A stretch of DNA of 64,000 nt from Parapontixanthobacter aurantiacus (GTDB lineage Bacteria; Pseudomonadota; Alphaproteobacteria; Sphingomonadales; Sphingomonadaceae), in contig NZ_WTYW01000001.1 of NCBI RefSeq assembly GCF_009827635.1, forward strand, positions 452,001 through 516,000. Direction: 5' to 3'. Position 1 is the stretch's first letter. Each line of letters begins with the position of its first letter. The notes under the pieces were generated by a model. The model saw nothing but the letters and a program-made list of their open reading frames with translations. It had not been told where the DNA came from and ran no database searches. Below are positions 1 through 64,000 of the stretch, piece after piece. The position numbers and the translations under genes are program-made.

Positions 1-29
1 GCCCGCGACGCGTTGCATTGGCCATCGGG

Positions 30-173
30 CTAGTCGCCAGCCGGTTCACGAGAGCAGTGTCCCTCAGAAATCTGAATTATCGCTCGTCCCTCGGTCCGTT
101 TATTAGCAATCCCACCCTCTAAATCGCGATAGTTAATCCTCTCCTTCACTTGCGCGAAAGTCAAAGTAGTCAT
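30..173 (-). CDS. Possible small ORF of 47 residues coupled to the upstream membrane protein
   Basis: This frame starts with an ATG whose ATGA overlaps the stop of the 169-residue gene upstream, and ends at a TAG at 30-32. A GGAGGA stretch about 10 bases before the ATG could serve as ribosome binding site. The product is short and polar, with no membrane segment and no domain I recognise. The overlap arrangement is like that of genuine coupled genes elsewhere in this window, but the frame is short and the region is AT-richer than its surroundings, so it may be chance. Confidence 0.3.
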   Translation of the reverse strand: MTTLTFAQVKERINYRDLEGGIANKRTEGRAIIQISEGHCSREPAGD

Positions 174-679
174 TGCCCCAAATTCCTCCATGGCACCAGC
201 TCAGATTGAATGTCACGACAGCTTACTTGACGGGATAGCTCAAACAAGCCTTGCCCTTCAAAGAAGCAAATTTTACCATTGGAATTAAAGTATTTTTGTA
301 TTTCATACCGAGCAGGATAGAAACCTACCCTTCTGCCCTCACTGAAACATGACCTTGTAAATTCATTGAAGTCTTCAATCCAGATCAAACATTCTTCACC
401 ATTATCCCGGAAAATTACATAAAGCTCGCTGGCATTCGAGGTGACACCTGTAATGCGGTAAATAGGACCGTCGCTCGGTGTGAAGAAGTCCGCCTGCACG
501 GCCCGGTAGGCGTAGCCGGGAATAAACTGAACAGCTTCCCGCCAATCCGAAGGGGACTTCGCGTATTGAAGAGCCAAGGCGGGAAAGTAGGTTGCGAAGA
601 TCAGCACCAGGATCGCGTAGAACGCGGCTAACCCAGCCAGCGTGCTCGCCAGCAGCCGTTTCACCTTGAGTTTTCGCAT
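170..679 (-). CDS. Unknown membrane-anchored protein
   Basis: I do not recognise this 169-residue protein. Residues 1-9 are strongly basic and are followed by one hydrophobic segment at about 10-36, so it is probably inserted in the inner membrane with the rest in the periplasm. The soluble part has two or three cysteines (around 97, 111 and 137) and alternates aromatic and charged residues, as in a small beta-rich domain. Codon use is less GC-biased than in the following genes, which suggests recent acquisition or weak selection. It is divergent from ktrB, with 76 bases between their starts. Confidence 0.6.
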   Translation of the reverse strand: MRKLKVKRLLASTLAGLAAFYAILVLIFATYFPALALQYAKSPSDWREAVQFIPGYAYRAVQADFFTPSDGPIYRITGVTSNASELYVIFRDNGEECLIWIEDFNEFTRSCFSEGRRVGFYPARYEIQKYFNSNGKICFFEGQGLFELSRQVSCRDIQSELVPWRNLGQ

Positions 680-755
680 GACGTGTAAACCTCATCTGTC
701 CGTCGCATCTTCTTGTCATCTTGCTATGTCGCCGCAACGGTAGCAATGGAGCGAA

Positions 756-2084
756 ATGCGAGGGCTCCGCGATCCGATCCGCCTCATTCCCGTGCTCTTC
801 CTGTGCGCGATCGTCGTGGGTACGATCCTTCTCAGCCTGCCCTTCGCCACGACCTCCGGCGTCCATGCGCCGTTTCTGACAGCCCTGTTCACGGCCACTT
901 CGGCGGTCGCGGTGACCGGCCTCATCGTGGTCGACACGCCGACCTACTGGTCCGTTTTCGGGCAGGTATCGATCCTGCTGATGTTCCAGATCGGCGGCTT
1001 TGGAATAATGACGGCCGCAACGCTCTTCGGTCTCATGGTTGGCCGAGGCGTGGGTCTGCGCGAACGAATGGCGACTCAGGTAGAGCGAAATCGGCTGGAA
1101 ACAGGCGATGCCGCCTCCGTCCTGCGCCTGATCTTCGCGGTCACGCTCACGGTCGAAGCGCTCGTCGCGATCATCCTCGCGGCGCGTTTAATGCTCGCTT
1201 ACGATATGCCGGCAGGCAACGCCTTGTGGCACGGCGTCTTCCATTCCGTTAGCGCTTTCAACAATGCGGGCTTTTCGGTCAATTCCGACAGCCTTATCGG
1301 CTACCAGACCGATGTCTACATCCTCGGTCCGATCATGTTCACAGTTGTCCTCACGGCGCTCGGTTTCCCGGTCCTGCAGGACATTCGGACCACGAGGCTG
1401 CGTTGGCGCCGCTGGACGCTTCACACGAAGGTCACCGTTGCGGGAACCGTCGCACTGCTGCTGGTGGGATTCCTCTCGATCCTCGCGTCGGAGTGGTACA
1501 ATCCGGGCACGCTCGGTCCCATGGATGTCGGCGGCAAGGTGCTGAATGCGTCCTTCCACTCCGTCATGCCGCGCACTGCCGGCTTCAACAGCCTCGATGT
1601 CAGCGCATTTCACGACGAAACGCTGATGGTAAACTTCATTCTGATGTTCGTCGGCGGCGGGAGCGCCGGGACCGCGGGCGGCATCAAGGTGACGACCTTC
1701 TTCGTCTTGTTCGCGATCGTGTTGTCCGAAGTGCTCGGGCGGCGCGATGCCGGTCTGTTCGGGCGCCGGTTCGGCAAGGAGATCGAGCGGCAGGCGCTAT
1801 CGGTGACCGTCCTGTCCGCAAGCCTGATTTTCGTGGCGACCACTTACATCGCGTCGATCAGTCCGCTTCCGCTCGACGATATCCTGTTCGAATGCATCTC
1901 GGCATTCTCGACCGTCGGGCTTTCGACGGGGATCACCGCGGACCTGCCGCCGAGCGCGCAGCTCGTCATCGCGGCCCTCATGTTCATCGGCAGGGTCGGA
2001 ACCATCACCGTGGCTACCGCGCTTGCTCTGGGCGGGCGCGAGCGGCCCTACCGTTATCCCGAGGAGAGCCCGATTGTCGGATAG
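756..2084 (+). CDS. ktrB: TrkH/KtrB-family potassium transporter membrane subunit
   Basis: This is the ion-conducting inner-membrane subunit of a Ktr/Trk-type potassium (possibly sodium-coupled) uptake system. The 442-residue length fits KtrB better than the longer TrkH. Four repeated membrane-pore-membrane units are visible, with filter-like motifs VTGLI (about residues 53-57), NNAGFS (about 170), RTAGFN (about 272) and STVGLS (about 387), each with the conserved glycine. The long glycine-rich segment near residue 300, GGGSAGTAGG, is the gating loop typical of this superfamily. The stop overlaps the start of the gene for the cytosolic RCK subunit by 11 bases, so the two are translated as a pair. 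Family assignment is secure; the coupling ion is inferred. Confidence 0.93.
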   Translation: MRGLRDPIRLIPVLFLCAIVVGTILLSLPFATTSGVHAPFLTALFTATSAVAVTGLIVVDTPTYWSVFGQVSILLMFQIGGFGIMTAATLFGLMVGRGVGLRERMATQVERNRLETGDAASVLRLIFAVTLTVEALVAIILAARLMLAYDMPAGNALWHGVFHSVSAFNNAGFSVNSDSLIGYQTDVYILGPIMFTVVLTALGFPVLQDIRTTRLRWRRWTLHTKVTVAGTVALLLVGFLSILASEWYNPGTLGPMDVGGKVLNASFHSVMPRTAGFNSLDVSAFHDETLMVNFILMFVGGGSAGTAGGIKVTTFFVLFAIVLSEVLGRRDAGLFGRRFGKEIERQALSVTVLSASLIFVATTYIASISPLPLDDILFECISAFSTVGLSTGITADLPPSAQLVIAALMFIGRVGTITVATALALGGRERPYRYPEESPIVG

Positions 2085-2733
2085 AAAGCGCAAACCCATT
2101 CTCGTTATCGGACTGGGAAGGTTCGGAGCGGCCGTCGCGCTGACGCTGGAACGGATGGGACATGACGTGCTCGGGGTGGACGTCGATGCCCGGCTGGTCC
2201 AGGAATTTGCGCCGCAACTGACCAAGACGGTCGAAGCCGACTGCACCGAGGCGACCACCCTGCAAAGGCTCGGCGCGACCGATTTCGATGCGGCGGTGGT
2301 TGCCATCGGAACCGACATAGAAGCGAGCGTGCTGACCGTCCTCGCGCTGTCGGATCTCGGCCTAAACAATATCTGGGCCAAGGCGACGACCCAGAGCCAC
2401 GCGCGTATACTCGAGCGGACGGGGGCAGGGCACGTCGTCTTTCCCGAGCAGCGCATGGGCGAACGCGTGGCGCATCTTTTGAACGAGCGGCTGCTCGACT
2501 TCATCTCCTTCGGCAACGAGTTCGCCATCGCGCGTCTTGAGGCGCCCGAAGCGATCCTGGGTCTTCCCCTCGTCACCAGCCGATGCCGGGAAAAATACGG
2601 CGTGACCGTCGTGGGCGTGAAACGGGAAGGGCAGGATTTTCTCCATGCGATCCCGGATACGATCATCTTTCCCAAGGACGAGCTCGTCGTGTCAGGGAAG
2701 ATCGCCGACATCGAGCGGTTCTCCTCGATCTGA
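2074..2733 (+). CDS. ktrA: RCK-domain regulatory subunit of potassium uptake (KtrA/TrkA-like)
   Basis: This is the cytosolic nucleotide-binding partner of the KtrB channel. The N-terminal Rossmann motif GLGRFG lies close to the start and is followed by the acidic VDVD that ends strand beta-2; a smaller RCK_C domain follows from about residue 140. With one RCK_N and one RCK_C the 219-residue protein is KtrA-sized, whereas TrkA is a double-length fusion. I chose the TTG at 2074 because GAGGAG lies 7 bases upstream and the frame then overlaps the ktrB stop; an earlier in-frame TTG at 2023 would add a non-conserved leader. It is expected to gate KtrB in response to ATP/ADP or NAD(H). Confidence 0.9.
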   Translation: MSDRKRKPILVIGLGRFGAAVALTLERMGHDVLGVDVDARLVQEFAPQLTKTVEADCTEATTLQRLGATDFDAAVVAIGTDIEASVLTVLALSDLGLNNIWAKATTQSHARILERTGAGHVVFPEQRMGERVAHLLNERLLDFISFGNEFAIARLEAPEAILGLPLVTSRCREKYGVTVVGVKREGQDFLHAIPDTIIFPKDELVVSGKIADIERFSSI

Positions 2734-2846
2734 TACGAGTTCCGTTCGCGTTCGGTCCTGCAATGAAGGGTACCGCCCGCTCGTCATGCGCAAGGCCATA
2801 GGCAGAGAATTTTGAACTTTCAGCCTTGTCGTTCTTTGGGAACGGT

Positions 2847-4088
2847 ATGGCGACCAATCAGATTACGCAGTCCTCCTCTCCGTCCCAAGCCGAACTGAAA
2901 CGCACCATAGGTCCCTCGGTCCTGAAGCTTTATGGTCTCGGGACGGTCGTGGGAGCCGGAATTTACGTCGTCATCGGGGAGATCATTGGTCTTGCCGGGG
3001 CGCTCGCGCCGCTCGCATTCCTGATGGCGGCACTGGCGGCGGCGTTCACCGCGCTATCCTATGCCGAACTCGCTACCCGCGTTCCCGAAAGCGGGGGAAG
3101 CGCCTCCTTCGTTTCGGCAGGTTTCGGGTCGCGGGCGCTGACGGGGCTCGCAGGCTGGGGCATCGTCGCGACGGGCGTCGTCTCCGCTGCGACCATCGTC
3201 ACGGGTTTCGTCGGCTATTCCAATGTATTCGTGACCATCTCGAAATGGTGGTCGGTCCCGATCCTAACCGCAATGTTGACGTTCTTCGCAGTCGTGGGCA
3301 TCCGGCAGTCGTCCTGGTTCATGGCCTTGACGACGATCGCAGGCGTCGCGGGTCTGCTATGGGTCATCGGCCACGGCTGGAGCGATCTGGGCAGCTATCC
3401 CGATCAGTTTCTCGCTGCCTGGAATGCGCCGGAGACGAGCTTAGCGGGCGCCGTGATCCCCGCTGGTTTCCTCGCATTCTACGCCTATATCGGGTTCGAG
3501 GACCTCGTGACTCTTTCCGAGGAAGCGAAGGATCAGGACACCGCGATGCCGCGCGCGATCTGGTTCACCCTGATCGCTTCGCTGCTTCTTTACCTCGTCG
3601 TATCCGCCGTGACGGTGAGCGTTTTGTCGATGGACACAGTGGCGCAAAGCCGTGCGCCGCTCGTCGATCTGGTTCGCGAAAAGGGGTCGAGCGGCTATGT
3701 CCTCGGAGCGGTCAGCCTCGCGATGATCGTCAACGGCGCAATGGCGCAGATCGTGATGGCGCCGCGGGTCCTTCACGATCTCGGGCGACGGAGGGACGCA
3801 GCGCCGAGCTGGCTCGCCAAAGTCAATTCCAAGACCGGCACGCCGGTTGCAGCGACCCTGCTGTGCGGCCTGATCGTGACCGGCCTCGCGCTGTTCTTCC
3901 CGACCGAGCAGCTGGCAAGCTGGACGAGTTACATCATCCTTGCCGTCTTCGCTGCGGCAAACCTCGCACTCGTGCGCCTGAAACTCGCGGAGGAGGGCGG
4001 AGAGCCCGCCTATGAAGTGCCGCTCTTCGTTCCGGTCGCAGGGGTGATCGTTTCCCTCGGTCTCATCCTGGGCGAGATCATGCTGTAG
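2847..4088 (+). CDS. APC-family amino acid permease
   Basis: This inner-membrane transporter belongs to the amino acid-polyamine-organocation superfamily. After a short cytoplasmic tail it begins TM1 with the family motif GLGTVVGAGIYVVIGE (about residues 30-45), whose unwound GAGIY stretch binds substrate. About twelve hydrophobic segments follow in 413 residues, and GFEDLV in the middle matches the TM6 region of APC permeases. The ATG at 2847 is preceded by TTGGGA; a TTG seven codons earlier is the alternative start. It follows ktrA by about 110 bases, in which I see no clear terminator, so it could be cotranscribed. The substrate cannot be read from the sequence. Confidence 0.88.
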   Translation: MATNQITQSSSPSQAELKRTIGPSVLKLYGLGTVVGAGIYVVIGEIIGLAGALAPLAFLMAALAAAFTALSYAELATRVPESGGSASFVSAGFGSRALTGLAGWGIVATGVVSAATIVTGFVGYSNVFVTISKWWSVPILTAMLTFFAVVGIRQSSWFMALTTIAGVAGLLWVIGHGWSDLGSYPDQFLAAWNAPETSLAGAVIPAGFLAFYAYIGFEDLVTLSEEAKDQDTAMPRAIWFTLIASLLLYLVVSAVTVSVLSMDTVAQSRAPLVDLVREKGSSGYVLGAVSLAMIVNGAMAQIVMAPRVLHDLGRRRDAAPSWLAKVNSKTGTPVAATLLCGLIVTGLALFFPTEQLASWTSYIILAVFAAANLALVRLKLAEEGGEPAYEVPLFVPVAGVIVSLGLILGEIML

Positions 4089-4101
4089 GGCTGGACCTGC
4101 G

Positions 4102-4668
4102 TCAGGGAAGGGCGGCGGGATCGACGAGCACGCCGTCGATCGGGATGACGACGCCGTTGCTTCCGGCGACCGCTTCGCCCGCCAGCCGTGCGCTCTGGCC
4201 CGCTTCGTTGCTGACGACTATGTCATTGCCTTCCGAGCGGAAGGAGAGCGTTCCAGCGCCGAAGCTGGCGACCTCGACCGTGCCGTCATTGGCGTTGAGC
4301 GCCTCGCGAATGGCCTCGGGCGTCAGTGCGCCCGGCAGCATGTGTTCGCGCAGGATTGCGGCCATCAGCGCGCCTTGCTCCTCGCCTTGCAGCGCGTCGC
4401 GCGCATCCGTCCCCAGCGCCTCGAAGGCGGCGTCGGACGGGGCGAGCACCGTATAGCTCGCTTCGCCTTCCAGCACGCCGACCAGCCCGGTCTCTTCGAA
4501 CGCGCCGGCGGTGGTGGAGAGCGTGCCGGCATCGGCGAGAACTTCGGCGAGTGTTTCGTCGCCTGGCTCCGCGCCTGCGGCGGTCGCTTCTCCGGCGTCG
4601 TTACCGCAGGATACAAGGCCAAGGGCAAGAACGGCCGCCAGCGCGGCCTTCGCGACAGTTTTCGTCAT
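4102..4668 (-). CDS. Fasciclin (FAS1) domain lipoprotein
   Basis: The 188-residue product starts with a lipoprotein signal peptide ending in the lipobox LVSC (cysteine near residue 21), followed by a short Gly/Ala/Glu linker and a single FAS1 domain. The FAS1 fold is recognised from YTVLAPSDAAFEAL and, near the end, the GVVIPIDGVLVDP stretch that resembles the H2 box. FAS1 domains are usually adhesion or protein-protein interaction modules at the cell surface. The start at 4668 has AGGAG seven bases upstream, overlapping the stop of the preceding Gly/Asn-rich secreted protein, so both probably belong to one transcript and act in the envelope. Confidence 0.9.
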   Translation of the reverse strand: MTKTVAKAALAAVLALGLVSCGNDAGEATAAGAEPGDETLAEVLADAGTLSTTAGAFEETGLVGVLEGEASYTVLAPSDAAFEALGTDARDALQGEEQGALMAAILREHMLPGALTPEAIREALNANDGTVEVASFGAGTLSFRSEGNDIVVSNEAGQSARLAGEAVAGSNGVVIPIDGVLVDPAALP

Positions 4669-4679
4669 CGCAGCGCTCC

Positions 4680-5771
4680 TCAAAGGACCAGATCGATGAC
4701 GGCGGCGATCAGCGAGGTCGTCGGATCGACCTGGTAGATGCGCCCGTCGGCATAGCGATAACGCGCATCGGGCGTATCATAATAGCGGTCGCGATAGCCG
4801 TAGGGGACGTTGTAGACGTCGTATCCCGCCGGCATCGGACGGCCAACCTCGAACTGGTCACCGGTCAGAAGGGCGGCGATGCCGCCAATGGCCGAGGTTT
4901 GGGGATCGACGCGATAAAGGACGTTGTCGGCATAGCGATAGCCGCGCGGATCGCCCAATCCGTAATAGCTTGAATAATAGTCCGGGACGGGCCGCGGCTC
5001 ATAATAGGACGGCCAGATGTTGCCGATACCGAGCGCCCCGCCGAGCAGCGGGAGATAGCCAAGCAGCGAGTCGCCGCGATAGCGCAGCAGATAGCCGTCA
5101 TTATAATAGTAATCCCCCCGGTCCGCGCCCCACAGGCCGAAAAAATCGGGTTCGTAGCTGCGATAGCGCTGCTTCGCCTGACCCGGCGGCAGGCAGCCAT
5201 TTCGTTTTTGAGCAAGGCCCGGCGGGCACCCGTCGATCAGCCGCGGGCCGGTGTCGTAGAGTTCGCTCAGGCCGAAATATGTGCCACCGCTCGAATAGTT
5301 GCCCGATCCGTTGCGAGAGCCATTGCCTCTCAGCCCTGCGTTACGATTGCCGGAATTGCCGTTCGAGAAATTGCCGTTCGCACCGTTGCCGGCATTGCGG
5401 CCGTTGCCGCCGACGCCGGAGTTGCCGTTTCCATTCCCGTTCGAGCGCCCGGCATTTGCGGACCCGTTGCCGCGTTCGACCCGTGCGGGCGGTCCGCCCC
5501 GGTCGTTCGCGCCGTTTCCGTTTCCGTTACCCCGGAGATTCGTCTCCGAGCCGCCGCGATTGCCGCGATCGGCATTGCCGTTTGCGTTACCACGCTCGCC
5601 AGCACTGCCGTTCCCCGGATTGCCACGTGCGGCGCTTTCAGCTGAGCCTCCACCGCCGCTCCTGCCGTTACCGTTGCCGTTGCCCTGACCTTGCGCGAAG
5701 GCTGGCGGAACGGCGACCAGCGCAAGCATGGCCGCGCTCGCGGCGAGAACATTTCTGATACGTTGCGGCAT
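4680..5771 (-). CDS. Secreted Gly/Asn-rich repeat protein with duplicated C-terminal motif
   Basis: The 363-residue protein begins with a Sec signal peptide (cleavage after about residue 26, AFAQ). Residues about 27-150 are low-complexity Gly-Asn-Arg-Ser, built of short NGNGN and RGN units, and the tail is Tyr/Asp-rich. Near the C terminus a unit is repeated: YRYADNVLYRVDPQTSAI and then YRYADGRIYQVDPTTSLI, both followed by a hydrophobic run. RcnB-like envelope proteins in related bacteria share the Tyr/Asp-rich tail, but I do not assign that function. The start at 5771 has GGGAGAG upstream; an upstream open extension lacks signal-peptide character. The product is periplasmic or surface-exposed by inference. 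Confidence 0.8.
   Translation of the reverse strand: MPQRIRNVLAASAAMLALVAVPPAFAQGQGNGNGNGRSGGGGSAESAARGNPGNGSAGERGNANGNADRGNRGGSETNLRGNGNGNGANDRGGPPARVERGNGSANAGRSNGNGNGNSGVGGNGRNAGNGANGNFSNGNSGNRNAGLRGNGSRNGSGNYSSGGTYFGLSELYDTGPRLIDGCPPGLAQKRNGCLPPGQAKQRYRSYEPDFFGLWGADRGDYYYNDGYLLRYRGDSLLGYLPLLGGALGIGNIWPSYYEPRPVPDYYSSYYGLGDPRGYRYADNVLYRVDPQTSAIGGIAALLTGDQFEVGRPMPAGYDVYNVPYGYRDRYYDTPDARYRYADGRIYQVDPTTSLIAAVIDLVL
5290..5690 (-). repeat. Low-complexity repeat tract coding for Gly/Asn-rich segment
   Basis: On the plus strand this stretch is dominated by short variations of CCGTTGCCG and CGTTGCC. Read on the coding strand these give Asn-Gly and Arg-Gly-Asn units. The units are imperfect and vary in length, unlike a CRISPR array or a clean tandem repeat, and lie entirely within the secreted-protein gene. 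Such tracts are prone to slippage and length change between strains. Confidence 0.75.
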
Positions 5772-5847
5772 CGAACTCTCCCTCTTTGGCGGGAGAAACG
5801 GCGTATCTGGCATCGCGTTCCTGCAAGCGGCTCGCGAATGCTGGTCG

Positions 5848-6309
5848 TCAGTCCTTGCGCACGTCCTTGGCGACTCCGTCGAGGACGCCGTTGACGAATT
5901 TCGCCTCGCGGTCGTCGAAGAATGCCTTGGCGACGTCGACATACTCGCTGATGACGGCGGCCTTCGGCACATCGGCGCGGGCAATCAGTTCGTAGGTCCC
6001 CGCGCGCAGGATCTGCAGCATCGTCTTGTCGAGCCGCGCCAGCGTCCAGCCCTCGCGCAGGCGCGCCATCAGCGCCTCGTCGATCTCCTCCCGCCGGGCA
6101 AGCCCGCCCGCGACCAGATCGTCGAAGAAATCGACCTCGGCGTCGGCATATTGCTCGTCCTCGATTTCCTTTCCGAGGCGGTGCTGATGAAATTCGTCGA
6201 GCAGCCGAGCTTGTGGCGTTCCCTCCATCTGGTGCTGGTAAAGCGCTTGCACGGCGGCGAGGCGCGCGGCGGAACGGGCGGTCGAGCGGGGATTGGCGGG
6301 TCGGTTCAT
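5848..6309 (-). CDS. nusB: Transcription antitermination factor NusB
   Basis: NusB binds boxA RNA with NusE (S10) and supports processive transcription of rRNA operons. The 153-residue, mostly helical protein has the family features: ARLAAVQALYQHQ in the first helix after a basic N terminus, the central LARLDKTMLQILRAGTYEL, and VISEYVDVAKAFFDDREAKFVNGVLD near the C terminus, which carries the conserved FVNGVLD signature. It is seven bases downstream of the hisD stop, so it is cotranscribed with hisG-hisD. The length is normal for the family and I see nothing missing. Confidence 0.95.
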   Translation of the reverse strand: MNRPANPRSTARSAARLAAVQALYQHQMEGTPQARLLDEFHQHRLGKEIEDEQYADAEVDFFDDLVAGGLARREEIDEALMARLREGWTLARLDKTMLQILRAGTYELIARADVPKAAVISEYVDVAKAFFDDREAKFVNGVLDGVAKDVRKD

Positions 6310-6316
6310 AGGGGCG

Positions 6317-7606
6317 TTACTTCAGTCTCAGGGCGACGGAGCGGGCGTGGGCGGGAAGCCCTTCCGCTTCGGCAAGAGCGACGGCGGCAGGGCCGATGGC
6401 GGCAAGGCCGTCCGGCGAAGCGGACAGGAAACTCGTGCGCTTCATGAAATCGAGGACCGACAGCCCGCTGGCGAAGCGCGCGCGCCGTCCGGTCGGCAGG
6501 ACGTGATTGGGCCCGGCTACGTAGTCGCCGACCGCTTCGGGTGTCATGCGGCCGAGAAAGACGCTGCCGGCATGGCGCAGCTTGGCGAAGAGAGGATCGG
6601 GCTCGGCAACCGCCAGTTCGACGTGTTCGGCGGCGAGCCGGTCGGCGAGGGCGGCGGCTTCCTCCAGCGTGTCGACCACGATGACGACGCCATTATCGTT
6701 CCAGCTCTGCGCCGCAGCCTCGCGGGTCGCGAGATCGCGCAGTTGCAGTTCGACCGCATCCGTCACCTGCAGCGCGAAAGGAGCGTCATCGGTGATGAGG
6801 ATGGATTGCGAGGTCGGGTCGTGCTCTGCCTGGCTGAGCAGGTCGGCGGCGATCCATCTCGGGTCGTTGTCGGCATCGGCGATGACGAGTATCTCGGAAG
6901 GCCCGGCAACCATGTCGATCCCGACGACACCGAACATTTGTCGCTTCGCTTCCGCGACCCAGGCGTTGCCCGGCCCTGTGACGACATCGACCCGCGCAAT
7001 CCGGTCCGTTCCATAGGCGAGCGCACCGATCGCCTGCGCGCCGCCGACCCGCCAGATCTCGTCGACCTTGGCGATATGCGCGGCAGCAAGAACCAGCGGA
7101 TTAGCCTCGCCATTCGGGGTCGGAGTGACGACGGCAAGGCGCTCGACGCCCGCGACCTTTGCCGGGATAGCGTTCATCAGCAGGGAAGAGGGGTAGGCTG
7201 CGCGGCCTCCCGGTACATAGAGACCCGCCGCCTCCACCGCGTTCCAGCGCGCGCCGAGGCGCATTCCCGCGGCATCGGTATAGTCGCGATCCTCGGGCAA
7301 TTGTGCTCCGTGGTAGGAGCGGATGCGATCCGCCGCGAGTTCGAGTGCGTCGCGCAGTTCGGGATCGAGGTCGCGATAGGCTGCTTCGCACTCTTTGCGC
7401 GAAATCCGCCAGTCGGCCTCGTCACTCAGCCGGTGCTTGTCGAAGCGCATCGTATATTCGACCAGCGCCCTGTCGCCGCGGTTGCGGACGTCGTCGAGGA
7501 TGGCGGCGACATCGCGGGAGACATCGACATCGCTCGTCCGGCGATCGTCCACGATCGCTGCGAACCGCCGTTCGAAATCGGCCTCGCTCGTCGCCAGCCG
7601 CTGCAT
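6317..7606 (-). CDS. hisD: Histidinol dehydrogenase
   Basis: HisD catalyses the last two NAD-dependent oxidations of histidine biosynthesis, from histidinol to histidine, using a zinc ion. The 429-residue protein is of usual size. Visible family blocks include GLYVPGGRAAYPSSLLM, VDVVTGPGNAWVAEAKR, GVVGIDMVAGPSEIL, LLSQAEHDPTSQ (zinc/substrate region), AEHVELAV and GPNHVLPT, which contain the catalytic His and Glu residues. The ATG overlaps the hisG stop by one base (TGATG), so translation is coupled to HisG. Only hisG and hisD of the pathway are present here. Confidence 0.97.
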   Translation of the reverse strand: MQRLATSEADFERRFAAIVDDRRTSDVDVSRDVAAILDDVRNRGDRALVEYTMRFDKHRLSDEADWRISRKECEAAYRDLDPELRDALELAADRIRSYHGAQLPEDRDYTDAAGMRLGARWNAVEAAGLYVPGGRAAYPSSLLMNAIPAKVAGVERLAVVTPTPNGEANPLVLAAAHIAKVDEIWRVGGAQAIGALAYGTDRIARVDVVTGPGNAWVAEAKRQMFGVVGIDMVAGPSEILVIADADNDPRWIAADLLSQAEHDPTSQSILITDDAPFALQVTDAVELQLRDLATREAAAQSWNDNGVVIVVDTLEEAAALADRLAAEHVELAVAEPDPLFAKLRHAGSVFLGRMTPEAVGDYVAGPNHVLPTGRRARFASGLSVLDFMKRTSFLSASPDGLAAIGPAAVALAEAEGLPAHARSVALRLK

Positions 7607-8265
7607 CAGGCGGCCTTGTCCGCCGCTGCGCGCGTCGCCCGGAAAGCTTCCACCAGTTCGGCGATGCGCGCATCGGTCTTGAGCGCCGCGCGGTTGACGA
7701 TCAGGCGCGCGGTGATGTCCATGATATGCGCGGTTTCGACGAGGCCGTTGGTCTTCAGCGTCTGCCCGGTGGAGACGAGATCGACGATCCGCGAAGCGAG
7801 CCCTAGGGAGGGAGCAATCTCCATCGCTCCGTTCAGCTTGACGCATTCGGCCTGGATGCCGCGCGCCTCGAAATGACGGCGGGTGATGTTGGGGTATTTC
7901 GTCGCGATGCGCAGGTGGCTCACCCGGTCGGTCACCGCGATGCCGTCCGCGGGTTCGGCAACCGCGAGGTGGCAGTGACCGATTTGCAGATCGACCGGGG
8001 CGTAGAGATCGGAATAGGCGAATTCCTCCACCACGTCGGACCCTACGATGCCGATCTGCGCGGCACCATGCGCGACGAAGGTTGCGACGTCGAATGCGCG
8101 CACCCTGATAAGGGCCATGTCCTCGCGCGTCGTCGCGAAGGTCAGTGATCGGTTGGACTTGTCGTGGAAGGCATCTTCCGGCACGACGCCGGCGGCCGCC
8201 ATTACGGGCAGCGCCTCGTCGAGAATCCGCCCCTTGGGGACGGCGAAGGTCAGCGGGCTCGGCAT
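7606..8265 (-). CDS. hisG: ATP phosphoribosyltransferase, short form
   Basis: HisG condenses ATP and PRPP, the first committed step of histidine synthesis. From the ATG at 8265 the protein is 219 residues, the short form that lacks the C-terminal ACT-like regulatory domain; known short forms need the HisRS-like partner HisZ for activity and feedback control. Family motifs are [13 protein letters not shown] at the start, [10 protein letters not shown], and [18 protein letters not shown], which holds the PRPP-binding loop. No hisZ is present in this window. It heads a hisG-hisD-nusB run and is divergent from the DUF2332 gene. Confidence 0.96.
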
Positions 8266-8340
8266 GATGCAGCGCGAGATAGGGGGAGCCTGCGCAAAGG
8301 GCAATCGGTAATGGGTTCGCGAAAGGCACGAGGACATGCG

Positions 8341-9450
8341 ATGAGCCAGGACGAGAAGACTTCAAGCAAGCGCGCGGTGATGGAAACCAAGTCGGTGGCA
8401 GAAGCCATCGAGTGGCAGGCCGACCACGCGGAGAAGAACGGTGCGCCCAACACGGCGCGCGTCATTCGCGCGCAACTGGCGCTCATCGCGCGCGAGGAAA
8501 CGGCAACCGCCCGACGGCTTGCCAATTGGCACGGCCTGATGCTCGAGGATGCCGTGCCGCTGCGCGTCGCGGGCGGTTTTCACAACCTCCTGCTGACCGG
8601 AACCGATCGTGCGCTGGAGCCGGTCTATGCCGGGCTGACGAACGATCAGGGACAAGTGGACGAGATCGTGTGCGACCTGGCCCGAACCTACGACACGCTG
8701 CTTCTGCCCTGGCTCGATACGCCGCCGCAGACCAACGAAGCGGGTAGGTCGGCTGCGATCATGGCCGGGCTTGCATGGCTGGCTGACCGGATAGACATGC
8801 CGTTTCGCCTTTACGAACTGGGCGCGAGTGCAGGCATCAACACGATGATGCACCGCTTCCGCTTCGATCTCGGCGGCATCCGTTTCGGAGCGAACGCCTC
8901 GCCCCTCAAGATAGAGCCGGAATGGCGGGGCGCGCCGCCCCCTGTCAGCGATGTGCGGATCGAATCCGTCTTCGGCTGCGACTTGAAGCCGATCGACCTG
9001 ACGAACGAGGCCGAGGCACTTCGCCTCAAGAGCTATGTCTGGCCGGAAGCGGTCGAGCGCATGGCGCGGATCGACGCCGCTATCGCACTCGCCCGCGAGG
9101 AACCGCCGCTCGTCGCGCGGCAGGGTGCAGGTCAATTCGTCGCGGAACTGCTGCAGGAGGAGCAAGACGCAGGCATCTGCCGGACGATCTTCCATTCGAT
9201 CCTGTGGCAATATCTGCCCGAGGCGGAACGCTCTCGCATTTCATCGGCGATGGAAGAGGCAGGTGCGCAGGCCACGCGCGAGAAGCCGCTTGCATGGCTG
9301 GCGCTGGAGACGAACCGTGCGACCTTCGCCCATGAACTGACCTTGCGTTATTGGGATGCGGCGGAAAAAGCCGGCGAGGGCGACGGGACGCCGCATCTGC
9401 TGGCGACCGCTCATCCGCACGGCGCATGGGTCGAATGGCGTGGCACCTAG
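8341..9450 (+). CDS. DUF2332 family protein
   Basis: This 369-residue soluble protein matches DUF2332, a family of unknown function common in actinobacteria and alphaproteobacteria. Characteristic blocks are [35 protein letters not shown] (a glycine-rich turn reminiscent of SAM- or nucleotide-binding loops) and, near the end, [14 protein letters not shown]. The ATG at 8341 has GAGGA six bases upstream; an in-frame ATG at 8311 is possible. The gene is divergent from hisG, with 75 bases between, and its stop overlaps that of the converging hydrolase (CTAG). I infer nothing about its reaction; the ELGASAG motif hints at a methyltransferase-like fold. Confidence 0.85.
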
Positions 9451-10361
9451 CCGGTACGTTCGAGGAAACTGTCCATCGCGGCATTGACCTTGTCCGGGGC
9501 TTCCCACGGTACGAAATGCCCGCAACCGCTGACTTCCTTCACCGTCAGGTCGGCTATTTCCTCGTCCAGTCCCTCGAGATTTGCGGGCGGCAGGGCAAGA
9601 TCGTCCATTGCCCAGATTACTAGCGTGGGCATCGTCAGGGTGGGTAGCGGCGGGGGCATGTAGCCCTCTGGAAGTTCATAGGCTGCATCGAGCGGCGGCA
9701 CGTCGATCGGCGAGGCGCGGTACCAGTTAAGCATTCCGAAGGCTGCGTCGCGATCCTGCCATTCCGCCATCAGGGCATCGCGTTCCTCCGCTTCCATGGC
9801 ACTCGGGCGGTCCCACTTGACTGCTTTCTGAAGGATGCCGACGAGGCCATGCTCCTTCACCAGCGCGTCATTCGCCGGATCGCGGAATTCGCGCATGTAC
9901 TGGCTCGCCTCGCGCTGCTGGCGGTTCGTGTAAAGCAGTTTCTGGAAGACGACCGGGTGGGGCGCGTTGGCGATAATGCAGCGCTCGACCCGTCCGCTCG
10001 CCTGCCCGGCATAGGCGACCGCCCAGGCGATCGCGCCACCCCAGTCGTGGCCGACAATGGTGAACTTCGCGATGCCTAGCGCATCGGCAAGCTGGAAGAT
10101 GTCGCCGATGAGCTTGTCGACCGTATAGGCTGCGACGTCCTGCGGCTTCGACGAGTTGCGATAGCCACGCTGGTCGGGCGCAATGCAGCGATAGCGATCC
10201 CGGAAATGCGCGATCTGATGACGCCATGTGCGGTGGCTTTCGGGAAAGCCGTGAAGGAAGATAAGGACGGGTGCTTCACCATCCGTTCCTTCGGGATTGC
10301 CGGTATCGACGGTATCGAGTTCGATGCCGCTCGGCAGGGTGATGCGGGTCTGTTCCATCAT
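9447..10361 (-). CDS. Alpha/beta hydrolase, epoxide-hydrolase/dehalogenase type
   Basis: The 304-residue enzyme has the classic order of motifs: oxyanion HGFPES (residues 37-42), DQRGYRNSSKP, the nucleophile elbow GHDWGG with Asp106 as nucleophile, an acid in WAMDDLALP and the general base in GCGHFVPWE. An Asp nucleophile plus HGFPES points to epoxide hydrolases or haloalkane dehalogenases rather than esterases. The start codon overlaps the stop of the upstream SDR (ATGA), so it is last in a bolA-GST-pirin-SDR-hydrolase run. Substrate is unknown; a role in detoxifying electrophiles would fit the GST neighbour. Confidence 0.9.
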   Translation of the reverse strand: MMEQTRITLPSGIELDTVDTGNPEGTDGEAPVLIFLHGFPESHRTWRHQIAHFRDRYRCIAPDQRGYRNSSKPQDVAAYTVDKLIGDIFQLADALGIAKFTIVGHDWGGAIAWAVAYAGQASGRVERCIIANAPHPVVFQKLLYTNRQQREASQYMREFRDPANDALVKEHGLVGILQKAVKWDRPSAMEAEERDALMAEWQDRDAAFGMLNWYRASPIDVPPLDAAYELPEGYMPPPLPTLTMPTLVIWAMDDLALPPANLEGLDEEIADLTVKEVSGCGHFVPWEAPDKVNAAMDSFLERTG

Positions 10362-11185
10362 GTATCGCTCCGCTGCATTTTCTCGACATAGCCGTTCTCG
10401 ACCATCCGGGCGACCTGATCGAGAAGCTGGTCCGGGGTGCGCCGTGCTTCTGCCATCGCCTGTTCCATGCCGCGCGCCACGACGATCTCACGCTGATTGA
10501 GAGCAACCGCGTCGATGATCGCTGTGGCCGCCTCGTCCGCCGGTATCCCCTCGTCGATCGCCTTGTCGCTGCGTCCTCGTGCCGAACCGTCGGCTTCCAG
10601 TGCATTGCGCGAGACATTCGTCGCAACCGAACCGGGCGTCACGACATGGACGTCGATCCCGCTCATGACGAGTTCGGCGCGCAGGGCATCGGCATAGCCG
10701 ATAAGTCCGTGTTTGGCCGCGCAATAGGCGGTCCGCATCGGCACGCCGACCTTGCCCGCAACCGAGGAGATGAAGACGAACCGCCCCGATCCACGCCCGA
10801 CCATATGCGGCAGCAGCGCCTGTGTCGCGGCGATTTGGGCGGTGAGGTCGATGTCGATAATCTCTCGATAGACCGCCATGTTGGTATCGACGGCGAGGCT
10901 GCGTTGCGAAACGCCGGCATTGGCGACGAACACATCGACGCCGCCTTCCTTCCATGCGGTAGCCTTTTCCGTAGCCTCACGCATCGCTGCTTCGTCACGT
11001 ACGTCGAAAGGCAGGACGAGCGTCTCGCATTCCAGACCATCAGCCACTTGCGACAAGCGAGCCTCGTCGCGGCCCGACAGGACGAGCGAGGCTCCGCGTT
11101 GCGCCCATTCGCGGGCGAGTGCCGCGCCGATGCCGGAGGATGCGCCCGTTATCCAGACCGTCTTGCCGTCGAAATCCAGTGCCAT
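10358..11185 (-). CDS. Short-chain dehydrogenase/reductase
   Basis: This 275-residue SDR shows the nucleotide motif GASSGIG (about residues 14-20), the NAG motif in VANAGVS, the catalytic Ser in FISSVAGKVG and the YCAAKHG active-site Tyr-x-x-x-Lys, followed by TPGSVATN. Arg at the end of beta-2 (SGRDEARL) favours NADP. The ATG at 11185 has AGGA in its leader; a longer upstream extension is not SDR-like. Both ends are close to neighbours: 46 bases to the pirin gene and an ATGA overlap with the hydrolase. The substrate cannot be told. Confidence 0.92.
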   Translation of the reverse strand: MALDFDGKTVWITGASSGIGAALAREWAQRGASLVLSGRDEARLSQVADGLECETLVLPFDVRDEAAMREATEKATAWKEGGVDVFVANAGVSQRSLAVDTNMAVYREIIDIDLTAQIAATQALLPHMVGRGSGRFVFISSVAGKVGVPMRTAYCAAKHGLIGYADALRAELVMSGIDVHVVTPGSVATNVSRNALEADGSARGRSDKAIDEGIPADEAATAIIDAVALNQREIVVARGMEQAMAEARRTPDQLLDQVARMVENGYVEKMQRSDT

Positions 11186-11231
11186 CGTCCTCGTGCTTCC
11201 TTTCCCGGTTGCGACTGCGCAACCGCTATCG

Positions 11232-12128
11232 TCAGGGGTAGCTGACCGTCTTGGGTTCGCCATCGGGTAGCGGAATATGTTCCTCGCTGTCACCCGGCAC
11301 GTTGGCGAAGCGGCCAGCGCGCCAGTCCTCTTTCGCCTGCTCGATCCGCTCCCGCTCGCTGCTGACGAAATTCCACCAGACATGGCGCTTCGTCGCGAAT
11401 GCTTCGCCGCCCAGCAGGATGACGCGCCCGCCCGATTGCGAGGAAAGGGTCATTTCCTCTCCTGGCTTCAGGACAGCCAAATCGTAGAGGTTGAGGGCTC
11501 GGCCAGCGATGCTCGCTTCGCCGCCCACGAGCATTACAGCGCGTTCGTCGGCCAAAGCGGCAACCGGCAGGCGGCCGCCAGGTTGCAACACGATCTCCGC
11601 ATAGATCGTGTCGGCATAGGTCTGTGTCGGTGCGCGTTCGCCCCATAACTCACCCATGATGACCGTCGCTTTAGCCTTGCCGTCCTCGATGACGGGAAGG
11701 TCGTCGATCGCCTCGAACGCCGGAGCAATCTCTTCCCGTCCGTCGGGCAGCGCAAGCCAGGTTTGCATTCCATAGAGTTTCGGTCCTTCGCGGCGTTCCG
11801 CCTGCGGACTGCGCTCCGAATGCACGATGCCCGTTCCCGCCGTCATCAGATTGACCGTGCCGGGACGAATGGTCGAAAAGGTGCCGAGACTGTCACGATG
11901 CTCGATCGCACCTGTGAATAGCCAGGTCACGGTGGCGAGATTGATGTGCGGGTGAGGGCGCACGTCCATGCCGCCGCCGATGTCGAGCTGGGCCGGGCCG
12001 AACTGATCGACGAAGATGAAGGGTCCGACCATCGTTCGCGCCTTGGACGGAAGGGCGCGATGCACCTCGAATTGGCCGAGATCGTGCGTAATCGGCTCGA
12101 CGACGATTTCGAAAGGATCGCCGGTCAT
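11232..12128 (-). CDS. Pirin family protein
   Basis: The 298-residue protein is a bicupin of the pirin family. The N-terminal cupin carries the metal-site signature RPHPHINLATVTWLF followed by EHRDSLG and MTAGTGIVHSE, giving the His and Glu ligands for iron. Bacterial pirins act as quercetin-2,3-dioxygenase-like enzymes or as metabolic regulators, and which applies here is not visible. The ATG overlaps the GST stop (ATGA), which sets the start at 12128. It is in the same direction as the GST, SDR and hydrolase genes, an arrangement that suggests handling of reactive or aromatic compounds. Confidence 0.93.
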   Translation of the reverse strand: MTGDPFEIVVEPITHDLGQFEVHRALPSKARTMVGPFIFVDQFGPAQLDIGGGMDVRPHPHINLATVTWLFTGAIEHRDSLGTFSTIRPGTVNLMTAGTGIVHSERSPQAERREGPKLYGMQTWLALPDGREEIAPAFEAIDDLPVIEDGKAKATVIMGELWGERAPTQTYADTIYAEIVLQPGGRLPVAALADERAVMLVGGEASIAGRALNLYDLAVLKPGEEMTLSSQSGGRVILLGGEAFATKRHVWWNFVSSERERIEQAKEDWRAGRFANVPGDSEEHIPLPDGEPKTVSYP

Positions 12129-12841
12129 GCCGCGTCCAGTTCCGGATAGTGGCGAAAGATGCCGTCCTCGTTGAAGGGGATGCGGTCCTCGGAAGCGACG
12201 TAAGCTGCCAGACCGTCGATCAGGGCAACCGCATCGCGGCAAGCGAATATCATTGGGTAATCGTCCTTTATCGCCGCCATGCGCCTCGGAAAGGCGTATT
12301 CCAGTCCTTCGACCAGCTGGAACAGCGAGGTGTCGAAATGACTCCAGGTAGAGCCGAGGCTGAACGGGCCGCCATCCTTCACTCCGAGAGCCTGTTCGAA
12401 ATGGTCGAAATATTTCGGAATGCGCTCTTCGCGAAACTTCTCAGCCGCCTGTTCGGCGGCATCCTTCTGGTCGTCGTAGTAGAGACTCGAAGCGACGGGG
12501 TGATGGACGCTGTGCACTTCTTCGACGATGTCGGTGATGTCGAGCTGTAGCTGGATGAGGTGCAGCTTGTCGGCTTCATCCGCGGCGCCGATGTCATGTT
12601 TCTCGCTTAACCACGTCACGATATGCGCGACCTGCGCGATGGCGAAATCTCCGTCCACCAGATAGGGTGGGGCGTAAGGTGCAAACCCCTTTTCCTTGCG
12701 CTCATCCATGTCGTCGAGCAATGCTTCGGCGTCCTTCTCGCGCGCACAGTCTCGCCATTCGATCCCGGCAGCCGCCATGAACAGCCTGACGAATTCGCCG
12801 CGCCCCTGAATGGACGGCCAGTACCACAGATCGTAACTCAT
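12125..12841 (-). CDS. Glutathione S-transferase
   Basis: This 238-residue protein has an N-terminal thioredoxin-like domain (YDLWYWPSIQGRGEFVRLF, about residues 3-21) and an all-helical C-terminal domain. The SIQGRGEFVRL stretch resembles the G-site of alpha/mu/sigma-like GSTs; the conserved cis-proline is in APPYLVDGD and is followed by an Ala-Gln pair where the usual Glu/Ser-Ser glutathione contacts occur. A Tyr near the N terminus could be the catalytic residue. Start and stop overlap bolA and pirin respectively by ATGA, so it is embedded in the operon. It is a cytosolic detoxification enzyme by family. Confidence 0.9.
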   Translation of the reverse strand: MSYDLWYWPSIQGRGEFVRLFMAAAGIEWRDCAREKDAEALLDDMDERKEKGFAPYAPPYLVDGDFAIAQVAHIVTWLSEKHDIGAADEADKLHLIQLQLDITDIVEEVHSVHHPVASSLYYDDQKDAAEQAAEKFREERIPKYFDHFEQALGVKDGGPFSLGSTWSHFDTSLFQLVEGLEYAFPRRMAAIKDDYPMIFACRDAVALIDGLAAYVASEDRIPFNEDGIFRHYPELDAA

Positions 12842-13140
12842 TGTCCCGTCCCTCCGGCGGTCACGGCGGGCGGCGCGGGAGGTTCCGCCTTGATCGCCAA
12901 TGCGTGAACCCGCTCGCCGGGAATGTCTCCGAGCGCCTGGTTCACCATCCGCTGTCGTTCGAGCCGCGACTTTCCGACGAAGGCTTCCGCCACGATCCTG
13001 ACGGTGAAATGCGATTCGCCCGATCCGTCATCGCCCGCATGGCCGTGATGCATTGCGCTGTCATTGATGACGTCGAGCTCCTGCGGATCGAATGCTTCGC
13101 GCAGCAATCGCTCCATTTCCTGTCCCACACCAGTGTTCAT
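12838..13140 (-). CDS. bolA: BolA family protein
   Basis: BolA proteins partner with monothiol glutaredoxins to handle [2Fe-2S] clusters and may bind DNA. This 100-residue protein has the BolA core: DVINDSAMHHGH (HGH with the conserved histidine), SHFTVRIVAEAF, then SRLERQRMVNQALGDI and the GERVHALAIKA strand containing the invariant His. An AAAGGAACC leader before the ATG is a good ribosome binding site. Its stop overlaps the GST start (ATGA). It is divergent from a J-domain gene across 63 bases, and bolA plus J-domain plus cobS is a recurrent alphaproteobacterial neighbourhood. Confidence 0.92.
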   Translation of the reverse strand: MNTGVGQEMERLLREAFDPQELDVINDSAMHHGHAGDDGSGESHFTVRIVAEAFVGKSRLERQRMVNQALGDIPGERVHALAIKAEPPAPPAVTAGGTGQ

Positions 13141-13203
13141 GGGTTCCTTTCCATATCGGTTTCCACTTGGAATTGCGTGCCCCTCTTCCCAAACTAAAGG
13201 CTT

Positions 13204-13797
13204 ATGCGGCGGGACAGGTTCCACGGAAGGTTCGATACGAAGGGGCAGTTGTGTCAGCATCCTTCCTGCCGGGAACCGGGAGAATTCCGCGCGCCGGGCG
13301 GCCGCGGCAACAGTTTCGACGGGCCGGGCGCATGGCGCTGGTTCTGCCTCGACCACGTGCGCGAGTTCAACGCCGGCTACGACTGGTTCGAGGGGATGAG
13401 CGCCGAGGAGATATTGTCCGCGCAATCCCCTTCGTCCGGGTGGCAGACCGAAACCCCCGCCTTCAAACCGACTGCGGGCGTCGACGGAATGCCCCGCTGG
13501 GCCGATTTCGCCGATCCGCTGGATGCGATCGGTGCGCGCGCTAGCGGGATCAGGAACCGCACGCAGCGCGAGGCGGAGATGGCGATGGACGGGCGATTCA
13601 GCCGTCAGGAAGCGCAAGCGCTCGAAACGTTAGGCCTCGGTACGGGTGCGGACCGACAACGTCTGAGGCGGCGCTATTCCGAACTCGTGCGACGCTATCA
13701 CCCCGACCGCAATGGCGGCGACCGCAGGCACGAACGGCGATTGTCGCGGGTGGTCGAAGCCTATCAGCTTCTGAGAAAGTCCAACGCTTTCAGCTAG
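13204..13797 (+). CDS. J-domain co-chaperone-like protein
   Basis: The 197-residue protein ends in a J domain with the HPD tripeptide at residues 166-168 (RRYHPDRN), which stimulates DnaK ATPase. The N-terminal half has cysteines at 17, 22 and 48 in LCQHPSC and WFCLDHVREFN, a pattern conserved in the alphaproteobacterial J proteins that usually sit between bolA and cobS. No Gly/Phe or zinc-finger domain of true DnaJ follows. Its stop overlaps the converging SRPBCC gene by four bases (CTAG). A specific client, perhaps the cobalt chelatase, is inference. Confidence 0.9.
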   Translation: MRRDRFHGRFDTKGQLCQHPSCREPGEFRAPGGRGNSFDGPGAWRWFCLDHVREFNAGYDWFEGMSAEEILSAQSPSSGWQTETPAFKPTAGVDGMPRWADFADPLDAIGARASGIRNRTQREAEMAMDGRFSRQEAQALETLGLGTGADRQRLRRRYSELVRRYHPDRNGGDRRHERRLSRVVEAYQLLRKSNAFS

Positions 13798-14240
13798 TCA
13801 GCTTCGCTTTCGCAGATGGCTTTCAGCTGCGCGGCGCAGGCTTCCCAGCCCTGCACGAAGCCCATTTCCTCATGCTTCTTGCGGTCTTCCTCCCGCCAGT
13901 GCCGAGCCTTCGCGGTATAGCGCGTGCCGTCACGTTCAGGCTCGATTTCCCAAATGCCGATCATAAAGGGACCGGTTGGCTGAAAGTCTCCTGTCACTGC
14001 GTCGGTGCTGACGATCCGCCGACCCTCGTCCCACGCAAGGTAGATACCTTCCTGCGGCATTTCTTCGCCGTTCGGACCGCGAAAAACTGTGGCATCGCGG
14101 CCTCCCGCGCGCTTTTCCTGCTTAACGACTTCGCAGCGCCAAGGAGCAGGGCAGGCCCATTCTTCTTGCCGGTTCGCCATGACGTCCCACACCTTTTCGG
14201 GCGCGGCGTCGATGAAGGTCGTCACGGATAGTTCGCGCAT
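13794..14240 (-). CDS. SRPBCC (AHSA1-type) domain protein
   Basis: This 148-residue protein has the START-like fold of the Aha1/SRPBCC family: an opening strand with the signature IDAAPEKVWDVM, a central EGIYLAWDEGRRI beta region, and a C-terminal long helix in EEMGFVQGWEACAAQLKAI, where GW is conserved. Such proteins bind hydrophobic ligands in a deep cavity. One base separates it from the VOC gene upstream, so it is the third gene of a DUF1428-VOC-SRPBCC operon divergent from the HxlR-type regulator. Members are often stress- or ligand-responsive, and the ligand here is unknown. Confidence 0.9.
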   Translation of the reverse strand: MRELSVTTFIDAAPEKVWDVMANRQEEWACPAPWRCEVVKQEKRAGGRDATVFRGPNGEEMPQEGIYLAWDEGRRIVSTDAVTGDFQPTGPFMIGIWEIEPERDGTRYTAKARHWREEDRKKHEEMGFVQGWEACAAQLKAICESEAD

Positions 14241-14241
14241 C

Positions 14242-15039
14242 TCAATCTGCCTTCTTACCGACGAGGCCGAGCGCGGCACCGTCCGGGTCAAATCCAACGA
14301 GAATGTGATCGCCGCCCGGAACTTCGTGCGGTCCCAATTCCACCTTGCCTCCGTTCGCCTCGACCGCGCCCTTTGCCGCATCGATATCGGCGACGCGGAA
14401 ATAAGGCAGCCACTGGCTTGGCATACTCTCGGGCTTCATCGAGGAAATCGCGCCGAGCGGCACGTCGCCAATGTTTACGAACTTGTACGTATGGCCGTCG
14501 GGCATCGGCATCTCGCCAGTGACCTCCCAGCTAAACAGCTGCGAATAGAACGCTTCCTGCTCGTCGGCGTTCTGCGTGTTGAGCTCGTTCCATGCGCAGT
14601 ATCCAACCGTTTCCGGACCGAATACGGAGCTTTCACCTTCCGGCTCGCTGCCTTCGGGCGGGGTCGGGGTCATGACGTAGAAAAGCGTACCTTGCGGATC
14701 GGTTAGCATCGCCATTTGGCCTACGTTTTCCATCGTTACCGGCTGCATCTGGATGGTTGCGCCCAGTTGCTGAGCCATTGCGCAGGCTTCGTCGGTATCG
14801 TCGACGTTGAAATAGATGAGCCAGGAAGGCCGCGCGCCATGTTCGCGCATATCCTCCGACATTGTGAGCACACCTCCGGCCTGGCTGCCGTCCGCCCGGT
14901 CGATCATTCCGTATCGCGCTCCGTTGGGAAGACGATCGCCGCTGGTCGCAACGCTCCAACCGAGGACTTCGCTGTAGAAAGGGGCAACCTTTGCAGCGTC
15001 GGTGGTCATAAGCTCATACCAGAGTGGAATACCGGCCAT
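14242..15039 (-). CDS. VOC family protein with two glyoxalase-like domains
   Basis: The 265-residue protein consists of two vicinal-oxygen-chelate modules: residues about 3-120 (WYELMTTDAAKVAPFYSEVL to DPQGTLFYVMTP) and about 145-262 (WNELNTQNADEQEAFYSQLF to DPDGAALGLVG). Each shows the FYSEVLGW-type helix and the terminal DPxG strand. The classical metal-binding His/Glu residues are largely absent, as in the hydroxylase-like, cofactor-free group of this family. The start overlaps the DUF1428 stop (TGATG). Family call is firm, and function is unknown. Confidence 0.92.
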   Translation of the reverse strand: MAGIPLWYELMTTDAAKVAPFYSEVLGWSVATSGDRLPNGARYGMIDRADGSQAGGVLTMSEDMREHGARPSWLIYFNVDDTDEACAMAQQLGATIQMQPVTMENVGQMAMLTDPQGTLFYVMTPTPPEGSEPEGESSVFGPETVGYCAWNELNTQNADEQEAFYSQLFSWEVTGEMPMPDGHTYKFVNIGDVPLGAISSMKPESMPSQWLPYFRVADIDAAKGAVEANGGKVELGPHEVPGGDHILVGFDPDGAALGLVGKKAD

Positions 15040-15398
15040 CAGTCGTTCCTGCCCATTGTGAAGATCGGAGCGAAACCGCCCCACATCATGCGCTTGCCGT
15101 CGAACGGCATTTCGCTCATTTCGGCCCAGAAGGGATCGCTTTCCATCTTCGGGCCTGCGGCCTCGCAGGTTTCGCGGTCTGGCCAGATCATCCACGAGAA
15201 CACGATCTTTTCGCCCGGTTCGGCCTTGGTCGCCATGCGAAAGTCGGTGACCTTGCCGTCGGTCACGTTCTCTTCCCAAGTTTCGACTATTTCGGTGACG
15301 CCATATTCGCGGAACTTGTCGGCGGCTTTCTCCGCGAGCGCACGATAAGCCTCTTTCTTCTCCTGCGGCACGGCAATCAGAAATCCCTGAACGTACAT
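15039..15398 (-). CDS. DUF1428 family protein
   Basis: At 119 residues this matches DUF1428 (YbaA-like), small alpha/beta proteins with a ferredoxin-like, dimeric barrel appearance. Recognisable stretches are YVQGFLIAVP, the central FREYGVTEIVETW and KIVFSWMIWPDRETC, followed by MPFDGKRMMWGGF near the end. It is the first gene of a three-gene operon and is transcribed divergently from the HxlR regulator across 66 bases. DUF1428 genes frequently neighbour HxlR/ArsR regulators and SRPBCC proteins, but no reaction has been shown that I know of. Confidence 0.9.
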   Translation of the reverse strand: MYVQGFLIAVPQEKKEAYRALAEKAADKFREYGVTEIVETWEENVTDGKVTDFRMATKAEPGEKIVFSWMIWPDRETCEAAGPKMESDPFWAEMSEMPFDGKRMMWGGFAPIFTMGRND

Positions 15399-15464
15399 CT
15401 CGATCTCCTCGAGCAGCGAATCGCTACTTGCATTGGATGCGCCTGTTACTTACATAAATCAACA
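15399..15464. promoter_or_regulatory. Divergent control region between DUF1428 operon and HxlR-type regulator
   Basis: The 66 bases between the two starts must contain both promoters and probably the operator. It is AT-rich next to the regulator start, with TGTTACTTACATAAATCAACA at about 15444-15464, whose ends TGTT and AACA are inverted. The symmetry is weak, so I give this only as a likely operator location based on the divergent layout typical of HxlR-type regulators. Confidence 0.35.
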
Positions 15465-16157
15465 ATGAAGTTACAAAAAGAAACTAACGCAGATAAGGCG
15501 ACGCATGGGCGCTGGTACGACGACGCCTGCGGAACCGCTTTCGGACTGGAACTGCTCGGGGAGCGCTGGTCGCTTCTGATCGTAAGGGAACTGATGCTCG
15601 GACCGCGCCGGTTTTCCGATCTGCGCAGCGCACTGCCCGGGATTAGCGCGAAGGTTCTGACGGAACGTCTCGCTACTCTGGAAAGCGCGGGTGTCCTGCA
15701 ACGTGCCCATCTCACCGACCCGGTTCCGGCGAAGCTCTACGAATTGACCGAATGGGGTCATGCCGCTGAGCCGGTCATTCAGGAGCTTGGTCGCTGGGCA
15801 GCACGATCGACCATGCACAATCCGACGCTACCGCTATCTCCCGCGGCGTTCATGATGTCGCTTCGCACGATGGTCGACCGGCAGAAACTTGAAAAATTGT
15901 CCGGATCGGTTGGCTTCGAGATCGGCCAAGCGAGCTTCGTCGCGAGGCTGGAAGGCGACTTGCCCATCCGCCGTGGTGCGACCCGCAAATGCGATACGAT
16001 TTTCCGCGCCCCGGCGGCCTCTCCGCTTGCTGGCATGTTTTACCGCGATCTCCCGCTCGATACGGCCGAAGCCGAGCTCAGTGTCGCTGTCGAAGGGGAT
16101 CGCGAACTCGCGGGGCGCTTTACCGCTCTGTTCTCATTGCCCCCGAAGATCGCCTAG
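15465..16157 (+). CDS. HxlR-type transcriptional regulator with C-terminal SCP2-like domain
   Basis: The N-terminal winged helix (about residues 17-115) is HxlR-type: GLELLGERWSLLIVRELMLGPRRFSDLRSALPGISAKVLTERL spans the recognition helix, and LTEWGHAAEPVI the wing. At 230 residues it is about twice the length of ordinary HxlR proteins. The C-terminal part (about 130-225) looks like an SCP2-type sterol-carrier or dimerisation domain, with a strand-rich FVARLEGDLPIRRG, then the LSVAVEGDRELAGRFTALF helix. This suggests a one-component sensor binding a hydrophobic ligand. It is divergent from the DUF1428-VOC-SRPBCC operon, its probable target. The HxlR call is firm; the SCP2 call is by pattern only. 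Confidence 0.82.
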   Translation: MKLQKETNADKATHGRWYDDACGTAFGLELLGERWSLLIVRELMLGPRRFSDLRSALPGISAKVLTERLATLESAGVLQRAHLTDPVPAKLYELTEWGHAAEPVIQELGRWAARSTMHNPTLPLSPAAFMMSLRTMVDRQKLEKLSGSVGFEIGQASFVARLEGDLPIRRGATRKCDTIFRAPAASPLAGMFYRDLPLDTAEAELSVAVEGDRELAGRFTALFSLPPKIA

Positions 16158-16999
16158 GTCTGCTGGAAGGCCCAGCGCAGCGTCTTACCCATGCCCCATG
16201 TCGCAGCGCGGGCGGGAATTGCGGCCAAGCCGGGTCGATCGAGCCCGAGCAATGCCCTTGCGTAAGGGGGCAGCATCGCGACCGCTTCGGTCCCCAGCAA
16301 TTGCTGTAGGGCGGGCGGGGCGCCTTCCGGTCGCTCCTCCAGCACCAGTCGCGCCACTTCCCGTGCCTCCGGCGAGCCTGACAGTTCCTTGCGGAACTCG
16401 CGCATCAGCGCATCCCCCTCCGACCGCGTGACGGGCGCGGGATCGGCATCGAGAGCGCGGGCGATGACGGCGAACTGGCGATAATAGGTGTCCTGCTCGG
16501 CCATCGGCATATCCGGTCTGACGTAGCGCAGATAGGCGGCGAGAAAACTCTGCGCTTCGGCAACGTGAACATAAGCGAGCGTGCGGGGGTTGCGGGCGGA
16601 ATAGGGGGTTCCATCGGGCAGCGTTCCCTTGACCTGCTCGTGGATCCGGTTGACCCTGTCGATCGCCGCGAGAGCGTCGTCCCGATGGCCGTAGGTCGTC
16701 ACCGCGATGAACCGGGCCGTGCGGCGCAGACGTCCGTGCATGTCGGCGCGAAAGTTGGAGTGATCGAGAACGCCTTGCAGAGCGTGGGGATGAAGCATCT
16801 GCAGCAGAAGCGAGCGAATGCCGCCGACCATCATCGCGACGATGTCGGCATGGACCATGCGGATCGGACTGTCCTTCTCGAACACAGCCTCGTCCGAGGG
16901 CGGCACGGGCTTTTGTCCTTGCGAACTATCGTTGAAAATCCCCCGCACGCCTTCGACGACGCGCTTTCTGATAAAGTCCGATGGTCTTGGGGCAGGCAT
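16154..16999 (-). CDS. Oxygenase MpaB / DUF2236 family protein
   Basis: The 281-residue protein belongs to the DUF2236 family, related to the heme-b latex-clearing (rubber) oxygenase Lcp and fungal MpaB. The family core is visible: FEKDSPIRMVHADIVAMMVGGIRSLLLQMLHPHALQGVLDHSNF with the conserved HP and His, ARFIAVTTYGHRDDA, and RTLAYVHVAEAQSFL in which the conserved His may bind heme. It is predicted to be helical. Stop codons of this gene and the HxlR-type gene overlap (CTAG). It faces away from cobS across 137 bases. Substrate unknown. Confidence 0.88.
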   Translation of the reverse strand: MPAPRPSDFIRKRVVEGVRGIFNDSSQGQKPVPPSDEAVFEKDSPIRMVHADIVAMMVGGIRSLLLQMLHPHALQGVLDHSNFRADMHGRLRRTARFIAVTTYGHRDDALAAIDRVNRIHEQVKGTLPDGTPYSARNPRTLAYVHVAEAQSFLAAYLRYVRPDMPMAEQDTYYRQFAVIARALDADPAPVTRSEGDALMREFRKELSGSPEAREVARLVLEERPEGAPPALQQLLGTEAVAMLPPYARALLGLDRPGLAAIPARAATWGMGKTLRWAFQQT

Positions 17000-17136
17000 T
17001 GTCGAGGCTTTCGCGAGATGAGGTATGGCAGGCACGCCGCCCCCGATACAAAATGCCGGGCGCTGGCCATTCGTTCCGCTCGCGCGCAATCTCTTGCCTT
17101 GCGGGGCGGGGCTGCGCTCGCTAACCGAACGGCGCA

Positions 17137-18129
17137 ATGAACGATTATATCGAAAAGAGCTTCGACGAGCATTCCGCGCCCGTCATTTCCGCCCCCGATA
17201 CCACCGTCGATGCCCGCGAGGTCTTCGGCATCGATCGCGACTGGCAGATACCGGCCTTCTCGCTCAAGGACGACCGCGTACCCGATCTGGACGAGGGCTA
17301 CGTCTTCGATCCCGACACGACTGCCGCCATTCTCGCCGGCTTCGCCCATGACCGGCGCGTCATGGTCCAAGGCTATCACGGGACGGGCAAGTCCACGCAT
17401 ATTGAGCAGGTCGCTGCGCGCCTCAACTGGCCGTGCATCCGCATCAACCTCGATGCGCATATCAGCCGGATCGACCTTATCGGGCGCGATGCCATCGTAC
17501 TGAAGAACGGATTGCAGAAGACCGAGTTCAAGGAAGGGCTGCTGCCCTGGGCATTGCAGCACCCCGTCGCGCTCGTCTTCGACGAATATGATGCCGGGCG
17601 TCCCGACGTCATGTTCGTCATTCAGCGCGTCCTCGAACAGCAGGGCAAGCTCACATTGCTCGACCAGAACCGCGTCATCCGCCCCGATCCGAACTTTCGC
17701 CTGTTCGCGACCGCCAATACGGTCGGACTGGGCGATACGAGCGGCCTTTATCACGGGACGCAGGCGATCAATCAGGGCCAGATGGACCGCTGGAACATCG
17801 TGGTCGGCCTCAACTACCTTCCAGAAGAGACCGAACTCGACATCGTCAAGACCAAGAACCCGGACACCTCCGACGAGGTTCTCAAGAAGATGATCCAGCT
17901 TGCCGATCTGACGCGGCAGGGATTCATCAATGGCGACATCTCGACGGTCATGAGCCCACGTACGGTCATCACCTGGGCGCAGAACAACGCGATCTTCGAC
18001 AATCTGCCGATGTCCTTCCGTTTGTCCTTCCTTAATAAGTGCGACGAGGAAGAGCGCACCCTTATCGCGGAATATTACCAGCGCGTATTCGGCGAGGATT
18101 TGCCGGAAAGTGCCGCGTTCAGGAAATAG
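17137..18129 (+). CDS. cobS: Aerobic cobaltochelatase subunit CobS
   Basis: CobS is the AAA+ (MoxR-like) subunit of the cobalt chelatase CobNST, which inserts cobalt into hydrogenobyrinic acid a,c-diamide in aerobic cobalamin synthesis. The 330-residue protein has Walker A GYHGTGKS at 79-86, Walker B in [10 protein letters not shown] at about 143-152 and the sensor-1 region [12 protein letters not shown]. The N-terminal ~60-residue segment with EVFGID and [13 protein letters not shown] is typical of CobS. Normally cobT lies close by and a J-domain gene just upstream; here the J gene is 3.3 kb away and no cobT or cobN is in the window. Confidence 0.95.
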
Positions 18130-18223
18130 GTCCGGCGCGCGGCGACATGCCAGAGGATCGAATGGCAATGACCACCGGTTCAGCTTGCGTAAAGCTGTGT
18201 TAGTCGTTTAATACAGCCCGGCC

Positions 18224-20482
18224 ATGAGCATCTTCGACGTCTTTCGCAAGGGTTCTTCGCCGTCGGGCGACGACGACGATTACGATGCGCCGCGTGGTTC
18301 TCGCTATTATTCCGTGCAGGACGCCTACGGCAATGACTGGGACGATCGGCTAGACCGCTTCGATGCGCTGACGGGCTATCGCGGCGATCATCTCGACGCC
18401 GACGACGAAGAGCCGTTCCATCACCGATCGGAACGTGAGCGACCGCGACGCCGCTGGTGGCTTAGCTGGAAATGGATCAAGCGTGGCCTGCTGCTGATCG
18501 CGGCACTGTTCGTTGCGCTCGTCGCATGGCTCGCCTTGACCGCACCGTTGTCGAAGTCGCTGGAACCCATAGCGCCGCCGCAAATCACTCTGCTTGCCGC
18601 TGACGGGACACCGATCGCGCGCAACGGTGCGGTGGTCGAGGCTCCGGTCGACGCGACCGAATTGCCCGACCATGTGGTCGATGCCTTCCTGTCGATCGAA
18701 GATCGCCGCTTCTACAGCCATTGGGGGATCGATCCGCGCGGGATCGCACGCGCAGCCTGGACGGGCTATGGCGGGGGCAGCACCATCACGCAGCAGCTCG
18801 CCAAGTTCACCTTTCTCACGCCAGAACGCAGCATGACTCGCAAGGCGCGCGAAATGCTGATCGCTTTTTGGCTCGAGGGGTGGCTGACGAAGGACGAGAT
18901 CCTCTCGCGCTATCTTTCGAACGCCTATTTCGGCGACAATGTCTACGGGCTGCGCGCCGCGAGCCTGCACTATTTCTACCGCCAGCCGGAGAACCTGACG
19001 CTGCCGCAAGCGGTCATGCTGGCCGGGCTGGTTCAGGCGCCCTCGCGCTATGCCCCGACGCATCATTACGATCGCGCCGAGGAGCGCATGCGAACGGTGC
19101 TCGGTGCGATGGTCGCCAACGGCAAGCTGACCGAAGCGGAGGCGGCAGCCATCCGTCCCCCCGCGCTAGACGTAAGGCTGAAGAGCGATATTCCGACCGG
19201 CACCTATTTCGCCGACTGGGCGCTGCCCGAGGCGCGCAAGCTGATCGAGAGCGGCTACGAATCGCGCACGATCACGACAACGCTCGATTCGCGCCTCCAG
19301 AATATCGCGCGGCGTGTGACGCAGCGCGCGCCGTTGAACGGCGCTCAGGTCGCGCTCGTCGCGATGCGGCGCAACGGTGAAGTGGTCGCCATGATCGGCG
19401 GCACCGATTACGCGAAGACGCCGTTCAATCGCGTGACGCAGGCGCAGCGTCAGCCCGGCTCGACGTTCAAGACCTTCGTCTATCTGACGGCGCTCGCGGA
19501 AGGGTGGGACCCGGACGACACTATTTCCGGGGCGGCGATTACCGAAGGCGGTTATCGTCCGAAGAACAATGATGGTCGCTACAGCGACACGCTGACGCTG
19601 GAACAGGCCTTCGCCCGGTCGAGCAATGTCGCGACGGTGCGCCTCTACAACGAGGTCGGCAGCCGGGCAGTGATCGACATGGCGCGCGCTTTCGGCCTCG
19701 AAGGCGATTTCGCGACCGGTGACCCGAGCGTTGCGCTGGGCACGACGACGACCAGCCTGCTCGATCTCACCGCCGCCTATGCCGGTATTGCGGCGAACGA
19801 TTTTCCCGTCGTGCCTCACGCCTTTGCGCTCGAGGAAAGTGGCTGGCTCGACCGGATGATGAGTGGCCGGCGCAGCCTGTCACGTTCAACCCATCGCGAC
19901 ATGGAGCGCTTGCTTCGGCGCGCGGTTGAAGCGGGTACGGGAAGCGCAGCGCGCCTGTCCGCCCCCGCCTATGGCAAGACCGGCACGACGCAGGACAATC
20001 GCGATGCGCTGTTCGTGGGCTATGCCGGCGACTTGGTGGTAGGCGTTTGGGTCGGAAACGACGACAATTCGCCCCTCCAGGGGGTCACCGGCGGCGGCTT
20101 GCCTGCGCGCATCTGGCGCGACTTCATGGCGCAGGCCGGGGTGGCAGCGCCCGCCGGGTCGCGCACGCCCGAAGTACAGGAAGATCCTGGCGGGCCGGTC
20201 GAACCGTTCGATGTCCCGGGTCTAGACGACATTCCCCTGGGCGAAAGCGGCAATACAAGGGTTCGCATCGTCGATGGCGAAGTGGTCCTGACGACCGAGG
20301 TCGATGGCGTTCCCGTGGACGTATCGCTCGGCGAGGAAGGATTGCGCGTGGACCGGGACCGCATCGAGGCCGCGCGGCGCCGGGCCGAACAGCGAGCGCA
20401 GCAGCTCGAGGACCGCGCCGAGGCGCAATCGCGCAGATTCGAGGAAGCTTTCGAGAGAGAGATGGAGCAACTCGAACAGTAA
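18224..20482 (+). CDS. Class A penicillin-binding protein (transglycosylase/transpeptidase)
   Basis: This 752-residue bifunctional enzyme polymerises and cross-links peptidoglycan in the periplasm. A 75-residue acidic cytoplasmic tail is followed by one membrane anchor at about 87-106. The GT51 glycosyltransferase domain has EDRRFYSH (159-166, catalytic Glu) and STITQQLAK (about 186-194). The transpeptidase domain has GSTFK with Ser413/Lys416, SSN at 466-468 and KTG at 585-587. Beyond about 640 is a Pro/Glu-rich linker and a highly charged coiled coil from about 710 to the end, rich in Arg, Glu and Gln, which is unusual. It resembles PBP1 types of sphingomonads. Confidence 0.95.
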   Translation: MSIFDVFRKGSSPSGDDDDYDAPRGSRYYSVQDAYGNDWDDRLDRFDALTGYRGDHLDADDEEPFHHRSERERPRRRWWLSWKWIKRGLLLIAALFVALVAWLALTAPLSKSLEPIAPPQITLLAADGTPIARNGAVVEAPVDATELPDHVVDAFLSIEDRRFYSHWGIDPRGIARAAWTGYGGGSTITQQLAKFTFLTPERSMTRKAREMLIAFWLEGWLTKDEILSRYLSNAYFGDNVYGLRAASLHYFYRQPENLTLPQAVMLAGLVQAPSRYAPTHHYDRAEERMRTVLGAMVANGKLTEAEAAAIRPPALDVRLKSDIPTGTYFADWALPEARKLIESGYESRTITTTLDSRLQNIARRVTQRAPLNGAQVALVAMRRNGEVVAMIGGTDYAKTPFNRVTQAQRQPGSTFKTFVYLTALAEGWDPDDTISGAAITEGGYRPKNNDGRYSDTLTLEQAFARSSNVATVRLYNEVGSRAVIDMARAFGLEGDFATGDPSVALGTTTTSLLDLTAAYAGIAANDFPVVPHAFALEESGWLDRMMSGRRSLSRSTHRDMERLLRRAVEAGTGSAARLSAPAYGKTGTTQDNRDALFVGYAGDLVVGVWVGNDDNSPLQGVTGGGLPARIWRDFMAQAGVAAPAGSRTPEVQEDPGGPVEPFDVPGLDDIPLGESGNTRVRIVDGEVVLTTEVDGVPVDVSLGEEGLRVDRDRIEAARRRAEQRAQQLEDRAEAQSRRFEEAFEREMEQLEQ

Positions 20483-20500
20483 CGTTCGGGTAACGCCGCG

Positions 20501-20914
20501 CTATTTCTCGGCGGGAGCGCCCATCAGGATGTTCATGACTGCGGTCGCGACGGGTCTTTCGCGATCGTCCTGCCATGCTTCGACGACAAGATTGGCGTTG
20601 CGCCGGCCTAGTTTGGTGATCCGGCCTTTTGCATACATCGGCTTGCTCTTGCCAGCCGACAGGAACTGAACGGTGATGTTGATCGGCTTCAGCTGGTGTT
20701 CGCGGCCGATCCCTTCGAGCGTGACCCGCAGAGCCGCATAGCCCGCATTTTCGAGGAGGCCGCTGGTCGCGCCCCCGTGATAGTGCTGCGGTCGTCCTTC
20801 GACCGAGGCACCGAAATCCACTGCGAGAACAGGGATGCCGTCCTCTTCCCGGTCGTAGCGTATGCCGAGCGACCGGGCATAGGCGGGCAGGGGGTGATGT
20901 TCAGCCGGGGACAT
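20501..20914 (-). CDS. PaaI-type hotdog thioesterase
   Basis: The 137-residue protein has the single hotdog fold of PaaI thioesterases: VEGRPQHYHGGATSGLLENAGYAAL holds the HGGA turn with the catalytic-type residues at the start of the central helix, followed by PINITVQFLSAGKSKPMYAKG and ATAVMNILM strands. It likely hydrolyses an acyl-CoA in the cytosol. The ATG at 20914 lies 14 bases inside the preceding thioesterase gene, so the two overlapping paralogue-like genes are coupled. It is the last gene of the minus-strand run and converges on the PBP gene. Confidence 0.88.
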   Translation of the reverse strand: MSPAEHHPLPAYARSLGIRYDREEDGIPVLAVDFGASVEGRPQHYHGGATSGLLENAGYAALRVTLEGIGREHQLKPINITVQFLSAGKSKPMYAKGRITKLGRRNANLVVEAWQDDRERPVATAVMNILMGAPAEK

Positions 20915-21353
20915 GGCGCACCTCGCCGTTGATCGCCATGAAACAGCCAGCCATGTGCGCGACGGGATTGTCCGGGTCGCCGTCATGGGCGATGCCGCGC
21001 ACGAATGCGGCCGAGCGGGTGTTGCGGTAACATTCGACCCGGCCGATGACCGAGGCATGATCGCGCGCCGGTCGCTGGTAATCGACCCTCAAATCGAGCG
21101 TTGCGATGGGCACGAACTTGCGCACCATCGTCCAGATGGCAAGGCCCGAAGCCATGTCCAGCAGGCTGATGATCGGGCCGGAGGCAAGCACCATACGGTC
21201 GGTTTCGCCAATCAGATCCTCGCGCCACGGCAGTTCGAGTTCGACCCAATCCGTCCCATGATCACGATAGCGCAGGCCAAGCCAGCCGCTATGGCCGTGC
21301 TGCAGCATGAAGGGTGCCGCCTTGGCGGGGTCGAAATCCTGCAGCTCGCTCAC
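20901..21353 (-). CDS. Hotdog-fold thioesterase-like protein
   Basis: This 150-residue product is a second hotdog protein, next to the PaaI-type one. The central segment LASGPIISLLDMASGLAIWTM matches the long helix of acyl-CoA thioesterases and carries an Asp (LDMA) at the site often used by PaaI-like enzymes, then LDLRVDYQRPARDHASV and AAFVRGIAHDGD. The start is GTG at 21353, overlapping the ruvX stop (GTGA); upstream extension in the same frame is arginine-rich and non-homologous in character. The pair may form a heteromeric enzyme, which is inference. Confidence 0.82.
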   Translation of the reverse strand: MSELQDFDPAKAAPFMLQHGHSGWLGLRYRDHGTDWVELELPWREDLIGETDRMVLASGPIISLLDMASGLAIWTMVRKFVPIATLDLRVDYQRPARDHASVIGRVECYRNTRSAAFVRGIAHDGDPDNPVAHMAGCFMAINGEVRHVPG

Positions 21354-21844
21354 GAAGCCAGTCCGGGCAGTGAGTGGCCGGTCATCGCGTCGATTGCGCC
21401 TTGCAGGATCACGGCGGCGGCGTGCGAATCGACCCGCGCCTTTTGCTTGGCGCGGCTCATATCTTGACCGATCATGTCGCGCGTCGCACTGGTCGTGGAC
21501 CAGCGTTCGTCCCACAGTAAAATGGGCAGGTCAAAACTGCGCGCGAGGTTCGCTGCATAGGCGCGCGTCGCCTGGGCACGCGGTCCCTCGCTGCCATTCA
21601 TGTTGCGCGGCAGGCCGAGGACAAAGCCAGCGATGCGCCGCGCCTCCACAATGGCGCGCAACGCTTCGCAATCCTTGCCGAATTTCCCGCGTGTGATCGT
21701 CTTGTCCGCATTGGCGAAGCGCCAGCCGGCATCGCAGACGGCCACCCCGAGGGTCTTCGTACCGAGATCGAGGCCCATGAGGGACCCGCCATCGGGCAGG
21801 GCGTCGGCGAAGGAGAGCGCGTTTTCGTGGATGGAGGAGGTCAT
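21350..21844 (-). CDS. ruvX: Holliday junction resolvase-like RuvX (YqgF)
   Basis: The 164-residue protein belongs to the YqgF/RuvX family of RNase H-fold nucleases, acting in pre-16S rRNA 5' end maturation and perhaps junction resolution. The family motifs are MGLDLGTKTLGVA (first catalytic Asp), the glycine-rich VLGLPRNMNGSEG, LWDERWST with the conserved Glu, and VDSHAAAVILQGAID with the last Asp. Starting at 21844 it overlaps the DUF3089 stop by ATGA; an ATG six codons earlier is less likely. Its own stop overlaps the thioesterase GTG. Confidence 0.94.
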   Translation of the reverse strand: MTSSIHENALSFADALPDGGSLMGLDLGTKTLGVAVCDAGWRFANADKTITRGKFGKDCEALRAIVEARRIAGFVLGLPRNMNGSEGPRAQATRAYAANLARSFDLPILLWDERWSTTSATRDMIGQDMSRAKQKARVDSHAAAVILQGAIDAMTGHSLPGLAS

Positions 21845-23025
21845 CGCTGACCGTCCTGCCATGCAGCGAGGCGTGCCGCCACATCCTGGCGCAAGTTCTC
21901 CCAGAACAGGGGAATGTCGTAGACGTGGTAATTGTTGCCGGGCAGGACTGCGCTGCCCATCTCCGGCGGCTCTCCGATCAACAACAATCCGCGTTCGTCG
22001 CAGCGGGCCGGGACCATGCCGGTGACGAGCGTCCCGTTGCTAAGGCTTTCCTCGGGAACGAGCGTGCCCTTATTCGCGCTCGCCGGGGCCGAACCTCCGC
22101 GTCCGCCGGTGAGCGGATTCGAACACAGGATCGGACTGTCGCCGCGCGCGTTTCCGTCGAAGCCGATCGAATTACGATAAGTCTCGAGGACTGCGCTCGG
22201 GTCTGCAGGTTCGGCATAGCTCGACCAGCTGACGATGCAGCCAGCTTGCGACGCATCGCCGCAGGCCGGGAAGGGCAAGAAAGGCAAATCCTGCGTAACG
22301 GAGATCGGCCAGCCGATGGGATAGACTGCGACGACACGCTCCGCGAGCGGCGTGTCGGCAATCTCCCGCCGCATAAGCGTGATGAGATGCAGCGCACCTT
22401 GACTATGACCTGCAAGGACGATCGGCATGTCGTCTGGAACTTCGCGAGCGAACACTCGGAACGCTCGTGCAACGTCGTCATAGGCGGCTTCTATGGCCGC
22501 ATTGGCATTCTCGCTGTTCGCAAGGAAAGCGCCGAAGGTCGCCTGGCGGTAGCGCGGCGCCCAGATCTGCTGCGCGCGATTGAACGGGCTCGCCATTCCG
22601 CGAACGTAGATCTTCGCGATACGCTGCGATTCGGCATCGTCGAGCGGCGCGTTCCAGTTGCTCCGGTCCAGATAGCTCGTCGGATGAACGAAGAAGACGG
22701 CATAATCGAGCCGGTCTTCGATACGAGGCGCTCTGTCTGTATCGGCTTCTGCGGTGTCGGCGTCTGCTTCGACGGCGTCCTCAGCGCCCTCCTGTGCGGC
22801 AGGCTGCGGCTCCCAACGCGCGAGCGTCGTTCCCTTGCCCGGTCGCTCGAACCACATCGCCGCATCGGCATAGCGGCTTTCGTCCATCGGCGTCTGCTCG
22901 GTAAAGTCGCTTGTCGGAACGAAGGCGAGCTGGGTCAGCTCCTGCGACCAGATGCGCAGGACTACGAGGCCGGCGATGACCAGGACGATGATCGCGGCGA
23001 AGATGTAGAGGAATTTACGGGCCAT
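21841..23025 (-). CDS. DUF3089 membrane-anchored hydrolase-like protein
   Basis: The 394-residue protein has a single N-terminal hydrophobic anchor at about 5-24 and a large periplasmic alpha/beta-hydrolase-like domain. DUF3089 hallmarks are YAVFFVHPTSYLDRSNWN, the NRAQQIWAPRYRQATFGAF block, and the elbow VLAGHSQGALHL with a probable nucleophile Ser. An acidic Ala/Glu/Asp linker at about 78-98 precedes the domain. The family is related to lipases but its substrates are not established. It overlaps ruvX (ATGA) and follows the AI-2E-family gene by 17 bases. Confidence 0.88.
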   Translation of the reverse strand: MARKFLYIFAAIIVLVIAGLVVLRIWSQELTQLAFVPTSDFTEQTPMDESRYADAAMWFERPGKGTTLARWEPQPAAQEGAEDAVEADADTAEADTDRAPRIEDRLDYAVFFVHPTSYLDRSNWNAPLDDAESQRIAKIYVRGMASPFNRAQQIWAPRYRQATFGAFLANSENANAAIEAAYDDVARAFRVFAREVPDDMPIVLAGHSQGALHLITLMRREIADTPLAERVVAVYPIGWPISVTQDLPFLPFPACGDASQAGCIVSWSSYAEPADPSAVLETYRNSIGFDGNARGDSPILCSNPLTGGRGGSAPASANKGTLVPEESLSNGTLVTGMVPARCDERGLLLIGEPPEMGSAVLPGNNYHVYDIPLFWENLRQDVAARLAAWQDGQR

Positions 23026-23042
23026 TACGGGACAGGACGGTT

Positions 23043-24143
23043 TCAGTGACCGGTATGAACGTTAGCGGGAAGGGCGGGGTCGCCTTCGTGGGCAGCGACG
23101 GTCTCGCTGCGCCGTTCGAGCAGCACCTTGATCATCGCGAGCAGCGGATCGGCGAGGAACAGCCCGAGGATACCGAATAGCAGTCCCATTATCAGCTGCA
23201 TCCCGAGAACTAGTGCCGGCGCGAGATCGACGGTCTTGCGCGCGATGTAGGGGATGACGATGTAGCCATCGAAAGACTGGACGAAGATGTAGACGAAGAT
23301 CGTGTAGAGGCCCATCTCCACTCCGCCGGAGAAACCAACCAGCACCATCAGCACGCCCGATACGAAGGCGCCGATATTCGGGACGAAGGCCAGCAGGCCG
23401 GTAAGAATGGCGAGCAAAGCCGCCATCGGCACTCCGTACCAGGCCAGCAGAATGTAGGTGAAGACGCCCTCGACGAACATTCCGATAAGGCGGCCTGCCA
23501 TCAGGCGGCGCATCGTATAGGCCATGCGGTCGGCGGTAACGTGGAATTCGTCGCGTTTGGCGCGCGGTAGCATCCAGGCAACGCCCCGCTCGTAAAGCTT
23601 GGGTTCCATGGCGACATAGATGCCGATGATGAGGATGAGAACGACGGTCGTAACTACTCCGAACGCTCCGCCGATCATCATCGTGACCGTCTCGACGCCC
23701 GACATGATCGCGCCCGTCATGTCTTGCAATTGTGCCTGATCGACCGCGAAACCGCGACTCCTCAGCCATTCGAGCAGCAATTGCCCCTGCCGCATCAGAA
23801 CTTCGGGGAAAAGCGCGGCTTCCTGCGAGATCTGTTGTCCGGCGAATGTCACCAGCCAGTAGAGGAAAGCGATCGCGAGGAGCAGGACGATCCCGACGCG
23901 CCAGCGCCGACCGATCGGCAACACGCGGTCTAGGAGGCGCGCCCCGCCGTCCAGCATGGCTGCAAAAACCATTGCACCGAACAGGACGAGCAGCGCGCTC
24001 GAAACGTAGATCGCCAGAACGATCAGCCCGACGACCGCCGCCCAGACGAGCGCCCGTGCGGCTTCGTAGCGCAGTTCAGGATTGGCGATGCGGGTCGGAC
24101 TACGCCGTTCGTCCGTGTCCTTGTCGGTCGGTGTCTTGGCCAA
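23043..24143 (-). CDS. AI-2E family (PerM-like) transporter
   Basis: The 366-residue polytopic protein is of the AI-2E/PerM family, named for the quorum signal exporter TqsA but including Na+/H+ antiporters and permeases of unknown substrate. It has two hydrophobic segments at about 30-60, another at 75-95, a long amphipathic middle, then the conserved block VFTYILLAWYGVPMAALLAILTGLLAFVPNIGAF with the PNIG motif, and a C-terminal pair. The start appears to be TTG at 24143, directly after the lepB TAA; the next in-frame Met is about 55 residues in, within the membrane region. Conservation of that leader should be checked. Confidence 0.87.
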   Translation of the reverse strand: MAKTPTDKDTDERRSPTRIANPELRYEAARALVWAAVVGLIVLAIYVSSALLVLFGAMVFAAMLDGGARLLDRVLPIGRRWRVGIVLLLAIAFLYWLVTFAGQQISQEAALFPEVLMRQGQLLLEWLRSRGFAVDQAQLQDMTGAIMSGVETVTMMIGGAFGVVTTVVLILIIGIYVAMEPKLYERGVAWMLPRAKRDEFHVTADRMAYTMRRLMAGRLIGMFVEGVFTYILLAWYGVPMAALLAILTGLLAFVPNIGAFVSGVLMVLVGFSGGVEMGLYTIFVYIFVQSFDGYIVIPYIARKTVDLAPALVLGMQLIMGLLFGILGLFLADPLLAMIKVLLERRSETVAAHEGDPALPANVHTGH

Positions 24144-25076
24144 TTAACGGCTCGCCGCGCGCGTTTCCGTAGGCCGCGTCTCGACTTGCGTTGGCCTTAG
24201 CGTCGTCCAAGCACGATCCGGTCGCAGCGAAGTGAACCAACTGATCGGATTGAGGTTGGTCGTCCCGTCGAGCGAGAAGGTGATGAATTCGGCCCGGCCA
24301 CCGATATTTTCCAGCGGGATAGGGCCGCCTAGGCCGCCACCGACCGCGGAAAGCGGGGCGCGGCTATCCGCCGAATGATCGCGGTTGTCGCCCATCACGA
24401 ACACGCTGCCTTCGGGAACGGTGATTGGTCCGAAATTGTCGAGCCCTTGGTCCTGCAAATGGTCGATCACCAGATACGTCGCCCCGTTCGGTAGCGTCTC
24501 GCGCAGTACCGGCATCTCGCAAACCAGTTCGCCCGTCTCCAGACGTTTGCGCATACCAGGATATTGCATCGGATCGCAGGGCGAATTGAGATCGACCGGC
24601 AGGCGGATCGGCGGCTCGACGCTTTGCTCGATGGTTTCGCCATTCAGCACGATCTGGCCGTTCTCAACAGCAATCGTGTCTCCGGGCAAAGCGACGACGC
24701 GCTTGATGTAGTCCTCGTCGCGCTCGGGATGGGTCGGTATGACGATATCGCCATATTCGGGCGTCGAAGCGAACAGGTGCCAGTCGCTGCGCGGCGCGAG
24801 GTGGAAGGAAATCGAGGCCCAGCTCCAGCCGTAAGGATATTTGCTGACGATCAGGCGGTCGCCCGTCATGAGCGAAGGCAGCATCGACTCGCTGGGAATA
24901 TAGAACGGTTTGGCAATGAAGCTGTGAAAGCCCAGCACAGCGAGAAGCATCAAGGCAAGGCCGCGCAATTCGACCCACCAGTTGATGCTTTCCGGTTCGC
25001 CAGTCCCGTGGTCGGTGTCGCTCTTGGCGTCTTTGTTGGCGCGCTTTTCTGTCACTGATGGATTGCCGGTAACCAT
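24144..25076 (-). CDS. lepB: Signal peptidase I
   Basis: LepB cleaves Sec and Tat signal peptides at the outer face of the inner membrane. The 310-residue protein has a hydrophilic N-terminal region, one membrane segment at about 36-55 and the catalytic Ser64 in FYIPSESMLPSL with the general base Lys125 in DYIKRVVALPGD. The VFVMGDNRDHSADSR box follows at about 225. It sits between acpS (6 bases) and the AI-2E-family gene (no gap). In many alphaproteobacteria rnc and era follow lepB, but they are absent here. Confidence 0.96.
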   Translation of the reverse strand: MVTGNPSVTEKRANKDAKSDTDHGTGEPESINWWVELRGLALMLLAVLGFHSFIAKPFYIPSESMLPSLMTGDRLIVSKYPYGWSWASISFHLAPRSDWHLFASTPEYGDIVIPTHPERDEDYIKRVVALPGDTIAVENGQIVLNGETIEQSVEPPIRLPVDLNSPCDPMQYPGMRKRLETGELVCEMPVLRETLPNGATYLVIDHLQDQGLDNFGPITVPEGSVFVMGDNRDHSADSRAPLSAVGGGLGGPIPLENIGGRAEFITFSLDGTTNLNPISWFTSLRPDRAWTTLRPTQVETRPTETRAASR

Positions 25077-25082
25077 GCTGTC

Positions 25083-25487
25083 TTATCGTTTCGGATACGC
25101 TTCGATGATCACAAAGGCCTGCGCCCATGGATGATCGTCGGTGAGGGTAAGATGAATGGCAACCTCATGGCCCTGCGGCGTCAATTCCGCAAGCCGCTTT
25201 GCAGCGCCGCCTTCCAGCGCGAGCGTGGGGGCACCCGACGGTGCATTCACGACGCCGATGTCCTTCATGAACACGCCGCGTTTGAACCCGGTGCCCACGG
25301 CTTTCGAGAAGGCTTCCTTCGCGGCGAATCGCTTCGCATAGGTGCCGGCAATGGTGAAGGGGCGGCGGCGGGCCTTGGCCCGCTCGATCTCGGTGAATAC
25401 GCGCATCTCGAACCGTTCGCCGAAGCGGTCGAGAGAGTTCTGGATTCGCTCGATATTGCACAGGTCGGAGCCGAGACCGATAATCAT
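25083..25487 (-). CDS. acpS: Holo-[acyl-carrier-protein] synthase
   Basis: AcpS attaches the 4'-phosphopantetheine arm from CoA to ACP. The 134-residue length and motifs are typical: [15 protein letters not shown] with the metal-binding Asp, [11 protein letters not shown], and [18 protein letters not shown] containing the catalytic Glu and CoA-binding Lys. The C-terminal [18 protein letters not shown] is also family-like. The ATG overlaps the stop of the small membrane protein upstream (ATGA), linking it to the pdxJ gene cluster, a common alphaproteobacterial association. Confidence 0.95.
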
Positions 25488-25753
25488 ACGACACGCGACA
25501 TGATGGCGACGAACAGTACGAGGACAATGTAGTGCAGTGCGATCTGCGTCGTGAAGAGAGGATGGGCAACGTCGCCTTTCGCCATCTTGAGCGTCGAATA
25601 ATAGCCGAATACCTGAAGTATCGGCCACGCGATGCCGAAGCCCAGCAAGACGCCTGAATTGATCGCGTAGCCCGCTACACCGAGACTAATGAGAAACGGC
25701 AGCGCCGCGGCGAAGAACAGCACTTTCTGCTTCAGGGTCAGGGGATCCGCCAC
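25484..25753 (-). CDS. Small three-helix membrane protein
   Basis: This 89-residue protein is mainly hydrophobic with three probable membrane segments at about 10-28, 32-50 and 68-87, and a polar [10 protein letters not shown] loop before the last one. I recognise no named family. It starts with GTG overlapping the pdxJ stop by one base (TAGTG) and ends overlapping acpS (ATGA), so it is co-translated between a vitamin B6 enzyme and an ACP-modifying enzyme. The overlap on both sides makes it likely to be real. Confidence 0.72.
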
Positions 25754-26493
25754 TAGCGCGCGTCGTCCATCAATTCGCGCATTCGCCGCACGGCTTCCTC
25801 CAGACCGACGAACACCGCTTCCCCAACGAGGTAATGCCCGATATTGAGTTCGGCAAGTTGCGGAATGGCGGCGATCGGCTGCACGTTCTCGTAGGTAAGG
25901 CCATGACCCGCATGGGGTTCGATCCCGTTCTTCACGGCAAGCGCAGCCATGTCACTGATGCGTTTGAGTTCGCGTTCGACCCGCTCGCCATCTCCGTCGA
26001 GACAGGCATGGGCATATTCCCCCGTATGAAACTCGACGACCGGTACGCCAAGCCGGATCGCGGCATCGAGCTGTGCCTCGTTCGCTTCGATGAACAACGA
26101 AACGCGAATGCTCGCCTCTCTCAGTCGATCGACCAGCGGCACGAGCGAATTGTGAAGACCGGCGGCATCGAGGCCGCCCTCGGTCGTGCGCTCCTCGCGC
26201 TTTTCGGGGACGATGCAGGCGGCATGGGGCTTATGCGCGAGCGCAATCGCGAGCATCTCTTCGGTCGCAGCCATTTCGAGATTCAGCGGCAAGTCGGTCG
26301 CCTGCTGGATGCGCTTCAAGTCGTCATCGCGAATATGCCTGCGATCCTCGCGAAGATGCGCCGTGATCCCGTCGCCGCCGACGCTTGCGACGATCTGGGC
26401 CGCCCGCACCGGATCGGGATGGTCGCCGCCTCGCGCATTTCGGATGGTCGCGACATGGTCGATATTGACGCCGAGGCGGAGACGATCGCTCAT
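25753..26493 (-). CDS. pdxJ: Pyridoxine 5'-phosphate synthase
   Basis: PdxJ condenses 1-deoxyxylulose 5-phosphate with 3-amino-2-oxopropyl phosphate to pyridoxine 5'-phosphate. The TIM-barrel protein has all family blocks: LGVNIDHVATIRNARGG, ITAHLREDRRHI with the catalytic His/Arg, LNLEMAATEEM, CIVPEKREERTTEGG (catalytic Glu), VEFHTGEYAHA, and NIGHYLVGEAVFVGL. The ATG at 26493 gives an ATGA overlap with the serine hydrolase stop; an ATG two codons earlier is equally possible. Length (246) is normal. Confidence 0.96.
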   Translation of the reverse strand: MSDRLRLGVNIDHVATIRNARGGDHPDPVRAAQIVASVGGDGITAHLREDRRHIRDDDLKRIQQATDLPLNLEMAATEEMLAIALAHKPHAACIVPEKREERTTEGGLDAAGLHNSLVPLVDRLREASIRVSLFIEANEAQLDAAIRLGVPVVEFHTGEYAHACLDGDGERVERELKRISDMAALAVKNGIEPHAGHGLTYENVQPIAAIPQLAELNIGHYLVGEAVFVGLEEAVRRMRELMDDAR

Positions 26494-27566
26494 CGGCATG
26501 CGGCAGCTTCAAGGAGGTCGAGGGTAAATGCGTCGCCGGTCCAGACCTCGCCGAAATTGAAGTCGGCTTCGGAGCGATTGGTGAACGCGATGATGACCAT
26601 GTCCTGATCCGGCAGGATGATGTTGCGCGCCTGCGTTCCCATTCCGGCGCCCCGCCGCTCGATGATCCGCAAGGGTCTTTCGCACCCGGCAACGGGCGCT
26701 TCATACGCCCATTGTCCCAGCGCCGCGAAACCATAGCGTCCATCGCCGAGCCACATTCTTTCGCGCAAGTCGCTCGGAATAAGGCTGCCGCTCATGAGCG
26801 CGCGAGAGAACTTCAGAAGGTCATGCGCCGTTCCGTAATTCGCCGCCGCAGCAGACGCTGCCCCCAGACGCAGCTTGCGTTCCGGCTCGCCGTTCTCGTA
26901 GCCTTCGACGCCGATGGCGGCGTCCCTGGCGAGACCGGCATTCGTCATGCCGAGAGGGGTCAATATCTTCTCGTCCAGAATTTCCGCATAGGGTTTGCCA
27001 TAAATAGCTTCGAGGATGGCCGCGACCATGACGTAGTCGCAATCGCCGTAGCGAAAGGTTTCACCCGGCTCGACTTCGGTCGGCCCTTCGCAAAAGGACA
27101 CACCCGTTTCTTCGCTGTCAGGCGCCACAATATAGAAGCGGGGATAGCCGTTATCCGCAAACGGTCCGTCATCCGCGTGGCGAAGGCCCGAGAGATGCTG
27201 CATCAGCTGCGCCGTGGTGAGGCGGTCGGCGAAAGGCTGCCGCGTATCGGGGAGGTAGCGCGCGATCGGCGCGTCGATATCCAGCCTGCCTTCCGCGACG
27301 GCCATCATCGCAATCGTTGCGGCAATCTGCTTCGAGATCGAGTGCCAGCGCCAGACTTGGCCGAGTTCGTGCGGCGCGTCGCCATCGGGCGCGACAGTCC
27401 CGAAGGCGCGCTCAAAGAGGATCTCGTCGCCCCGTGCAACCAGAAGCGTCCCGTCGAAACCGGCTTCCTCGGCAGCAACCGTCAATCCGTCCCGGTCTAT
27501 CTCGTGAGCCGGGGAGGGCGCCGAAATGGCCGCGAAGAGCAGTGCGAGGGCCGCGAACCGCTTCAC
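26490..27566 (-). CDS. Secreted serine hydrolase of the beta-lactamase/PBP4-like family
   Basis: The 358-residue protein has a cleavable signal peptide (residues 1-20, SPAHE) and a beta-lactamase class C-like domain. The nucleophile tetrad SISK is at 76-79, RYGDCDY near 170 takes the place of the usual YxN, and ERRGAGMGTQARNII near 310 holds a His/Lys-free third motif. This resembles esterase EstB or D-aminopeptidase relatives more than true beta-lactamases. The start is GTG at 27566, overlapping the pyrE stop (GTGA). Activity against antibiotics is not implied. Confidence 0.85.
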   Translation of the reverse strand: MKRFAALALLFAAISAPSPAHEIDRDGLTVAAEEAGFDGTLLVARGDEILFERAFGTVAPDGDAPHELGQVWRWHSISKQIAATIAMMAVAEGRLDIDAPIARYLPDTRQPFADRLTTAQLMQHLSGLRHADDGPFADNGYPRFYIVAPDSEETGVSFCEGPTEVEPGETFRYGDCDYVMVAAILEAIYGKPYAEILDEKILTPLGMTNAGLARDAAIGVEGYENGEPERKLRLGAASAAAANYGTAHDLLKFSRALMSGSLIPSDLRERMWLGDGRYGFAALGQWAYEAPVAGCERPLRIIERRGAGMGTQARNIILPDQDMVIIAFTNRSEADFNFGEVWTGDAFTLDLLEAAACR

Positions 27567-28141
27567 TTCCGGCTGCCCGGTTTCGTTACTGAAATCGCGG
27601 CGAGTTCCTCTGGCACTTCATCCTCGGCGTAGCTTGGAAAATCGATGCCCAACAGAGCGTAGAACGGCACGCCGAGATCGACGGAACCCGAAGTGCGATC
27701 GATCAGCGCGCATTCGGCGATGACCTCGCCGCCGGCCTCATGCGCTGCGGCGATGGCCTCGCGGCTGGACAGTCCCGTCGTGACGACGTCCTCCACCATC
27801 AGCAGCTTTTCGCCGGGTTCGATCCGAAACCCGCGGCGCAATTCGAACGTGCCGCTCGGGCGTTCGAGGAAGATCGCATCTTTCCCGAGAGCGCGGCCCA
27901 TCTCGTGACCGATGATGAGACCTCCCATGGCGGGAGAAACGACCTTGTCGATCTGCTGGCGGAGGTCTTCAGGTAATTTTTCTGCGAGTGCCTCGGCCAG
28001 CCGGGCGGCGCGCGCCGGGTTCATCAGGACGCGGGCGCATTGCAGATAATGGCCGCTGTGCCGCCCGCTCGACAGCTTGAAGTGCCCTTCGAGCAGAGCC
28101 TCGCTTGCGCGAAACTCTTCGATCACCTCATCGTCGGTCAT
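27563..28141 (-). CDS. pyrE: Orotate phosphoribosyltransferase
   Basis: PyrE makes orotidine 5'-phosphate from orotate and PRPP in pyrimidine synthesis. The 192-residue protein shows the type I PRTase fold with LSSGRHSGHYLQC near the start, VVSPAMGGLIIGHEMGRALG, and the PRPP loop MVEDVVTTGLSSREAI, in which the acidic pair binds ribose hydroxyls. It heads the minus-strand run toward pdxJ, acpS and lepB, and its start faces coxB across about 240 bases. Upstream in-frame extension is arginine-rich and unlikely to be coding. Confidence 0.96.
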   Translation of the reverse strand: MTDDEVIEEFRASEALLEGHFKLSSGRHSGHYLQCARVLMNPARAARLAEALAEKLPEDLRQQIDKVVSPAMGGLIIGHEMGRALGKDAIFLERPSGTFELRRGFRIEPGEKLLMVEDVVTTGLSSREAIAAAHEAGGEVIAECALIDRTSGSVDLGVPFYALLGIDFPSYAEDEVPEELAAISVTKPGSRK

Positions 28142-28234
28142 TGCGGCAGATTGCTCCCCTGTGCCCGGTCGGATAATTCGGTATCCAATTGAAACCCTTG
28201 CAACCCCGGTTGCGGATTTTTCTCCTAGAACCGC

Positions 28235-28263
28235 TTGAGGCGCGGGGCAAGCGACGGTATAGG
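28235..28263 (+). promoter_or_regulatory. Putative sigma-70 promoter for the cox operon
   Basis: TTGAGG at 28235-28240 is followed, after a 17-base spacer, by TATAGG at 28258-28263. Transcription would start near 28270, about 110 bases before coxB. The match is by eye and no factor site is visible beside it. The region is in the divergent pyrE-coxB gap, where at least one promoter for each direction is expected. Confidence 0.4.
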
Positions 28264-28330
28264 CCGCGCGGTAAATCCAGATATAAGCTACGAACAGATT
28301 GCGGCCTCGTGCCGCAGATGTTCGAATTTT

Positions 28331-28349
28331 ACGGGTCTTTCGCACCCGT
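28331..28349 (+). promoter_or_regulatory. Perfect 6-bp hairpin in the coxB leader
   Basis: ACGGGT at 28331-28336 is the exact reverse complement of ACCCGT at 28344-28349, with a 7-base loop. It lies in the predicted 5' untranslated region shortly before the coxB start, and is not followed by a T tract, so it is not a terminator. It could affect translation or be a protein-binding site; no function is proven. Confidence 0.35.
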
Positions 28350-28378
28350 TGCACGATCAGATGGGAAGTTTCGGGTAC

Positions 28379-29458
28379 ATGAAATCGGGTAAGATTCTCG
28401 CGAGCATGATGGCAGCGACCCTGCTGGCCACCGCCCCCTACGCGGCGTCGGCGCAGGCCGATATCGAGCCGCAGCAGACGCAGCCGCTGGCACCGGAGGC
28501 CCAAACCCCGACCAATGACACCTCGCCGCTCGTCGGTGCAGGAGAGCGCGGCGACGCCGCCGAAGGCAGCGATGCCAGCGGCTATACGCCGCTCGGTCCG
28601 GAATGGATCAAGGGTCAGCCCGAAGCGGGTGCTTTCGGCTTTCAGGAGCAATATTCTGAAGACGGCGAGTACGCTTTGTGGATGCACAACGCGATTTTGC
28701 TGCCGATTATAACTATTATCAGTCTGTTCGTGCTGGCCCTGCTTCTTTGGGTCATCGTGCGCTACAACAAGAAGTCCAATCCGACCCCTTCGCGCACGAC
28801 GCATAATACGCTGATCGAGGTTGTCTGGACGGTCGTCCCGGCGCTTATCCTGCTAGTGATTGCAGTGCCGTCGATCCGTCTGCTCGCAAGCCAGTACGAG
28901 ACGCCGCCCGAAGACGCGATTACGGTCAAGGCGACGGGTTATCAGTGGTACTGGACCTACAGCTTCCCCGATCACGGCGAGTTCGAAATCATTTCGAACA
29001 TGATGCCGGAGGACGAAGCACGGGCGAAGGGTTTTCCCGCACAGCTCGAGGCGGATAACCGCCTGGTCCTGCCGGTCGGCGTGCCGATCCGCCTGCAGAC
29101 GACGGCCGCTGACGTGATCCACTCCTTCGCGGTACCGTCGCTCTGGTTCAAGCTCGACGCCGTTCCCGGACGCCTCAACGAACGCATGCTCACGATCGAG
29201 GAGCCGGGCATCTATTACGGGCAATGTTCCGAGCTATGCGGCGCGCGCCATGCCTATATGCCGATTGCAGTCGAGGCCCTGCCGTTCGAGCAGTGGCAGC
29301 AATGGGTCCTTGCGCAGGGCGGCACGCTCGGCGGAGAGGAAGCAACCGAAGAAGACGCGGCAGTTGAAGTTGGCCCGAGCGCCGACGATATTGAGACGAC
29401 CGACACGATCGAAGAAGCAATCGACGACGATCTGGAGACGGGCACGGCCGGAGCTTAA
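28379..29458 (+). CDS. coxB: Cytochrome c oxidase subunit II
   Basis: Subunit II carries the CuA centre that takes electrons from cytochrome c. The start at 28379 gives a 24-residue signal peptide (MAATLLATAPYAASAQ); an ATG six codons earlier is possible. A variable Asp/Glu-rich linker is followed by two membrane helices at about 103-128 and 147-170. The CuA ligands are His248 and the QCSELCGARHAYM box with Cys283, Cys287, Glu285, His291 and Met294. The aromatic YQWYWTY electron-entry segment is at 188-194. The last 45 residues form an acidic tail not needed for CuA. It is the first gene of the aa3-type oxidase cluster. Confidence 0.96.
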   Translation: MKSGKILASMMAATLLATAPYAASAQADIEPQQTQPLAPEAQTPTNDTSPLVGAGERGDAAEGSDASGYTPLGPEWIKGQPEAGAFGFQEQYSEDGEYALWMHNAILLPIITIISLFVLALLLWVIVRYNKKSNPTPSRTTHNTLIEVVWTVVPALILLVIAVPSIRLLASQYETPPEDAITVKATGYQWYWTYSFPDHGEFEIISNMMPEDEARAKGFPAQLEADNRLVLPVGVPIRLQTTAADVIHSFAVPSLWFKLDAVPGRLNERMLTIEEPGIYYGQCSELCGARHAYMPIAVEALPFEQWQQWVLAQGGTLGGEEATEEDAAVEVGPSADDIETTDTIEEAIDDDLETGTAGA

Positions 29459-29511
29459 TCGCTTCGGTCCGAGCGTGTTCAGAGAAATTATCGTAAGAAG
29501 AGACAGAGAAA

Positions 29512-31245
29512 ATGGCTACCACCGCTGAAGGTTATCAGGCTCATAGCGAAGACCACGCCCACGGCGCCCATGATCACGCCGATCACAAGCCGGGCTTCTT
29601 CGCGCGCTGGTTCATGTCGACGAACCACAAAGACATCGGCACGATGTACCTGATCTTCTCGATCATCGCCGGCGTCGTCGGCGGTGCGATTTCGGGGATT
29701 ATGCGCGCCGAGCTGGCTGCCGAAGGTATCCAGTATCTCGGCTTCTGGGTCGATCTTCTGGGCGGAGAGGCTTCCGTCAACGCCAACCTTCACATGTGGA
29801 ACGTGTTCATCACGGCGCACGGCCTCATCATGGTCTTCTTCATGGTGATGCCGGCGATGATCGGCGGCTTCGGCAACTGGTTCGTGCCGCTGATGATCGG
29901 CGCACCGGATATGGCGTTTCCGCGCATGAACAACATCTCCTTCTGGCTCACCGTAGCCGGTTTTTTCAGCCTTCTGTTCTCCATGTTCGTGCCCGGTGGA
30001 ACCGGCATGGGCGCGGGTACGGGCTGGACGGTCTATGCACCGCTATCAACCGATGTTGGATCGCCCGGACCGGCAGTCGATTTCGCGATCTTCTCGCTTC
30101 ACCTCGCAGGTGCGGGCTCGATCCTCGGTGCGACGAACTTCATCACGACGATCTTCAACATGCGTGCTCCTGGCATGACGCTGCACAAGATGCCGCTGTT
30201 CGTATGGTCGGTTCTGGTAACGGCGTTCCTGTTGTTGCTCGCCCTGCCGGTGCTGGCTGCGGCTATCACGATGCTGCTGACTGACCGTAACTTCGGCACG
30301 ACGTTCTTCAACGCGTCGGGCGGTGGCGATCCCATCCTCTATCAGCACCTCTTCTGGTTCTTCGGTCACCCCGAAGTCTACATCATGATCCTGCCGGGCT
30401 TCGGCATGATCAGCCAGATCGTCGCGACGTTCAGCCGCAAGCCCGTTTTCGGCTATCTCGGCATGGCCTACGCCATGGTCGCGATCGGCGTGGTCGGCTT
30501 CGTCGTGTGGGCGCACCACATGTACACCGTCGGTCTCGACGTGAACACGAAGATGTACTTCACGGCGGCGACCATGGTCATCGCGGTTCCGACCGGTGTG
30601 AAGATCTTCAGCTGGATCGCAACGATGTGGGGCGGAAGCCTGCAGTTCAAGTCGCCCATGGTCTGGGCGCTGGGCTTCATCTTCCTCTTCACGGTCGGCG
30701 GCGTGACCGGCGTCGTTCTCGCCAATGGCGGCATCGACGACAATCTGCACGACACCTACTACGTCGTTGCGCACTTTCATTACGTTCTGTCGATGGGTGC
30801 CGTCTTCTCGATGTTCGCAGGCTGGTATTACTGGTTCCCGAAGATCAGTGGCCGCTGGCACAGCGAGTTCCTTGCGCACGTCCACTTCTGGGTGTTCTTC
30901 ATCGGCGTGAACATCGTGTTCTTCCCGATGCACTTCCTCGGAATGCAGGGTATGCCGCGACGTTATCCCGACTTCGCTGCCGCCTATGCGCAGTGGAACC
31001 ACGTGGCGAGCCTCGGCTACATCATCGTGGCGGCATCGGTCGTAATCTTCTTCGTGAACATCATCTACGCCTTCGTCGCCGGTCGCCGTGCCGAAGCGAA
31101 TTACTGGGGCGAAGGTGCGACGACGCTCGAATGGACCTTGTCGAGCCCGCCGCCCTACCACCAGTTCGAAACGTTGCCGGTGATCGAGGATCATCACGAC
31201 TATCACAACCACATGCCGGTCAGCGACAAGCCGGCAACCGCATAA
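29512..31245 (+). CDS. coxA: Cytochrome c oxidase subunit I
   Basis: Subunit I is the heme a/heme a3-CuB catalytic core in the inner membrane. The 577-residue protein has twelve predicted helices. Heme a ligand His103 is in [10 protein letters not shown], and the binuclear centre has GHPEVY with CuB ligand His286 cross-linked to Tyr290, HH at 335-336, and the heme a3/heme a ligands in VVAHFHYVL at 421 and 423. Glu288 in GHPEVY marks an A1-type enzyme with a complete D-channel pattern. It begins 53 bases after coxB and is followed by a strong hairpin before ctaB. Confidence 0.97.
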
Positions 31246-31296
31246 GGTCAGGCAGGAGCGGAACATCCGCCCTGCCGAACCTTCTGTTACACTTGG

Positions 31297-31323
31297 GGGG
31301 CGCGGCGCAAGCTGCGCCCCTTT
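31297..31323 (+). terminator. Stem-loop terminator after coxA
   Basis: A 10-bp stem (GGGGCGCGGC paired with GCTGCGCCCC through one G-U) is closed by a GCAA tetraloop and followed by TTT. The stem is strong and begins 52 bases past the coxA stop. With only three Ts it may be partial, allowing read-through into ctaB and the rest of the cox cluster, or marking a processing point between the abundant structural subunits and assembly factors. Confidence 0.55.
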
Positions 31324-31353
31324 GCAAAAGGACCGCACAACCGGGTTTCCTTG

Positions 31354-32286
31354 ATGACGAGCATCACGAAACAGACGCTACCGGCAGAATGGCGCGACTT
31401 CTTCGCGCTGACGAAGCCGCGCGTGATGACGCTGGTCATCTTCACCGGGATCTGCGGCTTGCTTGCGGCACCGGGAAACCTTCACCCGGTCCTCGCCTTT
31501 ACCGCCATCCTATGCATTGCACTGGGCGCAGGCGGGGCGGCGGCGCTCAACCAGTGGTGGGAAGCCGATCTCGATGCTGGCATGAAACGCACTGCGAAAC
31601 GCCCACTGCCGGGTGGCCGGATGCGCCGCGAGGATGCCCGGGATTTCGGCATTCTGCTGAGCGTTGCCTCCGTCGTCACCATGGGTCTGGCGATTGGCTG
31701 GCTGGCTGCCGCTATCCTCGCAGTTTCGATCGTCTATTACGCGGTTGTATATACGATCTGGCTGAAGCCGCGCACCCCGCAGAACATCGTGATCGGCGGC
31801 GGTGCAGGAGCGTTTCCGCCCCTTATCGGCTGGATCGCGGTGACGGGCGAAGTGACGGCCATGCCGGTACTGCTGTTCGCGATTATCTTCTTCTGGACGC
31901 CGCCGCATTTCTGGGCCCTCGCGCTGTTCGTCCAGTCCGATTATGCGAAGGTGGGCATTCCGATGATGCCCGTCGTTCGCGGTGAGCGTTCGACGCGCCG
32001 CCAGATCCTCGGTTACGCGCTGTTGCTGGTTCCGATCGCGATTTCGCCGTGGCTGATCGGCGGTACGGGGGCAATCTACGGGGTGAGCGCGCTCCTGCTG
32101 TCGCTCACTTTCGTCGCCCTTTCGATTCCGGTCGCATTTCGCGAAGCGGTCGAGGGCGATCGCATGACGCCGGAAAAGCGCCTATTCGCATTCAGCATCA
32201 TCTATCTTTTCGCGCTGTTCGGCCTGCTCGTATTCGACCGGGTCGCAGCCTATCAACACTGGCCATTGCCGGGAGTGACATCATGA
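31354..32286 (+). CDS. ctaB: Protoheme IX farnesyltransferase (heme O synthase)
   Basis: CtaB (UbiA superfamily) farnesylates heme b to heme o for the oxidase. Nine hydrophobic segments fill the 310 residues. The first Asp-rich motif is in [26 protein letters not shown] (about 64-88), with conserved Asn and Asp-x-x-x-Asp, and the second in the [21 protein letters not shown] region. The ATG at 31354 follows a TTG three bases before; no strong ribosome binding site is seen. The next gene overlaps by ATGA. Confidence 0.94.
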
Positions 32287-32408
32287 CGCCCGAAGAGGAA
32301 AAGGAATTCAAGCAGCGGCAGAAGAGCCGTAACTGGGTAATCGGCGGGATCCTGCTGTTCTTCGTCGTGCTGTTCTACGCCATCACCATCGCAAGGATGG
32401 GAGACTAG
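32283..32408 (+). CDS. CoxF-like small membrane protein of the cox cluster
   Basis: The 41-residue protein begins with a charged segment ([17 protein letters not shown]) and has a single membrane helix at about 18-36. Its ATGA overlap with ctaB and its place directly before ctaG match the small CoxF proteins of sphingomonad and other alphaproteobacterial oxidase clusters. It is too short for most gene finders. Presumably it helps oxidase assembly, but this is inferred from context. Confidence 0.78.
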
Positions 32409-32409
32409 G

Positions 32410-32982
32410 ATGATGGATCCCAATGTTCGAACCGGTCTGTTCGCGGCGCTGCTCGCTGCGGCGATGCTCGGACTGGGTTACGCTGCGGTGCCGCTTTACG
32501 ACATGTTCTGCCGCGTGACGGGTTTCGGCGGAACGACGCAGCGGGCGAGCGAAGCCGATGCCGACATGGCAGCGCGGCTCGCCGCATCCGCGGGAGCCCG
32601 GACCATTTCGATCCGCTTCGACGGCAGCGTGGCGCGCGACATTCCGTGGCGCTTTCGCCCCGAGCGTTCCACCGAAACGGTTCAGATCGGCGAGCGGGAC
32701 ATGGCGTTCTACGTCGCCGAGAACGAGAGCAGCATCCCGATAACCGGCACGGCGAGCTTCAATGTCGAGCCCGAATATACGGGTAAATACTTCAATAAAA
32801 TTCAGTGCTTCTGCTTCACGGAACAGACGTTGCAGCCGGGCGAAACGGTCCGGATGCCCGTTCTGTTCTACGTCGATCCGGCAATTCTCGAGGATGAGAA
32901 CGCGAAGGATGTCGAGCAGATCACGCTAAGCTATACCTTCCACAGGACAGACGACGCTTCGGAAGAAAGCGCGGGTTCCTAA
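32410..32982 (+). CDS. ctaG: Cytochrome c oxidase assembly protein CtaG/Cox11
   Basis: Cox11 delivers copper to the CuB site of subunit I. The 190-residue protein has one N-terminal membrane helix (about 8-30), PLYDMFCRVTGFGG just after it with the conserved Cys34, and the copper-binding CFCF with Cys133 and Cys135 in an immunoglobulin-like periplasmic domain. It starts two bases after the CoxF stop; a second Met codon follows the first and either may be used. Standard length and complete motifs. Confidence 0.96.
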   Translation: MMDPNVRTGLFAALLAAAMLGLGYAAVPLYDMFCRVTGFGGTTQRASEADADMAARLAASAGARTISIRFDGSVARDIPWRFRPERSTETVQIGERDMAFYVAENESSIPITGTASFNVEPEYTGKYFNKIQCFCFTEQTLQPGETVRMPVLFYVDPAILEDENAKDVEQITLSYTFHRTDDASEESAGS

Positions 32983-33046
32983 GCCCCTTTACCGCACGCT
33001 ATCGCCCCTTTAAGGGCGTCAGGGAAATACCAACAGGACGCAACTC

Positions 33047-33874
33047 ATGGCCGGCAACGTCAATCACCAATACCACATCCTGCCACCCGACATCTGGCCG
33101 CTGGTCGGCTCGATCTCAGCACTGACCTTCACCAGCGGCATAGTCATGTACATGCATCCCGAGGAGTTCCCCTCGCACTGGCTGGTTCTGGGCCTCGGCA
33201 TTGCGGGACTGATCGCGACGTTCTTCGCTTGGTTCTCGAATATCGTGAAAGAAGCGCAGGCCGGCGACCACACGCCTGTCGTCCAGTTGCACATGCGCTA
33301 CGGGATGATCCTGTTCATCGCATCGGAAGTCATGTTCTTCGTCGGCTGGTTCTGGAGTTGGTTCGACTTCTCACTGTTCCCGAGCGAATTGAGCGAAGTG
33401 ATCGGGGGTACGTTCCCGCCTGTCGCCATCGAGTCGGTCATCAATCCGTTCGAATTGCCACTGCTCAACACGCTGATCCTGCTTTGCTCTGGCACGACCG
33501 TAACCTGGGCGCACCATTCGCTCATTCACGGCGATCGCGAAGGACTGAAGAAGGGCCTCTGGGCGACCGTCCTGCTCGGCGCGCTGTTCACGACCATCCA
33601 GGTTTACGAATATGCCCATGCGCCGTTCGAATTCGGCGGCAACACCTACAGTTCCGCCTTTTACATGGCGACTGGCTTTCACGGGTTCCACGTGCTGGTC
33701 GGCACGATCTTCCTGATCGTCTGCCTCGTGCGCACCTATAAGGGCCACTTCACACCGCGCCAGCATTTCGGTTTCGAGGCAGCAGCCTGGTACTGGCATT
33801 TCGTCGACGTCGTCTGGCTGTTCCTGTTCATCGTCGTTTACGTCTGGGGCAGCGCGGGCGTTGCATATCATTGA
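33047..33874 (+). CDS. coxC: Cytochrome c oxidase subunit III
   Basis: Subunit III stabilises the oxidase and the D-channel, and binds lipid. The 275-residue protein has seven predicted membrane helices, with family stretches such as GMILFIASEVMFFVGWFWSWFDFSLFP, the conserved Glu in ASEVMFF, LLNTLILLCSGTTVTWAHHS, and HFGFEAAAWYWHFVDVVWLFLFI near the C terminus. AGGA is placed eight bases before the ATG. It is 64 bases after ctaG and its stop overlaps the DUF983 gene. Confidence 0.97.
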   Translation: MAGNVNHQYHILPPDIWPLVGSISALTFTSGIVMYMHPEEFPSHWLVLGLGIAGLIATFFAWFSNIVKEAQAGDHTPVVQLHMRYGMILFIASEVMFFVGWFWSWFDFSLFPSELSEVIGGTFPPVAIESVINPFELPLLNTLILLCSGTTVTWAHHSLIHGDREGLKKGLWATVLLGALFTTIQVYEYAHAPFEFGGNTYSSAFYMATGFHGFHVLVGTIFLIVCLVRTYKGHFTPRQHFGFEAAAWYWHFVDVVWLFLFIVVYVWGSAGVAYH

Positions 33875-34293
33875 TGCAACCGGGCGATAACACGCCGAAA
33901 GACAAGGGGCAGCCTTCGATCGTGGAGGCTGCCCTTTTCGGTTGCTGTCCGCATTGCGGAGCGCGTACCCTGTTCGTGGGACCGGTTAAGTTCGCATCGC
34001 GATGCCGGGTCTGCGGCCTCGATTACGATCGCTTCAATGTCGGTGACGGGCCTGCCGCCTTCCTTACGCTCGTCATCGGAGCCGTGCTGGTCGGGCTAGC
34101 CCTGTGGCTCGATGCCGCCGTCCGCCCGCCCTTCTGGGTCCATGCAGTGATCTGGATACCCCTGACCACCGTCAGCGTTCTTGCCGGCCTTCGCGTAGCG
34201 AAGACCTTGCTGCTCTTCAGCGAGTTTCGCAACAGCGCGGGCGAAGCACGCAGTGAGGCGCGCGATGATGCTGAAGGTGACGCAACGAAATGA
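33874..34293 (+). CDS. DUF983 family protein
   Basis: This 139-residue protein has two CxxC pairs (CCPHCGARTLF and SRCRVCGLDYDRF, near residues 23-26 and 43-46), which probably bind zinc, then two membrane helices at about 58-78 and 88-108. It belongs to DUF983, whose members sit next to SURF1 and coxC in alphaproteobacteria. The TGATG overlap puts the start at 33874. A role in oxidase assembly is inferred from conserved context only; the C-terminal 25 residues are polar and variable. Confidence 0.92.
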   Translation: MQPGDNTPKDKGQPSIVEAALFGCCPHCGARTLFVGPVKFASRCRVCGLDYDRFNVGDGPAAFLTLVIGAVLVGLALWLDAAVRPPFWVHAVIWIPLTTVSVLAGLRVAKTLLLFSEFRNSAGEARSEARDDAEGDATK

Positions 34294-34874
34294 CGCGCAA
34301 CGTGCCGATCGTCCCGACAATCGTCGTTGTCACCGCTTGCGCCATCATGGTTGCGCTCGGTTTCTGGCAACTCGGTCGGAAAGGCGAAAAGGAAGCGCTC
34401 ATCGCGCGATACGAAGCGGCGCTGGAAAGCGGCGAACCCCAACCTTTTCCTGCAGAAGACGGCGGTGCGATAAACGAGGCCGACCTGTTCCATCCGACAG
34501 CTTTCGAGTGCGTGGAAGTCCTGTCGCGTCGCTCCGGTGCGGGCCGCAACGAACAGGGGCAATCTGGCTTCGCCCATGTTGCACGCTGTTCGACGGCGCC
34601 CGGTCCGGTTGACGTCAGGCTGGGCTGGTCGCGCGAACCCTCTTACGACGCATGGGCTGGAGGGCTGGTCGCCGGGCTCATTGTTCCGGGTGGAGAGGAT
34701 GGCGCACAGGTCCAGCTTCGCGAACCGCCAGAGGGATTGCAGCCGCTGGCACGGCCCGACCCGGCGGACTTGCCGAACAATCACCTTGCCTATGCCGGGC
34801 AGTGGTTCTTCTTCGCTTTGACGGCCCTCGTGATCTACATACTCGCGCTTAAACGGCGCAACAGGTCAGATTGA
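34290..34874 (+). CDS. SURF1 family oxidase assembly protein
   Basis: SURF1 proteins help insert heme a into subunit I. The 194-residue product has an N-terminal membrane helix with the FWQLGRKGEKEALI end and a C-terminal helix (NNHLAYAGQWFFFALTALVIYI), the latter containing the conserved NHLxYAxQWF motif, enclosing a periplasmic domain. It is shorter than typical SURF1 (about 230-250) in the middle region, as in other Erythrobacteraceae. It starts with an ATGA overlap from the DUF983 gene. Confidence 0.92.
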   Translation: MTRNVPIVPTIVVVTACAIMVALGFWQLGRKGEKEALIARYEAALESGEPQPFPAEDGGAINEADLFHPTAFECVEVLSRRSGAGRNEQGQSGFAHVARCSTAPGPVDVRLGWSREPSYDAWAGGLVAGLIVPGGEDGAQVQLREPPEGLQPLARPDPADLPNNHLAYAGQWFFFALTALVIYILALKRRNRSD

Positions 34875-34933
34875 CGAGCGCAAAGCCCCTCTCGCTTGCC
34901 GCGCGAGTTCGAGGGCGCTAACCGCCGGACCGC

Positions 34934-36334
34934 ATGGAATATATCTCCACCCGCGGAAGCGCACCGGCGCTCGACTTCGAGGATGTCACGCTCGCTGGCC
35001 TTGCGAGCGACGGTGGACTTTATCTGCCGATCGAATGGCCGCGTTTCCCGGCGGAAGAGATCGCCGCGATGCGCGGTCTGTCCTATCCCGAACTGGCAAC
35101 CCGGGTCATGCTGCCATTCGTTGGCGAAAGCCTTTCCGAGAACGAACTGCGCAATTTGTGCGGCCAGGCCTATGGCCGGTTCGCCCATGTCGCCGTGACC
35201 CCGCTGGTTCAGCTCGATGCGCAGCACTGGCTGCTCGAGCTGTTCCATGGGCCGACGCTTGCGTTCAAGGACGTCGCGCTGCAGCTTCTGGGCCTGCTGT
35301 TCGAAACCTTCCTGACCCGGCGCCAGCAACAACTGACCATCGTCGGCGCGACGAGCGGCGATACCGGGTCCGCCGCCATCGATGCGGTCGCAGGCCGCGA
35401 TAACATCGACATCTTCATGCTCCATCCCGAGGGGCGCATATCCGACGTCCAGCGATGCCAGATGACCACGGTGAACGCGCCCAACGTTCACAATATCGCG
35501 ATTGCAGGCAGCTTCGACGACGCGCAGGCCATGGTGAAGCGCATGTTCGTCGACGAGGCTCTGACAAGCCGTTTCCGCATCGGTGCCGTCAATTCGATTA
35601 ACTGGGCGCGGCTGATGGCCCAGATCGTCTATTATTTCGCGGCCGCGCTGCAACTTGGCGCGCCCGATCGCCGCGTTGCCTTCAGCGTTCCGACTGGCAA
35701 TTTCGGCGACGTGTTCGCCGGCTACGTGGCGGCGCGCATGGGTCTGCCGATCGAGCGGCTGGTCGTGGCGACCAACGTCAACGACATCCTGCATCGGGCC
35801 TTGTCGCAGAACGACTACTCCGCCGGAAAAGTCACTCCCACTTCTGCGCCTTCGATGGACATTCAGGTCAGTTCCAATTTCGAGCGATTGCTGTTCGATT
35901 GCGGCGATCGCGACGGCGTGGCGCTGGCGCAGCAGATGAAGGGTTTTGATGCAGAAAAGGCGCTGAAGCTGACCGAGCGGCAGCTTGGCGGAGCAGCCGA
36001 GCTATTCACCAGTTGCCGGGCAGACGAAAGCGAGATGGCCCAGGCGATGCGTTGGGCGAGCGAGAATTGCGGTCAGATACTCGATCCGCATACGGCGATC
36101 GGGCTACACGCCGCGCGGATGCAGGACTGCCCTGCCGAGGTTCCGATTGTTACCCTTGCAACGGCGCACCCTGCCAAGTTCCGCGATCCCGTCGAGCGTG
36201 CCACCGGTTTCAGGCCGAGCCTGCCTGCGCGCGTCGGTGATTTGTTCGCACGGCAGGAACGCTGCACCAGCCTGCCCGGTCATTACGAGACCGTGCGTGA
36301 TTTCATCGCCGACAATGCGACCCCGTCCAACTGA
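34934..36334 (+). CDS. thrC: Threonine synthase
   Basis: ThrC is the PLP enzyme that makes threonine from O-phosphohomoserine. The 466-residue protein begins with YISTRGSAPALDFEDV and the long N-terminal domain of the E. coli-type enzyme. The Schiff-base Lys112 is in FHGPTLAFKDVALQLLG, and TIVGATSGDTGSAAIDA gives the phosphate-binding loop. The conserved NSINWARLMAQIVYYF and VPTGNFGDVFAG follow. It trails the cox cluster by 59 bases, and its stop overlaps the methyltransferase start (TGATG). Confidence 0.97.
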   Translation: MEYISTRGSAPALDFEDVTLAGLASDGGLYLPIEWPRFPAEEIAAMRGLSYPELATRVMLPFVGESLSENELRNLCGQAYGRFAHVAVTPLVQLDAQHWLLELFHGPTLAFKDVALQLLGLLFETFLTRRQQQLTIVGATSGDTGSAAIDAVAGRDNIDIFMLHPEGRISDVQRCQMTTVNAPNVHNIAIAGSFDDAQAMVKRMFVDEALTSRFRIGAVNSINWARLMAQIVYYFAAALQLGAPDRRVAFSVPTGNFGDVFAGYVAARMGLPIERLVVATNVNDILHRALSQNDYSAGKVTPTSAPSMDIQVSSNFERLLFDCGDRDGVALAQQMKGFDAEKALKLTERQLGGAAELFTSCRADESEMAQAMRWASENCGQILDPHTAIGLHAARMQDCPAEVPIVTLATAHPAKFRDPVERATGFRPSLPARVGDLFARQERCTSLPGHYETVRDFIADNATPSN

Positions 36335-37239
36335 TGGCGCAGCTTGTCGTTGAACCGCGCCTCATGGTCGGCGAGGGCTGGGACGCCTATCGCCTGCTCG
36401 ATAGCGGCCATGGTCGCAAATGGGAGCAGTTCGGAGATTACCGGTTCATCCGGCCCGAACCCCAGGCGATGTGGACACCGCGCATTGCCGACTGGCCGGC
36501 GCATAGCGAGTTTACGCCCGGCTCGGACGAGGACGGTGGCGGTCGCTGGAGCGATGCGCCCGAACTCCCGCGCGACGGCTGGGAGCTCGCATGGGACGAC
36601 GTTCGCTTTACTGCGCAACCGACGCCGTTCCGCCACCTGCAGTTCTTTCCCGACATGGCTCCGGTCTGGCGCTGGATGCGCGAACGCCTTGCCGGCGTGG
36701 AAGAGGCGGAAACCCTCAATCTCTTCGGCTATACCGGTGTCGGCAGCCTCGCATTGAGCGACTGCGGGAAGGTCGTTCATGTCGATGCATCGAAGAAATC
36801 GGTTGCACAGGCGCGCGAGAATGCAAAGCTGTCCGATATGGACGACCGCCCGATCCGCTGGCTCATCGACGATGCGAGCAAGTTCGCCGCACGCGAGGTG
36901 CGCCGCGAGCGACGCTATGACGGGATCATCCTCGACCCGCCGAAATTCGGTCGCGGTCCGAACGGCGAAACGTGGCGGCTGGAAGCGGACCTTCCGGGTT
37001 TGCTCGCCGATTGCCGCCGCCTGCTCGACGAGCAAAGCCGCTTCCTGTTTCTCACCGTCTATGCTGTCCGGATGTCCTCGCTGGCACTCGCCGGTCTGAT
37101 GCGCGAACTGTTCGCCGATCTGCCGGGCCAGGTCGAACATGGCGAACTGGCGGTGCGCGAAGAGGGACAGGATGGACGCCTTCTGCCAACGGCGCTGTTC
37201 GCGCGCTGGTCGCAGGATGGCGAGGGCGTGAACCAATGA
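36334..37239 (+). CDS. SAM-dependent methyltransferase, RlmI/RlmK-like
   Basis: This 301-residue class I methyltransferase has the SAM-binding motif I in NLFGYTGVGSLAL (about 129-141), VVHVDASKKSVAQARENAKL for motif II, and the catalytic IILDPPKFGRGPNGE near residue 205, the signature of RlmI/RlmL-type RNA C5-cytosine or guanosine methyltransferases. It lacks a PUA domain, so its RNA target is uncertain. The coupling to thrC by TGATG and the ATGA overlap with folB put it in a long plus-strand run. Confidence 0.9.
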   Translation: MAQLVVEPRLMVGEGWDAYRLLDSGHGRKWEQFGDYRFIRPEPQAMWTPRIADWPAHSEFTPGSDEDGGGRWSDAPELPRDGWELAWDDVRFTAQPTPFRHLQFFPDMAPVWRWMRERLAGVEEAETLNLFGYTGVGSLALSDCGKVVHVDASKKSVAQARENAKLSDMDDRPIRWLIDDASKFAAREVRRERRYDGIILDPPKFGRGPNGETWRLEADLPGLLADCRRLLDEQSRFLFLTVYAVRMSSLALAGLMRELFADLPGQVEHGELAVREEGQDGRLLPTALFARWSQDGEGVNQ

Positions 37240-37607
37240 GCGACGCGCTCACCCTCAACGTCGCCGATCTGGAAGTGGATGTCCTCACAGGAATATATTC
37301 CGAGGAGACTGGCAAGCCGCAACCTCTGAGAATTTCGGTTTCGGCCGAGATGGAGGTGGCGGATCGCTATGACCCCGACACGCCGCTCGACATGAGCAAG
37401 AACTACATGGACCTCAAGGACGCGGCGCAGAACCTCCCGGCGAACGTCCATTTCAAGCTGATCGAGGCGGTCGGCGACCATATTGCGCACACGATCTTCG
37501 CGCAGGACAAGCGGGTGCGCGCGGTGGTGGTCGACATCGTGAAGCTCGCCATTGCCGAAGGGAACGAACGTATCGGAATGACCCTTCGCCGCGAGCGTCG
37601 GACGTGA
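37236..37607 (+). CDS. folB: Dihydroneopterin aldolase family protein
   Basis: FolB converts 7,8-dihydroneopterin to 6-hydroxymethyl-dihydropterin in folate synthesis. The 123-residue protein shows the T-fold: LEVDVLTGIYSEETGKPQPLRISVSAEM in the first hairpin (conserved Glu after GIY), the Tyr in KNYMDLKDA, then HFKLIEAVGDHIAHTIF and an ALxVDIVKLAIAEG-like strand. The start overlaps the methyltransferase stop by ATGA. Some residues differ from canonical FolB, so a FolX-type epimerase is possible. Confidence 0.87.
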   Translation: MSDALTLNVADLEVDVLTGIYSEETGKPQPLRISVSAEMEVADRYDPDTPLDMSKNYMDLKDAAQNLPANVHFKLIEAVGDHIAHTIFAQDKRVRAVVVDIVKLAIAEGNERIGMTLRRERRT

Positions 37608-37936
37608 GCGGGCAGGCGGTCATCGAAGCTGCCGACCTGCCGGGCGATGCGCTATCCAGCGCTGCCGCCTTTCATGCAACCTGTGTCGTCAGGGCCGAAG
37701 AGGCCTTGGCAAATCATGATGCCGTTCTCTTCATCTTGCCGGACGCCGATTACGAACATACGGACTGGCGTCGCGGGGCCGTGCGTACCCTGGCGCGCCG
37801 CCATGCACCCAAGCGGGTCAACATGATCGGAGCCAGCGATCCCGCCGCGATCGACGCAATGACCAGTTACCTCGCACGAGCGAGAGCGATTACCGGACAA
37901 TATCTCCCGGCCCATCGCGAAGGGGTGCGCCTGTGA
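37604..37936 (+). CDS. Unknown small Rossmann-like protein between folB and moaA
   Basis: I do not recognise a characterised family for this 110-residue protein. Residues 30-80 alternate hydrophobic strands and helices (HDAVLFILPDADYEHTDWRR, then KRVNMIGASDPAAIDAM), like a fragment of a Rossmann domain without a clear GxGxxG. It starts with GTG and overlaps folB and moaA on both sides (GTGA each), which argues that it is translated. It has no membrane segment or metal motif. A link to pterin or molybdopterin synthesis is inference from position. Confidence 0.78.
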   Translation: MSGQAVIEAADLPGDALSSAAAFHATCVVRAEEALANHDAVLFILPDADYEHTDWRRGAVRTLARRHAPKRVNMIGASDPAAIDAMTSYLARARAITGQYLPAHREGVRL

Positions 37937-38943
37937 CGGACCAGCCGAGCGCCCCGCTGGTCGACGGCTTTGCCCGACAGATTACCTACCTCCGGCTGTC
38001 GGTTACCGATCGCTGCAACCTTCGCTGCACCTACTGCATGCCGGAAATGATGCAGTTCCTTCCTAAGAAGGACGTCCTTTCGCTCGAGGAACTGGAGCGG
38101 CTGGCCAATGCCTTTATCGCGCGCGGTATCACGAAGATCCGGCTGACGGGCGGCGAGCCGCTGGTGCGGCGCGACATGGTCACCCTCGTCGAACGTCTGG
38201 GCCAAAGGCTGGGGGACGGGCTCGAGGAATTGACCCTTACGACCAACGGAACCGAACTCGCTCGCTATGCCAAAGCGATTGCGGCGGCGGGGGTCAGGCG
38301 GGTGAATGTTTCGCTCGATACGCTCGACCGCGAGCTGTTCGCGCGGCTGACCCGGCGCGATGCGCTCGAGGGGGTGCTCGAAGGGATCGCAGCGGCGAAA
38401 GATGCCGGACTGAGGATTAAACTCAATACCGTGGCGCTGAAGGATACCAACGAAGCTGAAATTCCGCGGCTCGTCGAATGGGCTCACATGCATGGGCACG
38501 AGGTCACGCTCATCGAGGTCATGCCGCTGGGCGAGGTCGATGGCGACCGGATCGATCACTATTTGCCGCTCGACGTGGTACGCCGCGATCTGGAACAGCG
38601 CTGGACGCTCGTTCCGACCACACACCGGACAGGCGGTCCGGCGCGTTATGTGGATGTCGTCGAGACGGGCGGGCGGCTGGGCTTCATCACCCCGCTGACG
38701 AACAATTTCTGTGCCGGCTGCAACCGGATGCGCGTGACGACGACCGGAAAGCTCTATCCTTGTCTTGGCGGTGGAGAGGAAGTCGATTTGCGCGCTGCGC
38801 TACGAAGTGACGATGCGGACGTTGCGCTTGACGAAGCGATGGACCGCGCGCTGCGGATCAAGCCGGAGCGTCACGATTTCCGCATCGAGCGTGCGGGGCA
38901 GGAGCCAGCACAGCCGCGCCATATGTCGACGACGGGCGGCTAA
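37933..38943 (+). CDS. moaA: GTP 3',8-cyclase MoaA
   Basis: MoaA is the radical SAM enzyme that, with MoaC, turns GTP into cyclic pyranopterin monophosphate. Cys28, Cys32 and Cys35 in DRCNLRCTYCMP hold the SAM cluster, GGEPLVRRDM is the SAM-binding GGE motif, and a second cluster is held by NFCAGCNRMRVTTTGKLYPC near 260-280. The C terminus ends in Gly-Gly, needed for activity in this family. The start is GTG at 37933 in overlap with the small upstream gene. moaC is not in the window. Confidence 0.97.
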   Translation: MTDQPSAPLVDGFARQITYLRLSVTDRCNLRCTYCMPEMMQFLPKKDVLSLEELERLANAFIARGITKIRLTGGEPLVRRDMVTLVERLGQRLGDGLEELTLTTNGTELARYAKAIAAAGVRRVNVSLDTLDRELFARLTRRDALEGVLEGIAAAKDAGLRIKLNTVALKDTNEAEIPRLVEWAHMHGHEVTLIEVMPLGEVDGDRIDHYLPLDVVRRDLEQRWTLVPTTHRTGGPARYVDVVETGGRLGFITPLTNNFCAGCNRMRVTTTGKLYPCLGGGEEVDLRAALRSDDADVALDEAMDRALRIKPERHDFRIERAGQEPAQPRHMSTTGG

Positions 38944-38946
38944 GGC

Positions 38947-39186
38947 ATGGTTCGGATCGTCTATCTCGGAAAATTCGCCGACTGGGCTGGGCGGGACGAA
39001 GAGGAGTTCGAGGCTCCCCTCGATTGGGAGGGCCTAGCGCAACGCGTCGAACCGCGTATCGCCGAGGAACTGCGCGGTGATCGCGCCCATATCAGCCTCG
39101 ACGGAGTGGTTCTTGCCGACAAACAGGCACTGTCCGCGAAGGACGGTTCCGAAGTCGCCCTCTTGCCGCCGGTGAGCGGTGGCTAG
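38947..39186 (+). CDS. moaD: Molybdopterin synthase sulfur carrier subunit MoaD
   Basis: MoaD is the ubiquitin-like carrier that provides sulfur for molybdopterin. This 79-residue protein ends with the required PPVSGG, and the Gly-Gly terminus is adenylated and thiocarboxylated. It begins three bases after the moaA stop and overlaps moaE by 8 bases, giving a moaA-D-E run. The VRIVYLGKFADWAG opening is typical of the beta-grasp fold. Confidence 0.94.
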   Translation: MVRIVYLGKFADWAGRDEEEFEAPLDWEGLAQRVEPRIAEELRGDRAHISLDGVVLADKQALSAKDGSEVALLPPVSGG

Positions 39187-39646
39187 GATTTCTCTGGCTG
39201 CGCCGGTCGAGGCTCGCGTGCTCGACAAGGGTCTCAGCGTTGGCGAGGCGCAAGCCGCGTTCTCGAACATCAACCGCCTGTCGGGCGGGATCGCCAGCTT
39301 TCTCGGAAAGGTCCGCGACGACGGAGAGACCCAGGCGCTCGAACTGACGCATTACGCACCGTTGACCGAACCGGCGATCCGCGAACTGGCGCAGGAAGCA
39401 TTATCCCGCTTCGCGCTCGATGGCGTGCTTGTCTGGCACCGGATTGGCGTCATGACGCGCGGGCAACCGATCGTCCTCGTGATGGCGGCGGCACCTCATC
39501 GCCGGGCCGCCTTCGACGCGGTCGATTTTCTCATGGATCACCTGAAATCGGCCAGCTGGCTGTGGAAGCGGGAAAAGCGGGGCGGCACTTGGGAGTGGAT
39601 CGAGCCGCGGGCGGAAGACCGGCTCGACCTGTCGCGCTGGACCTAA
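39179..39646 (+). CDS. moaE: Molybdopterin synthase catalytic subunit MoaE
   Basis: MoaE binds precursor Z and receives sulfur from MoaD. The 155-residue protein shows GGIASFLGKVRDDG (substrate loop), LELTHYAPLTEPAIRELA, HRIGVMTRGQPIVLVMAAAPHR and the lysine-containing FLMDHLKSASWLWKREKRGG, with the catalytic Lys in the last segment. It begins with GTG inside moaD. In E. coli-type clusters moaC would be nearby, but not here. Converges on the lipoprotein gene 11 bases away. Confidence 0.96.
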   Translation: MARISLAAPVEARVLDKGLSVGEAQAAFSNINRLSGGIASFLGKVRDDGETQALELTHYAPLTEPAIRELAQEALSRFALDGVLVWHRIGVMTRGQPIVLVMAAAPHRRAAFDAVDFLMDHLKSASWLWKREKRGGTWEWIEPRAEDRLDLSRWT

Positions 39647-39656
39647 AGCGCCGCTG

Positions 39657-40181
39657 TCAGAGGATGGCGCGCAATTCGCTCAACACCTGATCTTCTTCGG
39701 CGATGAGTCGGACAACCGCATCGCGCGCTTCCGCGATTTCGGCCGTCGGTTCGAGCGCAATGCTCGCCGCGACGAGCATTGCGTCGAGATCAGCCAGCGG
39801 AATGGCTGTCTGCGACCGCAGCGAGGAAAGGTCGGAAATCGCGACTTCGGCAGAGAGGCGCGCCGTGCTCGTCGGATCGGCTCCGGCTCCCGCACGAACG
39901 AGGCGCCGCGCTACCGGGGCAGCTTCGACGAAGTTCGCGTGGTCCGCCAGTGCCTGCGCGCGCAGGGCCGCAACGCGCTCGATGACCTCCTGCGACGCGA
40001 CCGGCGCTGCGACATCGCTCTCGTCCGACGAACCGATCTCGGCATAGTCAATGCGTTCGACATCGCGGATCGCGAGCGAAGGATAGTCGTCCGCCGAACC
40101 GGCACAGGCAGTCAGGGCAAGGAATGCCGCAACGGGGACAAGGCGCATCGGACAGTTGCTTGATCGACGAGGAATGGTCAT
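39657..40181 (-). CDS. Small lipoprotein of unknown function
   Basis: The 174-residue protein has a signal peptide with the lipobox LTAC followed by AGSADDYPSL, so it is a lipid-anchored envelope protein. The rest is mainly helical with many Ala and Glu residues and two segments that look like short coiled coils (SQEVIERVAALRAQALADHANFVEA and LEPTAEIAEARDAVVRLIAEEDQVL). No domain is recognised. The start at 40181 has GGGA upstream; an ATG eleven codons later (40148) would still leave a shorter signal peptide and may be the true start. Confidence 0.7.
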   Translation of the reverse strand: MTIPRRSSNCPMRLVPVAAFLALTACAGSADDYPSLAIRDVERIDYAEIGSSDESDVAAPVASQEVIERVAALRAQALADHANFVEAAPVARRLVRAGAGADPTSTARLSAEVAISDLSSLRSQTAIPLADLDAMLVAASIALEPTAEIAEARDAVVRLIAEEDQVLSELRAIL

Positions 40182-40320
40182 CCCATTCCCATATCAATCG
40201 TTTTCCCCGATGGCACGCGTCGAAGGCGGGGCGGCATCACTTTTTGCCTCGGATGGACGTTGACTTGCAGCCTCCGATCGCCTAACGGCACCGTTCTTCG
40301 AGGCGACAGGCATTCGTGCA

Positions 40321-40349
40321 TTGCGGCTCGGCACGCGGCTTTCTATGTA
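40321..40349 (+). promoter_or_regulatory. Putative promoter for rplU-rpmA
   Basis: TTGCGG at 40321-40326, a 17-base spacer and TATGTA at 40344-40349 form a plausible sigma-70 site about 35 bases before the rplU start. A second TTGACT at 40260-40265 with TAACGG 17 bases later is also possible. Both are weak by eye; the gap before rplU is 203 bases and contains nothing else I recognise. Confidence 0.35.
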
Positions 40350-40384
40350 AGTCGTCACACAATTAGATTGAGAGTGGAATCACC

Positions 40385-40918
40385 ATGTTCGCAGTCGTGC
40401 GTACAGGCGGCAAACAGTACCGGGTTGCTGCCGGAGACAAGATAGCAGTCGAGAAACTCGCCGGCGAGGCGGGCGATACCATCACGCTGGGCGACGTCCT
40501 GCTGGCAGGCGAGGGCGACACGCTTTCCGATGCGGGCAAGGTTACCGTTTCCGCGGAAATCATCGCCCAGGCCAAGAGCGAGAAGGTCGTCGTCTTCAAG
40601 AAGCGTCGCCGTCACAACTATCGTCGCAAGGCCGGCCATCGTCAGCAGATGACGTTGCTGCGCATTACTTCGGTCGGCGACAGCAAGGCTGCTCCGAAGA
40701 AGGCTGCCGAGAAGAAGGCGGATACCGCTCCGGCAACGAAGCAGGACGCCGACACGAAGGCATCCGAGAAGACCGCTCCGGCGAAGAAGGCAGCGCCGAA
40801 GAAGGGTACCGCTTCCGAAGCGGCTGCAACGAAGAGCGAAGCTCCGAAGAAGACGGGCGCGGCGAAGAAGCCGGCCACAAAGAAGACCGCGGCGAAAAAA
40901 GCCGACGAGACGAAGTAA
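40385..40918 (+). CDS. rplU: 50S ribosomal protein L21 with long Ala/Lys-rich tail
   Basis: Residues 1-100 are a normal L21: [20 protein letters not shown] at the start, [27 protein letters not shown] near the end, which carries the conserved RNA-contact [15 protein letters not shown] further 75 residues consist mainly of Lys, Ala, Pro, Thr and Glu in APKKAAEKK-like units, resembling the C-terminal tails of histone H1-like proteins. Many alphaproteobacterial L21 proteins have some extension, but this one nearly doubles the protein. It is 12 bases before rpmA, in the conserved rplU-rpmA operon. Confidence 0.97.
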
Positions 40919-40930
40919 GGATACGAGACC

Positions 40931-41200
40931 ATGGCACATAAAAAAGCAGGCGGCTCCTCGCGCAATGGTCGCGATTCACCGGGTCAGCGTCTCGGCGTGA
41001 AAAAGTTCGGCAGCGAAGCTGTCGTTCCGGGCAACATCATCGTTCGTCAGCGCGGCACGAAATACTATCCGGGCGTCAATGTGGGCATGGGCAAAGACCA
41101 TACCCTGTTCGCGCTCGAAGGCGGCCGCGTGCGATTCAAGAAAGGCAAACTTGGTCGTACCTTCGTGTCCGTGGACATGGCGGCGCAGGCTGCGGAATAA
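40931..41200 (+). CDS. rpmA: 50S ribosomal protein L27
   Basis: L27 lies near the peptidyl-transferase centre. This 89-residue protein starts [20 protein letters not shown], without the N-terminal leader cleaved in Firmicutes, and has [22 protein letters not shown] and the terminal strands [17 protein letters not shown] of a full-length L27. Expressed with rplU; followed by two hairpins, the second a strong terminator. Confidence 0.98.
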
Positions 41201-41217
41201 CCGGATGGTTCGATGAC

Positions 41218-41242
41218 GGGACCGTCCAGACGGAACGGTCCC
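41218..41242 (+). terminator. Perfect 8-bp inverted repeat after rpmA
   Basis: GGGACCGT at 41218-41225 is exactly complementary to ACGGTCCC at 41235-41242 with a 9-base loop, 17 bases after the rpmA stop. There is no T tract after it. It may protect the 3' end or act as a pausing hairpin before the real terminator at 41269-41300. Confidence 0.4.
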
Positions 41243-41268
41243 GATCGCGAATACCGATCGAACATTTG

Positions 41269-41300
41269 AAAGGGAGATGGGGCCGCCCCGTCTCCCTTTT
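41269..41300 (+). terminator. Strong intrinsic terminator of the rplU-rpmA operon
   Basis: AAAGGGAGATGGGG pairs with CCCCGTCTCCCTTT (one T-G wobble) around a CCG loop, giving a 14-bp stem that ends in TTTT at 41297-41300. This is a classical Rho-independent terminator. It prevents read-through into the GNAT gene that starts 105 bases later. Confidence 0.85.
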
Positions 41301-41404
41301 GTCGTTTCTCCCTTTCGCATTTTCGCCGGATCGGCCCGGCGGGAATCACGAAACCGTCACGCGCGTCCGGTAGGGGCGCGCTGCAAGACCGGGAGAAAGA
41401 GGCA

Positions 41405-41965
41405 ATGTTCCACCGTTCGGAAAGGCTGTTTTTGCGGCCCGTTTTCTACGAGGACTGGGAAGCGATTCATGGTGCCATCGCGAACGAGGCCACCGTGCGC
41501 AATCTTGCGACCGCTCCGTGGCCCTATCGCGAGCAAGATGCCAAAGACTATGTCGCGCTGGAGCGCCAGCCGCATTTGCCGAACTTCTCAGTAATCCTGC
41601 CCGGCAGCGGGCTGATCGGACAAGCGGGAATGGGGATCGACGAAGAAACCGGCAAGGTCCAGATCGGCTACTGGTTGTCGAAGGAGTATCGCGGGCATGG
41701 TTTCGCGACCGAAGCGGCGCAGACGGTCGTCCGGATCGCAAGGCTGCTTGGGCACAAGCACCTCACGGCCTCGCACTTTCTCGACAATCCTGCGTCCGGG
41801 CGTGTCCTGCGCAAGGCGGGGTTCCGGCCCACCGGCGTCATTCGTAAGGGCTTCAGCCTGGCGCGGGGCGGCCATGACCCCGTGGCTTGCTACGAGCTGG
41901 ATCTTCAGGAAGACGCCTCGGGCGGCATGGACGACGATCCGAACCCGCTTGCCCGCGTGGCTTGA
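41405..41965 (+). CDS. GNAT family N-acetyltransferase, RimJ/RimL-like
   Basis: The 186-residue protein has the order of GNAT motifs: ERLFLRPVFYEDWEAI at the start, VQIGYWLSKEYRGHGFATEAAQTVV containing the acetyl-CoA P-loop RGHGFA (about 97-102), and ASHFLDNPASGRVLRKAGFRPTG in the C-terminal half. This is the RimJ/RimL subgroup, which acetylates protein N termini or small amines. A C-terminal tail of about 25 acidic residues is not typical. Start preceded by AGAGG. It stands alone between the rpmA terminator and a TetR gene. Confidence 0.9.
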   Translation: MFHRSERLFLRPVFYEDWEAIHGAIANEATVRNLATAPWPYREQDAKDYVALERQPHLPNFSVILPGSGLIGQAGMGIDEETGKVQIGYWLSKEYRGHGFATEAAQTVVRIARLLGHKHLTASHFLDNPASGRVLRKAGFRPTGVIRKGFSLARGGHDPVACYELDLQEDASGGMDDDPNPLARVA

Positions 41966-42061
41966 TCGAGCAGCGCAAGCGAGATCGCGGGCAGCTTGCG
42001 TGGCGGGTCATTGGGAAGTAACCCGATCACCCGCCGCGAAGTATCAGTTGCCGGATAGATC

Positions 42062-42670
42062 ATGTCGACCAGAAAACGCCTCTCTCCGGAAGAATCGCGG
42101 CTTGCCGCGCTTGAGGCTGCCCGTAGCCTGTTGATCGAAGCCGGACCGCAAGCCGTGACGCTCAAGGCCGTGTCCGGCAGGATCGGGCGAACGCATGCGA
42201 ACCTCCTGCATCATTTCGGTTCGGCCGCTGGCCTGCAGAAGGCGCTCGCAGCGCATCTTGCGGAAGTGGTCTGCGCGACGATCAAGGACGCCGTCCACGC
42301 CAATCGGGAAGGGACCGGCAGCCCGCGCGAGGTCGTCGATCTTGCATTCGACGCGTTCGATGCGGAGGGAGCAGGAGCGCTTGCCGGGTGGATGTTGCTG
42401 ACCGGCAACGAGGACGCGCTCGACCCCATCGTCGAGACGATCCATCACCTCGTCGACGAGATCGCCCCGGAAGAAGCCATGAGGCATGATGGCGACATTA
42501 TGAAGGTGCACGAAAACACGCTGACGCTTGTATTGCTGGCGCTTGGCGATGCCCTTATGGGAGCGCAGCTTGCCCGTTCCCTGAACCTGCCGCGCGCCGC
42601 CGCGCGCGATCGCGCGGAGGAAATGCTGGCTCGCGCGATCAGTCCTGCGCCGACGCCTCATCCTGTTTGA
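42062..42670 (+). CDS. TetR family transcriptional regulator
   Basis: The N-terminal helix-turn-helix is visible as ESRLAALEAARSLLIEAGPQAVTLKAVSGRIGRTHANLLHHFGSAAGL, with the TetR hallmark of HHFGS in helix 3-4. The remaining ~140 residues form the helical ligand and dimer domain. It is not divergent from an obvious target: the GNAT gene is upstream in the same direction and ygfZ converges with a 32-base overlap of the 3' ends. It may regulate itself or a distant gene. Confidence 0.9.
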   Translation: MSTRKRLSPEESRLAALEAARSLLIEAGPQAVTLKAVSGRIGRTHANLLHHFGSAAGLQKALAAHLAEVVCATIKDAVHANREGTGSPREVVDLAFDAFDAEGAGALAGWMLLTGNEDALDPIVETIHHLVDEIAPEEAMRHDGDIMKVHENTLTLVLLALGDALMGAQLARSLNLPRAAARDRAEEMLARAISPAPTPHPV

Positions 42671-43397
42671 CGAGGGCTTCAGCCTGCCATTCCGGCAGGA
42701 TCGATCGGTCGATGTCTGCCACCTTCAGGTGATCGACTGCGAAACCTAGCTCGGGATAGGAAGTCACTCGGCGTTTCTCGTCTGATGCGTCCAAGCGCAC
42801 GACCACCAGCCGCCGATTGACTTTCTGCCGCCAGTTCATGCGCGCAGTGTTTTCCTGACCGATAAAACAGCCTTTAGAGAAGCTGACGCCGTTCAGTTCC
42901 GCGGCATTGGTTTCGAGCCACAGGATATCGCCAAGTTCGTCGCGTCCTTCGGGCACGCCCAACCGCAAGCGATGTTCGAGCCACTCCGCGTCCACGGCCT
43001 CATCGTCGGGTGAAACCGGCGCAATCCATCGTTCGCCCAGACCTGTTAGGCGTGGATCGGGGGCAGCCCCGTCACCGAGCTGCTTCTGCCAGAAAACGCC
43101 AGCCTTATCATCACGTTCGATGGCGATTTTGCGGCGCAGTCGATAAACCGACAGCCGCTCCACCAGATCGTCAGCTACACTTTGTTCGCAGTCGAGCAGT
43201 ATTTCGCTCTCTCCCGAAGGCCAGACGATGAAGTCGAACATCGCCTTGCCCTGCGGCGAAAGCAAACCGGCCCAGACAGGCAAGTCGCGGGTGACGTCGC
43301 TCGTGACGAGACCTTGCAGAAAAGCGCGCACGTCCTCGCCATCGTCCTGGGGAGAGAGGCGGATGATGGCGCGAGATTTGAGGCGGGGCGATGCCAT
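42639..43397 (-). CDS. ygfZ: Folate-binding protein YgfZ
   Basis: YgfZ is a tetrahydrofolate-binding aminomethyltransferase-like protein that helps Fe-S cluster enzymes. The 252-residue protein has the hallmark KGCFIGQE at 175-182 (Cys178), FLQGLVTSDV near residue 26 and a C-terminal beta-rich domain. It is divergent from pyrC across 149 bases; the 3' end overlaps the TetR gene by 32 bases. The family call is firm because of the KGCFIGQE motif. Confidence 0.94.
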   Translation of the reverse strand: MASPRLKSRAIIRLSPQDDGEDVRAFLQGLVTSDVTRDLPVWAGLLSPQGKAMFDFIVWPSGESEILLDCEQSVADDLVERLSVYRLRRKIAIERDDKAGVFWQKQLGDGAAPDPRLTGLGERWIAPVSPDDEAVDAEWLEHRLRLGVPEGRDELGDILWLETNAAELNGVSFSKGCFIGQENTARMNWRQKVNRRLVVVRLDASDEKRRVTSYPELGFAVDHLKVADIDRSILPEWQAEALVKQDEASAQD

Positions 43398-43546
43398 ATG
43401 GGTGGGCGCTCCTGTCTTTGTCGGGCCGCTCGACGTAAGGATAGGCGACCCTGTATTGCGTCCGTAAGGACATAGGGACGCATCCGTCGTCGTCCAGCGA
43501 TTGTTGGGTGGCTGGCGCTCGCCACGCGAGATGGTAAGGGGGCGCT

Positions 43547-44581
43547 ATGTACAGGATCACCATTCGCCGACCCGATGACTGGCATCTCCACTTTCGCGAT
43601 GGCGAAACCATGCGCGCCGTCGTGCCCCATACCGCGCGCCAGTTCGCGCGTGCCATCGTCATGCCCAATCTCTCGCCGCCCGTGACGAGCAGCGCAGCTG
43701 CGAACGCCTATCGCAGTCGGATTCTCGATGCGGTTCCGGCGGGCTGTGACTTCACGCCGCTGATGACCTGCTACCTTACCGACGACTGCGATGCCGACGA
43801 CCTTATTGCGGGGTTCGAGCGCGGAATCTTTACCGCCGCCAAGCTCTATCCGGCGAATGCGACGACCAATTCCGCCCACGGGGTCAGCGATGTCGCGCAT
43901 CTCGACCCGGTGTTCGACCGCATGGCCGAAGTCGACATGCCGTTGCTGATCCATGGAGAAGTCACCGATGACGATGTCGACATCTTCGATCGCGAAGCGG
44001 TTTTCATCGAGCGCATCCTCGCGCCTCTCGTCGAGCGGCACCCCAGTTTGCGCGTCGTTTTCGAACATATCACGACCAGCGATGCCGTCGATTTCGTCGA
44101 AAGGGCGGGTCCCGGGATCGCCGCAACTATTACTCCGCAGCATCTCCAGATCAATCGCAACGCGCTGCTGGTCGGCGGCATTCGCCCTCACGCCTATTGC
44201 CTGCCTGTCGCAAAGCGCGAGAAGCATCGGCTTGCGCTGCGAAAAGCGGCAACCTCGGGTTCGGCGAAATACTTCCTCGGCACGGACAGTGCGCCTCATG
44301 CCCGGCATGCTAAGGAATCGGCATGCGGGTGTGCGGGAATTTTCAACGCGCCCCATGCGCTCGAGAGTTACGCCACGGTGTTTGAGGAGGAGGAAGCGCT
44401 CGATCGGTTCGAAGCCTTCGCCTCCGTCAATGGACCGACCTTCTACAAGCTGCCCTTGAACGAGGGCACGGTGACGCTGGAGCGCCGCAATACTCAGGTG
44501 GTGGACGAACTGGATGGAGGGACGGACAAGATCGTCCCGTTTCATGCCGGCGAAACGCTGCGCTGGACGTTCGTCGGCTAG
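43547..44581 (+). CDS. pyrC: Dihydroorotase
   Basis: PyrC cyclises N-carbamoyl-aspartate to dihydroorotate in pyrimidine synthesis. The 344-residue class II enzyme has the zinc motif HLHFRDG with His13 and His15, the carboxylated Lys in [19 protein letters not shown] near 102, [15 protein letters not shown], and [20 protein letters not shown] near the end with the metal-binding Asp. A good AAGGGGG ribosome binding site precedes the ATG. It ends with a 4-base overlap of the rarD 3' end. Confidence 0.97.
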
Positions 44582-45480
44582 ACCCGCCCGACGCGCCGCC
44601 GCGCAAGCAGGTCCCAGACGAAAATGCCCGCGGCGAGCCAGATCGCGACGAAGCTATAGACTTCTTCCTCGAGCAAGGGTTCCTCGAACACCGTCAAGCC
44701 GAGGACGAAGACGATGCTCGGCGCGAGGAACTGGATGAAACCCAGGGTCGAATAGGGCATCCGTCGTGCGGCAATGGCGAATAGCAGCAAGGGCACGGCG
44801 GTCGCGACGCCTCCGAAGGCGAGCGCGCTGCCCAGAAGCAGCGAATCGTCGAAGGACGAACCGATGGGCGATGCGGCGTAATAAACGACGACGGCACTAG
44901 CCGGGACGAACAGCAGCAGCGATTCGATGGTAAGGCCGGGAAGGGCGCCGACGCTCACCTGCTTGCGAACGATGCCGTAGGTTCCGAAACTCATCGCCAG
45001 GCCAAGGCTGATCCATAACGTCCCGATGGCGCCCCATGCAAGAATGCCGACGCCGATTGCGGCGATGGCGACGGCCAGCCATTGTCGGCGGGACAGGCTT
45101 TCACCGAGAAAGACGGTGCCGAGCACGACGTTCAGCAGCGGATTGATGTAGTAGCCAAGGCTCGCGGCGAGCACGGCTTCATGCTGAATGGCCCAGATAT
45201 AGATGAGCCAGTTCGCCGCGATCAGGCCCGCGCTGAGGACGAGCCAGCCGAGCGCTCTCTTGTCGCGCAAGGCCGCGGCAATCTCGCGTCCCTGGCGGCG
45301 GAGCATGACGATCAGCAGGCAGACCGGAACGGTCCAGACGATTCGCCAGGAAACGAGTTCGAGCGCGGGCACCTCGATTACCAGCAGCAGATAGAGGGGT
45401 AGCAAACCCCAGATAACGTAGGCGGAAACGCCCGAAACCGGGCCGATCTTCTGCTCTGATATGACGGGGCCGCGATTCAT
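44578..45480 (-). CDS. rarD: EamA family transporter RarD
   Basis: The 300-residue drug/metabolite transporter has ten predicted membrane helices. The RarD subgroup is recognised by [17 protein letters not shown] at the start, [11 protein letters not shown] in TM2 and [37 protein letters not shown] in the TM4-5 region. Substrates of RarD proteins are not known in general. Its start faces the glycine-zipper gene across 228 bases. Confidence 0.93.
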
Positions 45481-45540
45481 TCGCGGGCGTTAGTGCCGGC
45501 CGATGCCGGGCGCAAACAACAATTCGTCGGCTGCCGACAC

Positions 45541-45591
45541 TCGGTTCATCGCAGAACCGATTTTCCTGAACAGTGGTTGCGTGTTGTTCAG
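45541..45591. promoter_or_regulatory. Two adjacent perfect inverted repeats in the rarD/glycine-zipper gap
   Basis: TCGGTTC at 45541-45547 pairs with GAACCGA at 45554-45560 (6-base loop) and is followed by TTTT. Right after, CTGAACA at 45566-45572 pairs with TGTTCAG at 45585-45591 (12-base gap). These two dyads share the core GAAC/GTTC. They could be operators of a common regulator or an attenuator; neither is spaced like an alphaproteobacterial LexA box. Confidence 0.4.
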
Positions 45592-45708
45592 CTTTGTAAC
45601 CTTAAAGATGAACATACCAATCGACGGCGACTCGAACCGGCCGTTGCAACCGACCCTCGTGGGAGGAGGCTGTGACCGGTTCCAGTTGCTCAAGGAAGGA
45701 GCAAGACT

Positions 45709-46197
45709 ATGACACGCAATCTCTTCAAGACTCTCGCACTGACCGCCTCTGCGGCAGCAATGACCCTGACGGCTCCGGTCGGAGCGGCGGAATTGCCGTC
45801 CGCCGGTTTCTCCAGCATGAACACCGCCGTGGCGCAGCCGATGCCCGCCTGGAACGATCAGGTGGCTGAGCACAAGCCGCGCAAGCGGGGTCGCGGACAT
45901 GGTCACGGGCATGGCGACCGCTACGATCGTTACGACCGCTATGATCGCGGCGACTATCGCAATTACGGCGAGCCCGTTCACCGCGACACGCGCATCTGGC
46001 GCGAACGCGATGGCCGCTACTACTGCAAGAAGGAAAACGGCACGACCGGCCTTCTGATCGGTGCCGGCGTCGGCGGTCTGATCGGACATGAGGTGATGGG
46101 CCGCGGGAACGACCGCACGCTCGGTGCCATTTTGGGTGCCGCCGGTGGCGCGCTGCTCGGTCGGACGATCGACCGTTCCGCTACACGCTGCCGCTAA
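45709..46197 (+). CDS. Glycine-zipper 2TM domain protein, exported
   Basis: The 162-residue protein has a Sec signal peptide (cleavage about residue 26, VGAAE), a basic/His-Gly-rich stretch (HGHGHGD), a tandem RYDRYDRYDR, then the glycine-zipper domain with GLLIGAGVGGLIGHEVMG and TLGAILGAAGGALLGRTI. This is the SlyB/Rick_17kDa-type topology of outer-membrane or periplasmic proteins; there is no lipobox cysteine. A strong AAGGAAGGAG ribosome binding site precedes the ATG. Its terminator lies at 46265-46300. Confidence 0.87.
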   Translation: MTRNLFKTLALTASAAAMTLTAPVGAAELPSAGFSSMNTAVAQPMPAWNDQVAEHKPRKRGRGHGHGHGDRYDRYDRYDRGDYRNYGEPVHRDTRIWRERDGRYYCKKENGTTGLLIGAGVGGLIGHEVMGRGNDRTLGAILGAAGGALLGRTIDRSATRCR

Positions 46198-46264
46198 GCC
46201 CGGACAAGGTTCGGTCGCGCCCACCCGCGACCGGCAAGCGATCCCCACCGGATCGTAACGGAAG

Positions 46265-46300
46265 CGCTCACCGCTCGGCCCAGCCGACGGTGGGCGTTTC
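46265..46300 (+). terminator. Terminator after the glycine-zipper gene
   Basis: CGCTCACCG pairs with CGGTGGGCG (one T-G wobble) and an inner TCGGC pairs with GCCGA around a CCA loop, with one bulged C. The hairpin is followed by TTTCTATTT. It lies 68 bases after the stop of the gene and could also serve the converging astD gene in part. Confidence 0.65.
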
Positions 46301-46347
46301 TATTTGCGCGATGCGCTAGGTGTCGATTGTCGAGGTTGCTTGGAGCG

Positions 46348-47751
46348 CTACTTGTCGCGCAGCCCGACGCCGATTGAGGCGCGCGGCTGTACCATTTCGG
46401 TGCTCGTCACGGGATAGGCGCAGTAATCGGCTGCATAGAAGGCCGCCGGACGGTGATTGCCCGACAGGCCGATGCCGCCGAACGGCGCCGCGGAAGAAGC
46501 GCCGTTGGTGGGTCTGTTCCAGTTCACGATGCCTGCCCTGATTTGGGTCCAGAACCGTTCGAAATCCTTCGGTTGTCCGCCCAGAAGCGATGCGGACAGG
46601 CCGTAACGCGTATTGTTTGCCTCGGATATGGCGGCGTCGAAATCCTCGACCTTGATGACCTGCAGCAACGGACCGAAAAGTTCGATATCGGGCCGCTCCT
46701 CGATTTCGGTCGTGTCGATGATGCTCGGGCTGAGCAGCGGCAGATCGGGATCGGGCCGCTTCAGATGCTTGATCGGGCGACCGCCGCGGCTCATTAGCGC
46801 AAGAAAGCTTTCGCTCAGCAGATCGGCGGTTTCGTTGTCGATGACAGGCCCCATGAACGGAGCGGGATCGGCGAAGGGTTCGTCGAGGATGAGCCTGTCG
46901 GCCAAGGCCCGGACCGCGGGGACGATCTCGTCATAAAAGTCGGCGGTCACGATGAGCCGCCGGGCGGCGGTGCAGCGCTGCCCCGCCGTGGTAAAGGCCG
47001 ATTGGATAATGGTCGCCGCGGCATCCTCGATTTTGGGCGTCGGAATGGCGACGATGGGATTGTTGCCGCCCATTTCCAGCGCGACGATCTTGCTCGGGTC
47101 CGAAGCGAGCGCGCGGTTGATCGCGATCCCGGCACGCGCCGAACCGGTAAAGAGGACACCGTTGACGCTCTTGTGCGCGACGAGCTGCTTGCCCTCTTCC
47201 GGTCCGCCATGCAGCACCTGTGCAACGCCGTCGTCGATGCCGGCCTCGTGCAGGCACCGCACGAGGAATTCGCCGACTACGGGGGTCTTCTCACTCGGTT
47301 TGAAGACGACGGTATTGCCCGCGATGAGGGCGGGAACGATGTGTCCGTTGGGAAGATGCGCTGGGAAATTGTACGGGCCCAGCACGGCCATCACGCCATG
47401 CGGCTTGTGCCGCAGCGCAGCCGAGCCTTGCAGCGCGCTGTCGAGCTTCTTCTGGCCGGTCCGCTCGGCATAGGCGGTAACCGAAATATCGACCTTTGCG
47501 ACGACTGCCTGAACTTCCGTATGCGCTTCCCAGAGCGGCTTGCCAGTTTCGCGCGCGATCAGTTCGGCGAAGTCGTCGGCGTGCTTGCGTACGACATTGG
47601 CGAAGCGGCGCAGCATCTCGATCCTGACGGCAAGCGGCGTGGTCGCCCATTTGGGAAAAGCCTCCCTGGAGCGGGCAACGGCCTGTTCGACATCGCCGGC
47701 TTCGCCCTGCCAGATTTCCTTGCCGGTCGCCGGCTCATAGGACTTAAGAAT
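46348..47751 (-). CDS. astD: Succinylglutamate-semialdehyde dehydrogenase
   Basis: AstD oxidises N-succinylglutamate 5-semialdehyde in arginine catabolism (AST pathway). The protein shows the aldehyde dehydrogenase motifs KPHGVMAVLGPYNFPAH, ALEMGGNNP (catalytic Glu) and TTAGQRCTAARR (catalytic Cys), and an AstD-like C-terminal APFGGIGLSGNHRPAAFYAADYCAYP. Conserved N-terminal sequence (ILKSYEPATGKEIWQGE) continues upstream of the first ATG (47616), but no ATG, GTG, TTG or CTG lies between that ATG and the in-frame stop. I therefore place the start at ATT 47751, which has AGAGAGG eight bases before it; the alternative is a truncated product from 47616. It stands without astA or astB. Confidence 0.8.
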   Translation of the reverse strand: MLKSYEPATGKEIWQGEAGDVEQAVARSREAFPKWATTPLAVRIEMLRRFANVVRKHADDFAELIARETGKPLWEAHTEVQAVVAKVDISVTAYAERTGQKKLDSALQGSAALRHKPHGVMAVLGPYNFPAHLPNGHIVPALIAGNTVVFKPSEKTPVVGEFLVRCLHEAGIDDGVAQVLHGGPEEGKQLVAHKSVNGVLFTGSARAGIAINRALASDPSKIVALEMGGNNPIVAIPTPKIEDAAATIIQSAFTTAGQRCTAARRLIVTADFYDEIVPAVRALADRLILDEPFADPAPFMGPVIDNETADLLSESFLALMSRGGRPIKHLKRPDPDLPLLSPSIIDTTEIEERPDIELFGPLLQVIKVEDFDAAISEANNTRYGLSASLLGGQPKDFERFWTQIRAGIVNWNRPTNGASSAAPFGGIGLSGNHRPAAFYAADYCAYPVTSTEMVQPRASIGVGLRDK

Positions 47752-47842
47752 GTCGCTTACCTCTCTCGGAATGTTCCGTTCGTCCGTGGGTCACGTCACT
47801 GCGCGCCCTGCCACAGCGCTCACATAAAACCAATCTGTAAGA

Positions 47843-49255
47843 TTACGGATCGCTGTCGCTGGCCAGATGACCCTTCGCGAGGGGGCGCGGGCCGAGTGCA
47901 TTGCCGAGGTCCCGGATCGAGGCGAGCTTGTCGTGAAGCGGCGACCAGTCGTCGTCTTGTGCGATCGCCGACCAGATGCGTTCCACTTCGCTGTGGACGA
48001 GGCTGGCCGGATGACTGGCGCCTTCGATCTCGCGCTCCCAGTACTCCGCCTCGCCAGCGACGGCTTCGAACGGAGCCAAGGCTTCGGCCAGCGCTCCTTC
48101 GGCTGCCCGGCCCGAGCGGTGGCGATAGAAGAAGGTGTCCGGGCCGATCTCCGCATCGCGCATCGCCTGTTCGGAAGCCGCGACGAGCGCCGCGTTCTCC
48201 TCGTCACTGCCGGGAACGAGGCCCAGCCGCCAGCACCAGCGCCGCCCGACCGCTTGCTGATAGAGCGCACCGAATCGTTCGAGCGCCGCGATCAGCGGCG
48301 GCGCCTCCACCAGCAATCGCAGCGCAACGCCCAGCTGTCCGCAATTCCAGTGAATCGCTTCAGGCTGGCGGGCGAAGGCGTAAAGACCGGCGTGATCGAA
48401 ATAGGCTGCCGTGAAACCACCGTTCCATTCCGGCAGGAAGCGCCACGGTCCGTAGTCGAAACTCTCGCCGCTGATATTCATGTTGTCGGTGTTGAGGACG
48501 CCGTGGACGAACCCAGCCACGATATAGCTCGCCGCAAGATCGGCCAGCCGCTCGACGACCTGGTGCATCAGGATGACCGCGGGTTCCTCGCGTTCCGGCG
48601 CATCGGCGGGCGGAAGGGGGCCGGGAAACTGTTCGAGGCAATAGGCCACGAGTTCGCGCATTTGATCGGGTTCGTCATGGGCGAGAAGGCGCTGGAACGT
48701 TCCAATGCGGATATGGCCGTGACTGAGCCGCGTCAGCACTGCGGAGCGGGTAGGGGATGGCTCGTCGTGCCGTTCCAGCTGCTCGCCTGTCTCGACGATG
48801 GAAAAGGTTCGCGAGGTATCGACGCCGAGCGCGCCCAGCATCTCCGTCGCCAGCAATTCGCGCACCGCGCCCTGCAGTGTGAGCCTTCCGTCGCCCGCCC
48901 GGCTATAGGGTGTCTGGCCCGAACCCTTCGTTCCAAGGTCGAGCAGCCGCCCGCCCTCGTCGCGCATCTGCGCGAACAGGAACCCGCGACCATCACCGAG
49001 GTCCGCATTGTAAACGCGAAACTGATGACCGTGATATTTGAGCGCGAGCGGCTCGGGCAAATTATCGGCCAGCGGTTCGAACCGGCAGAAATGCGCAAGC
49101 CACTCGTCATCACTCAACCCGTCGAGGCCGATTTGCGCAGCCGGTCCCTCTGCACGATGGCGCAGCGTACATTCCGGGAAGGCGGCGGGCGTAACGGGGT
49201 CGGCCAGCCAAGGGGCGAGGCTTAAGATGGGCGTGTCGGGTCGGTAATCGGTCAT
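47843..49255 (-). CDS. selO: SelO family protein adenylyltransferase
   Basis: SelO (YdiU, UPF0061) is a pseudokinase that AMPylates proteins in redox responses. The 470-residue product has KYHGHQFRVYNADLGDGRGFLFAQ (phosphate loop region), LGTKGSGQTPYSRAGDGRLTLQGAVRE, which holds the conserved Lys and Arg, SHGHIRIGTFQ and the metal-binding FVHGVLNTDNMNISGESFDYGPW. Bacterial SelO lacks the selenocysteine of eukaryotic forms and often has a C-terminal Cys; none is at the very end here. It is transcribed toward astD, 91 bases ahead of it. Confidence 0.95.
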   Translation of the reverse strand: MTDYRPDTPILSLAPWLADPVTPAAFPECTLRHRAEGPAAQIGLDGLSDDEWLAHFCRFEPLADNLPEPLALKYHGHQFRVYNADLGDGRGFLFAQMRDEGGRLLDLGTKGSGQTPYSRAGDGRLTLQGAVRELLATEMLGALGVDTSRTFSIVETGEQLERHDEPSPTRSAVLTRLSHGHIRIGTFQRLLAHDEPDQMRELVAYCLEQFPGPLPPADAPEREEPAVILMHQVVERLADLAASYIVAGFVHGVLNTDNMNISGESFDYGPWRFLPEWNGGFTAAYFDHAGLYAFARQPEAIHWNCGQLGVALRLLVEAPPLIAALERFGALYQQAVGRRWCWRLGLVPGSDEENAALVAASEQAMRDAEIGPDTFFYRHRSGRAAEGALAEALAPFEAVAGEAEYWEREIEGASHPASLVHSEVERIWSAIAQDDDWSPLHDKLASIRDLGNALGPRPLAKGHLASDSDP

Positions 49256-49357
49256 GGTTGGCCCCCGCGCTATCGCTATCGCCCGCCATATGGCAAGGGC
49301 AGCGCCTGCATGTTCGTCGGTTGCGCTCGACCGCGCGCAGCGGTAGCGAGCAATGCC

Positions 49358-50251
49358 ATGACATCCGATCATTTCGTAGATGGCAACTGGACGAGCGAGG
49401 ACGGTCTGACGCTGCATTTCCGCGACTATGCAGCGCGCGACGATGTCAGCGACAAGCGTCCGCCGATCCTCTGCCTGCACGGTCTGACCCGCAATGTGCG
49501 CGATTTCGCAGGATTTGCCGAGCGCTTCTCGGGCGAGTGGCGCGTCATCGTCCCGGAAATGCGCGGGCGCGGCGACAGCAATTACGCGACCGGCAGCGAA
49601 AGCTACAATGTGGGGCAATACGTGCGCGACGTTCAGGCTCTGCTCGATCAGGAAAAGATCGACCGCTACGTCGCGATCGGCACCTCGATGGGCGGATTGA
49701 TGACGTTGGTTCAGGCGGCGCAGGATGCTTCCCGGCTGGCGGGCGTCGTCCTCAATGACATCGGTCCGGCAATCGAGGCTGCGGGCCTCGACAAGATCAG
49801 AGAGTATGTCGGGCAGGGGCGCAACTTTCCTACATGGATTCACGCAGCGCGCGCGCTTGCCGATACGCATGGCGAGGCTCATCCCGGCTATGCGACGCAG
49901 GACTGGATCGCGATGGCGAAGCGCGTGATGGTGCTCGGCCCGAATGGCCGGATCAGCTTCGATTACGACATGAAGATTGCGGAGCCGATCCTGCAATCGG
50001 ACGATGCCGCCGCGCCTGCCGACCTCTGGCCCGCGCTCGACGCCATGAAGGACCGGCCCGTCCTGATGGTGCGCGGAGCCTTGTCCAATCTTCTTTCTCA
50101 AGCGACCTTCGACGAGATGAAGCGGCGCTTGCCCGATGCCGAGACCGTCACGGTGGCGGATACCGGCCATGCCCCGACGCTCGACGAACCGGAAGCCGTG
50201 GAGGCGATCGAGAGGCTGCTCGACCGCGTTGCAGCAGAAAGCCGTCGATGA
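49358..50251 (+). CDS. Alpha/beta hydrolase
   Basis: The 297-residue hydrolase has PPILCLHGLTRNVRDF (oxyanion HGL), VPEMRGRGDSNYATGSESYNV, the nucleophile elbow in IGTSMGGLM with Ser, and DTGHAPTLDEPE with the catalytic His. The acid is likely in the DLWPALDAMKDRPVLMVRG region. The RGRGDS and TSMGG combination is common in sphingomonad hydrolases of unknown substrate. Its stop overlaps the glycosyltransferase start (ATGA), so the two are cotranslated. Divergent from selO. Confidence 0.9.
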   Translation: MTSDHFVDGNWTSEDGLTLHFRDYAARDDVSDKRPPILCLHGLTRNVRDFAGFAERFSGEWRVIVPEMRGRGDSNYATGSESYNVGQYVRDVQALLDQEKIDRYVAIGTSMGGLMTLVQAAQDASRLAGVVLNDIGPAIEAAGLDKIREYVGQGRNFPTWIHAARALADTHGEAHPGYATQDWIAMAKRVMVLGPNGRISFDYDMKIAEPILQSDDAAAPADLWPALDAMKDRPVLMVRGALSNLLSQATFDEMKRRLPDAETVTVADTGHAPTLDEPEAVEAIERLLDRVAAESRR

Positions 50252-51384
50252 GCCAGCGGTCGGGACGGCCCCGGTTCCTGCATGTTCATTGCCGCTTTCC
50301 CGACGGGATGGCGGCGGAACGCGACAGTATTCTGATGAGGGCGTTCGGCAATAAGGTCGAGCATGTCGTAGTGACGGCCGACCAAGGCTCACCGTCGAAA
50401 GTAGCAGGGATCGGCGGTTCAATATCAGTCACTTATCCCACGGACTTTCCGCCCATTCGAGGATTGCCGTTGCCCGGCAGGCTGTCCCGGCTGGCGCGGG
50501 CCATGCAGCCCTTCGACCTCGTCCTGACCCATGGGCGCGATGCGCTGGATGCGGCGATGGCGCATACCTTGTTCAAGGACGCGATGGACCTGCCGCCGCT
50601 TGTGCATCACGAGATCGGAGACGCCGCGCTGGAGGGCGGGATGGCAGCTACGTGGTATCGTCGCTTCGCGTTCGGCAAGGCGGCGGGGCTGGTCGTTTCG
50701 TCCGAGCGGATAGAGGAAGCCGCGCTCGTCGCGTGGCAGCAGCCGCTTGGCAGGGTGAAGCATATCCCGCCAGGGGTCCCGGTTTGTAAGTTCGCGTTCC
50801 GCCCGGCGAATGACAGCCTGCCGGGCCTCATCAAGAGGAAGGGCGAGTGCTGGCTGGGATGGACGGGACCGCTGGACGGGACGGCCGATATCGCCTCCCT
50901 CGTCGCGATCTGCGCTGCACTGCCGGAAAACTGGCATCTGGTGGTCGTCGGCGAAGGACCGGAGCGCGATAAAGTGGCGCAAGAGGCTGACAGGCGGGGC
51001 ATCAATCACCGGGTTCACTTGCCCGGGAAAATCATTGAAATGTCGCAGATTTTGGGGCTTTTCGATATTTTCGCCCTGGCGTCTCACAGCGAGCGGGCGG
51101 GGCTCGACGCCGTGCGCGGAATGGCCGCCGGGCTCCCCCTCGCAGCGTTCGACAATGGCAGCCTCGGGCAGATGGTGGCTGAGGAAAACCGCCCTTTTCT
51201 CGCCGCGCACAAGGATGTCGAGACGCTCCAGACTGTCGTCGAGAGGCTGGCTAAGGATTCCGACTTGCGTCATTCCATCGGCAAGGCGAACCGCGAAAAG
51301 GCGTTGGCCGATTATGACGAGGAACGGATGGTGGCGACCTATCGCCGCCTCTATTCGAGCGCGATGCGCCGCGACGATTGGTAA
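50248..51384 (+). CDS. Glycosyltransferase family 4-like protein
   Basis: The 378-residue protein has the two Rossmann-type domains of a GT-B glycosyltransferase. The C-terminal half shows NWHLVVVGEGPERDKV, RVHLPGKIIEMSQILGLFDIFALASHSERAGLDAVRGMAAGLPLAAFDNGS, where the E-x(7)-E motif region of GT4 (SERAGLDAVRGMA) binds the nucleotide sugar. The N-terminal half has PDGMAAERDSILMRAF typical of acceptor domains. Translational coupling to an alpha/beta hydrolase gene is unusual. The sugar and acceptor are unknown. Confidence 0.9.
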   Translation: MSQRSGRPRFLHVHCRFPDGMAAERDSILMRAFGNKVEHVVVTADQGSPSKVAGIGGSISVTYPTDFPPIRGLPLPGRLSRLARAMQPFDLVLTHGRDALDAAMAHTLFKDAMDLPPLVHHEIGDAALEGGMAATWYRRFAFGKAAGLVVSSERIEEAALVAWQQPLGRVKHIPPGVPVCKFAFRPANDSLPGLIKRKGECWLGWTGPLDGTADIASLVAICAALPENWHLVVVGEGPERDKVAQEADRRGINHRVHLPGKIIEMSQILGLFDIFALASHSERAGLDAVRGMAAGLPLAAFDNGSLGQMVAEENRPFLAAHKDVETLQTVVERLAKDSDLRHSIGKANREKALADYDEERMVATYRRLYSSAMRRDDW

Positions 51385-51545
51385 CGCATTTCGCGAGGTG
51401 CGATTTGCCGGGCGCTTCACCGGTCGTTCACTTGCCGTGTCAGACCATTGCCCTTGTCCCTGCCAGTCCCTAAAGGCATGGCACGCGGGCGACGGGGGCG
51501 TTTGTCCCGCCCGCCGATCCAGATCAACGAGAAAGAGTTTTTGCC

Positions 51546-52337
51546 TTGGCGCTGACACCGACCAATCCGAAAGCGAACGACAAGAAAGCCCGGCGCGAGG
51601 CGGCAGAGGGCGATGTCCTCATGCGCGAGGTCGACGAGGCCGTGCGGCAGGACGACATGGCGGCGTTCGGCAAGCGCTATGGCGCGCCGCTGCTCGCCGT
51701 GGTCGGGGTCGCGCTGCTCGCATTCGGCGGCTACCTCTACTGGAACAATGCGCAGGAAGGTGCGCGCGAACGCGATTCAGAAACGCTGGTCACCGCTTTC
51801 GACCAGCAAGAAGCCGGCAACCTTAGCGCCGCCACGCAGGCACTCGAACCGCTGGCCACCGGCGAGCGGGAAGGGGCACGCGCGATTGCTCTGATGGGGC
51901 AGGCCTCCATCGCACTGCAAGACGGCAAGACGCAGGCCGCAGCGCAGATGTTCGAAGCCATTGCCGATGATGCGAGCGTTCCGGACGAGATCCGCGAGCT
52001 TGCGCGCGTCCGGCAGGTCAGCACGATGTACGACCGCCTCGAACCCGCGGAAACCATCCGACTGCTCGACGCGGCGGCGCAGCCCGGTCGTCCGTTCTTC
52101 GCCAGCGCGGCGGAGATGAAGGCGATGGCGCTCGTCGCGCAGGGCAAGCGGCAGGAGGCCGGCGCCTTGTTCGCGCAGATCGCGCAGGACGACGAGACGC
52201 CGCCGACGCTGCAATCGCGCGCCCGGCAGATGGCGGGCCTGATGGGGGTCGATTCGATCGACGATCCTGCCAACGTCATCAGCGGCACGGCAACGACCAC
52301 GCCCGAAGCGGGCGAAGCTACGGCGAGCGATTCCTGA
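51546..52337 (+). CDS. YfgM-like TPR membrane protein
   Basis: The 263-residue protein has one membrane helix (about 47-67) after a charged cytoplasmic N terminus, then tetratricopeptide-like helices in the periplasm (TPR_21). The start is TTG at 51546, preceded by GAGAAAGAG about 8 bases upstream. It precedes bamB, as in most alphaproteobacteria, where yfgM-like, bamB and der form a cluster. It probably assists periplasmic folding or outer-membrane biogenesis; the C-terminal Thr/Ala-rich tail is variable. Confidence 0.85.
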   Translation: MALTPTNPKANDKKARREAAEGDVLMREVDEAVRQDDMAAFGKRYGAPLLAVVGVALLAFGGYLYWNNAQEGARERDSETLVTAFDQQEAGNLSAATQALEPLATGEREGARAIALMGQASIALQDGKTQAAAQMFEAIADDASVPDEIRELARVRQVSTMYDRLEPAETIRLLDAAAQPGRPFFASAAEMKAMALVAQGKRQEAGALFAQIAQDDETPPTLQSRARQMAGLMGVDSIDDPANVISGTATTTPEAGEATASDS

Positions 52338-52420
52338 CCTAGCGGTAAACACCGATAAACGAACCACGATGCCGGTCTGATCGCCGGCGCATTTCGAGAG
52401 ACCGAGGGCTTTCCCACGTG

Positions 52421-53767
52421 ATGAGCAATAACAAACGACCTTTCCGCATCTTCGGCACCGCGCTCCTGCTTGCCTCGGTCACGGCGTGCAGCGGCGGCCT
52501 GTTCGGCGGAGGCGACGGCAAGAAGACGACGCCGACGGTGGGCGAGCGGATGCCGGTCCTCTCCCGGATCGAAAGCAGCGCGCAGGTCGATCCTGCCTTG
52601 CAGAACGTCCCGGTCACCGTGCCTGCCGCGACGGTCAACACCGACTGGGCGCAGACGAGCGGCACGGCCAACAAGGCTTACGGCCACCTTGCGCTGGGCG
52701 AGAATCCGCAACGAGCCTGGACTGCAACGATCGCCGGTTCGACCGAGCGGCGACGGCTTGCCGCGGCGCCGGTCGTAGGCGGCGGCTCGCTGTTCGTCGT
52801 GGACACGGACGGCGTCGTCCATGCCTTCGATGCCGCCACCGGAACCCGCCAGTGGCAGTATCGCAGCGAGATCGACAACAGCCTGCGCAACGTAGCCTTC
52901 GGCGGCGGCGTCGCCTATGCCGGGGACACGGTCTACGCAACGAATGGCGCGGGCGAGGTCATGGCGCTCGATGCCGCGACCGGAACCCTCAAATGGAAGG
53001 TCAAGCCGTCCGGCCCGCTGCGCGGTGCGCCGACGATCGCCTTCGGAAACGTTTTCGTCATGACGCAGGACAACCAGATTTTCGCCCTGAGCGCTGCGGA
53101 CGGATCGCAGCAATGGCAGGAATCCGGATCGACCACGCAGGCCGGCGTGTTCGGCGTGGCCGCCCCGTCCGTCGGGCAGGGGACGGTCATCGCCGGCTAC
53201 AGTTCGGGCGAGCTCTCCGCCTATCGCTACGAGAATGGCCGCGTCCTGTGGTCCGACGCACTGGCCCGCACCTCCATCTCGACCGAGGTCGGCTCGCTGA
53301 CCGATATCGACGCCGATCCGATTATCGATAATGGCAGGGTCTACGCCCTTGGCCAGGGCGGCCGCATGGCAGCCTACGAACTCGTCACCGGCCAGCGCAT
53401 CTGGGAACTGAACCTGTCGGGAATCTCCACTCCTGCGATCGCTGGCGAATGGATCTTCACCCTGTCGAACGATGCCATGCTGCTGGCGATTGCGCGCGGT
53501 ACGGGCCGGGTGCGCTGGATCACCGAACTCGCTCAATATCGCGATCCCGAAGACCGCGAGGGGCCGATTTTCTGGGTAGGACCGGTGCTCGCGGGAAGCC
53601 AGCTCTGGATTGCCAATTCTGAGGGCGAGATCCATCGGGCGAGCGTGGGAGAGGGATCGACGTCACTCTTCACCGAACTGGACGCACCGATCAGCAACGC
53701 GCCCGTCGTTGCCAACGAAACGCTTTACGTCCTCGACGACAGTGGCCGGATTACCGCCTTCCGGTAA
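52421..53767 (+). CDS. bamB: Outer-membrane assembly lipoprotein BamB-like
   Basis: The 448-residue lipoprotein has a lipobox cysteine near residue 22 (SVTAC) and eight-bladed beta-propeller PQQ-like repeats. Each blade shows G-x-V-x-A-L/D-x-x-T-G-x-x-x-W units: FDAATGTRQWQYRSE, LDAATGTLKWKVKPS, LSAADGSQQWQES and YELVTGQRIWELN. BamB scaffolds the BAM complex at the outer membrane. The ATG at 52421 is preceded by GTG three bases before. In related genomes der follows, but gshA converges here. Confidence 0.92.
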   Translation: MSNNKRPFRIFGTALLLASVTACSGGLFGGGDGKKTTPTVGERMPVLSRIESSAQVDPALQNVPVTVPAATVNTDWAQTSGTANKAYGHLALGENPQRAWTATIAGSTERRRLAAAPVVGGGSLFVVDTDGVVHAFDAATGTRQWQYRSEIDNSLRNVAFGGGVAYAGDTVYATNGAGEVMALDAATGTLKWKVKPSGPLRGAPTIAFGNVFVMTQDNQIFALSAADGSQQWQESGSTTQAGVFGVAAPSVGQGTVIAGYSSGELSAYRYENGRVLWSDALARTSISTEVGSLTDIDADPIIDNGRVYALGQGGRMAAYELVTGQRIWELNLSGISTPAIAGEWIFTLSNDAMLLAIARGTGRVRWITELAQYRDPEDREGPIFWVGPVLAGSQLWIANSEGEIHRASVGEGSTSLFTELDAPISNAPVVANETLYVLDDSGRITAFR

Positions 53768-53780
53768 ACCGGCGGAGCCG

Positions 53781-55151
53781 TCAGAAGCTGTATTTGTAGA
53801 CGCGCGAAACGTTGCCGTCCCATTCGCCGTGATACTTGTCGAGCAGCCGCTCAGCGGGAACCTTCCCGCTAGCAACGATCTCGTCGAGCGTTTCGAGAAA
53901 GCCCGTCTCGTTGTCGCCGCTGCCATTGAGGCGTTTGCGGGCCGACAGGCCGGACCGGGCGATGGCGAGCACGTCCCGCGCCAGGTCGCGTAGCGTTCCG
54001 CCGCCGGGCAGGGGCGCGTTGAGTGCCTGCTTCGGGACCGCGTTGCGCAAGGCTTCGCGTTCTTCCATGCTCCAGTCCTTCACCAGATCCCACGCGGCAT
54101 CGAGCGCGCCCTGATCGTAGAGCAGGCCGACCCAGAAGGCGGGCAGGGCGCAGATGCGGCTCCACGGACCGCCATCGGCCCCGCGCATTTCGAGGAAGCT
54201 CTTGAGGCGCACTTCCGGAAAGGCGGTGGACAGGTGATCCCACCAGTCGCTCTGCGTCGGCTTCTCGCCGGGCAGGACGGACAGTTCGCCGTTCAGGAAG
54301 TCACGGAAGCTGAGGCCCGCCGCGTCGATATACTTGCCGTCGCGATAAACGAAATACATCGGCACATCGAGCATGTAGTCCGTCCAGCGTTCGTACCCGA
54401 AGCCGTCCTCGAACACGAAGGGCAGCATCCCGGTCCGATGGGGATCGGTGTCGGACCAGATATGGCTGCGATAGGAGAGGAAGCCGTTGGGCTTGCCCTC
54501 GGTAAAGGGCGAATTGGCGAACAGGGCGGTGGCGAGCGGTTGCAGGGCGAGGCCGGTGCGAAATTTCTTCGCCATGTCAGCCTCGCTCGAATAGTCGAGA
54601 TTGACCTGGATGGTGCAGGTTCGCAGCATCATGTCGAGGCCGAGCGTGCCGACGCGCGGCATGTGCCGCTTCATGATCTCGTAGCGCCCCTTGGGCATCA
54701 TCGGCAGTTCGTCGCGGGTCTTGTCGGGCCACATTCCGAGGCCGAGGAAACCGACGCCGAGCTTGCGCCCGATCTCCTTCACCTGCGCAAGGTGCCGTCC
54801 GGTTTCCGCACAAGTTTCGTGCAGGTTCTCGAGCGGGGCGCCGGACAGTTCGAGCTGGCCTGCGGGTTCGAGGCTGATCGTGCCGTCACTGCCGCGCATG
54901 GCGATGACCTTGCCCGCTTCCTCGACCGGCTCCCAGCCGAATTGCCGCATGGCGAGCAAGATGTCGCGAATGCCGCCTTCCTCGTCATAGGACGGTGCGG
55001 CATGGTCGGTCGTGCGATAGACCAGCTTCTCGTGCTCGGTCCCGATGCGCCAGTCTTCCTTGCGCTTTTCGCCCGCCTGCATCGGCGCGATCAGCTGGTC
55101 GCGGGTTTCGATGACCGGATCGTCGCTCTCGGACGTGTTGCGCGTGCTCAT
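53781..55151 (-). CDS. gshA: Glutamate-cysteine ligase
   Basis: GshA makes gamma-glutamylcysteine, the first step of glutathione synthesis. The 456-residue protein is of the plant/alphaproteobacterial type: IGTEHEKLVYR near the start, SLEPAGQLELSGAPLENLHETCAE (ATP and glutamate site), YEIMKRHMPRVGTLGLDMMLRTCTIQVNLDYSSEADMAKKFRTGLALQPLATALFANSPF in the middle. The C-terminal region includes MRGADGGPW. It fits the glutathione-dependent GST gene elsewhere in the window. rsmE lies 41 bases upstream in the same direction. Confidence 0.96.
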   Translation of the reverse strand: MSTRNTSESDDPVIETRDQLIAPMQAGEKRKEDWRIGTEHEKLVYRTTDHAAPSYDEEGGIRDILLAMRQFGWEPVEEAGKVIAMRGSDGTISLEPAGQLELSGAPLENLHETCAETGRHLAQVKEIGRKLGVGFLGLGMWPDKTRDELPMMPKGRYEIMKRHMPRVGTLGLDMMLRTCTIQVNLDYSSEADMAKKFRTGLALQPLATALFANSPFTEGKPNGFLSYRSHIWSDTDPHRTGMLPFVFEDGFGYERWTDYMLDVPMYFVYRDGKYIDAAGLSFRDFLNGELSVLPGEKPTQSDWWDHLSTAFPEVRLKSFLEMRGADGGPWSRICALPAFWVGLLYDQGALDAAWDLVKDWSMEEREALRNAVPKQALNAPLPGGGTLRDLARDVLAIARSGLSARKRLNGSGDNETGFLETLDEIVASGKVPAERLLDKYHGEWDGNVSRVYKYSF

Positions 55152-55192
55152 GCAGCGCGCGTTAGAAAACAGGGCGTTGCGAGGGAAGCAAT

Positions 55193-55957
55193 TTATTCAT
55201 TTGCTCCCCAATCGCCCGCTTCGGCCATCCACAGGGCGGTCGCGGCGATGGCTGCGGTCTCGCCCCGCAATATACGCGGGCCGAGGCTGATCGGGCGCGC
55301 TTGCGGCAAGGCGCGGATCGCGGCTCGCTCTGCATCGTCGAAGCCGCCTTCCGGCCCGATGACGAGCGCGGCGGGCGCCTTCTCGCGGCGAAAGGCGGGG
55401 GCGGCCGGTTCGCCGCCATCCTCGTCGGCGAAGAACAGAATGCGCTCCTGCGGCCACTCGCGCAGCAGGACTTCGAGCTTCGCGACCGTAGCGAGTTCGG
55501 GCAGGGCGGTCCGGGCGCATTGTTCCGCCGCTTCGGTGACGATGGTGCGGGCGCGCTCGGGATTGAGCTTGTCCGCGACGCAGCGGCTGGTGAGAATTGG
55601 CGCAATCCGCCCGACGCCGAGTTCCGTCGCCTTTTCGAGGACCATGTCGAAGCGGTCCTTCTTCAAAAGGGCGGGGCACAGCCAGAAGTCGGGCACGGCC
55701 TCTCGCGGACGCAACCGGCTTTCGACGCGCAACGTGACCCGCCGCTTTTCCACCTCCACGACGCTGGCGGCCCATTCGCCGGTTACATCGTCGCACAGGA
55801 TGACGTTGTCGCCCGGGGAAACACGCATGACCCTCCCGAGATAATTGGCCTGATTCCCCTCGAGCGTCATCACGCCGCCCTCGCTCAGCACCTCGGCGAG
55901 GAACAGGCGGGGCGCGCTTTTCGGAGGCCATGCCGGGGTTCGGGGTTGGTGGACCAT
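55193..55957 (-). CDS. rsmE: 16S rRNA (uracil-1498-N3)-methyltransferase RsmE
   Basis: RsmE methylates U1498 of 16S rRNA. The 254-residue protein has an N-terminal PUA-like domain (FLAEVL...NYLGRVMRVSPGDNVILCDD) and a SPOUT methyltransferase domain with the trefoil knot signatures LVIGPEGGFDDAE and PISLGPRILRGETAAIAA. The start faces ubiA across 39 bases. Sphingomonads normally have the rsmE-gshA and ubiA order seen here. Confidence 0.95.
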   Translation of the reverse strand: MVHQPRTPAWPPKSAPRLFLAEVLSEGGVMTLEGNQANYLGRVMRVSPGDNVILCDDVTGEWAASVVEVEKRRVTLRVESRLRPREAVPDFWLCPALLKKDRFDMVLEKATELGVGRIAPILTSRCVADKLNPERARTIVTEAAEQCARTALPELATVAKLEVLLREWPQERILFFADEDGGEPAAPAFRREKAPAALVIGPEGGFDDAERAAIRALPQARPISLGPRILRGETAAIAATALWMAEAGDWGANE

Positions 55958-55996
55958 CGCATCGCGCCATTAGACGAGCGCTGCGCTTCCCGCTAG

Positions 55997-56917
55997 ATGC
56001 GCCTGAGCATGAACGAGAACAGCGTCCCGGACAGCCAGCATGGCGGAGTGATGGCACTGCTCCCGCGCCGGGTGCGCGATTATGCCGCGCTCGCGCGCTT
56101 CGATCGCCCGATCGGCTGGTGGCTGCTGTTCTGGCCTTGCGTCTGGGGCGTCTGGCTGGCGGGGGCGGGCTGGCAGTTCGCCCTGCTCGCATGGTTGCTG
56201 CTCGGCGCGATCGCGATGCGCGGGGCGGGCTGCGTCTATAACGACATCGTCGATGCCGATCTCGACCGGCAGGTCGCGCGCACCGCCAGCAGGCCCGTCG
56301 CGAGTGGCCGGGTGCGCCGCCGCGATGCGTGGATCTGGCTCGGCCTGTTGTGCCTTGTCGGGCTCATCGTCCTGTTGCAGCTTCAGCTTCGCGCGCAGAT
56401 CGTCGCCTTGGCGAGCCTCGCGCTGGTCGCAGCCTATCCATTCATGAAGCGGATCACCTGGTGGCCGCAGGTCTGGCTCGGCCTCGTCTTCACCTGGGGC
56501 CTGCTCGTCGGCTGGAGCGAGTTTCGCAGCGACAATTTCGATGCGCTTTTCGCAATGTATGCCGGGGCGGTGTGCTGGGTCGTGGGCTACGACACGATCT
56601 ATGCGCTGCAGGACCGGGAGGATGACGCTTTGGTCGGCATCCGCTCCTCCGCATTGCGCATGGGCGAGAAGGTTCGCGCGGGAACGGCCCTGTTCTACGC
56701 TGCCGCCGTCGCGTTCTGGGCGCTCGCCTTCTGGCTCTATCGCGCCGACTGGGTGGCGCTGATCGCGCTCGTTCCGGCCGCAGGGCATCTCGCCTGGCAG
56801 GTCGCGACCCTCGATCCCGCGGATGCCGCCAATCCGCTCGACAGGTTCCGCTCCAACCGGCTCGCAGGGGCGCTGGTCGCCGCCGCCTGCTTCGTCGTCG
56901 GCAATGCGGGGGTCTGA
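55997..56917 (+). CDS. ubiA: 4-hydroxybenzoate octaprenyltransferase UbiA
   Basis: UbiA prenylates 4-hydroxybenzoate in ubiquinone synthesis, within the inner membrane. The protein is helical with eight or nine membrane segments. The first Asp-rich motif is in GCVYNDIVDADLDRQVARTASRPVASGRV and the second in VVGYDTIYALQDREDDALVGIRS, both with the Asp pairs that bind Mg-diphosphate. Several Met codons could start it (55997, 56009 or later, e.g. just before ALLPRRVRDYAA); conserved sequence begins at about DYAALARFDRPIG. Confidence 0.95.
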   Translation: MRLSMNENSVPDSQHGGVMALLPRRVRDYAALARFDRPIGWWLLFWPCVWGVWLAGAGWQFALLAWLLLGAIAMRGAGCVYNDIVDADLDRQVARTASRPVASGRVRRRDAWIWLGLLCLVGLIVLLQLQLRAQIVALASLALVAAYPFMKRITWWPQVWLGLVFTWGLLVGWSEFRSDNFDALFAMYAGAVCWVVGYDTIYALQDREDDALVGIRSSALRMGEKVRAGTALFYAAAVAFWALAFWLYRADWVALIALVPAAGHLAWQVATLDPADAANPLDRFRSNRLAGALVAAACFVVGNAGV

Positions 56918-56926
56918 GCGAGCAGC

Positions 56927-57550
56927 ATGTGCAATCTCTATCGTATGGCCCAGAGCGTCGGCGAAGTGGCGGAGTGGTTCCGGGCGGTCGACCGGGCCGG
57001 CGGCGCCAATCTCGGGAGCGAGGTCTATCCCGGCTATCCGGGCCTCGTCGTCGCGTCAGGCGAGGTGCAGGCGATGCACTGGGGCTTTCCGCTGGAGCGC
57101 AAGAACGCCAAGGGCGAGGCGCTGAAGCCCAAGCCGGTCAACAACACGCGCACCGACAAGCTCGACAGCTTCTTCTGGCGCAAGAGTTTCGTGAAGCGCC
57201 GCTGCCTCATTCCGCTGAGCGCCTGGGCCGAGGCGGAGGGCAAGAAGGGCGCAATGACGCGCACCTGGCTCAGCCTGCCGGACACGCCGCTCTTCGCAGT
57301 GGCCGGCATTTGGGACGAAAGCCCGCAATGGGGCCGCGTCTATTCGATGGTGATGACCGATGCCAGCGGAGACGCCGCCGACGTGCACAGCCGAATGCCG
57401 GTCGTCCTCGAACCTGCCAGTTACGAGCTATGGACCGCCGGGCCGCCCGACGCCGCTATGGAGCTTTGCGCGCCCTATGCCGGGAAACTGACGATCGACC
57501 GGACCGACGAGCCGTGGTCGGGCCATGCAAGGCAGGCCTCGCTGTTCTAG
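56927..57550 (+). CDS. SOS response-associated peptidase (YedK/HMCES family)
   Basis: The 207-residue SRAP protein covalently traps abasic sites in single-stranded DNA. After the initiator Met the catalytic Cys2 (MCNLYRM) is present, with NNTRTDKL, RRCLIPLSAWAE (with the catalytic Glu nearby in related proteins) and MPVVLEPASY with HSRMPV carrying the conserved His. No LexA-like box is apparent immediately upstream. It starts 9 bases after ubiA. Confidence 0.93.
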   Translation: MCNLYRMAQSVGEVAEWFRAVDRAGGANLGSEVYPGYPGLVVASGEVQAMHWGFPLERKNAKGEALKPKPVNNTRTDKLDSFFWRKSFVKRRCLIPLSAWAEAEGKKGAMTRTWLSLPDTPLFAVAGIWDESPQWGRVYSMVMTDASGDAADVHSRMPVVLEPASYELWTAGPPDAAMELCAPYAGKLTIDRTDEPWSGHARQASLF

Positions 57551-57560
57551 GTAATCTTGA

Positions 57561-58088
57561 TCAGTCCTCCGGACCGAGCGAGGCATCGAGGTCGCGGGGC
57601 CGGGCGAAATGCACCAGCTTCCCGCACTCCGGTCGGATGTCCGACCACTTGTCGATGTCGAGTTCGTAGACCGCGAAACTCGCGGTCGGAAACTTGACCT
57701 TCGCCTCGTCGAACAAGGCGTTTTCCGCATTCGGGGCGACGAGGGTAAACAGCATGTCCTGAAGACCCGGATTGTGTCCCGACAACAGGATGGCGCGCGG
57801 ATCGCCGTCCACTTCGGACAGGACTTCGCAGATTGTATCGGTCGAGGCGAGGTAAAGGCGGCGGTCGTAATGCACGTCGCGGCCGGGAAGCGCGCTTTCC
57901 AGCGTATCCTTCACCCGCTGCGCCGGGCTGGCGGCGATCCGGTCGAACCGGATGCCGTGATGCGCAATATGCTCGCCCATCAGCCGCGCCCCGCGCTTGC
58001 CCCGTTCATTGAGACCGCGCTCGAAATCCGCCTTGCGCGAATCGCTCCAGTCGGACTTGGCGTGACGGAGGATGCCGAGGATCTTCAT
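57561..58088 (-). CDS. Histidine phosphatase, SixA-type
   Basis: The 175-residue protein has the phosphoglycerate-mutase-like RHAKS motif at residues 8-12 (LRHAKSDW), SPAQRVKDTLE with a conserved Arg, and the GHNPGLQD second histidine. SixA-like proteins dephosphorylate small phosphoproteins such as histidine-containing phosphotransfer domains. It overlaps the preceding helicase stop by ATGA. Here it may counter a phosphorelay, as the LOV kinase is nearby, but this is only a possibility. Confidence 0.9.
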   Translation of the reverse strand: MKILGILRHAKSDWSDSRKADFERGLNERGKRGARLMGEHIAHHGIRFDRIAASPAQRVKDTLESALPGRDVHYDRRLYLASTDTICEVLSEVDGDPRAILLSGHNPGLQDMLFTLVAPNAENALFDEAKVKFPTASFAVYELDIDKWSDIRPECGKLVHFARPRDLDASLGPED

Positions 58089-60916
58089 GCGGTATTCGCC
58101 CCTGATAGCGCGGACAGGAAGTCATCGTCTCCGTCCATTGCATCCCTATCGGGTTCGCCGGCCAATCGCGCAAGAGCTTCGTCGAGCGTAACGCGATGGA
58201 TCGGCGTGCCGGCCGGAAAAACGCTCTTCAGCCGGCTGGGAAAGGCGGGCGAGAGGACGACGAAATGGCCGCGATCGTCCTTGCTGCGGATCAGGCGTCC
58301 GAAGGCCTGGGCGAGCCGTGCGCGGATGATGCGATCATCGTAAGCCTGCCCCGAACCGCCACGGTCCGCAGCAGCGGCGCGGCGCGCACGATGCAGGATC
58401 GTCGGGCGTGGCCAGGGGACCTGCTCCATGACGACGCAGCGGAGAGAATTGCCCGGCACGTCCACGCCGTCGCGCAAGGCGTCCGTCCCCAGCAGGCTCG
58501 CGGCAGGATCGTCGCGGAAGATGTCGGTCAGCGTGCCCGTGTCGATCGGGTCGATATGCTGCGCGAACAGCGGCAGGCCCGCACGCGCGAGGCGATCGGC
58601 AATGCGGCCATGAACGGCGCGCAGGCGGCGGATCGCCGTGAACAGGCCAAGGACGCCGCCGCCCGTCGTCTCGATGATGCGCGCATAGGCCCCGGCGAGT
58701 CCGGCCAGGTCGCCTCGCTTTATGTCAGTCACGATCAGCACTTCGGCGCGGTTTGCATAATCGAACGGGCTTTCCGCATGGGTGAGGAGGGGGCGCGCCT
58801 CGGTATGGGCAGCGCCGCTTCGCTCGATCGCGGATTGCCAGTCGAAGCCGTCCTCGCCGCGTTCGGCCAGCGTCGCGGAAGTGAGCATGACGCCATGCGC
58901 CTGATCGAGGACGGTGCGCGCGAAGGGCTCCATTGGATCGAGCCAGCAGCGATGGATGCCGACGTCGAATTCGCGCGCATCGTTGCGGTCGACGAACAGC
59001 CAGTCGACGAACTTCTCGTCCACCGGCCCGCCGAGCCGGTCGAGCAGGGCAATCCACGCCGCCAAAAGGTCGATCCTCCAGGCCAGCGAATGGCGCGCTC
59101 CTTCGAGGCGCGCACGCCCCTGCGCATCGAGCCAGTCGGGTGCGGCTTCGGCAATCGCCTCGATCCGCCCTGCCAGCTTGACGAGCGGCAGGCGAATGGC
59201 GGACAGCGCGCCGAGCGCATGGCCCGCCTGTTCGATGAGTTCGCCGGGCAATTGCGCCGCTTCCGTCTCGATGCCGTAGCCCGCTTCCTGCCCGCCGGAT
59301 TCGTCGCGCGCATAGGTCGTGTCGCGCACCGCCGCGAGTAGCGCTTCGATCGGTCCGTCAGGCAAATGTTCGGCCAGTCGTTCGATCCAGCCGCTTTCGG
59401 GAAGGGCGCGCGCCGCCTCGATCGCGGCCTCGATCGCTTCGCCGCCCGCCTCGTCATAGCTCGACACGTCGCTCAGGCGTGCGGCGAGACCGCGCCTTCT
59501 TCCCTTGTTCTTGCGTTCCGGGCCGAGCAGCCAGCGCTTCAATTCGACCGTTTCCCGCCCGGTGAGCGCGGCGGCAAAAGTGCCATCGGCAGCGTCGAAG
59601 ACATGATGGCCCTCGTCGAAGATTATCCGCTTGGGAGCATTCGCCGGGTCGCGCGACCGGGCGGCATTGATCATCACGAGCGCGTGATTGGCGATGACGA
59701 GATCGGCCCTTGCGGCGGCGCGCACGCTCTTCTCGATGAAGCATTTGCGGTAATGCGGACAGCCGGCGTAGACGCACTCGCCGCGCTGATCGGTCAGCGA
59801 GGCGATGCCGCGTTTCCTGAACAGCGTGCCCAGCCAGCCGGGCAGGTCGCCGCCGATCATGTCGCCATCGCTGGTATAGGCCGCCCAGCGCGCAACGAGC
59901 TGCGCCAGGATGGCGGGACGCCCGGCAAACCCGCCTTGCAGCGCATCCTCGAGATTCAGAAGGCACAGGTAATTCTCGCGGCCCTTTCGCACGACGACGG
60001 GGCGCGACCCGTCGGCGCGCCGCTCCGGCCAGGCGCGGCGGCTTTCCTGCCGCAACTGGCGCTGCAGGTTCTTCGTAAAGGTCGAGACCCAGACCGTGCC
60101 GCCGCTTTCTCCCGCCCAGTGGGAGGCGGGCGCGAGATAGCCGAGCGTTTTGCCCGTGCCGGTCCCCGCCTGAGCCAGCAGCAAATGGGGCACCCCCTTG
60201 GCAATGCGCGGATCGAACATCTTGCCGGCATCGATGGCGAAATCGCGCTGCCCCTCGCGCCGTTCTGCGGAGGCTCCCGTCAGCTGAGCGAGCTGCTCGG
60301 AAATCGCGTTCTCCGACAGCGATAACTGGCGCGGCTGCGGGCGCTCGGCGCTCTCTTCCCATTCACTAAGCTTGGAGAACAGCCACTTCTCGGCGCGCTG
60401 AGGCTTCGCGACATGGCGATTGAGGAATTGCGCCCATGGCCAGCGCAACCGGGCGAGCGATTGCAGCGCGCTCCAGGCACCTTCGCGTTCCGGCCAATGG
60501 GTCGCTTCGCAGGTCGCGAACAGCTTGGCAGCGGCGCGTTGCAGAAGCAGCGGCGCCTCGTCGTCGCTTTCCGGCACGGGCAGATCGAGCGCATCGGCAA
60601 GCCCCTTGGGCGTCGGCACGCAAAAACGGGCGGGGTGAACGAAGGCGAAGAGTTCGAGCAGGTCCAGTCCCGAAAGGTCTGGATAACCGAGCCGCGTCGC
60701 GACCAGCGGCGCATTGACGAGCAGGAGGGGCGTGTCCGCGGCGTGGTTGATCGCCTCGCCTTTCGCGATGCCGCTCGTGCGACCGTCGGGCGAACGCAGC
60801 CAGATGCCCGCATGGGTGGCATGAAGCGCGGGAATGTCGATCGCCGCCGGGTCGTCGCAATGGCCGTGTTCGCTCACTTTGACGGTAGTGGGGTGCGCGG
60901 AACGAAAAGTAAACAT
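58085..60916 (-). CDS. DinG/XPD-like ATP-dependent DNA helicase
   Basis: The 943-residue superfamily-2 helicase has Walker A AQAGTGTGKT at 249-257, an Fe-S cluster domain with Cys318, Cys381, Cys386 and Cys392 (YLCL and GECVYAGCPHYRKC), the DEAH box variant DEGHH at 434-438 and the C-terminal motifs with GTDALRDGVDVPGNSLR and QAFGRLIRSKDDRG. An unusual N-terminal ~230 residues precedes the helicase core. This is typical of alphaproteobacterial DinG-like proteins, which lack the exonuclease domain. It is divergent from lysK and coupled to the phosphatase. Confidence 0.93.
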   Translation of the reverse strand: MFTFRSAHPTTVKVSEHGHCDDPAAIDIPALHATHAGIWLRSPDGRTSGIAKGEAINHAADTPLLLVNAPLVATRLGYPDLSGLDLLELFAFVHPARFCVPTPKGLADALDLPVPESDDEAPLLLQRAAAKLFATCEATHWPEREGAWSALQSLARLRWPWAQFLNRHVAKPQRAEKWLFSKLSEWEESAERPQPRQLSLSENAISEQLAQLTGASAERREGQRDFAIDAGKMFDPRIAKGVPHLLLAQAGTGTGKTLGYLAPASHWAGESGGTVWVSTFTKNLQRQLRQESRRAWPERRADGSRPVVVRKGRENYLCLLNLEDALQGGFAGRPAILAQLVARWAAYTSDGDMIGGDLPGWLGTLFRKRGIASLTDQRGECVYAGCPHYRKCFIEKSVRAAARADLVIANHALVMINAARSRDPANAPKRIIFDEGHHVFDAADGTFAAALTGRETVELKRWLLGPERKNKGRRRGLAARLSDVSSYDEAGGEAIEAAIEAARALPESGWIERLAEHLPDGPIEALLAAVRDTTYARDESGGQEAGYGIETEAAQLPGELIEQAGHALGALSAIRLPLVKLAGRIEAIAEAAPDWLDAQGRARLEGARHSLAWRIDLLAAWIALLDRLGGPVDEKFVDWLFVDRNDAREFDVGIHRCWLDPMEPFARTVLDQAHGVMLTSATLAERGEDGFDWQSAIERSGAAHTEARPLLTHAESPFDYANRAEVLIVTDIKRGDLAGLAGAYARIIETTGGGVLGLFTAIRRLRAVHGRIADRLARAGLPLFAQHIDPIDTGTLTDIFRDDPAASLLGTDALRDGVDVPGNSLRCVVMEQVPWPRPTILHRARRAAAADRGGSGQAYDDRIIRARLAQAFGRLIRSKDDRGHFVVLSPAFPSRLKSVFPAGTPIHRVTLDEALARLAGEPDRDAMDGDDDFLSALSGANTA

Positions 60917-61035
60917 GTCCTACATTGTCTTGCGGGTGATAGCGTGCCCCTCATGCTTCGGACCATCACACCTCTGACCTTTCACGAACCGTGTTTGGCT
61001 GGCTTCGCGCCCCACCGGTTTCCTTTGCCAAGACC

Positions 61036-61053
61036 GTGTTCCATGTGTTCCAT
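61036..61053 (+). repeat. Tandem 9-bp duplication upstream of lysK
   Basis: GTGTTCCAT occurs twice in direct succession at 61036-61044 and 61045-61053, followed by CGGTTCA, giving GTTC three times with a 9-base period. This lies about 90 bases before the lysK start in the 224-base divergent gap with the helicase gene. It might be a regulator site; no match to a known box. Confidence 0.45.
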
Positions 61054-61140
61054 CGGTTCAGTTTGAAGCTGGTGAAGATGAATGATTGCGAGTCACTTCG
61101 CGCTTGCGAAAGCAGGCCCAAGCGGCAAGAGGATAACGCC

Positions 61141-62775
61141 ATGAGCATGACCGAACTGATCGACGCCGCACGTTCTTCCAAGGCCTGGCCCTTTCAGGAG
61201 GCGCAACGCCTGCTCAAGCGCTATCCCGACGGCACGAAACCCGACGGTTCGCCGGTGCTGTTCGAAACGGGTTACGGTCCCAGCGGCCTGCCGCATATCG
61301 GAACCTTTCAGGAGGTGCTGCGCACGACGCTGGTCCGCCGGGCGTTCGAAGCGCTGATCGGTGCGCGGCCCGAGGACGGCAAGACACGCCTCGTCGCCTT
61401 TTCCGACGATATGGACGGGCTGCGCAAGGTGCCGGACAACGTCCCCAACCAGCAGCTTTTGCAGGACAATCTGCACCTCCCGCTCAGCCGGGTTCCCAAT
61501 CCGTTCGATACCACGCATGAGAGTTTCGCTGCCTACAACAACGCCAAGCTGCGCGAATTTCTCGACCGCTTCGGCTTCGACTATGAATTCGTCAGTTCCT
61601 CCGAGCGGTACAATTCGGGGGCGTTCGACGATGCCCTGCGCAACGTGCTCGCGAACAATCAGGCAATCCTCGACATCATGCTGCCGACGCTGCGCGAGGA
61701 ACGCCGTCAGACCTATTCGCCGATCCTGCCTGTCTCTCCGAGCAGCGGGGCGGTCCTGCAGGTTCCGGTCGAGGTCGTCGATGCCGAGAAAGGGCTCATC
61801 CGCTTTACCGACGGGACCGGCGAGACTGTCGAACAGTCCGCGCTCGGCGGTCAGGCGAAACTGCAATGGAAGGTCGATTGGGCGATGCGCTGGGTCGCGC
61901 TCGGCGTCGATTACGAGATGTACGGTAAGGACCTGACCGACAGCGGTATCCAGTCGGGCAAGATCGCGCGCGTGCTGGGCGGCAACAAGCCGGACGGGCT
62001 CATCTACGAACTCTTCCTCGACGAGAAGGGCGAGAAGATTTCCAAGTCCAAGGGCAACGGGCTGACGATCGAGGAATGGCTCGACTTCGGCACCGAGGAA
62101 AGCCTCGGCTTCTACATCTTCCCGAACCCCAAAAGCGCCAAGCAACTGCATGGCGGCGTCGTCCCGCGCGCAGTGGACGATTACTGGCAGTTTCGCGAAC
62201 GCCTCGCCGAACAGGATCTCGACAAGCAGCTCGGCAACCCGGTCTGGCACCTGCTGCGCGTGAATGGCGGTTACGAGGCGGAAGAGGCACCGGGGGCGGG
62301 CGATAGCCTGCCGGTGTCCTACAGCCTGCTCCTGAACCTCGTCGGCGTGCTGGGGGCGGAAGCGACGGAAGAACAGGTGTGGTCCTATCTCGGCAATTAC
62401 GTCGATGTCGCCGAACCGGACAGCCAGCCCGAACTGGCCGAACTCGTCCGCAGCGCGCTTCGCTACAACCGGACCTTCATCGCCCCGCAACTCAGCCGAC
62501 GGCCTCCGACCGAAAGCGAGAGCGCCGCGCTGGAGGAACTCGATCGTCGGCTTGCCGCGCTCAATGGCGATACCGAGGCGGAGGATATCCAGACCATCGT
62601 CTATGAAATCGGCAAGCGCGAGGAATACGGGTTCGAGAACCTGCGCGACTGGTTCCGGGCGCTGTACGAAATACTCCTCGGTTCGAGCCAGGGGCCGCGC
62701 ATGGGTAGTTTCATCGCGCTCTATGGCATTGAAAACTCGCGGCGTCTGATTAAGAATGCATTAGTCACGACGTAA
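61141..62775 (+). CDS. lysK: Lysine--tRNA ligase, class I
   Basis: This 544-residue class I lysyl-tRNA synthetase is the archaeal type, found in alphaproteobacteria in place of the class II LysS. The HIGH-like motif is PHIGTF at 51-56 (GYGPSGLPHIG) and the KMSKS motif appears as KISKSKGNG at 299-307. The start at 61141 follows an AAGAGGATAACGCC leader. An in-frame open extension upstream exists but is not conserved in character. Normal length; no missing motif. Confidence 0.97.
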   Translation: MSMTELIDAARSSKAWPFQEAQRLLKRYPDGTKPDGSPVLFETGYGPSGLPHIGTFQEVLRTTLVRRAFEALIGARPEDGKTRLVAFSDDMDGLRKVPDNVPNQQLLQDNLHLPLSRVPNPFDTTHESFAAYNNAKLREFLDRFGFDYEFVSSSERYNSGAFDDALRNVLANNQAILDIMLPTLREERRQTYSPILPVSPSSGAVLQVPVEVVDAEKGLIRFTDGTGETVEQSALGGQAKLQWKVDWAMRWVALGVDYEMYGKDLTDSGIQSGKIARVLGGNKPDGLIYELFLDEKGEKISKSKGNGLTIEEWLDFGTEESLGFYIFPNPKSAKQLHGGVVPRAVDDYWQFRERLAEQDLDKQLGNPVWHLLRVNGGYEAEEAPGAGDSLPVSYSLLLNLVGVLGAEATEEQVWSYLGNYVDVAEPDSQPELAELVRSALRYNRTFIAPQLSRRPPTESESAALEELDRRLAALNGDTEAEDIQTIVYEIGKREEYGFENLRDWFRALYEILLGSSQGPRMGSFIALYGIENSRRLIKNALVTT

Positions 62776-62797
62776 CGCGGAATCGGGAACGGGCGGG

Positions 62798-63925
62798 ATG
62801 GAGCGCGAAGAACGGAGCGATTTGTCTGCACAGAACGTCGTCCCCGAACAGGTCGACGCCGAGTACCCCTCAACTGATTCGATAGGCGAGGGCAACGCCG
62901 ATCCCGGCGATTTGCGCATCGATCCCGCGCAGTTGTTCATCGAGGCGACCGAGCAGACACGCATGGCTCTGTGCGTCAGCGATCCCTATGCCGAGGATTG
63001 CCCGATCATCTACGTGAACGAGGCATTCGTCGAACTGACCGGCTATAGCCGGGACGAGATACTGGGGCGCAACTGCCGCTTCCTCCAAGGAGAGCAAACC
63101 GATCCGCAGGCGGTCGCCAAGTTGCGCGAAGCGGTTTCGCAGGAGCGCGTGCGGGTCGTCGACATATTGAATTACAAGAAGGACGGAACTGCATTCTGGA
63201 ACGCCGTCCATGTCGGACCCGTCTATGGCGAGGACGGCAAGCTCGCCTATTTTTACGGTTCGCAGTGGGACATCACCGATCTCCTGGCGGAGCGCGAGCG
63301 AGCCGATACGAGCGGCGACATCGCGCGCGAAATGAAGCATCGCGCCGACAATCTGTTCTCCGTTGTCATCGCCATCGTGCGGCTGTCTGGGCGAAACGAA
63401 ACCAGTGTCGACCGGCTCGTCGAGAAGGTCACGAGCCGCATTCAGGCCCTTTCAGCGGCGCATCGTGCTTCGAGCACCGAATTGAGTGCGACCGGGGAAC
63501 GGGTCGATCTCTGTGAACTCGTCTGCGAGGTGCTTGCACCCTATCGGACGTCGCGCGAGGATCGGCTGGAAATCGTCGGCTCGAAGACGCCTCTGCCGCG
63601 TCGCTGGGTCACCCCGATCGGCCTGGCCATCCATGAAATGGCTACCAACGCGCTGAAATACGGATCGCTCGGCCAGTCGGAAGGGCGGGTCCATGTCGAC
63701 TGGGAAAGCGACGACGAGCAACTGGTCATTCACTGGATCGAATCGCACGGCCCGGCCCTGCCGAAGACGAATGCGAACGCTGTTAAGGGCGGGGAAATGG
63801 GCACGCGCCTGATGGAGAACGTCCTGCGCGGAGTGGGCGGCAGGATCGATACGACTTTCGCCGAGAGCGGCTTTCGCGCGACGATCACTCTGCCGTTTGA
63901 TGGCGCCGGCAATAGGTCCGGCTAG
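62798..63925 (+). CDS. LOV-domain HWE-family histidine kinase (blue-light sensor)
   Basis: The 375-residue protein has a PAS/LOV domain (about 45-165) with the flavin-binding GRNCRFLQG, in which Cys93 forms the light-induced adduct, the NYKKDGTAFWN stretch and FYGSQWDIT with the conserved Gln156. The kinase half is of the HWE class: EMKHRADNLFSVVIAIVRL with phosphoacceptor His181, N-box HEMATNALKYG with Asn284, and the HWIESHGP motif with Trp313 and Glu315, then GTRLMENVL. No receiver or output domain is fused, so it must signal through a separate response regulator, none of which is next to it. EL346/EL368 of Erythrobacter litoralis are the closest known type. Confidence 0.93.
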   Translation: MEREERSDLSAQNVVPEQVDAEYPSTDSIGEGNADPGDLRIDPAQLFIEATEQTRMALCVSDPYAEDCPIIYVNEAFVELTGYSRDEILGRNCRFLQGEQTDPQAVAKLREAVSQERVRVVDILNYKKDGTAFWNAVHVGPVYGEDGKLAYFYGSQWDITDLLAERERADTSGDIAREMKHRADNLFSVVIAIVRLSGRNETSVDRLVEKVTSRIQALSAAHRASSTELSATGERVDLCELVCEVLAPYRTSREDRLEIVGSKTPLPRRWVTPIGLAIHEMATNALKYGSLGQSEGRVHVDWESDDEQLVIHWIESHGPALPKTNANAVKGGEMGTRLMENVLRGVGGRIDTTFAESGFRATITLPFDGAGNRSG

Positions 63926-63928
63926 CCG

Positions 63929-64000
63929 CTAATCCCATTTGCGCGTGCGATACCAGCGCGTGAGGACATATTTCTCTCCTGCAAGGACCGGTGTGCCTGC
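63929..64000 (-). CDS. 3' end of a probable 2OG-Fe(II) oxygenase (prolyl hydroxylase-like) gene
   Basis: The last 72 bases, read on the minus strand, encode 23 residues ending WYRTRKWD before a TAG stop at 63929-63931. The AGTPVLAGEKYVLTRWYRT pattern matches the C terminus of prolyl-4-hydroxylase-type enzymes, where HxGxPV and the Lys of GEKY surround the iron/2-oxoglutarate site. The rest of the gene lies beyond the window. Its 3' end is 3 bases from the LOV kinase stop, convergent. Confidence 0.65.
   Translation of the reverse strand, partial: AGTPVLAGEKYVLTRWYRTRKWD

Follow-up and report, generated by a model that had tools for sequence, protein, structure and literature searches.

Our analysis shows that the gene at positions 62798-63925 of the window (the whole stretch of 64,000 nucleotides that was analyzed, C1:452001-516000, from a 2.9-Mb genome in seven contigs) encodes a LOV-HWE histidine kinase in which the photochemical and catalytic residues are intact. 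Judged by its sequence, the protein is the ortholog of EL368 from Erythrobacter litoralis, and it is an ordinary, well-placed instance of an already studied EL368-type kinase. The apparent puzzle of an orphan light kinase is removed, given that its ortholog has reported in vitro targets (PMC4438053). It is probably a soluble EL368-like blue-light receptor kinase that feeds PhyR and a LovR-like regulator. The features considered here are as follows.

57561-58088, minus strand: SixA-type histidine phosphatase gene (Pfam His_Phos_1), 4.7 kb from the kinase gene
61141-62775, plus strand: ORF that we take to be lysK (lysyl-tRNA synthetase), a conserved neighbor directly upstream of the kinase gene with a gap of 22 nt
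62798-63925, plus strand: LOV-HWE histidine kinase gene, 375 aa, predicted EL368 ortholog (ORF, Pfam, 48% identity, clade support)
62936-63280, plus strand: LOV domain, residues about 47-161 (alignment to solved LOV domains, model)
63074-63076, plus strand: codon of Cys93, in the LOV domain
63263-63265, plus strand: codon of Gln156, in the LOV domain
63329-63583, plus strand: HWE dimerization and phospho-acceptor region, residues 178-262 (Pfam HWE_HK, H-box counts)
63338-63340, plus strand: codon of His181, in HRADN, with Asp184 at H+3
63608-63898, plus strand: catalytic ATP-binding domain, residues about 271-367 (Pfam HATPase_c_2 at residues 271-343, alignment)

The reading frame at 62798-63925 is complete, and Pfam placed a PAS_9 match at residues 65-161 (8.6e-22, above the curated cutoff) and an HWE_HK match at residues 178-262 (4.1e-15; 56.7 bits against a cutoff of 22.8). 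Asparagine and glutamine residues of a LOV domain contact the flavin, and alignment recovered N92, C93, and Q97 within GRNCRFLQ together with N125, N135, and Q156; the PAS fold, the GRNCRFLQ-type motif, and the Cys, Asn, and Gln expected of a LOV domain are all found in the protein. The WxE motif is a mark of the HWE family and is seen here as W313-x-E315, alongside H181, R182, and N185 of HRADN and H279, E280, and N284. The family is also marked by a glutamate in place of the first asparagine of the N-box (PMC12148442), and this glutamate, the His-Arg box, WxE, and an HWE_HK match above the cutoff are found together in the window kinase. The original prediction had named GRNCRFLQ, Cys93, Gln156, HRADN, and WxE as present, which was confirmed by alignment.

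Among solved chains, the best match to the window kinase was Brucella LOV-HK (6ph4; 1.4e-53), and EL346 (4r3a) matched it over residues 49-367 with 140.9 bits. An AlphaFold model built from 24 aligned proteins had a mean pLDDT of 82.1, with blocks of 91-98 over residues 51-160. The LOV part of the model agreed with the Brucella LOV domain at 1.1 Å rmsd and the kinase part with the Brucella kinase domain (5epv) at 3.6 Å. Given a pTM of 0.57 and an rmsd above 15 Å against the full-length solved LOV kinases, only the single domains of the model are meaningful, and its full-length arrangement is unreliable.

The relationship to EL368 was established through a comparison genome, G238, in which the EL346-type protein matches the crystal construct of EL346 (4r3a) at 346 of 346 residues and two further LOV kinases have lengths of exactly 362 and 368 aa. 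For these reasons, we read G238 as what is probably E. litoralis HTCC2594 and its kinases as EL346, EL362, and EL368. Identity between the window kinase and the 368-aa protein is 48% (171/359 columns). We then examined 119 loci, 94 of which yielded a LOV kinase by a motif and length filter and 25 of which yielded none; after removal of L096, which is identical to L043 after trimming, 93 distinct rows entered a maximum-likelihood tree. The locus set was compiled without L041, L172-L181, and L211, which are shorter copies of L198-L208, without L049-L069, and without those EL362-type matches for which no locus had been made. The window kinase and EL368 fell together in a clade of 16 rows (support 100/95), within which L095 and L206 were placed more weakly (83/89 and 82/79), and a clade of 33 rows containing EL362 (support 100/99) was its sister. 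EL346 lay on another well-supported branch and did not group with the window kinase. A sensor like EL346 or EL368 had been proposed for this gene; the EL368 half of that comparison is borne out by the identity and the clade, and the EL346 half is not, given the separate branch and the presence of a distinct EL346-type gene in the same genome. We searched an even sample of 397 genomes from the family; an EL368-group protein was found in 12 (E at most 3.1e-96; next match, 1.3e-85), and 56 had a match of some kind with E no higher than 1e-70.

The position of the gene is also shared within the clade. The first gene past the window edge is a 2OG-Fe(II) oxygenase gene convergent with the kinase gene, and it is followed by what is presumably a cytochrome b561-type gene. 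The same order, lysK, kinase, and convergent oxygenase gene, was found in 14 of the 16 EL368-clade members, G238 included, the exceptions being L095 (Jannaschia) and L208. We compared this slot with that of 14 genomes picked for having no EL368-type match, and in 11 of these the site is empty, with lysK abutting the oxygenase gene (12-59 nt between the matched parts). The lysK-oxygenase gap is about 0.5 kb in L227, and an oxygenase match was not found in the stretches taken for L222 and L223. A slot that is filled in 14/16 members and empty in 11/14 chosen genomes indicates that, in these genomes, the kinase gene has a fixed site at which it is either present or absent. We considered whether the window gene might be a decayed or photochemically dead copy that is kept by chance, as its status as an orphan paralog and the empty sites of related genomes could suggest. 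This is highly improbable, because the frame is open, the photochemical and catalytic residues are intact, and the slot is kept by clade members whose identity to the window protein is 44-60%.

The original prediction had placed the kinase alone behind lysK, with no response regulator, PhyR, or anti-sigma gene in the window, and this description holds. None of the 31 Response_reg matches of the genome lies within C1:452001-516000, none of the 389 window ORFs matched a purpose-built receiver HMM, and the PhyR gene and the sole NepR match are on contig 6. The adjacent LovR-type receiver gene that characterizes a LovK-LovR pair is absent for the window kinase. The nearest receiver gene encodes a CheY-like protein (L009:11155) and lies about 3.2 kb downstream of the kinase gene on the other strand; we rejected it as a conserved partner, given that, for the other 15 kinases of the EL368 clade, no receiver gene was found in flanks of 4.9 to 7.7 kb on each side. 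The original prediction had remarked on the nearness of the SixA-type phosphatase, and as a hint of a link this did not survive the comparison with other genomes. SixA, a helicase gene, and lysK occur in the order seen in the window in 5 of the 14 genomes picked for lacking an EL368-type match (L220, L222, L223, L226, and L228), SixA and the helicase gene occur in a different order in 2 more (L221 and L224), and a SixA match was not found in the stretch taken for the other 7. SixA of G238 (L204) lies about 5.3 kb away from lysK, on the opposite strand. Because the SixA-helicase-lysK order occurs whether or not a genome has the kinase, the SixA gene is no evidence of a link; we rejected SixA as a partner on grounds of linkage, although it could still act biochemically. 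As a separate observation, a microbial rhodopsin gene lies outside the window, 6.5 kb downstream of the kinase gene (L009:14394-15128, plus strand; C1:522394-523128). Its product is closest among solved structures to Anabaena sensory rhodopsin (1.8e-64) and to xenorhodopsins (4.2e-63). The rhodopsin gene is thus a second gene of photoreceptor type in the neighborhood of the LOV kinase.

The wider genome contains 12 HWE_HK matches, including two LOV-HWE kinases besides the window kinase. The first is an EL362-type kinase at C1:1602582-1603682 (L070:4582-5682), which is 55% identical to the 362-aa kinase of G238 and 43% identical to the window kinase. It overlaps by four bases a small receiver gene that scored 27.7 bits with Response_reg, just below the cutoff of 30.2, and that we call LovR-like on the basis of where it lies and what it resembles. 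The second is an EL346-type kinase (L071:13122-14156), 47% identical to EL346. All three E. litoralis kinase types are therefore found in a second genus, which bears on the question of why a single bacterium would retain three blue-light kinases. A fourth LOV gene, on contig C3, encodes a short LOV protein of 183 aa (L077:1182-1733, plus strand); this gene overlaps the beginning of an ORF of 1151 aa that has an HWE match, and a small receiver gene is convergent behind it. Near the EL362-type kinase, a fasciclin-domain gene was seen in two genera, by Pfam at L070:3378-3950 (plus strand) and by resemblance at L046:3130-3687 (minus strand). The PhyR gene on contig 6 encodes a receiver together with the two PhyR sigma domains, and beside it are a sigma factor gene with Sigma70_r2 and r4 domains, taken as EcfG, and an adjoining CHASE-HWE kinase gene. 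A second PhyR sigma-like match was found outside this locus (C1:675456-675557, plus strand; 32.6 bits against a cutoff of 27). Downstream of four HWE kinases of the genome, a small receiver match lies on the same strand (C1:11222, C1:67410, C2:38083, and C1:1603706). The receiver ORFs near C1:11222 and C1:67410 have a FATGUY-like motif, as does a hybrid protein on C5.

The original prediction had left the output pathway open and suggested the general stress response as a possibility. The question is now largely answered by homology, because in vitro EL368 and EL346 transfer phosphate to PhyR as well as to LovR, while EL362 transfers to LovR only (PMC4438053), and because genes for PhyR, NepR, an EcfG-type sigma factor, and a LovR-like protein are present in the genome outside the window. 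Our model starts from the architecture, residues, orthology, synteny, orphan state, and partner genes that we observed. Blue light would drive formation of a flavin-Cys93 adduct in the LOV domain, and the resulting change would pass through the helix after this domain to the HWE kinase core, leading to autophosphorylation of His181. The phosphate would then be transferred in trans to PhyR, which would draw NepR off the EcfG sigma factor and turn on the stress response. A second recipient would be the LovR-like single-domain regulator encoded next to the EL362-type kinase; this protein would drain or reset the signal. The photocycle, the light-up polarity, and the partners in this scheme are those to be expected from the ortholog and from knowledge of the family. 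LOV kinases have been reported as light-on, dark-on, or without detectable activity (PMC10359499), and an identity of 48% does not settle the choice of partners or the light polarity, since RT-HK is a natural LOV kinase with dark-on logic (PMC12148442) and ME354 photocycles with undetectable kinase activity (PMC10359499).

We counted against direct transfer to PhyR and LovR that the H+3 residue is Asp here and Gly in EL368, that in Caulobacter and Sphingomonas PhyR is reported to be reached through a single-domain regulator and a phosphotransferase, and that FATGUY-like receivers are encoded in this genome. A possible, if tentative, alternative is that the kinase feeds PhyR indirectly, through a FATGUY-type single-domain regulator and then the phosphotransferase-like HWE protein of the PhyR locus. 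Relays of this kind have been published for two alphaproteobacteria, namely, Pak-SdrG-PhyT-PhyR in Sphingomonas, where PhyR is fed via the single-domain regulator SdrG and a phosphotransferase (PMC5898713), and MrrA-PhyK-PhyR in Caulobacter (PMC5964349). Both the FATGUY-like receivers and a putative phosphotransferase, the CHASE-HWE protein adjoining PhyR, are available here; however, EL368 itself transfers to PhyR in vitro (PMC4438053). The kinase could also act chiefly together with a LovR protein that serves as a phosphate sink, in the manner of Caulobacter LovK, so that light lowers PhyR phosphorylation in vivo. Caulobacter LovK-LovR does lower the stress response, and LovK is described as acting mainly as a phosphotransfer protein (PMC5964349), but the LovR-like gene of this genome is linked to the paralog and no EL368-clade row has a receiver gene within 300 nt, and we regard this arrangement as unlikely. 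These readings overlap with one another and with our preferred one, in which the kinase would reach PhyR and the LovR-like regulator directly.

The two sister clades differ in both receiver pairing and the acceptor box. Counted over related rows, which are not independent events, a receiver gene lies within 300 nt of the kinase gene in 27/33 EL362-clade rows and 0/16 EL368-clade rows, and a lysine at H+3 of the acceptor box is found in 33/33 and 0/16 rows, respectively (69/93 rows overall). For the window row, the downstream receiver check was made on the longer stretch L009. The six EL362-clade rows without a receiver gene at this distance are L097, L104, L044, L184, L185, and L189, and for the last four, the flank covered was only about 1.4-1.5 kb. 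L097 and L104 have no receiver gene in about 5 kb on either side and may represent losses of pairing. The row filter demanded an acceptor-like box and left H+3 free, and no EL368-group locus given to the final filter was lost. In the 16 rows of the EL368 clade, H+3 is Asp in 10, His in 2, Gly in 2, Glu in 1, and Arg in 1; the window kinase, with Asp184, lacks the lysine of the EL362 clade. A separate peculiarity of the EL362 clade is the kinase of G032 (L046:1486-2595, minus strand), in which the LOV motif reads GRSCNILQ instead of GRNCRFLQ and the Cys is kept.

These clades, which come mostly from one family, provide an evolutionary frame in which one group of LOV kinases is usually paired with a receiver gene and the other is unpaired and mostly found at the lysK site (14/16). 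We rejected the H+3 residue as the sole determinant of transfer to PhyR, given that EL346 keeps the lysine yet phosphorylates both regulators (PMC4438053). A broader proposal is that, after the split from the EL362 clade, the EL368-clade kinases became a distinct functional subtype, in which the absence of the H+3 lysine (mostly replaced by an acidic residue) and of a cognate regulator would go with retuned transfer or phosphatase activity, making them inputs that reach PhyR outside the strict LovR pairing of EL362. We regard this proposal as speculative and rather improbable. PMC10359499, the one paper in which we looked for this difference, has no occurrence of H-box, HRxxN, or lysine. The H+3 difference between the EL362 and EL368 clades is clean and open to a test with point mutants.

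The window kinase can be compared with several known systems. Caulobacter LovK is a LOV kinase tied to the stress response (PMC5964349), as predicted for the window kinase, but its LovR is encoded in the same locus (PMC4438053), unlike in the case of the window kinase. Brucella LOV-HK is alike in its LOV fold, has PhyR and LovR as partners, and is encoded by a gene unlinked to LovR (PMC4438053); it differs in being a LOV-PAS-HK protein, with an extra PAS domain between the LOV domain and the kinase. EL346, a monomeric protein, likewise combines a LOV domain with an HWE kinase and is an orphan (PMC4438053), but it belongs to a separate branch of the tree. EL368 is given as dimeric (PMC10359499). 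EL362, also a LOV-HWE kinase and a member of the sister clade, differs in its H+3 lysine, its transfer to LovR only, and its linkage to lovR, with which it forms an operon in E. litoralis HTCC2594, where EL368 and EL346 are orphan kinases without a predictable regulator nearby (PMC4438053). EL368 differs from the window kinase in having Gly and not Asp at H+3, and it shares with it the domain order, the length (368 versus 375 aa), the lysK slot, the orphan state, and the absence of a lysine at H+3.
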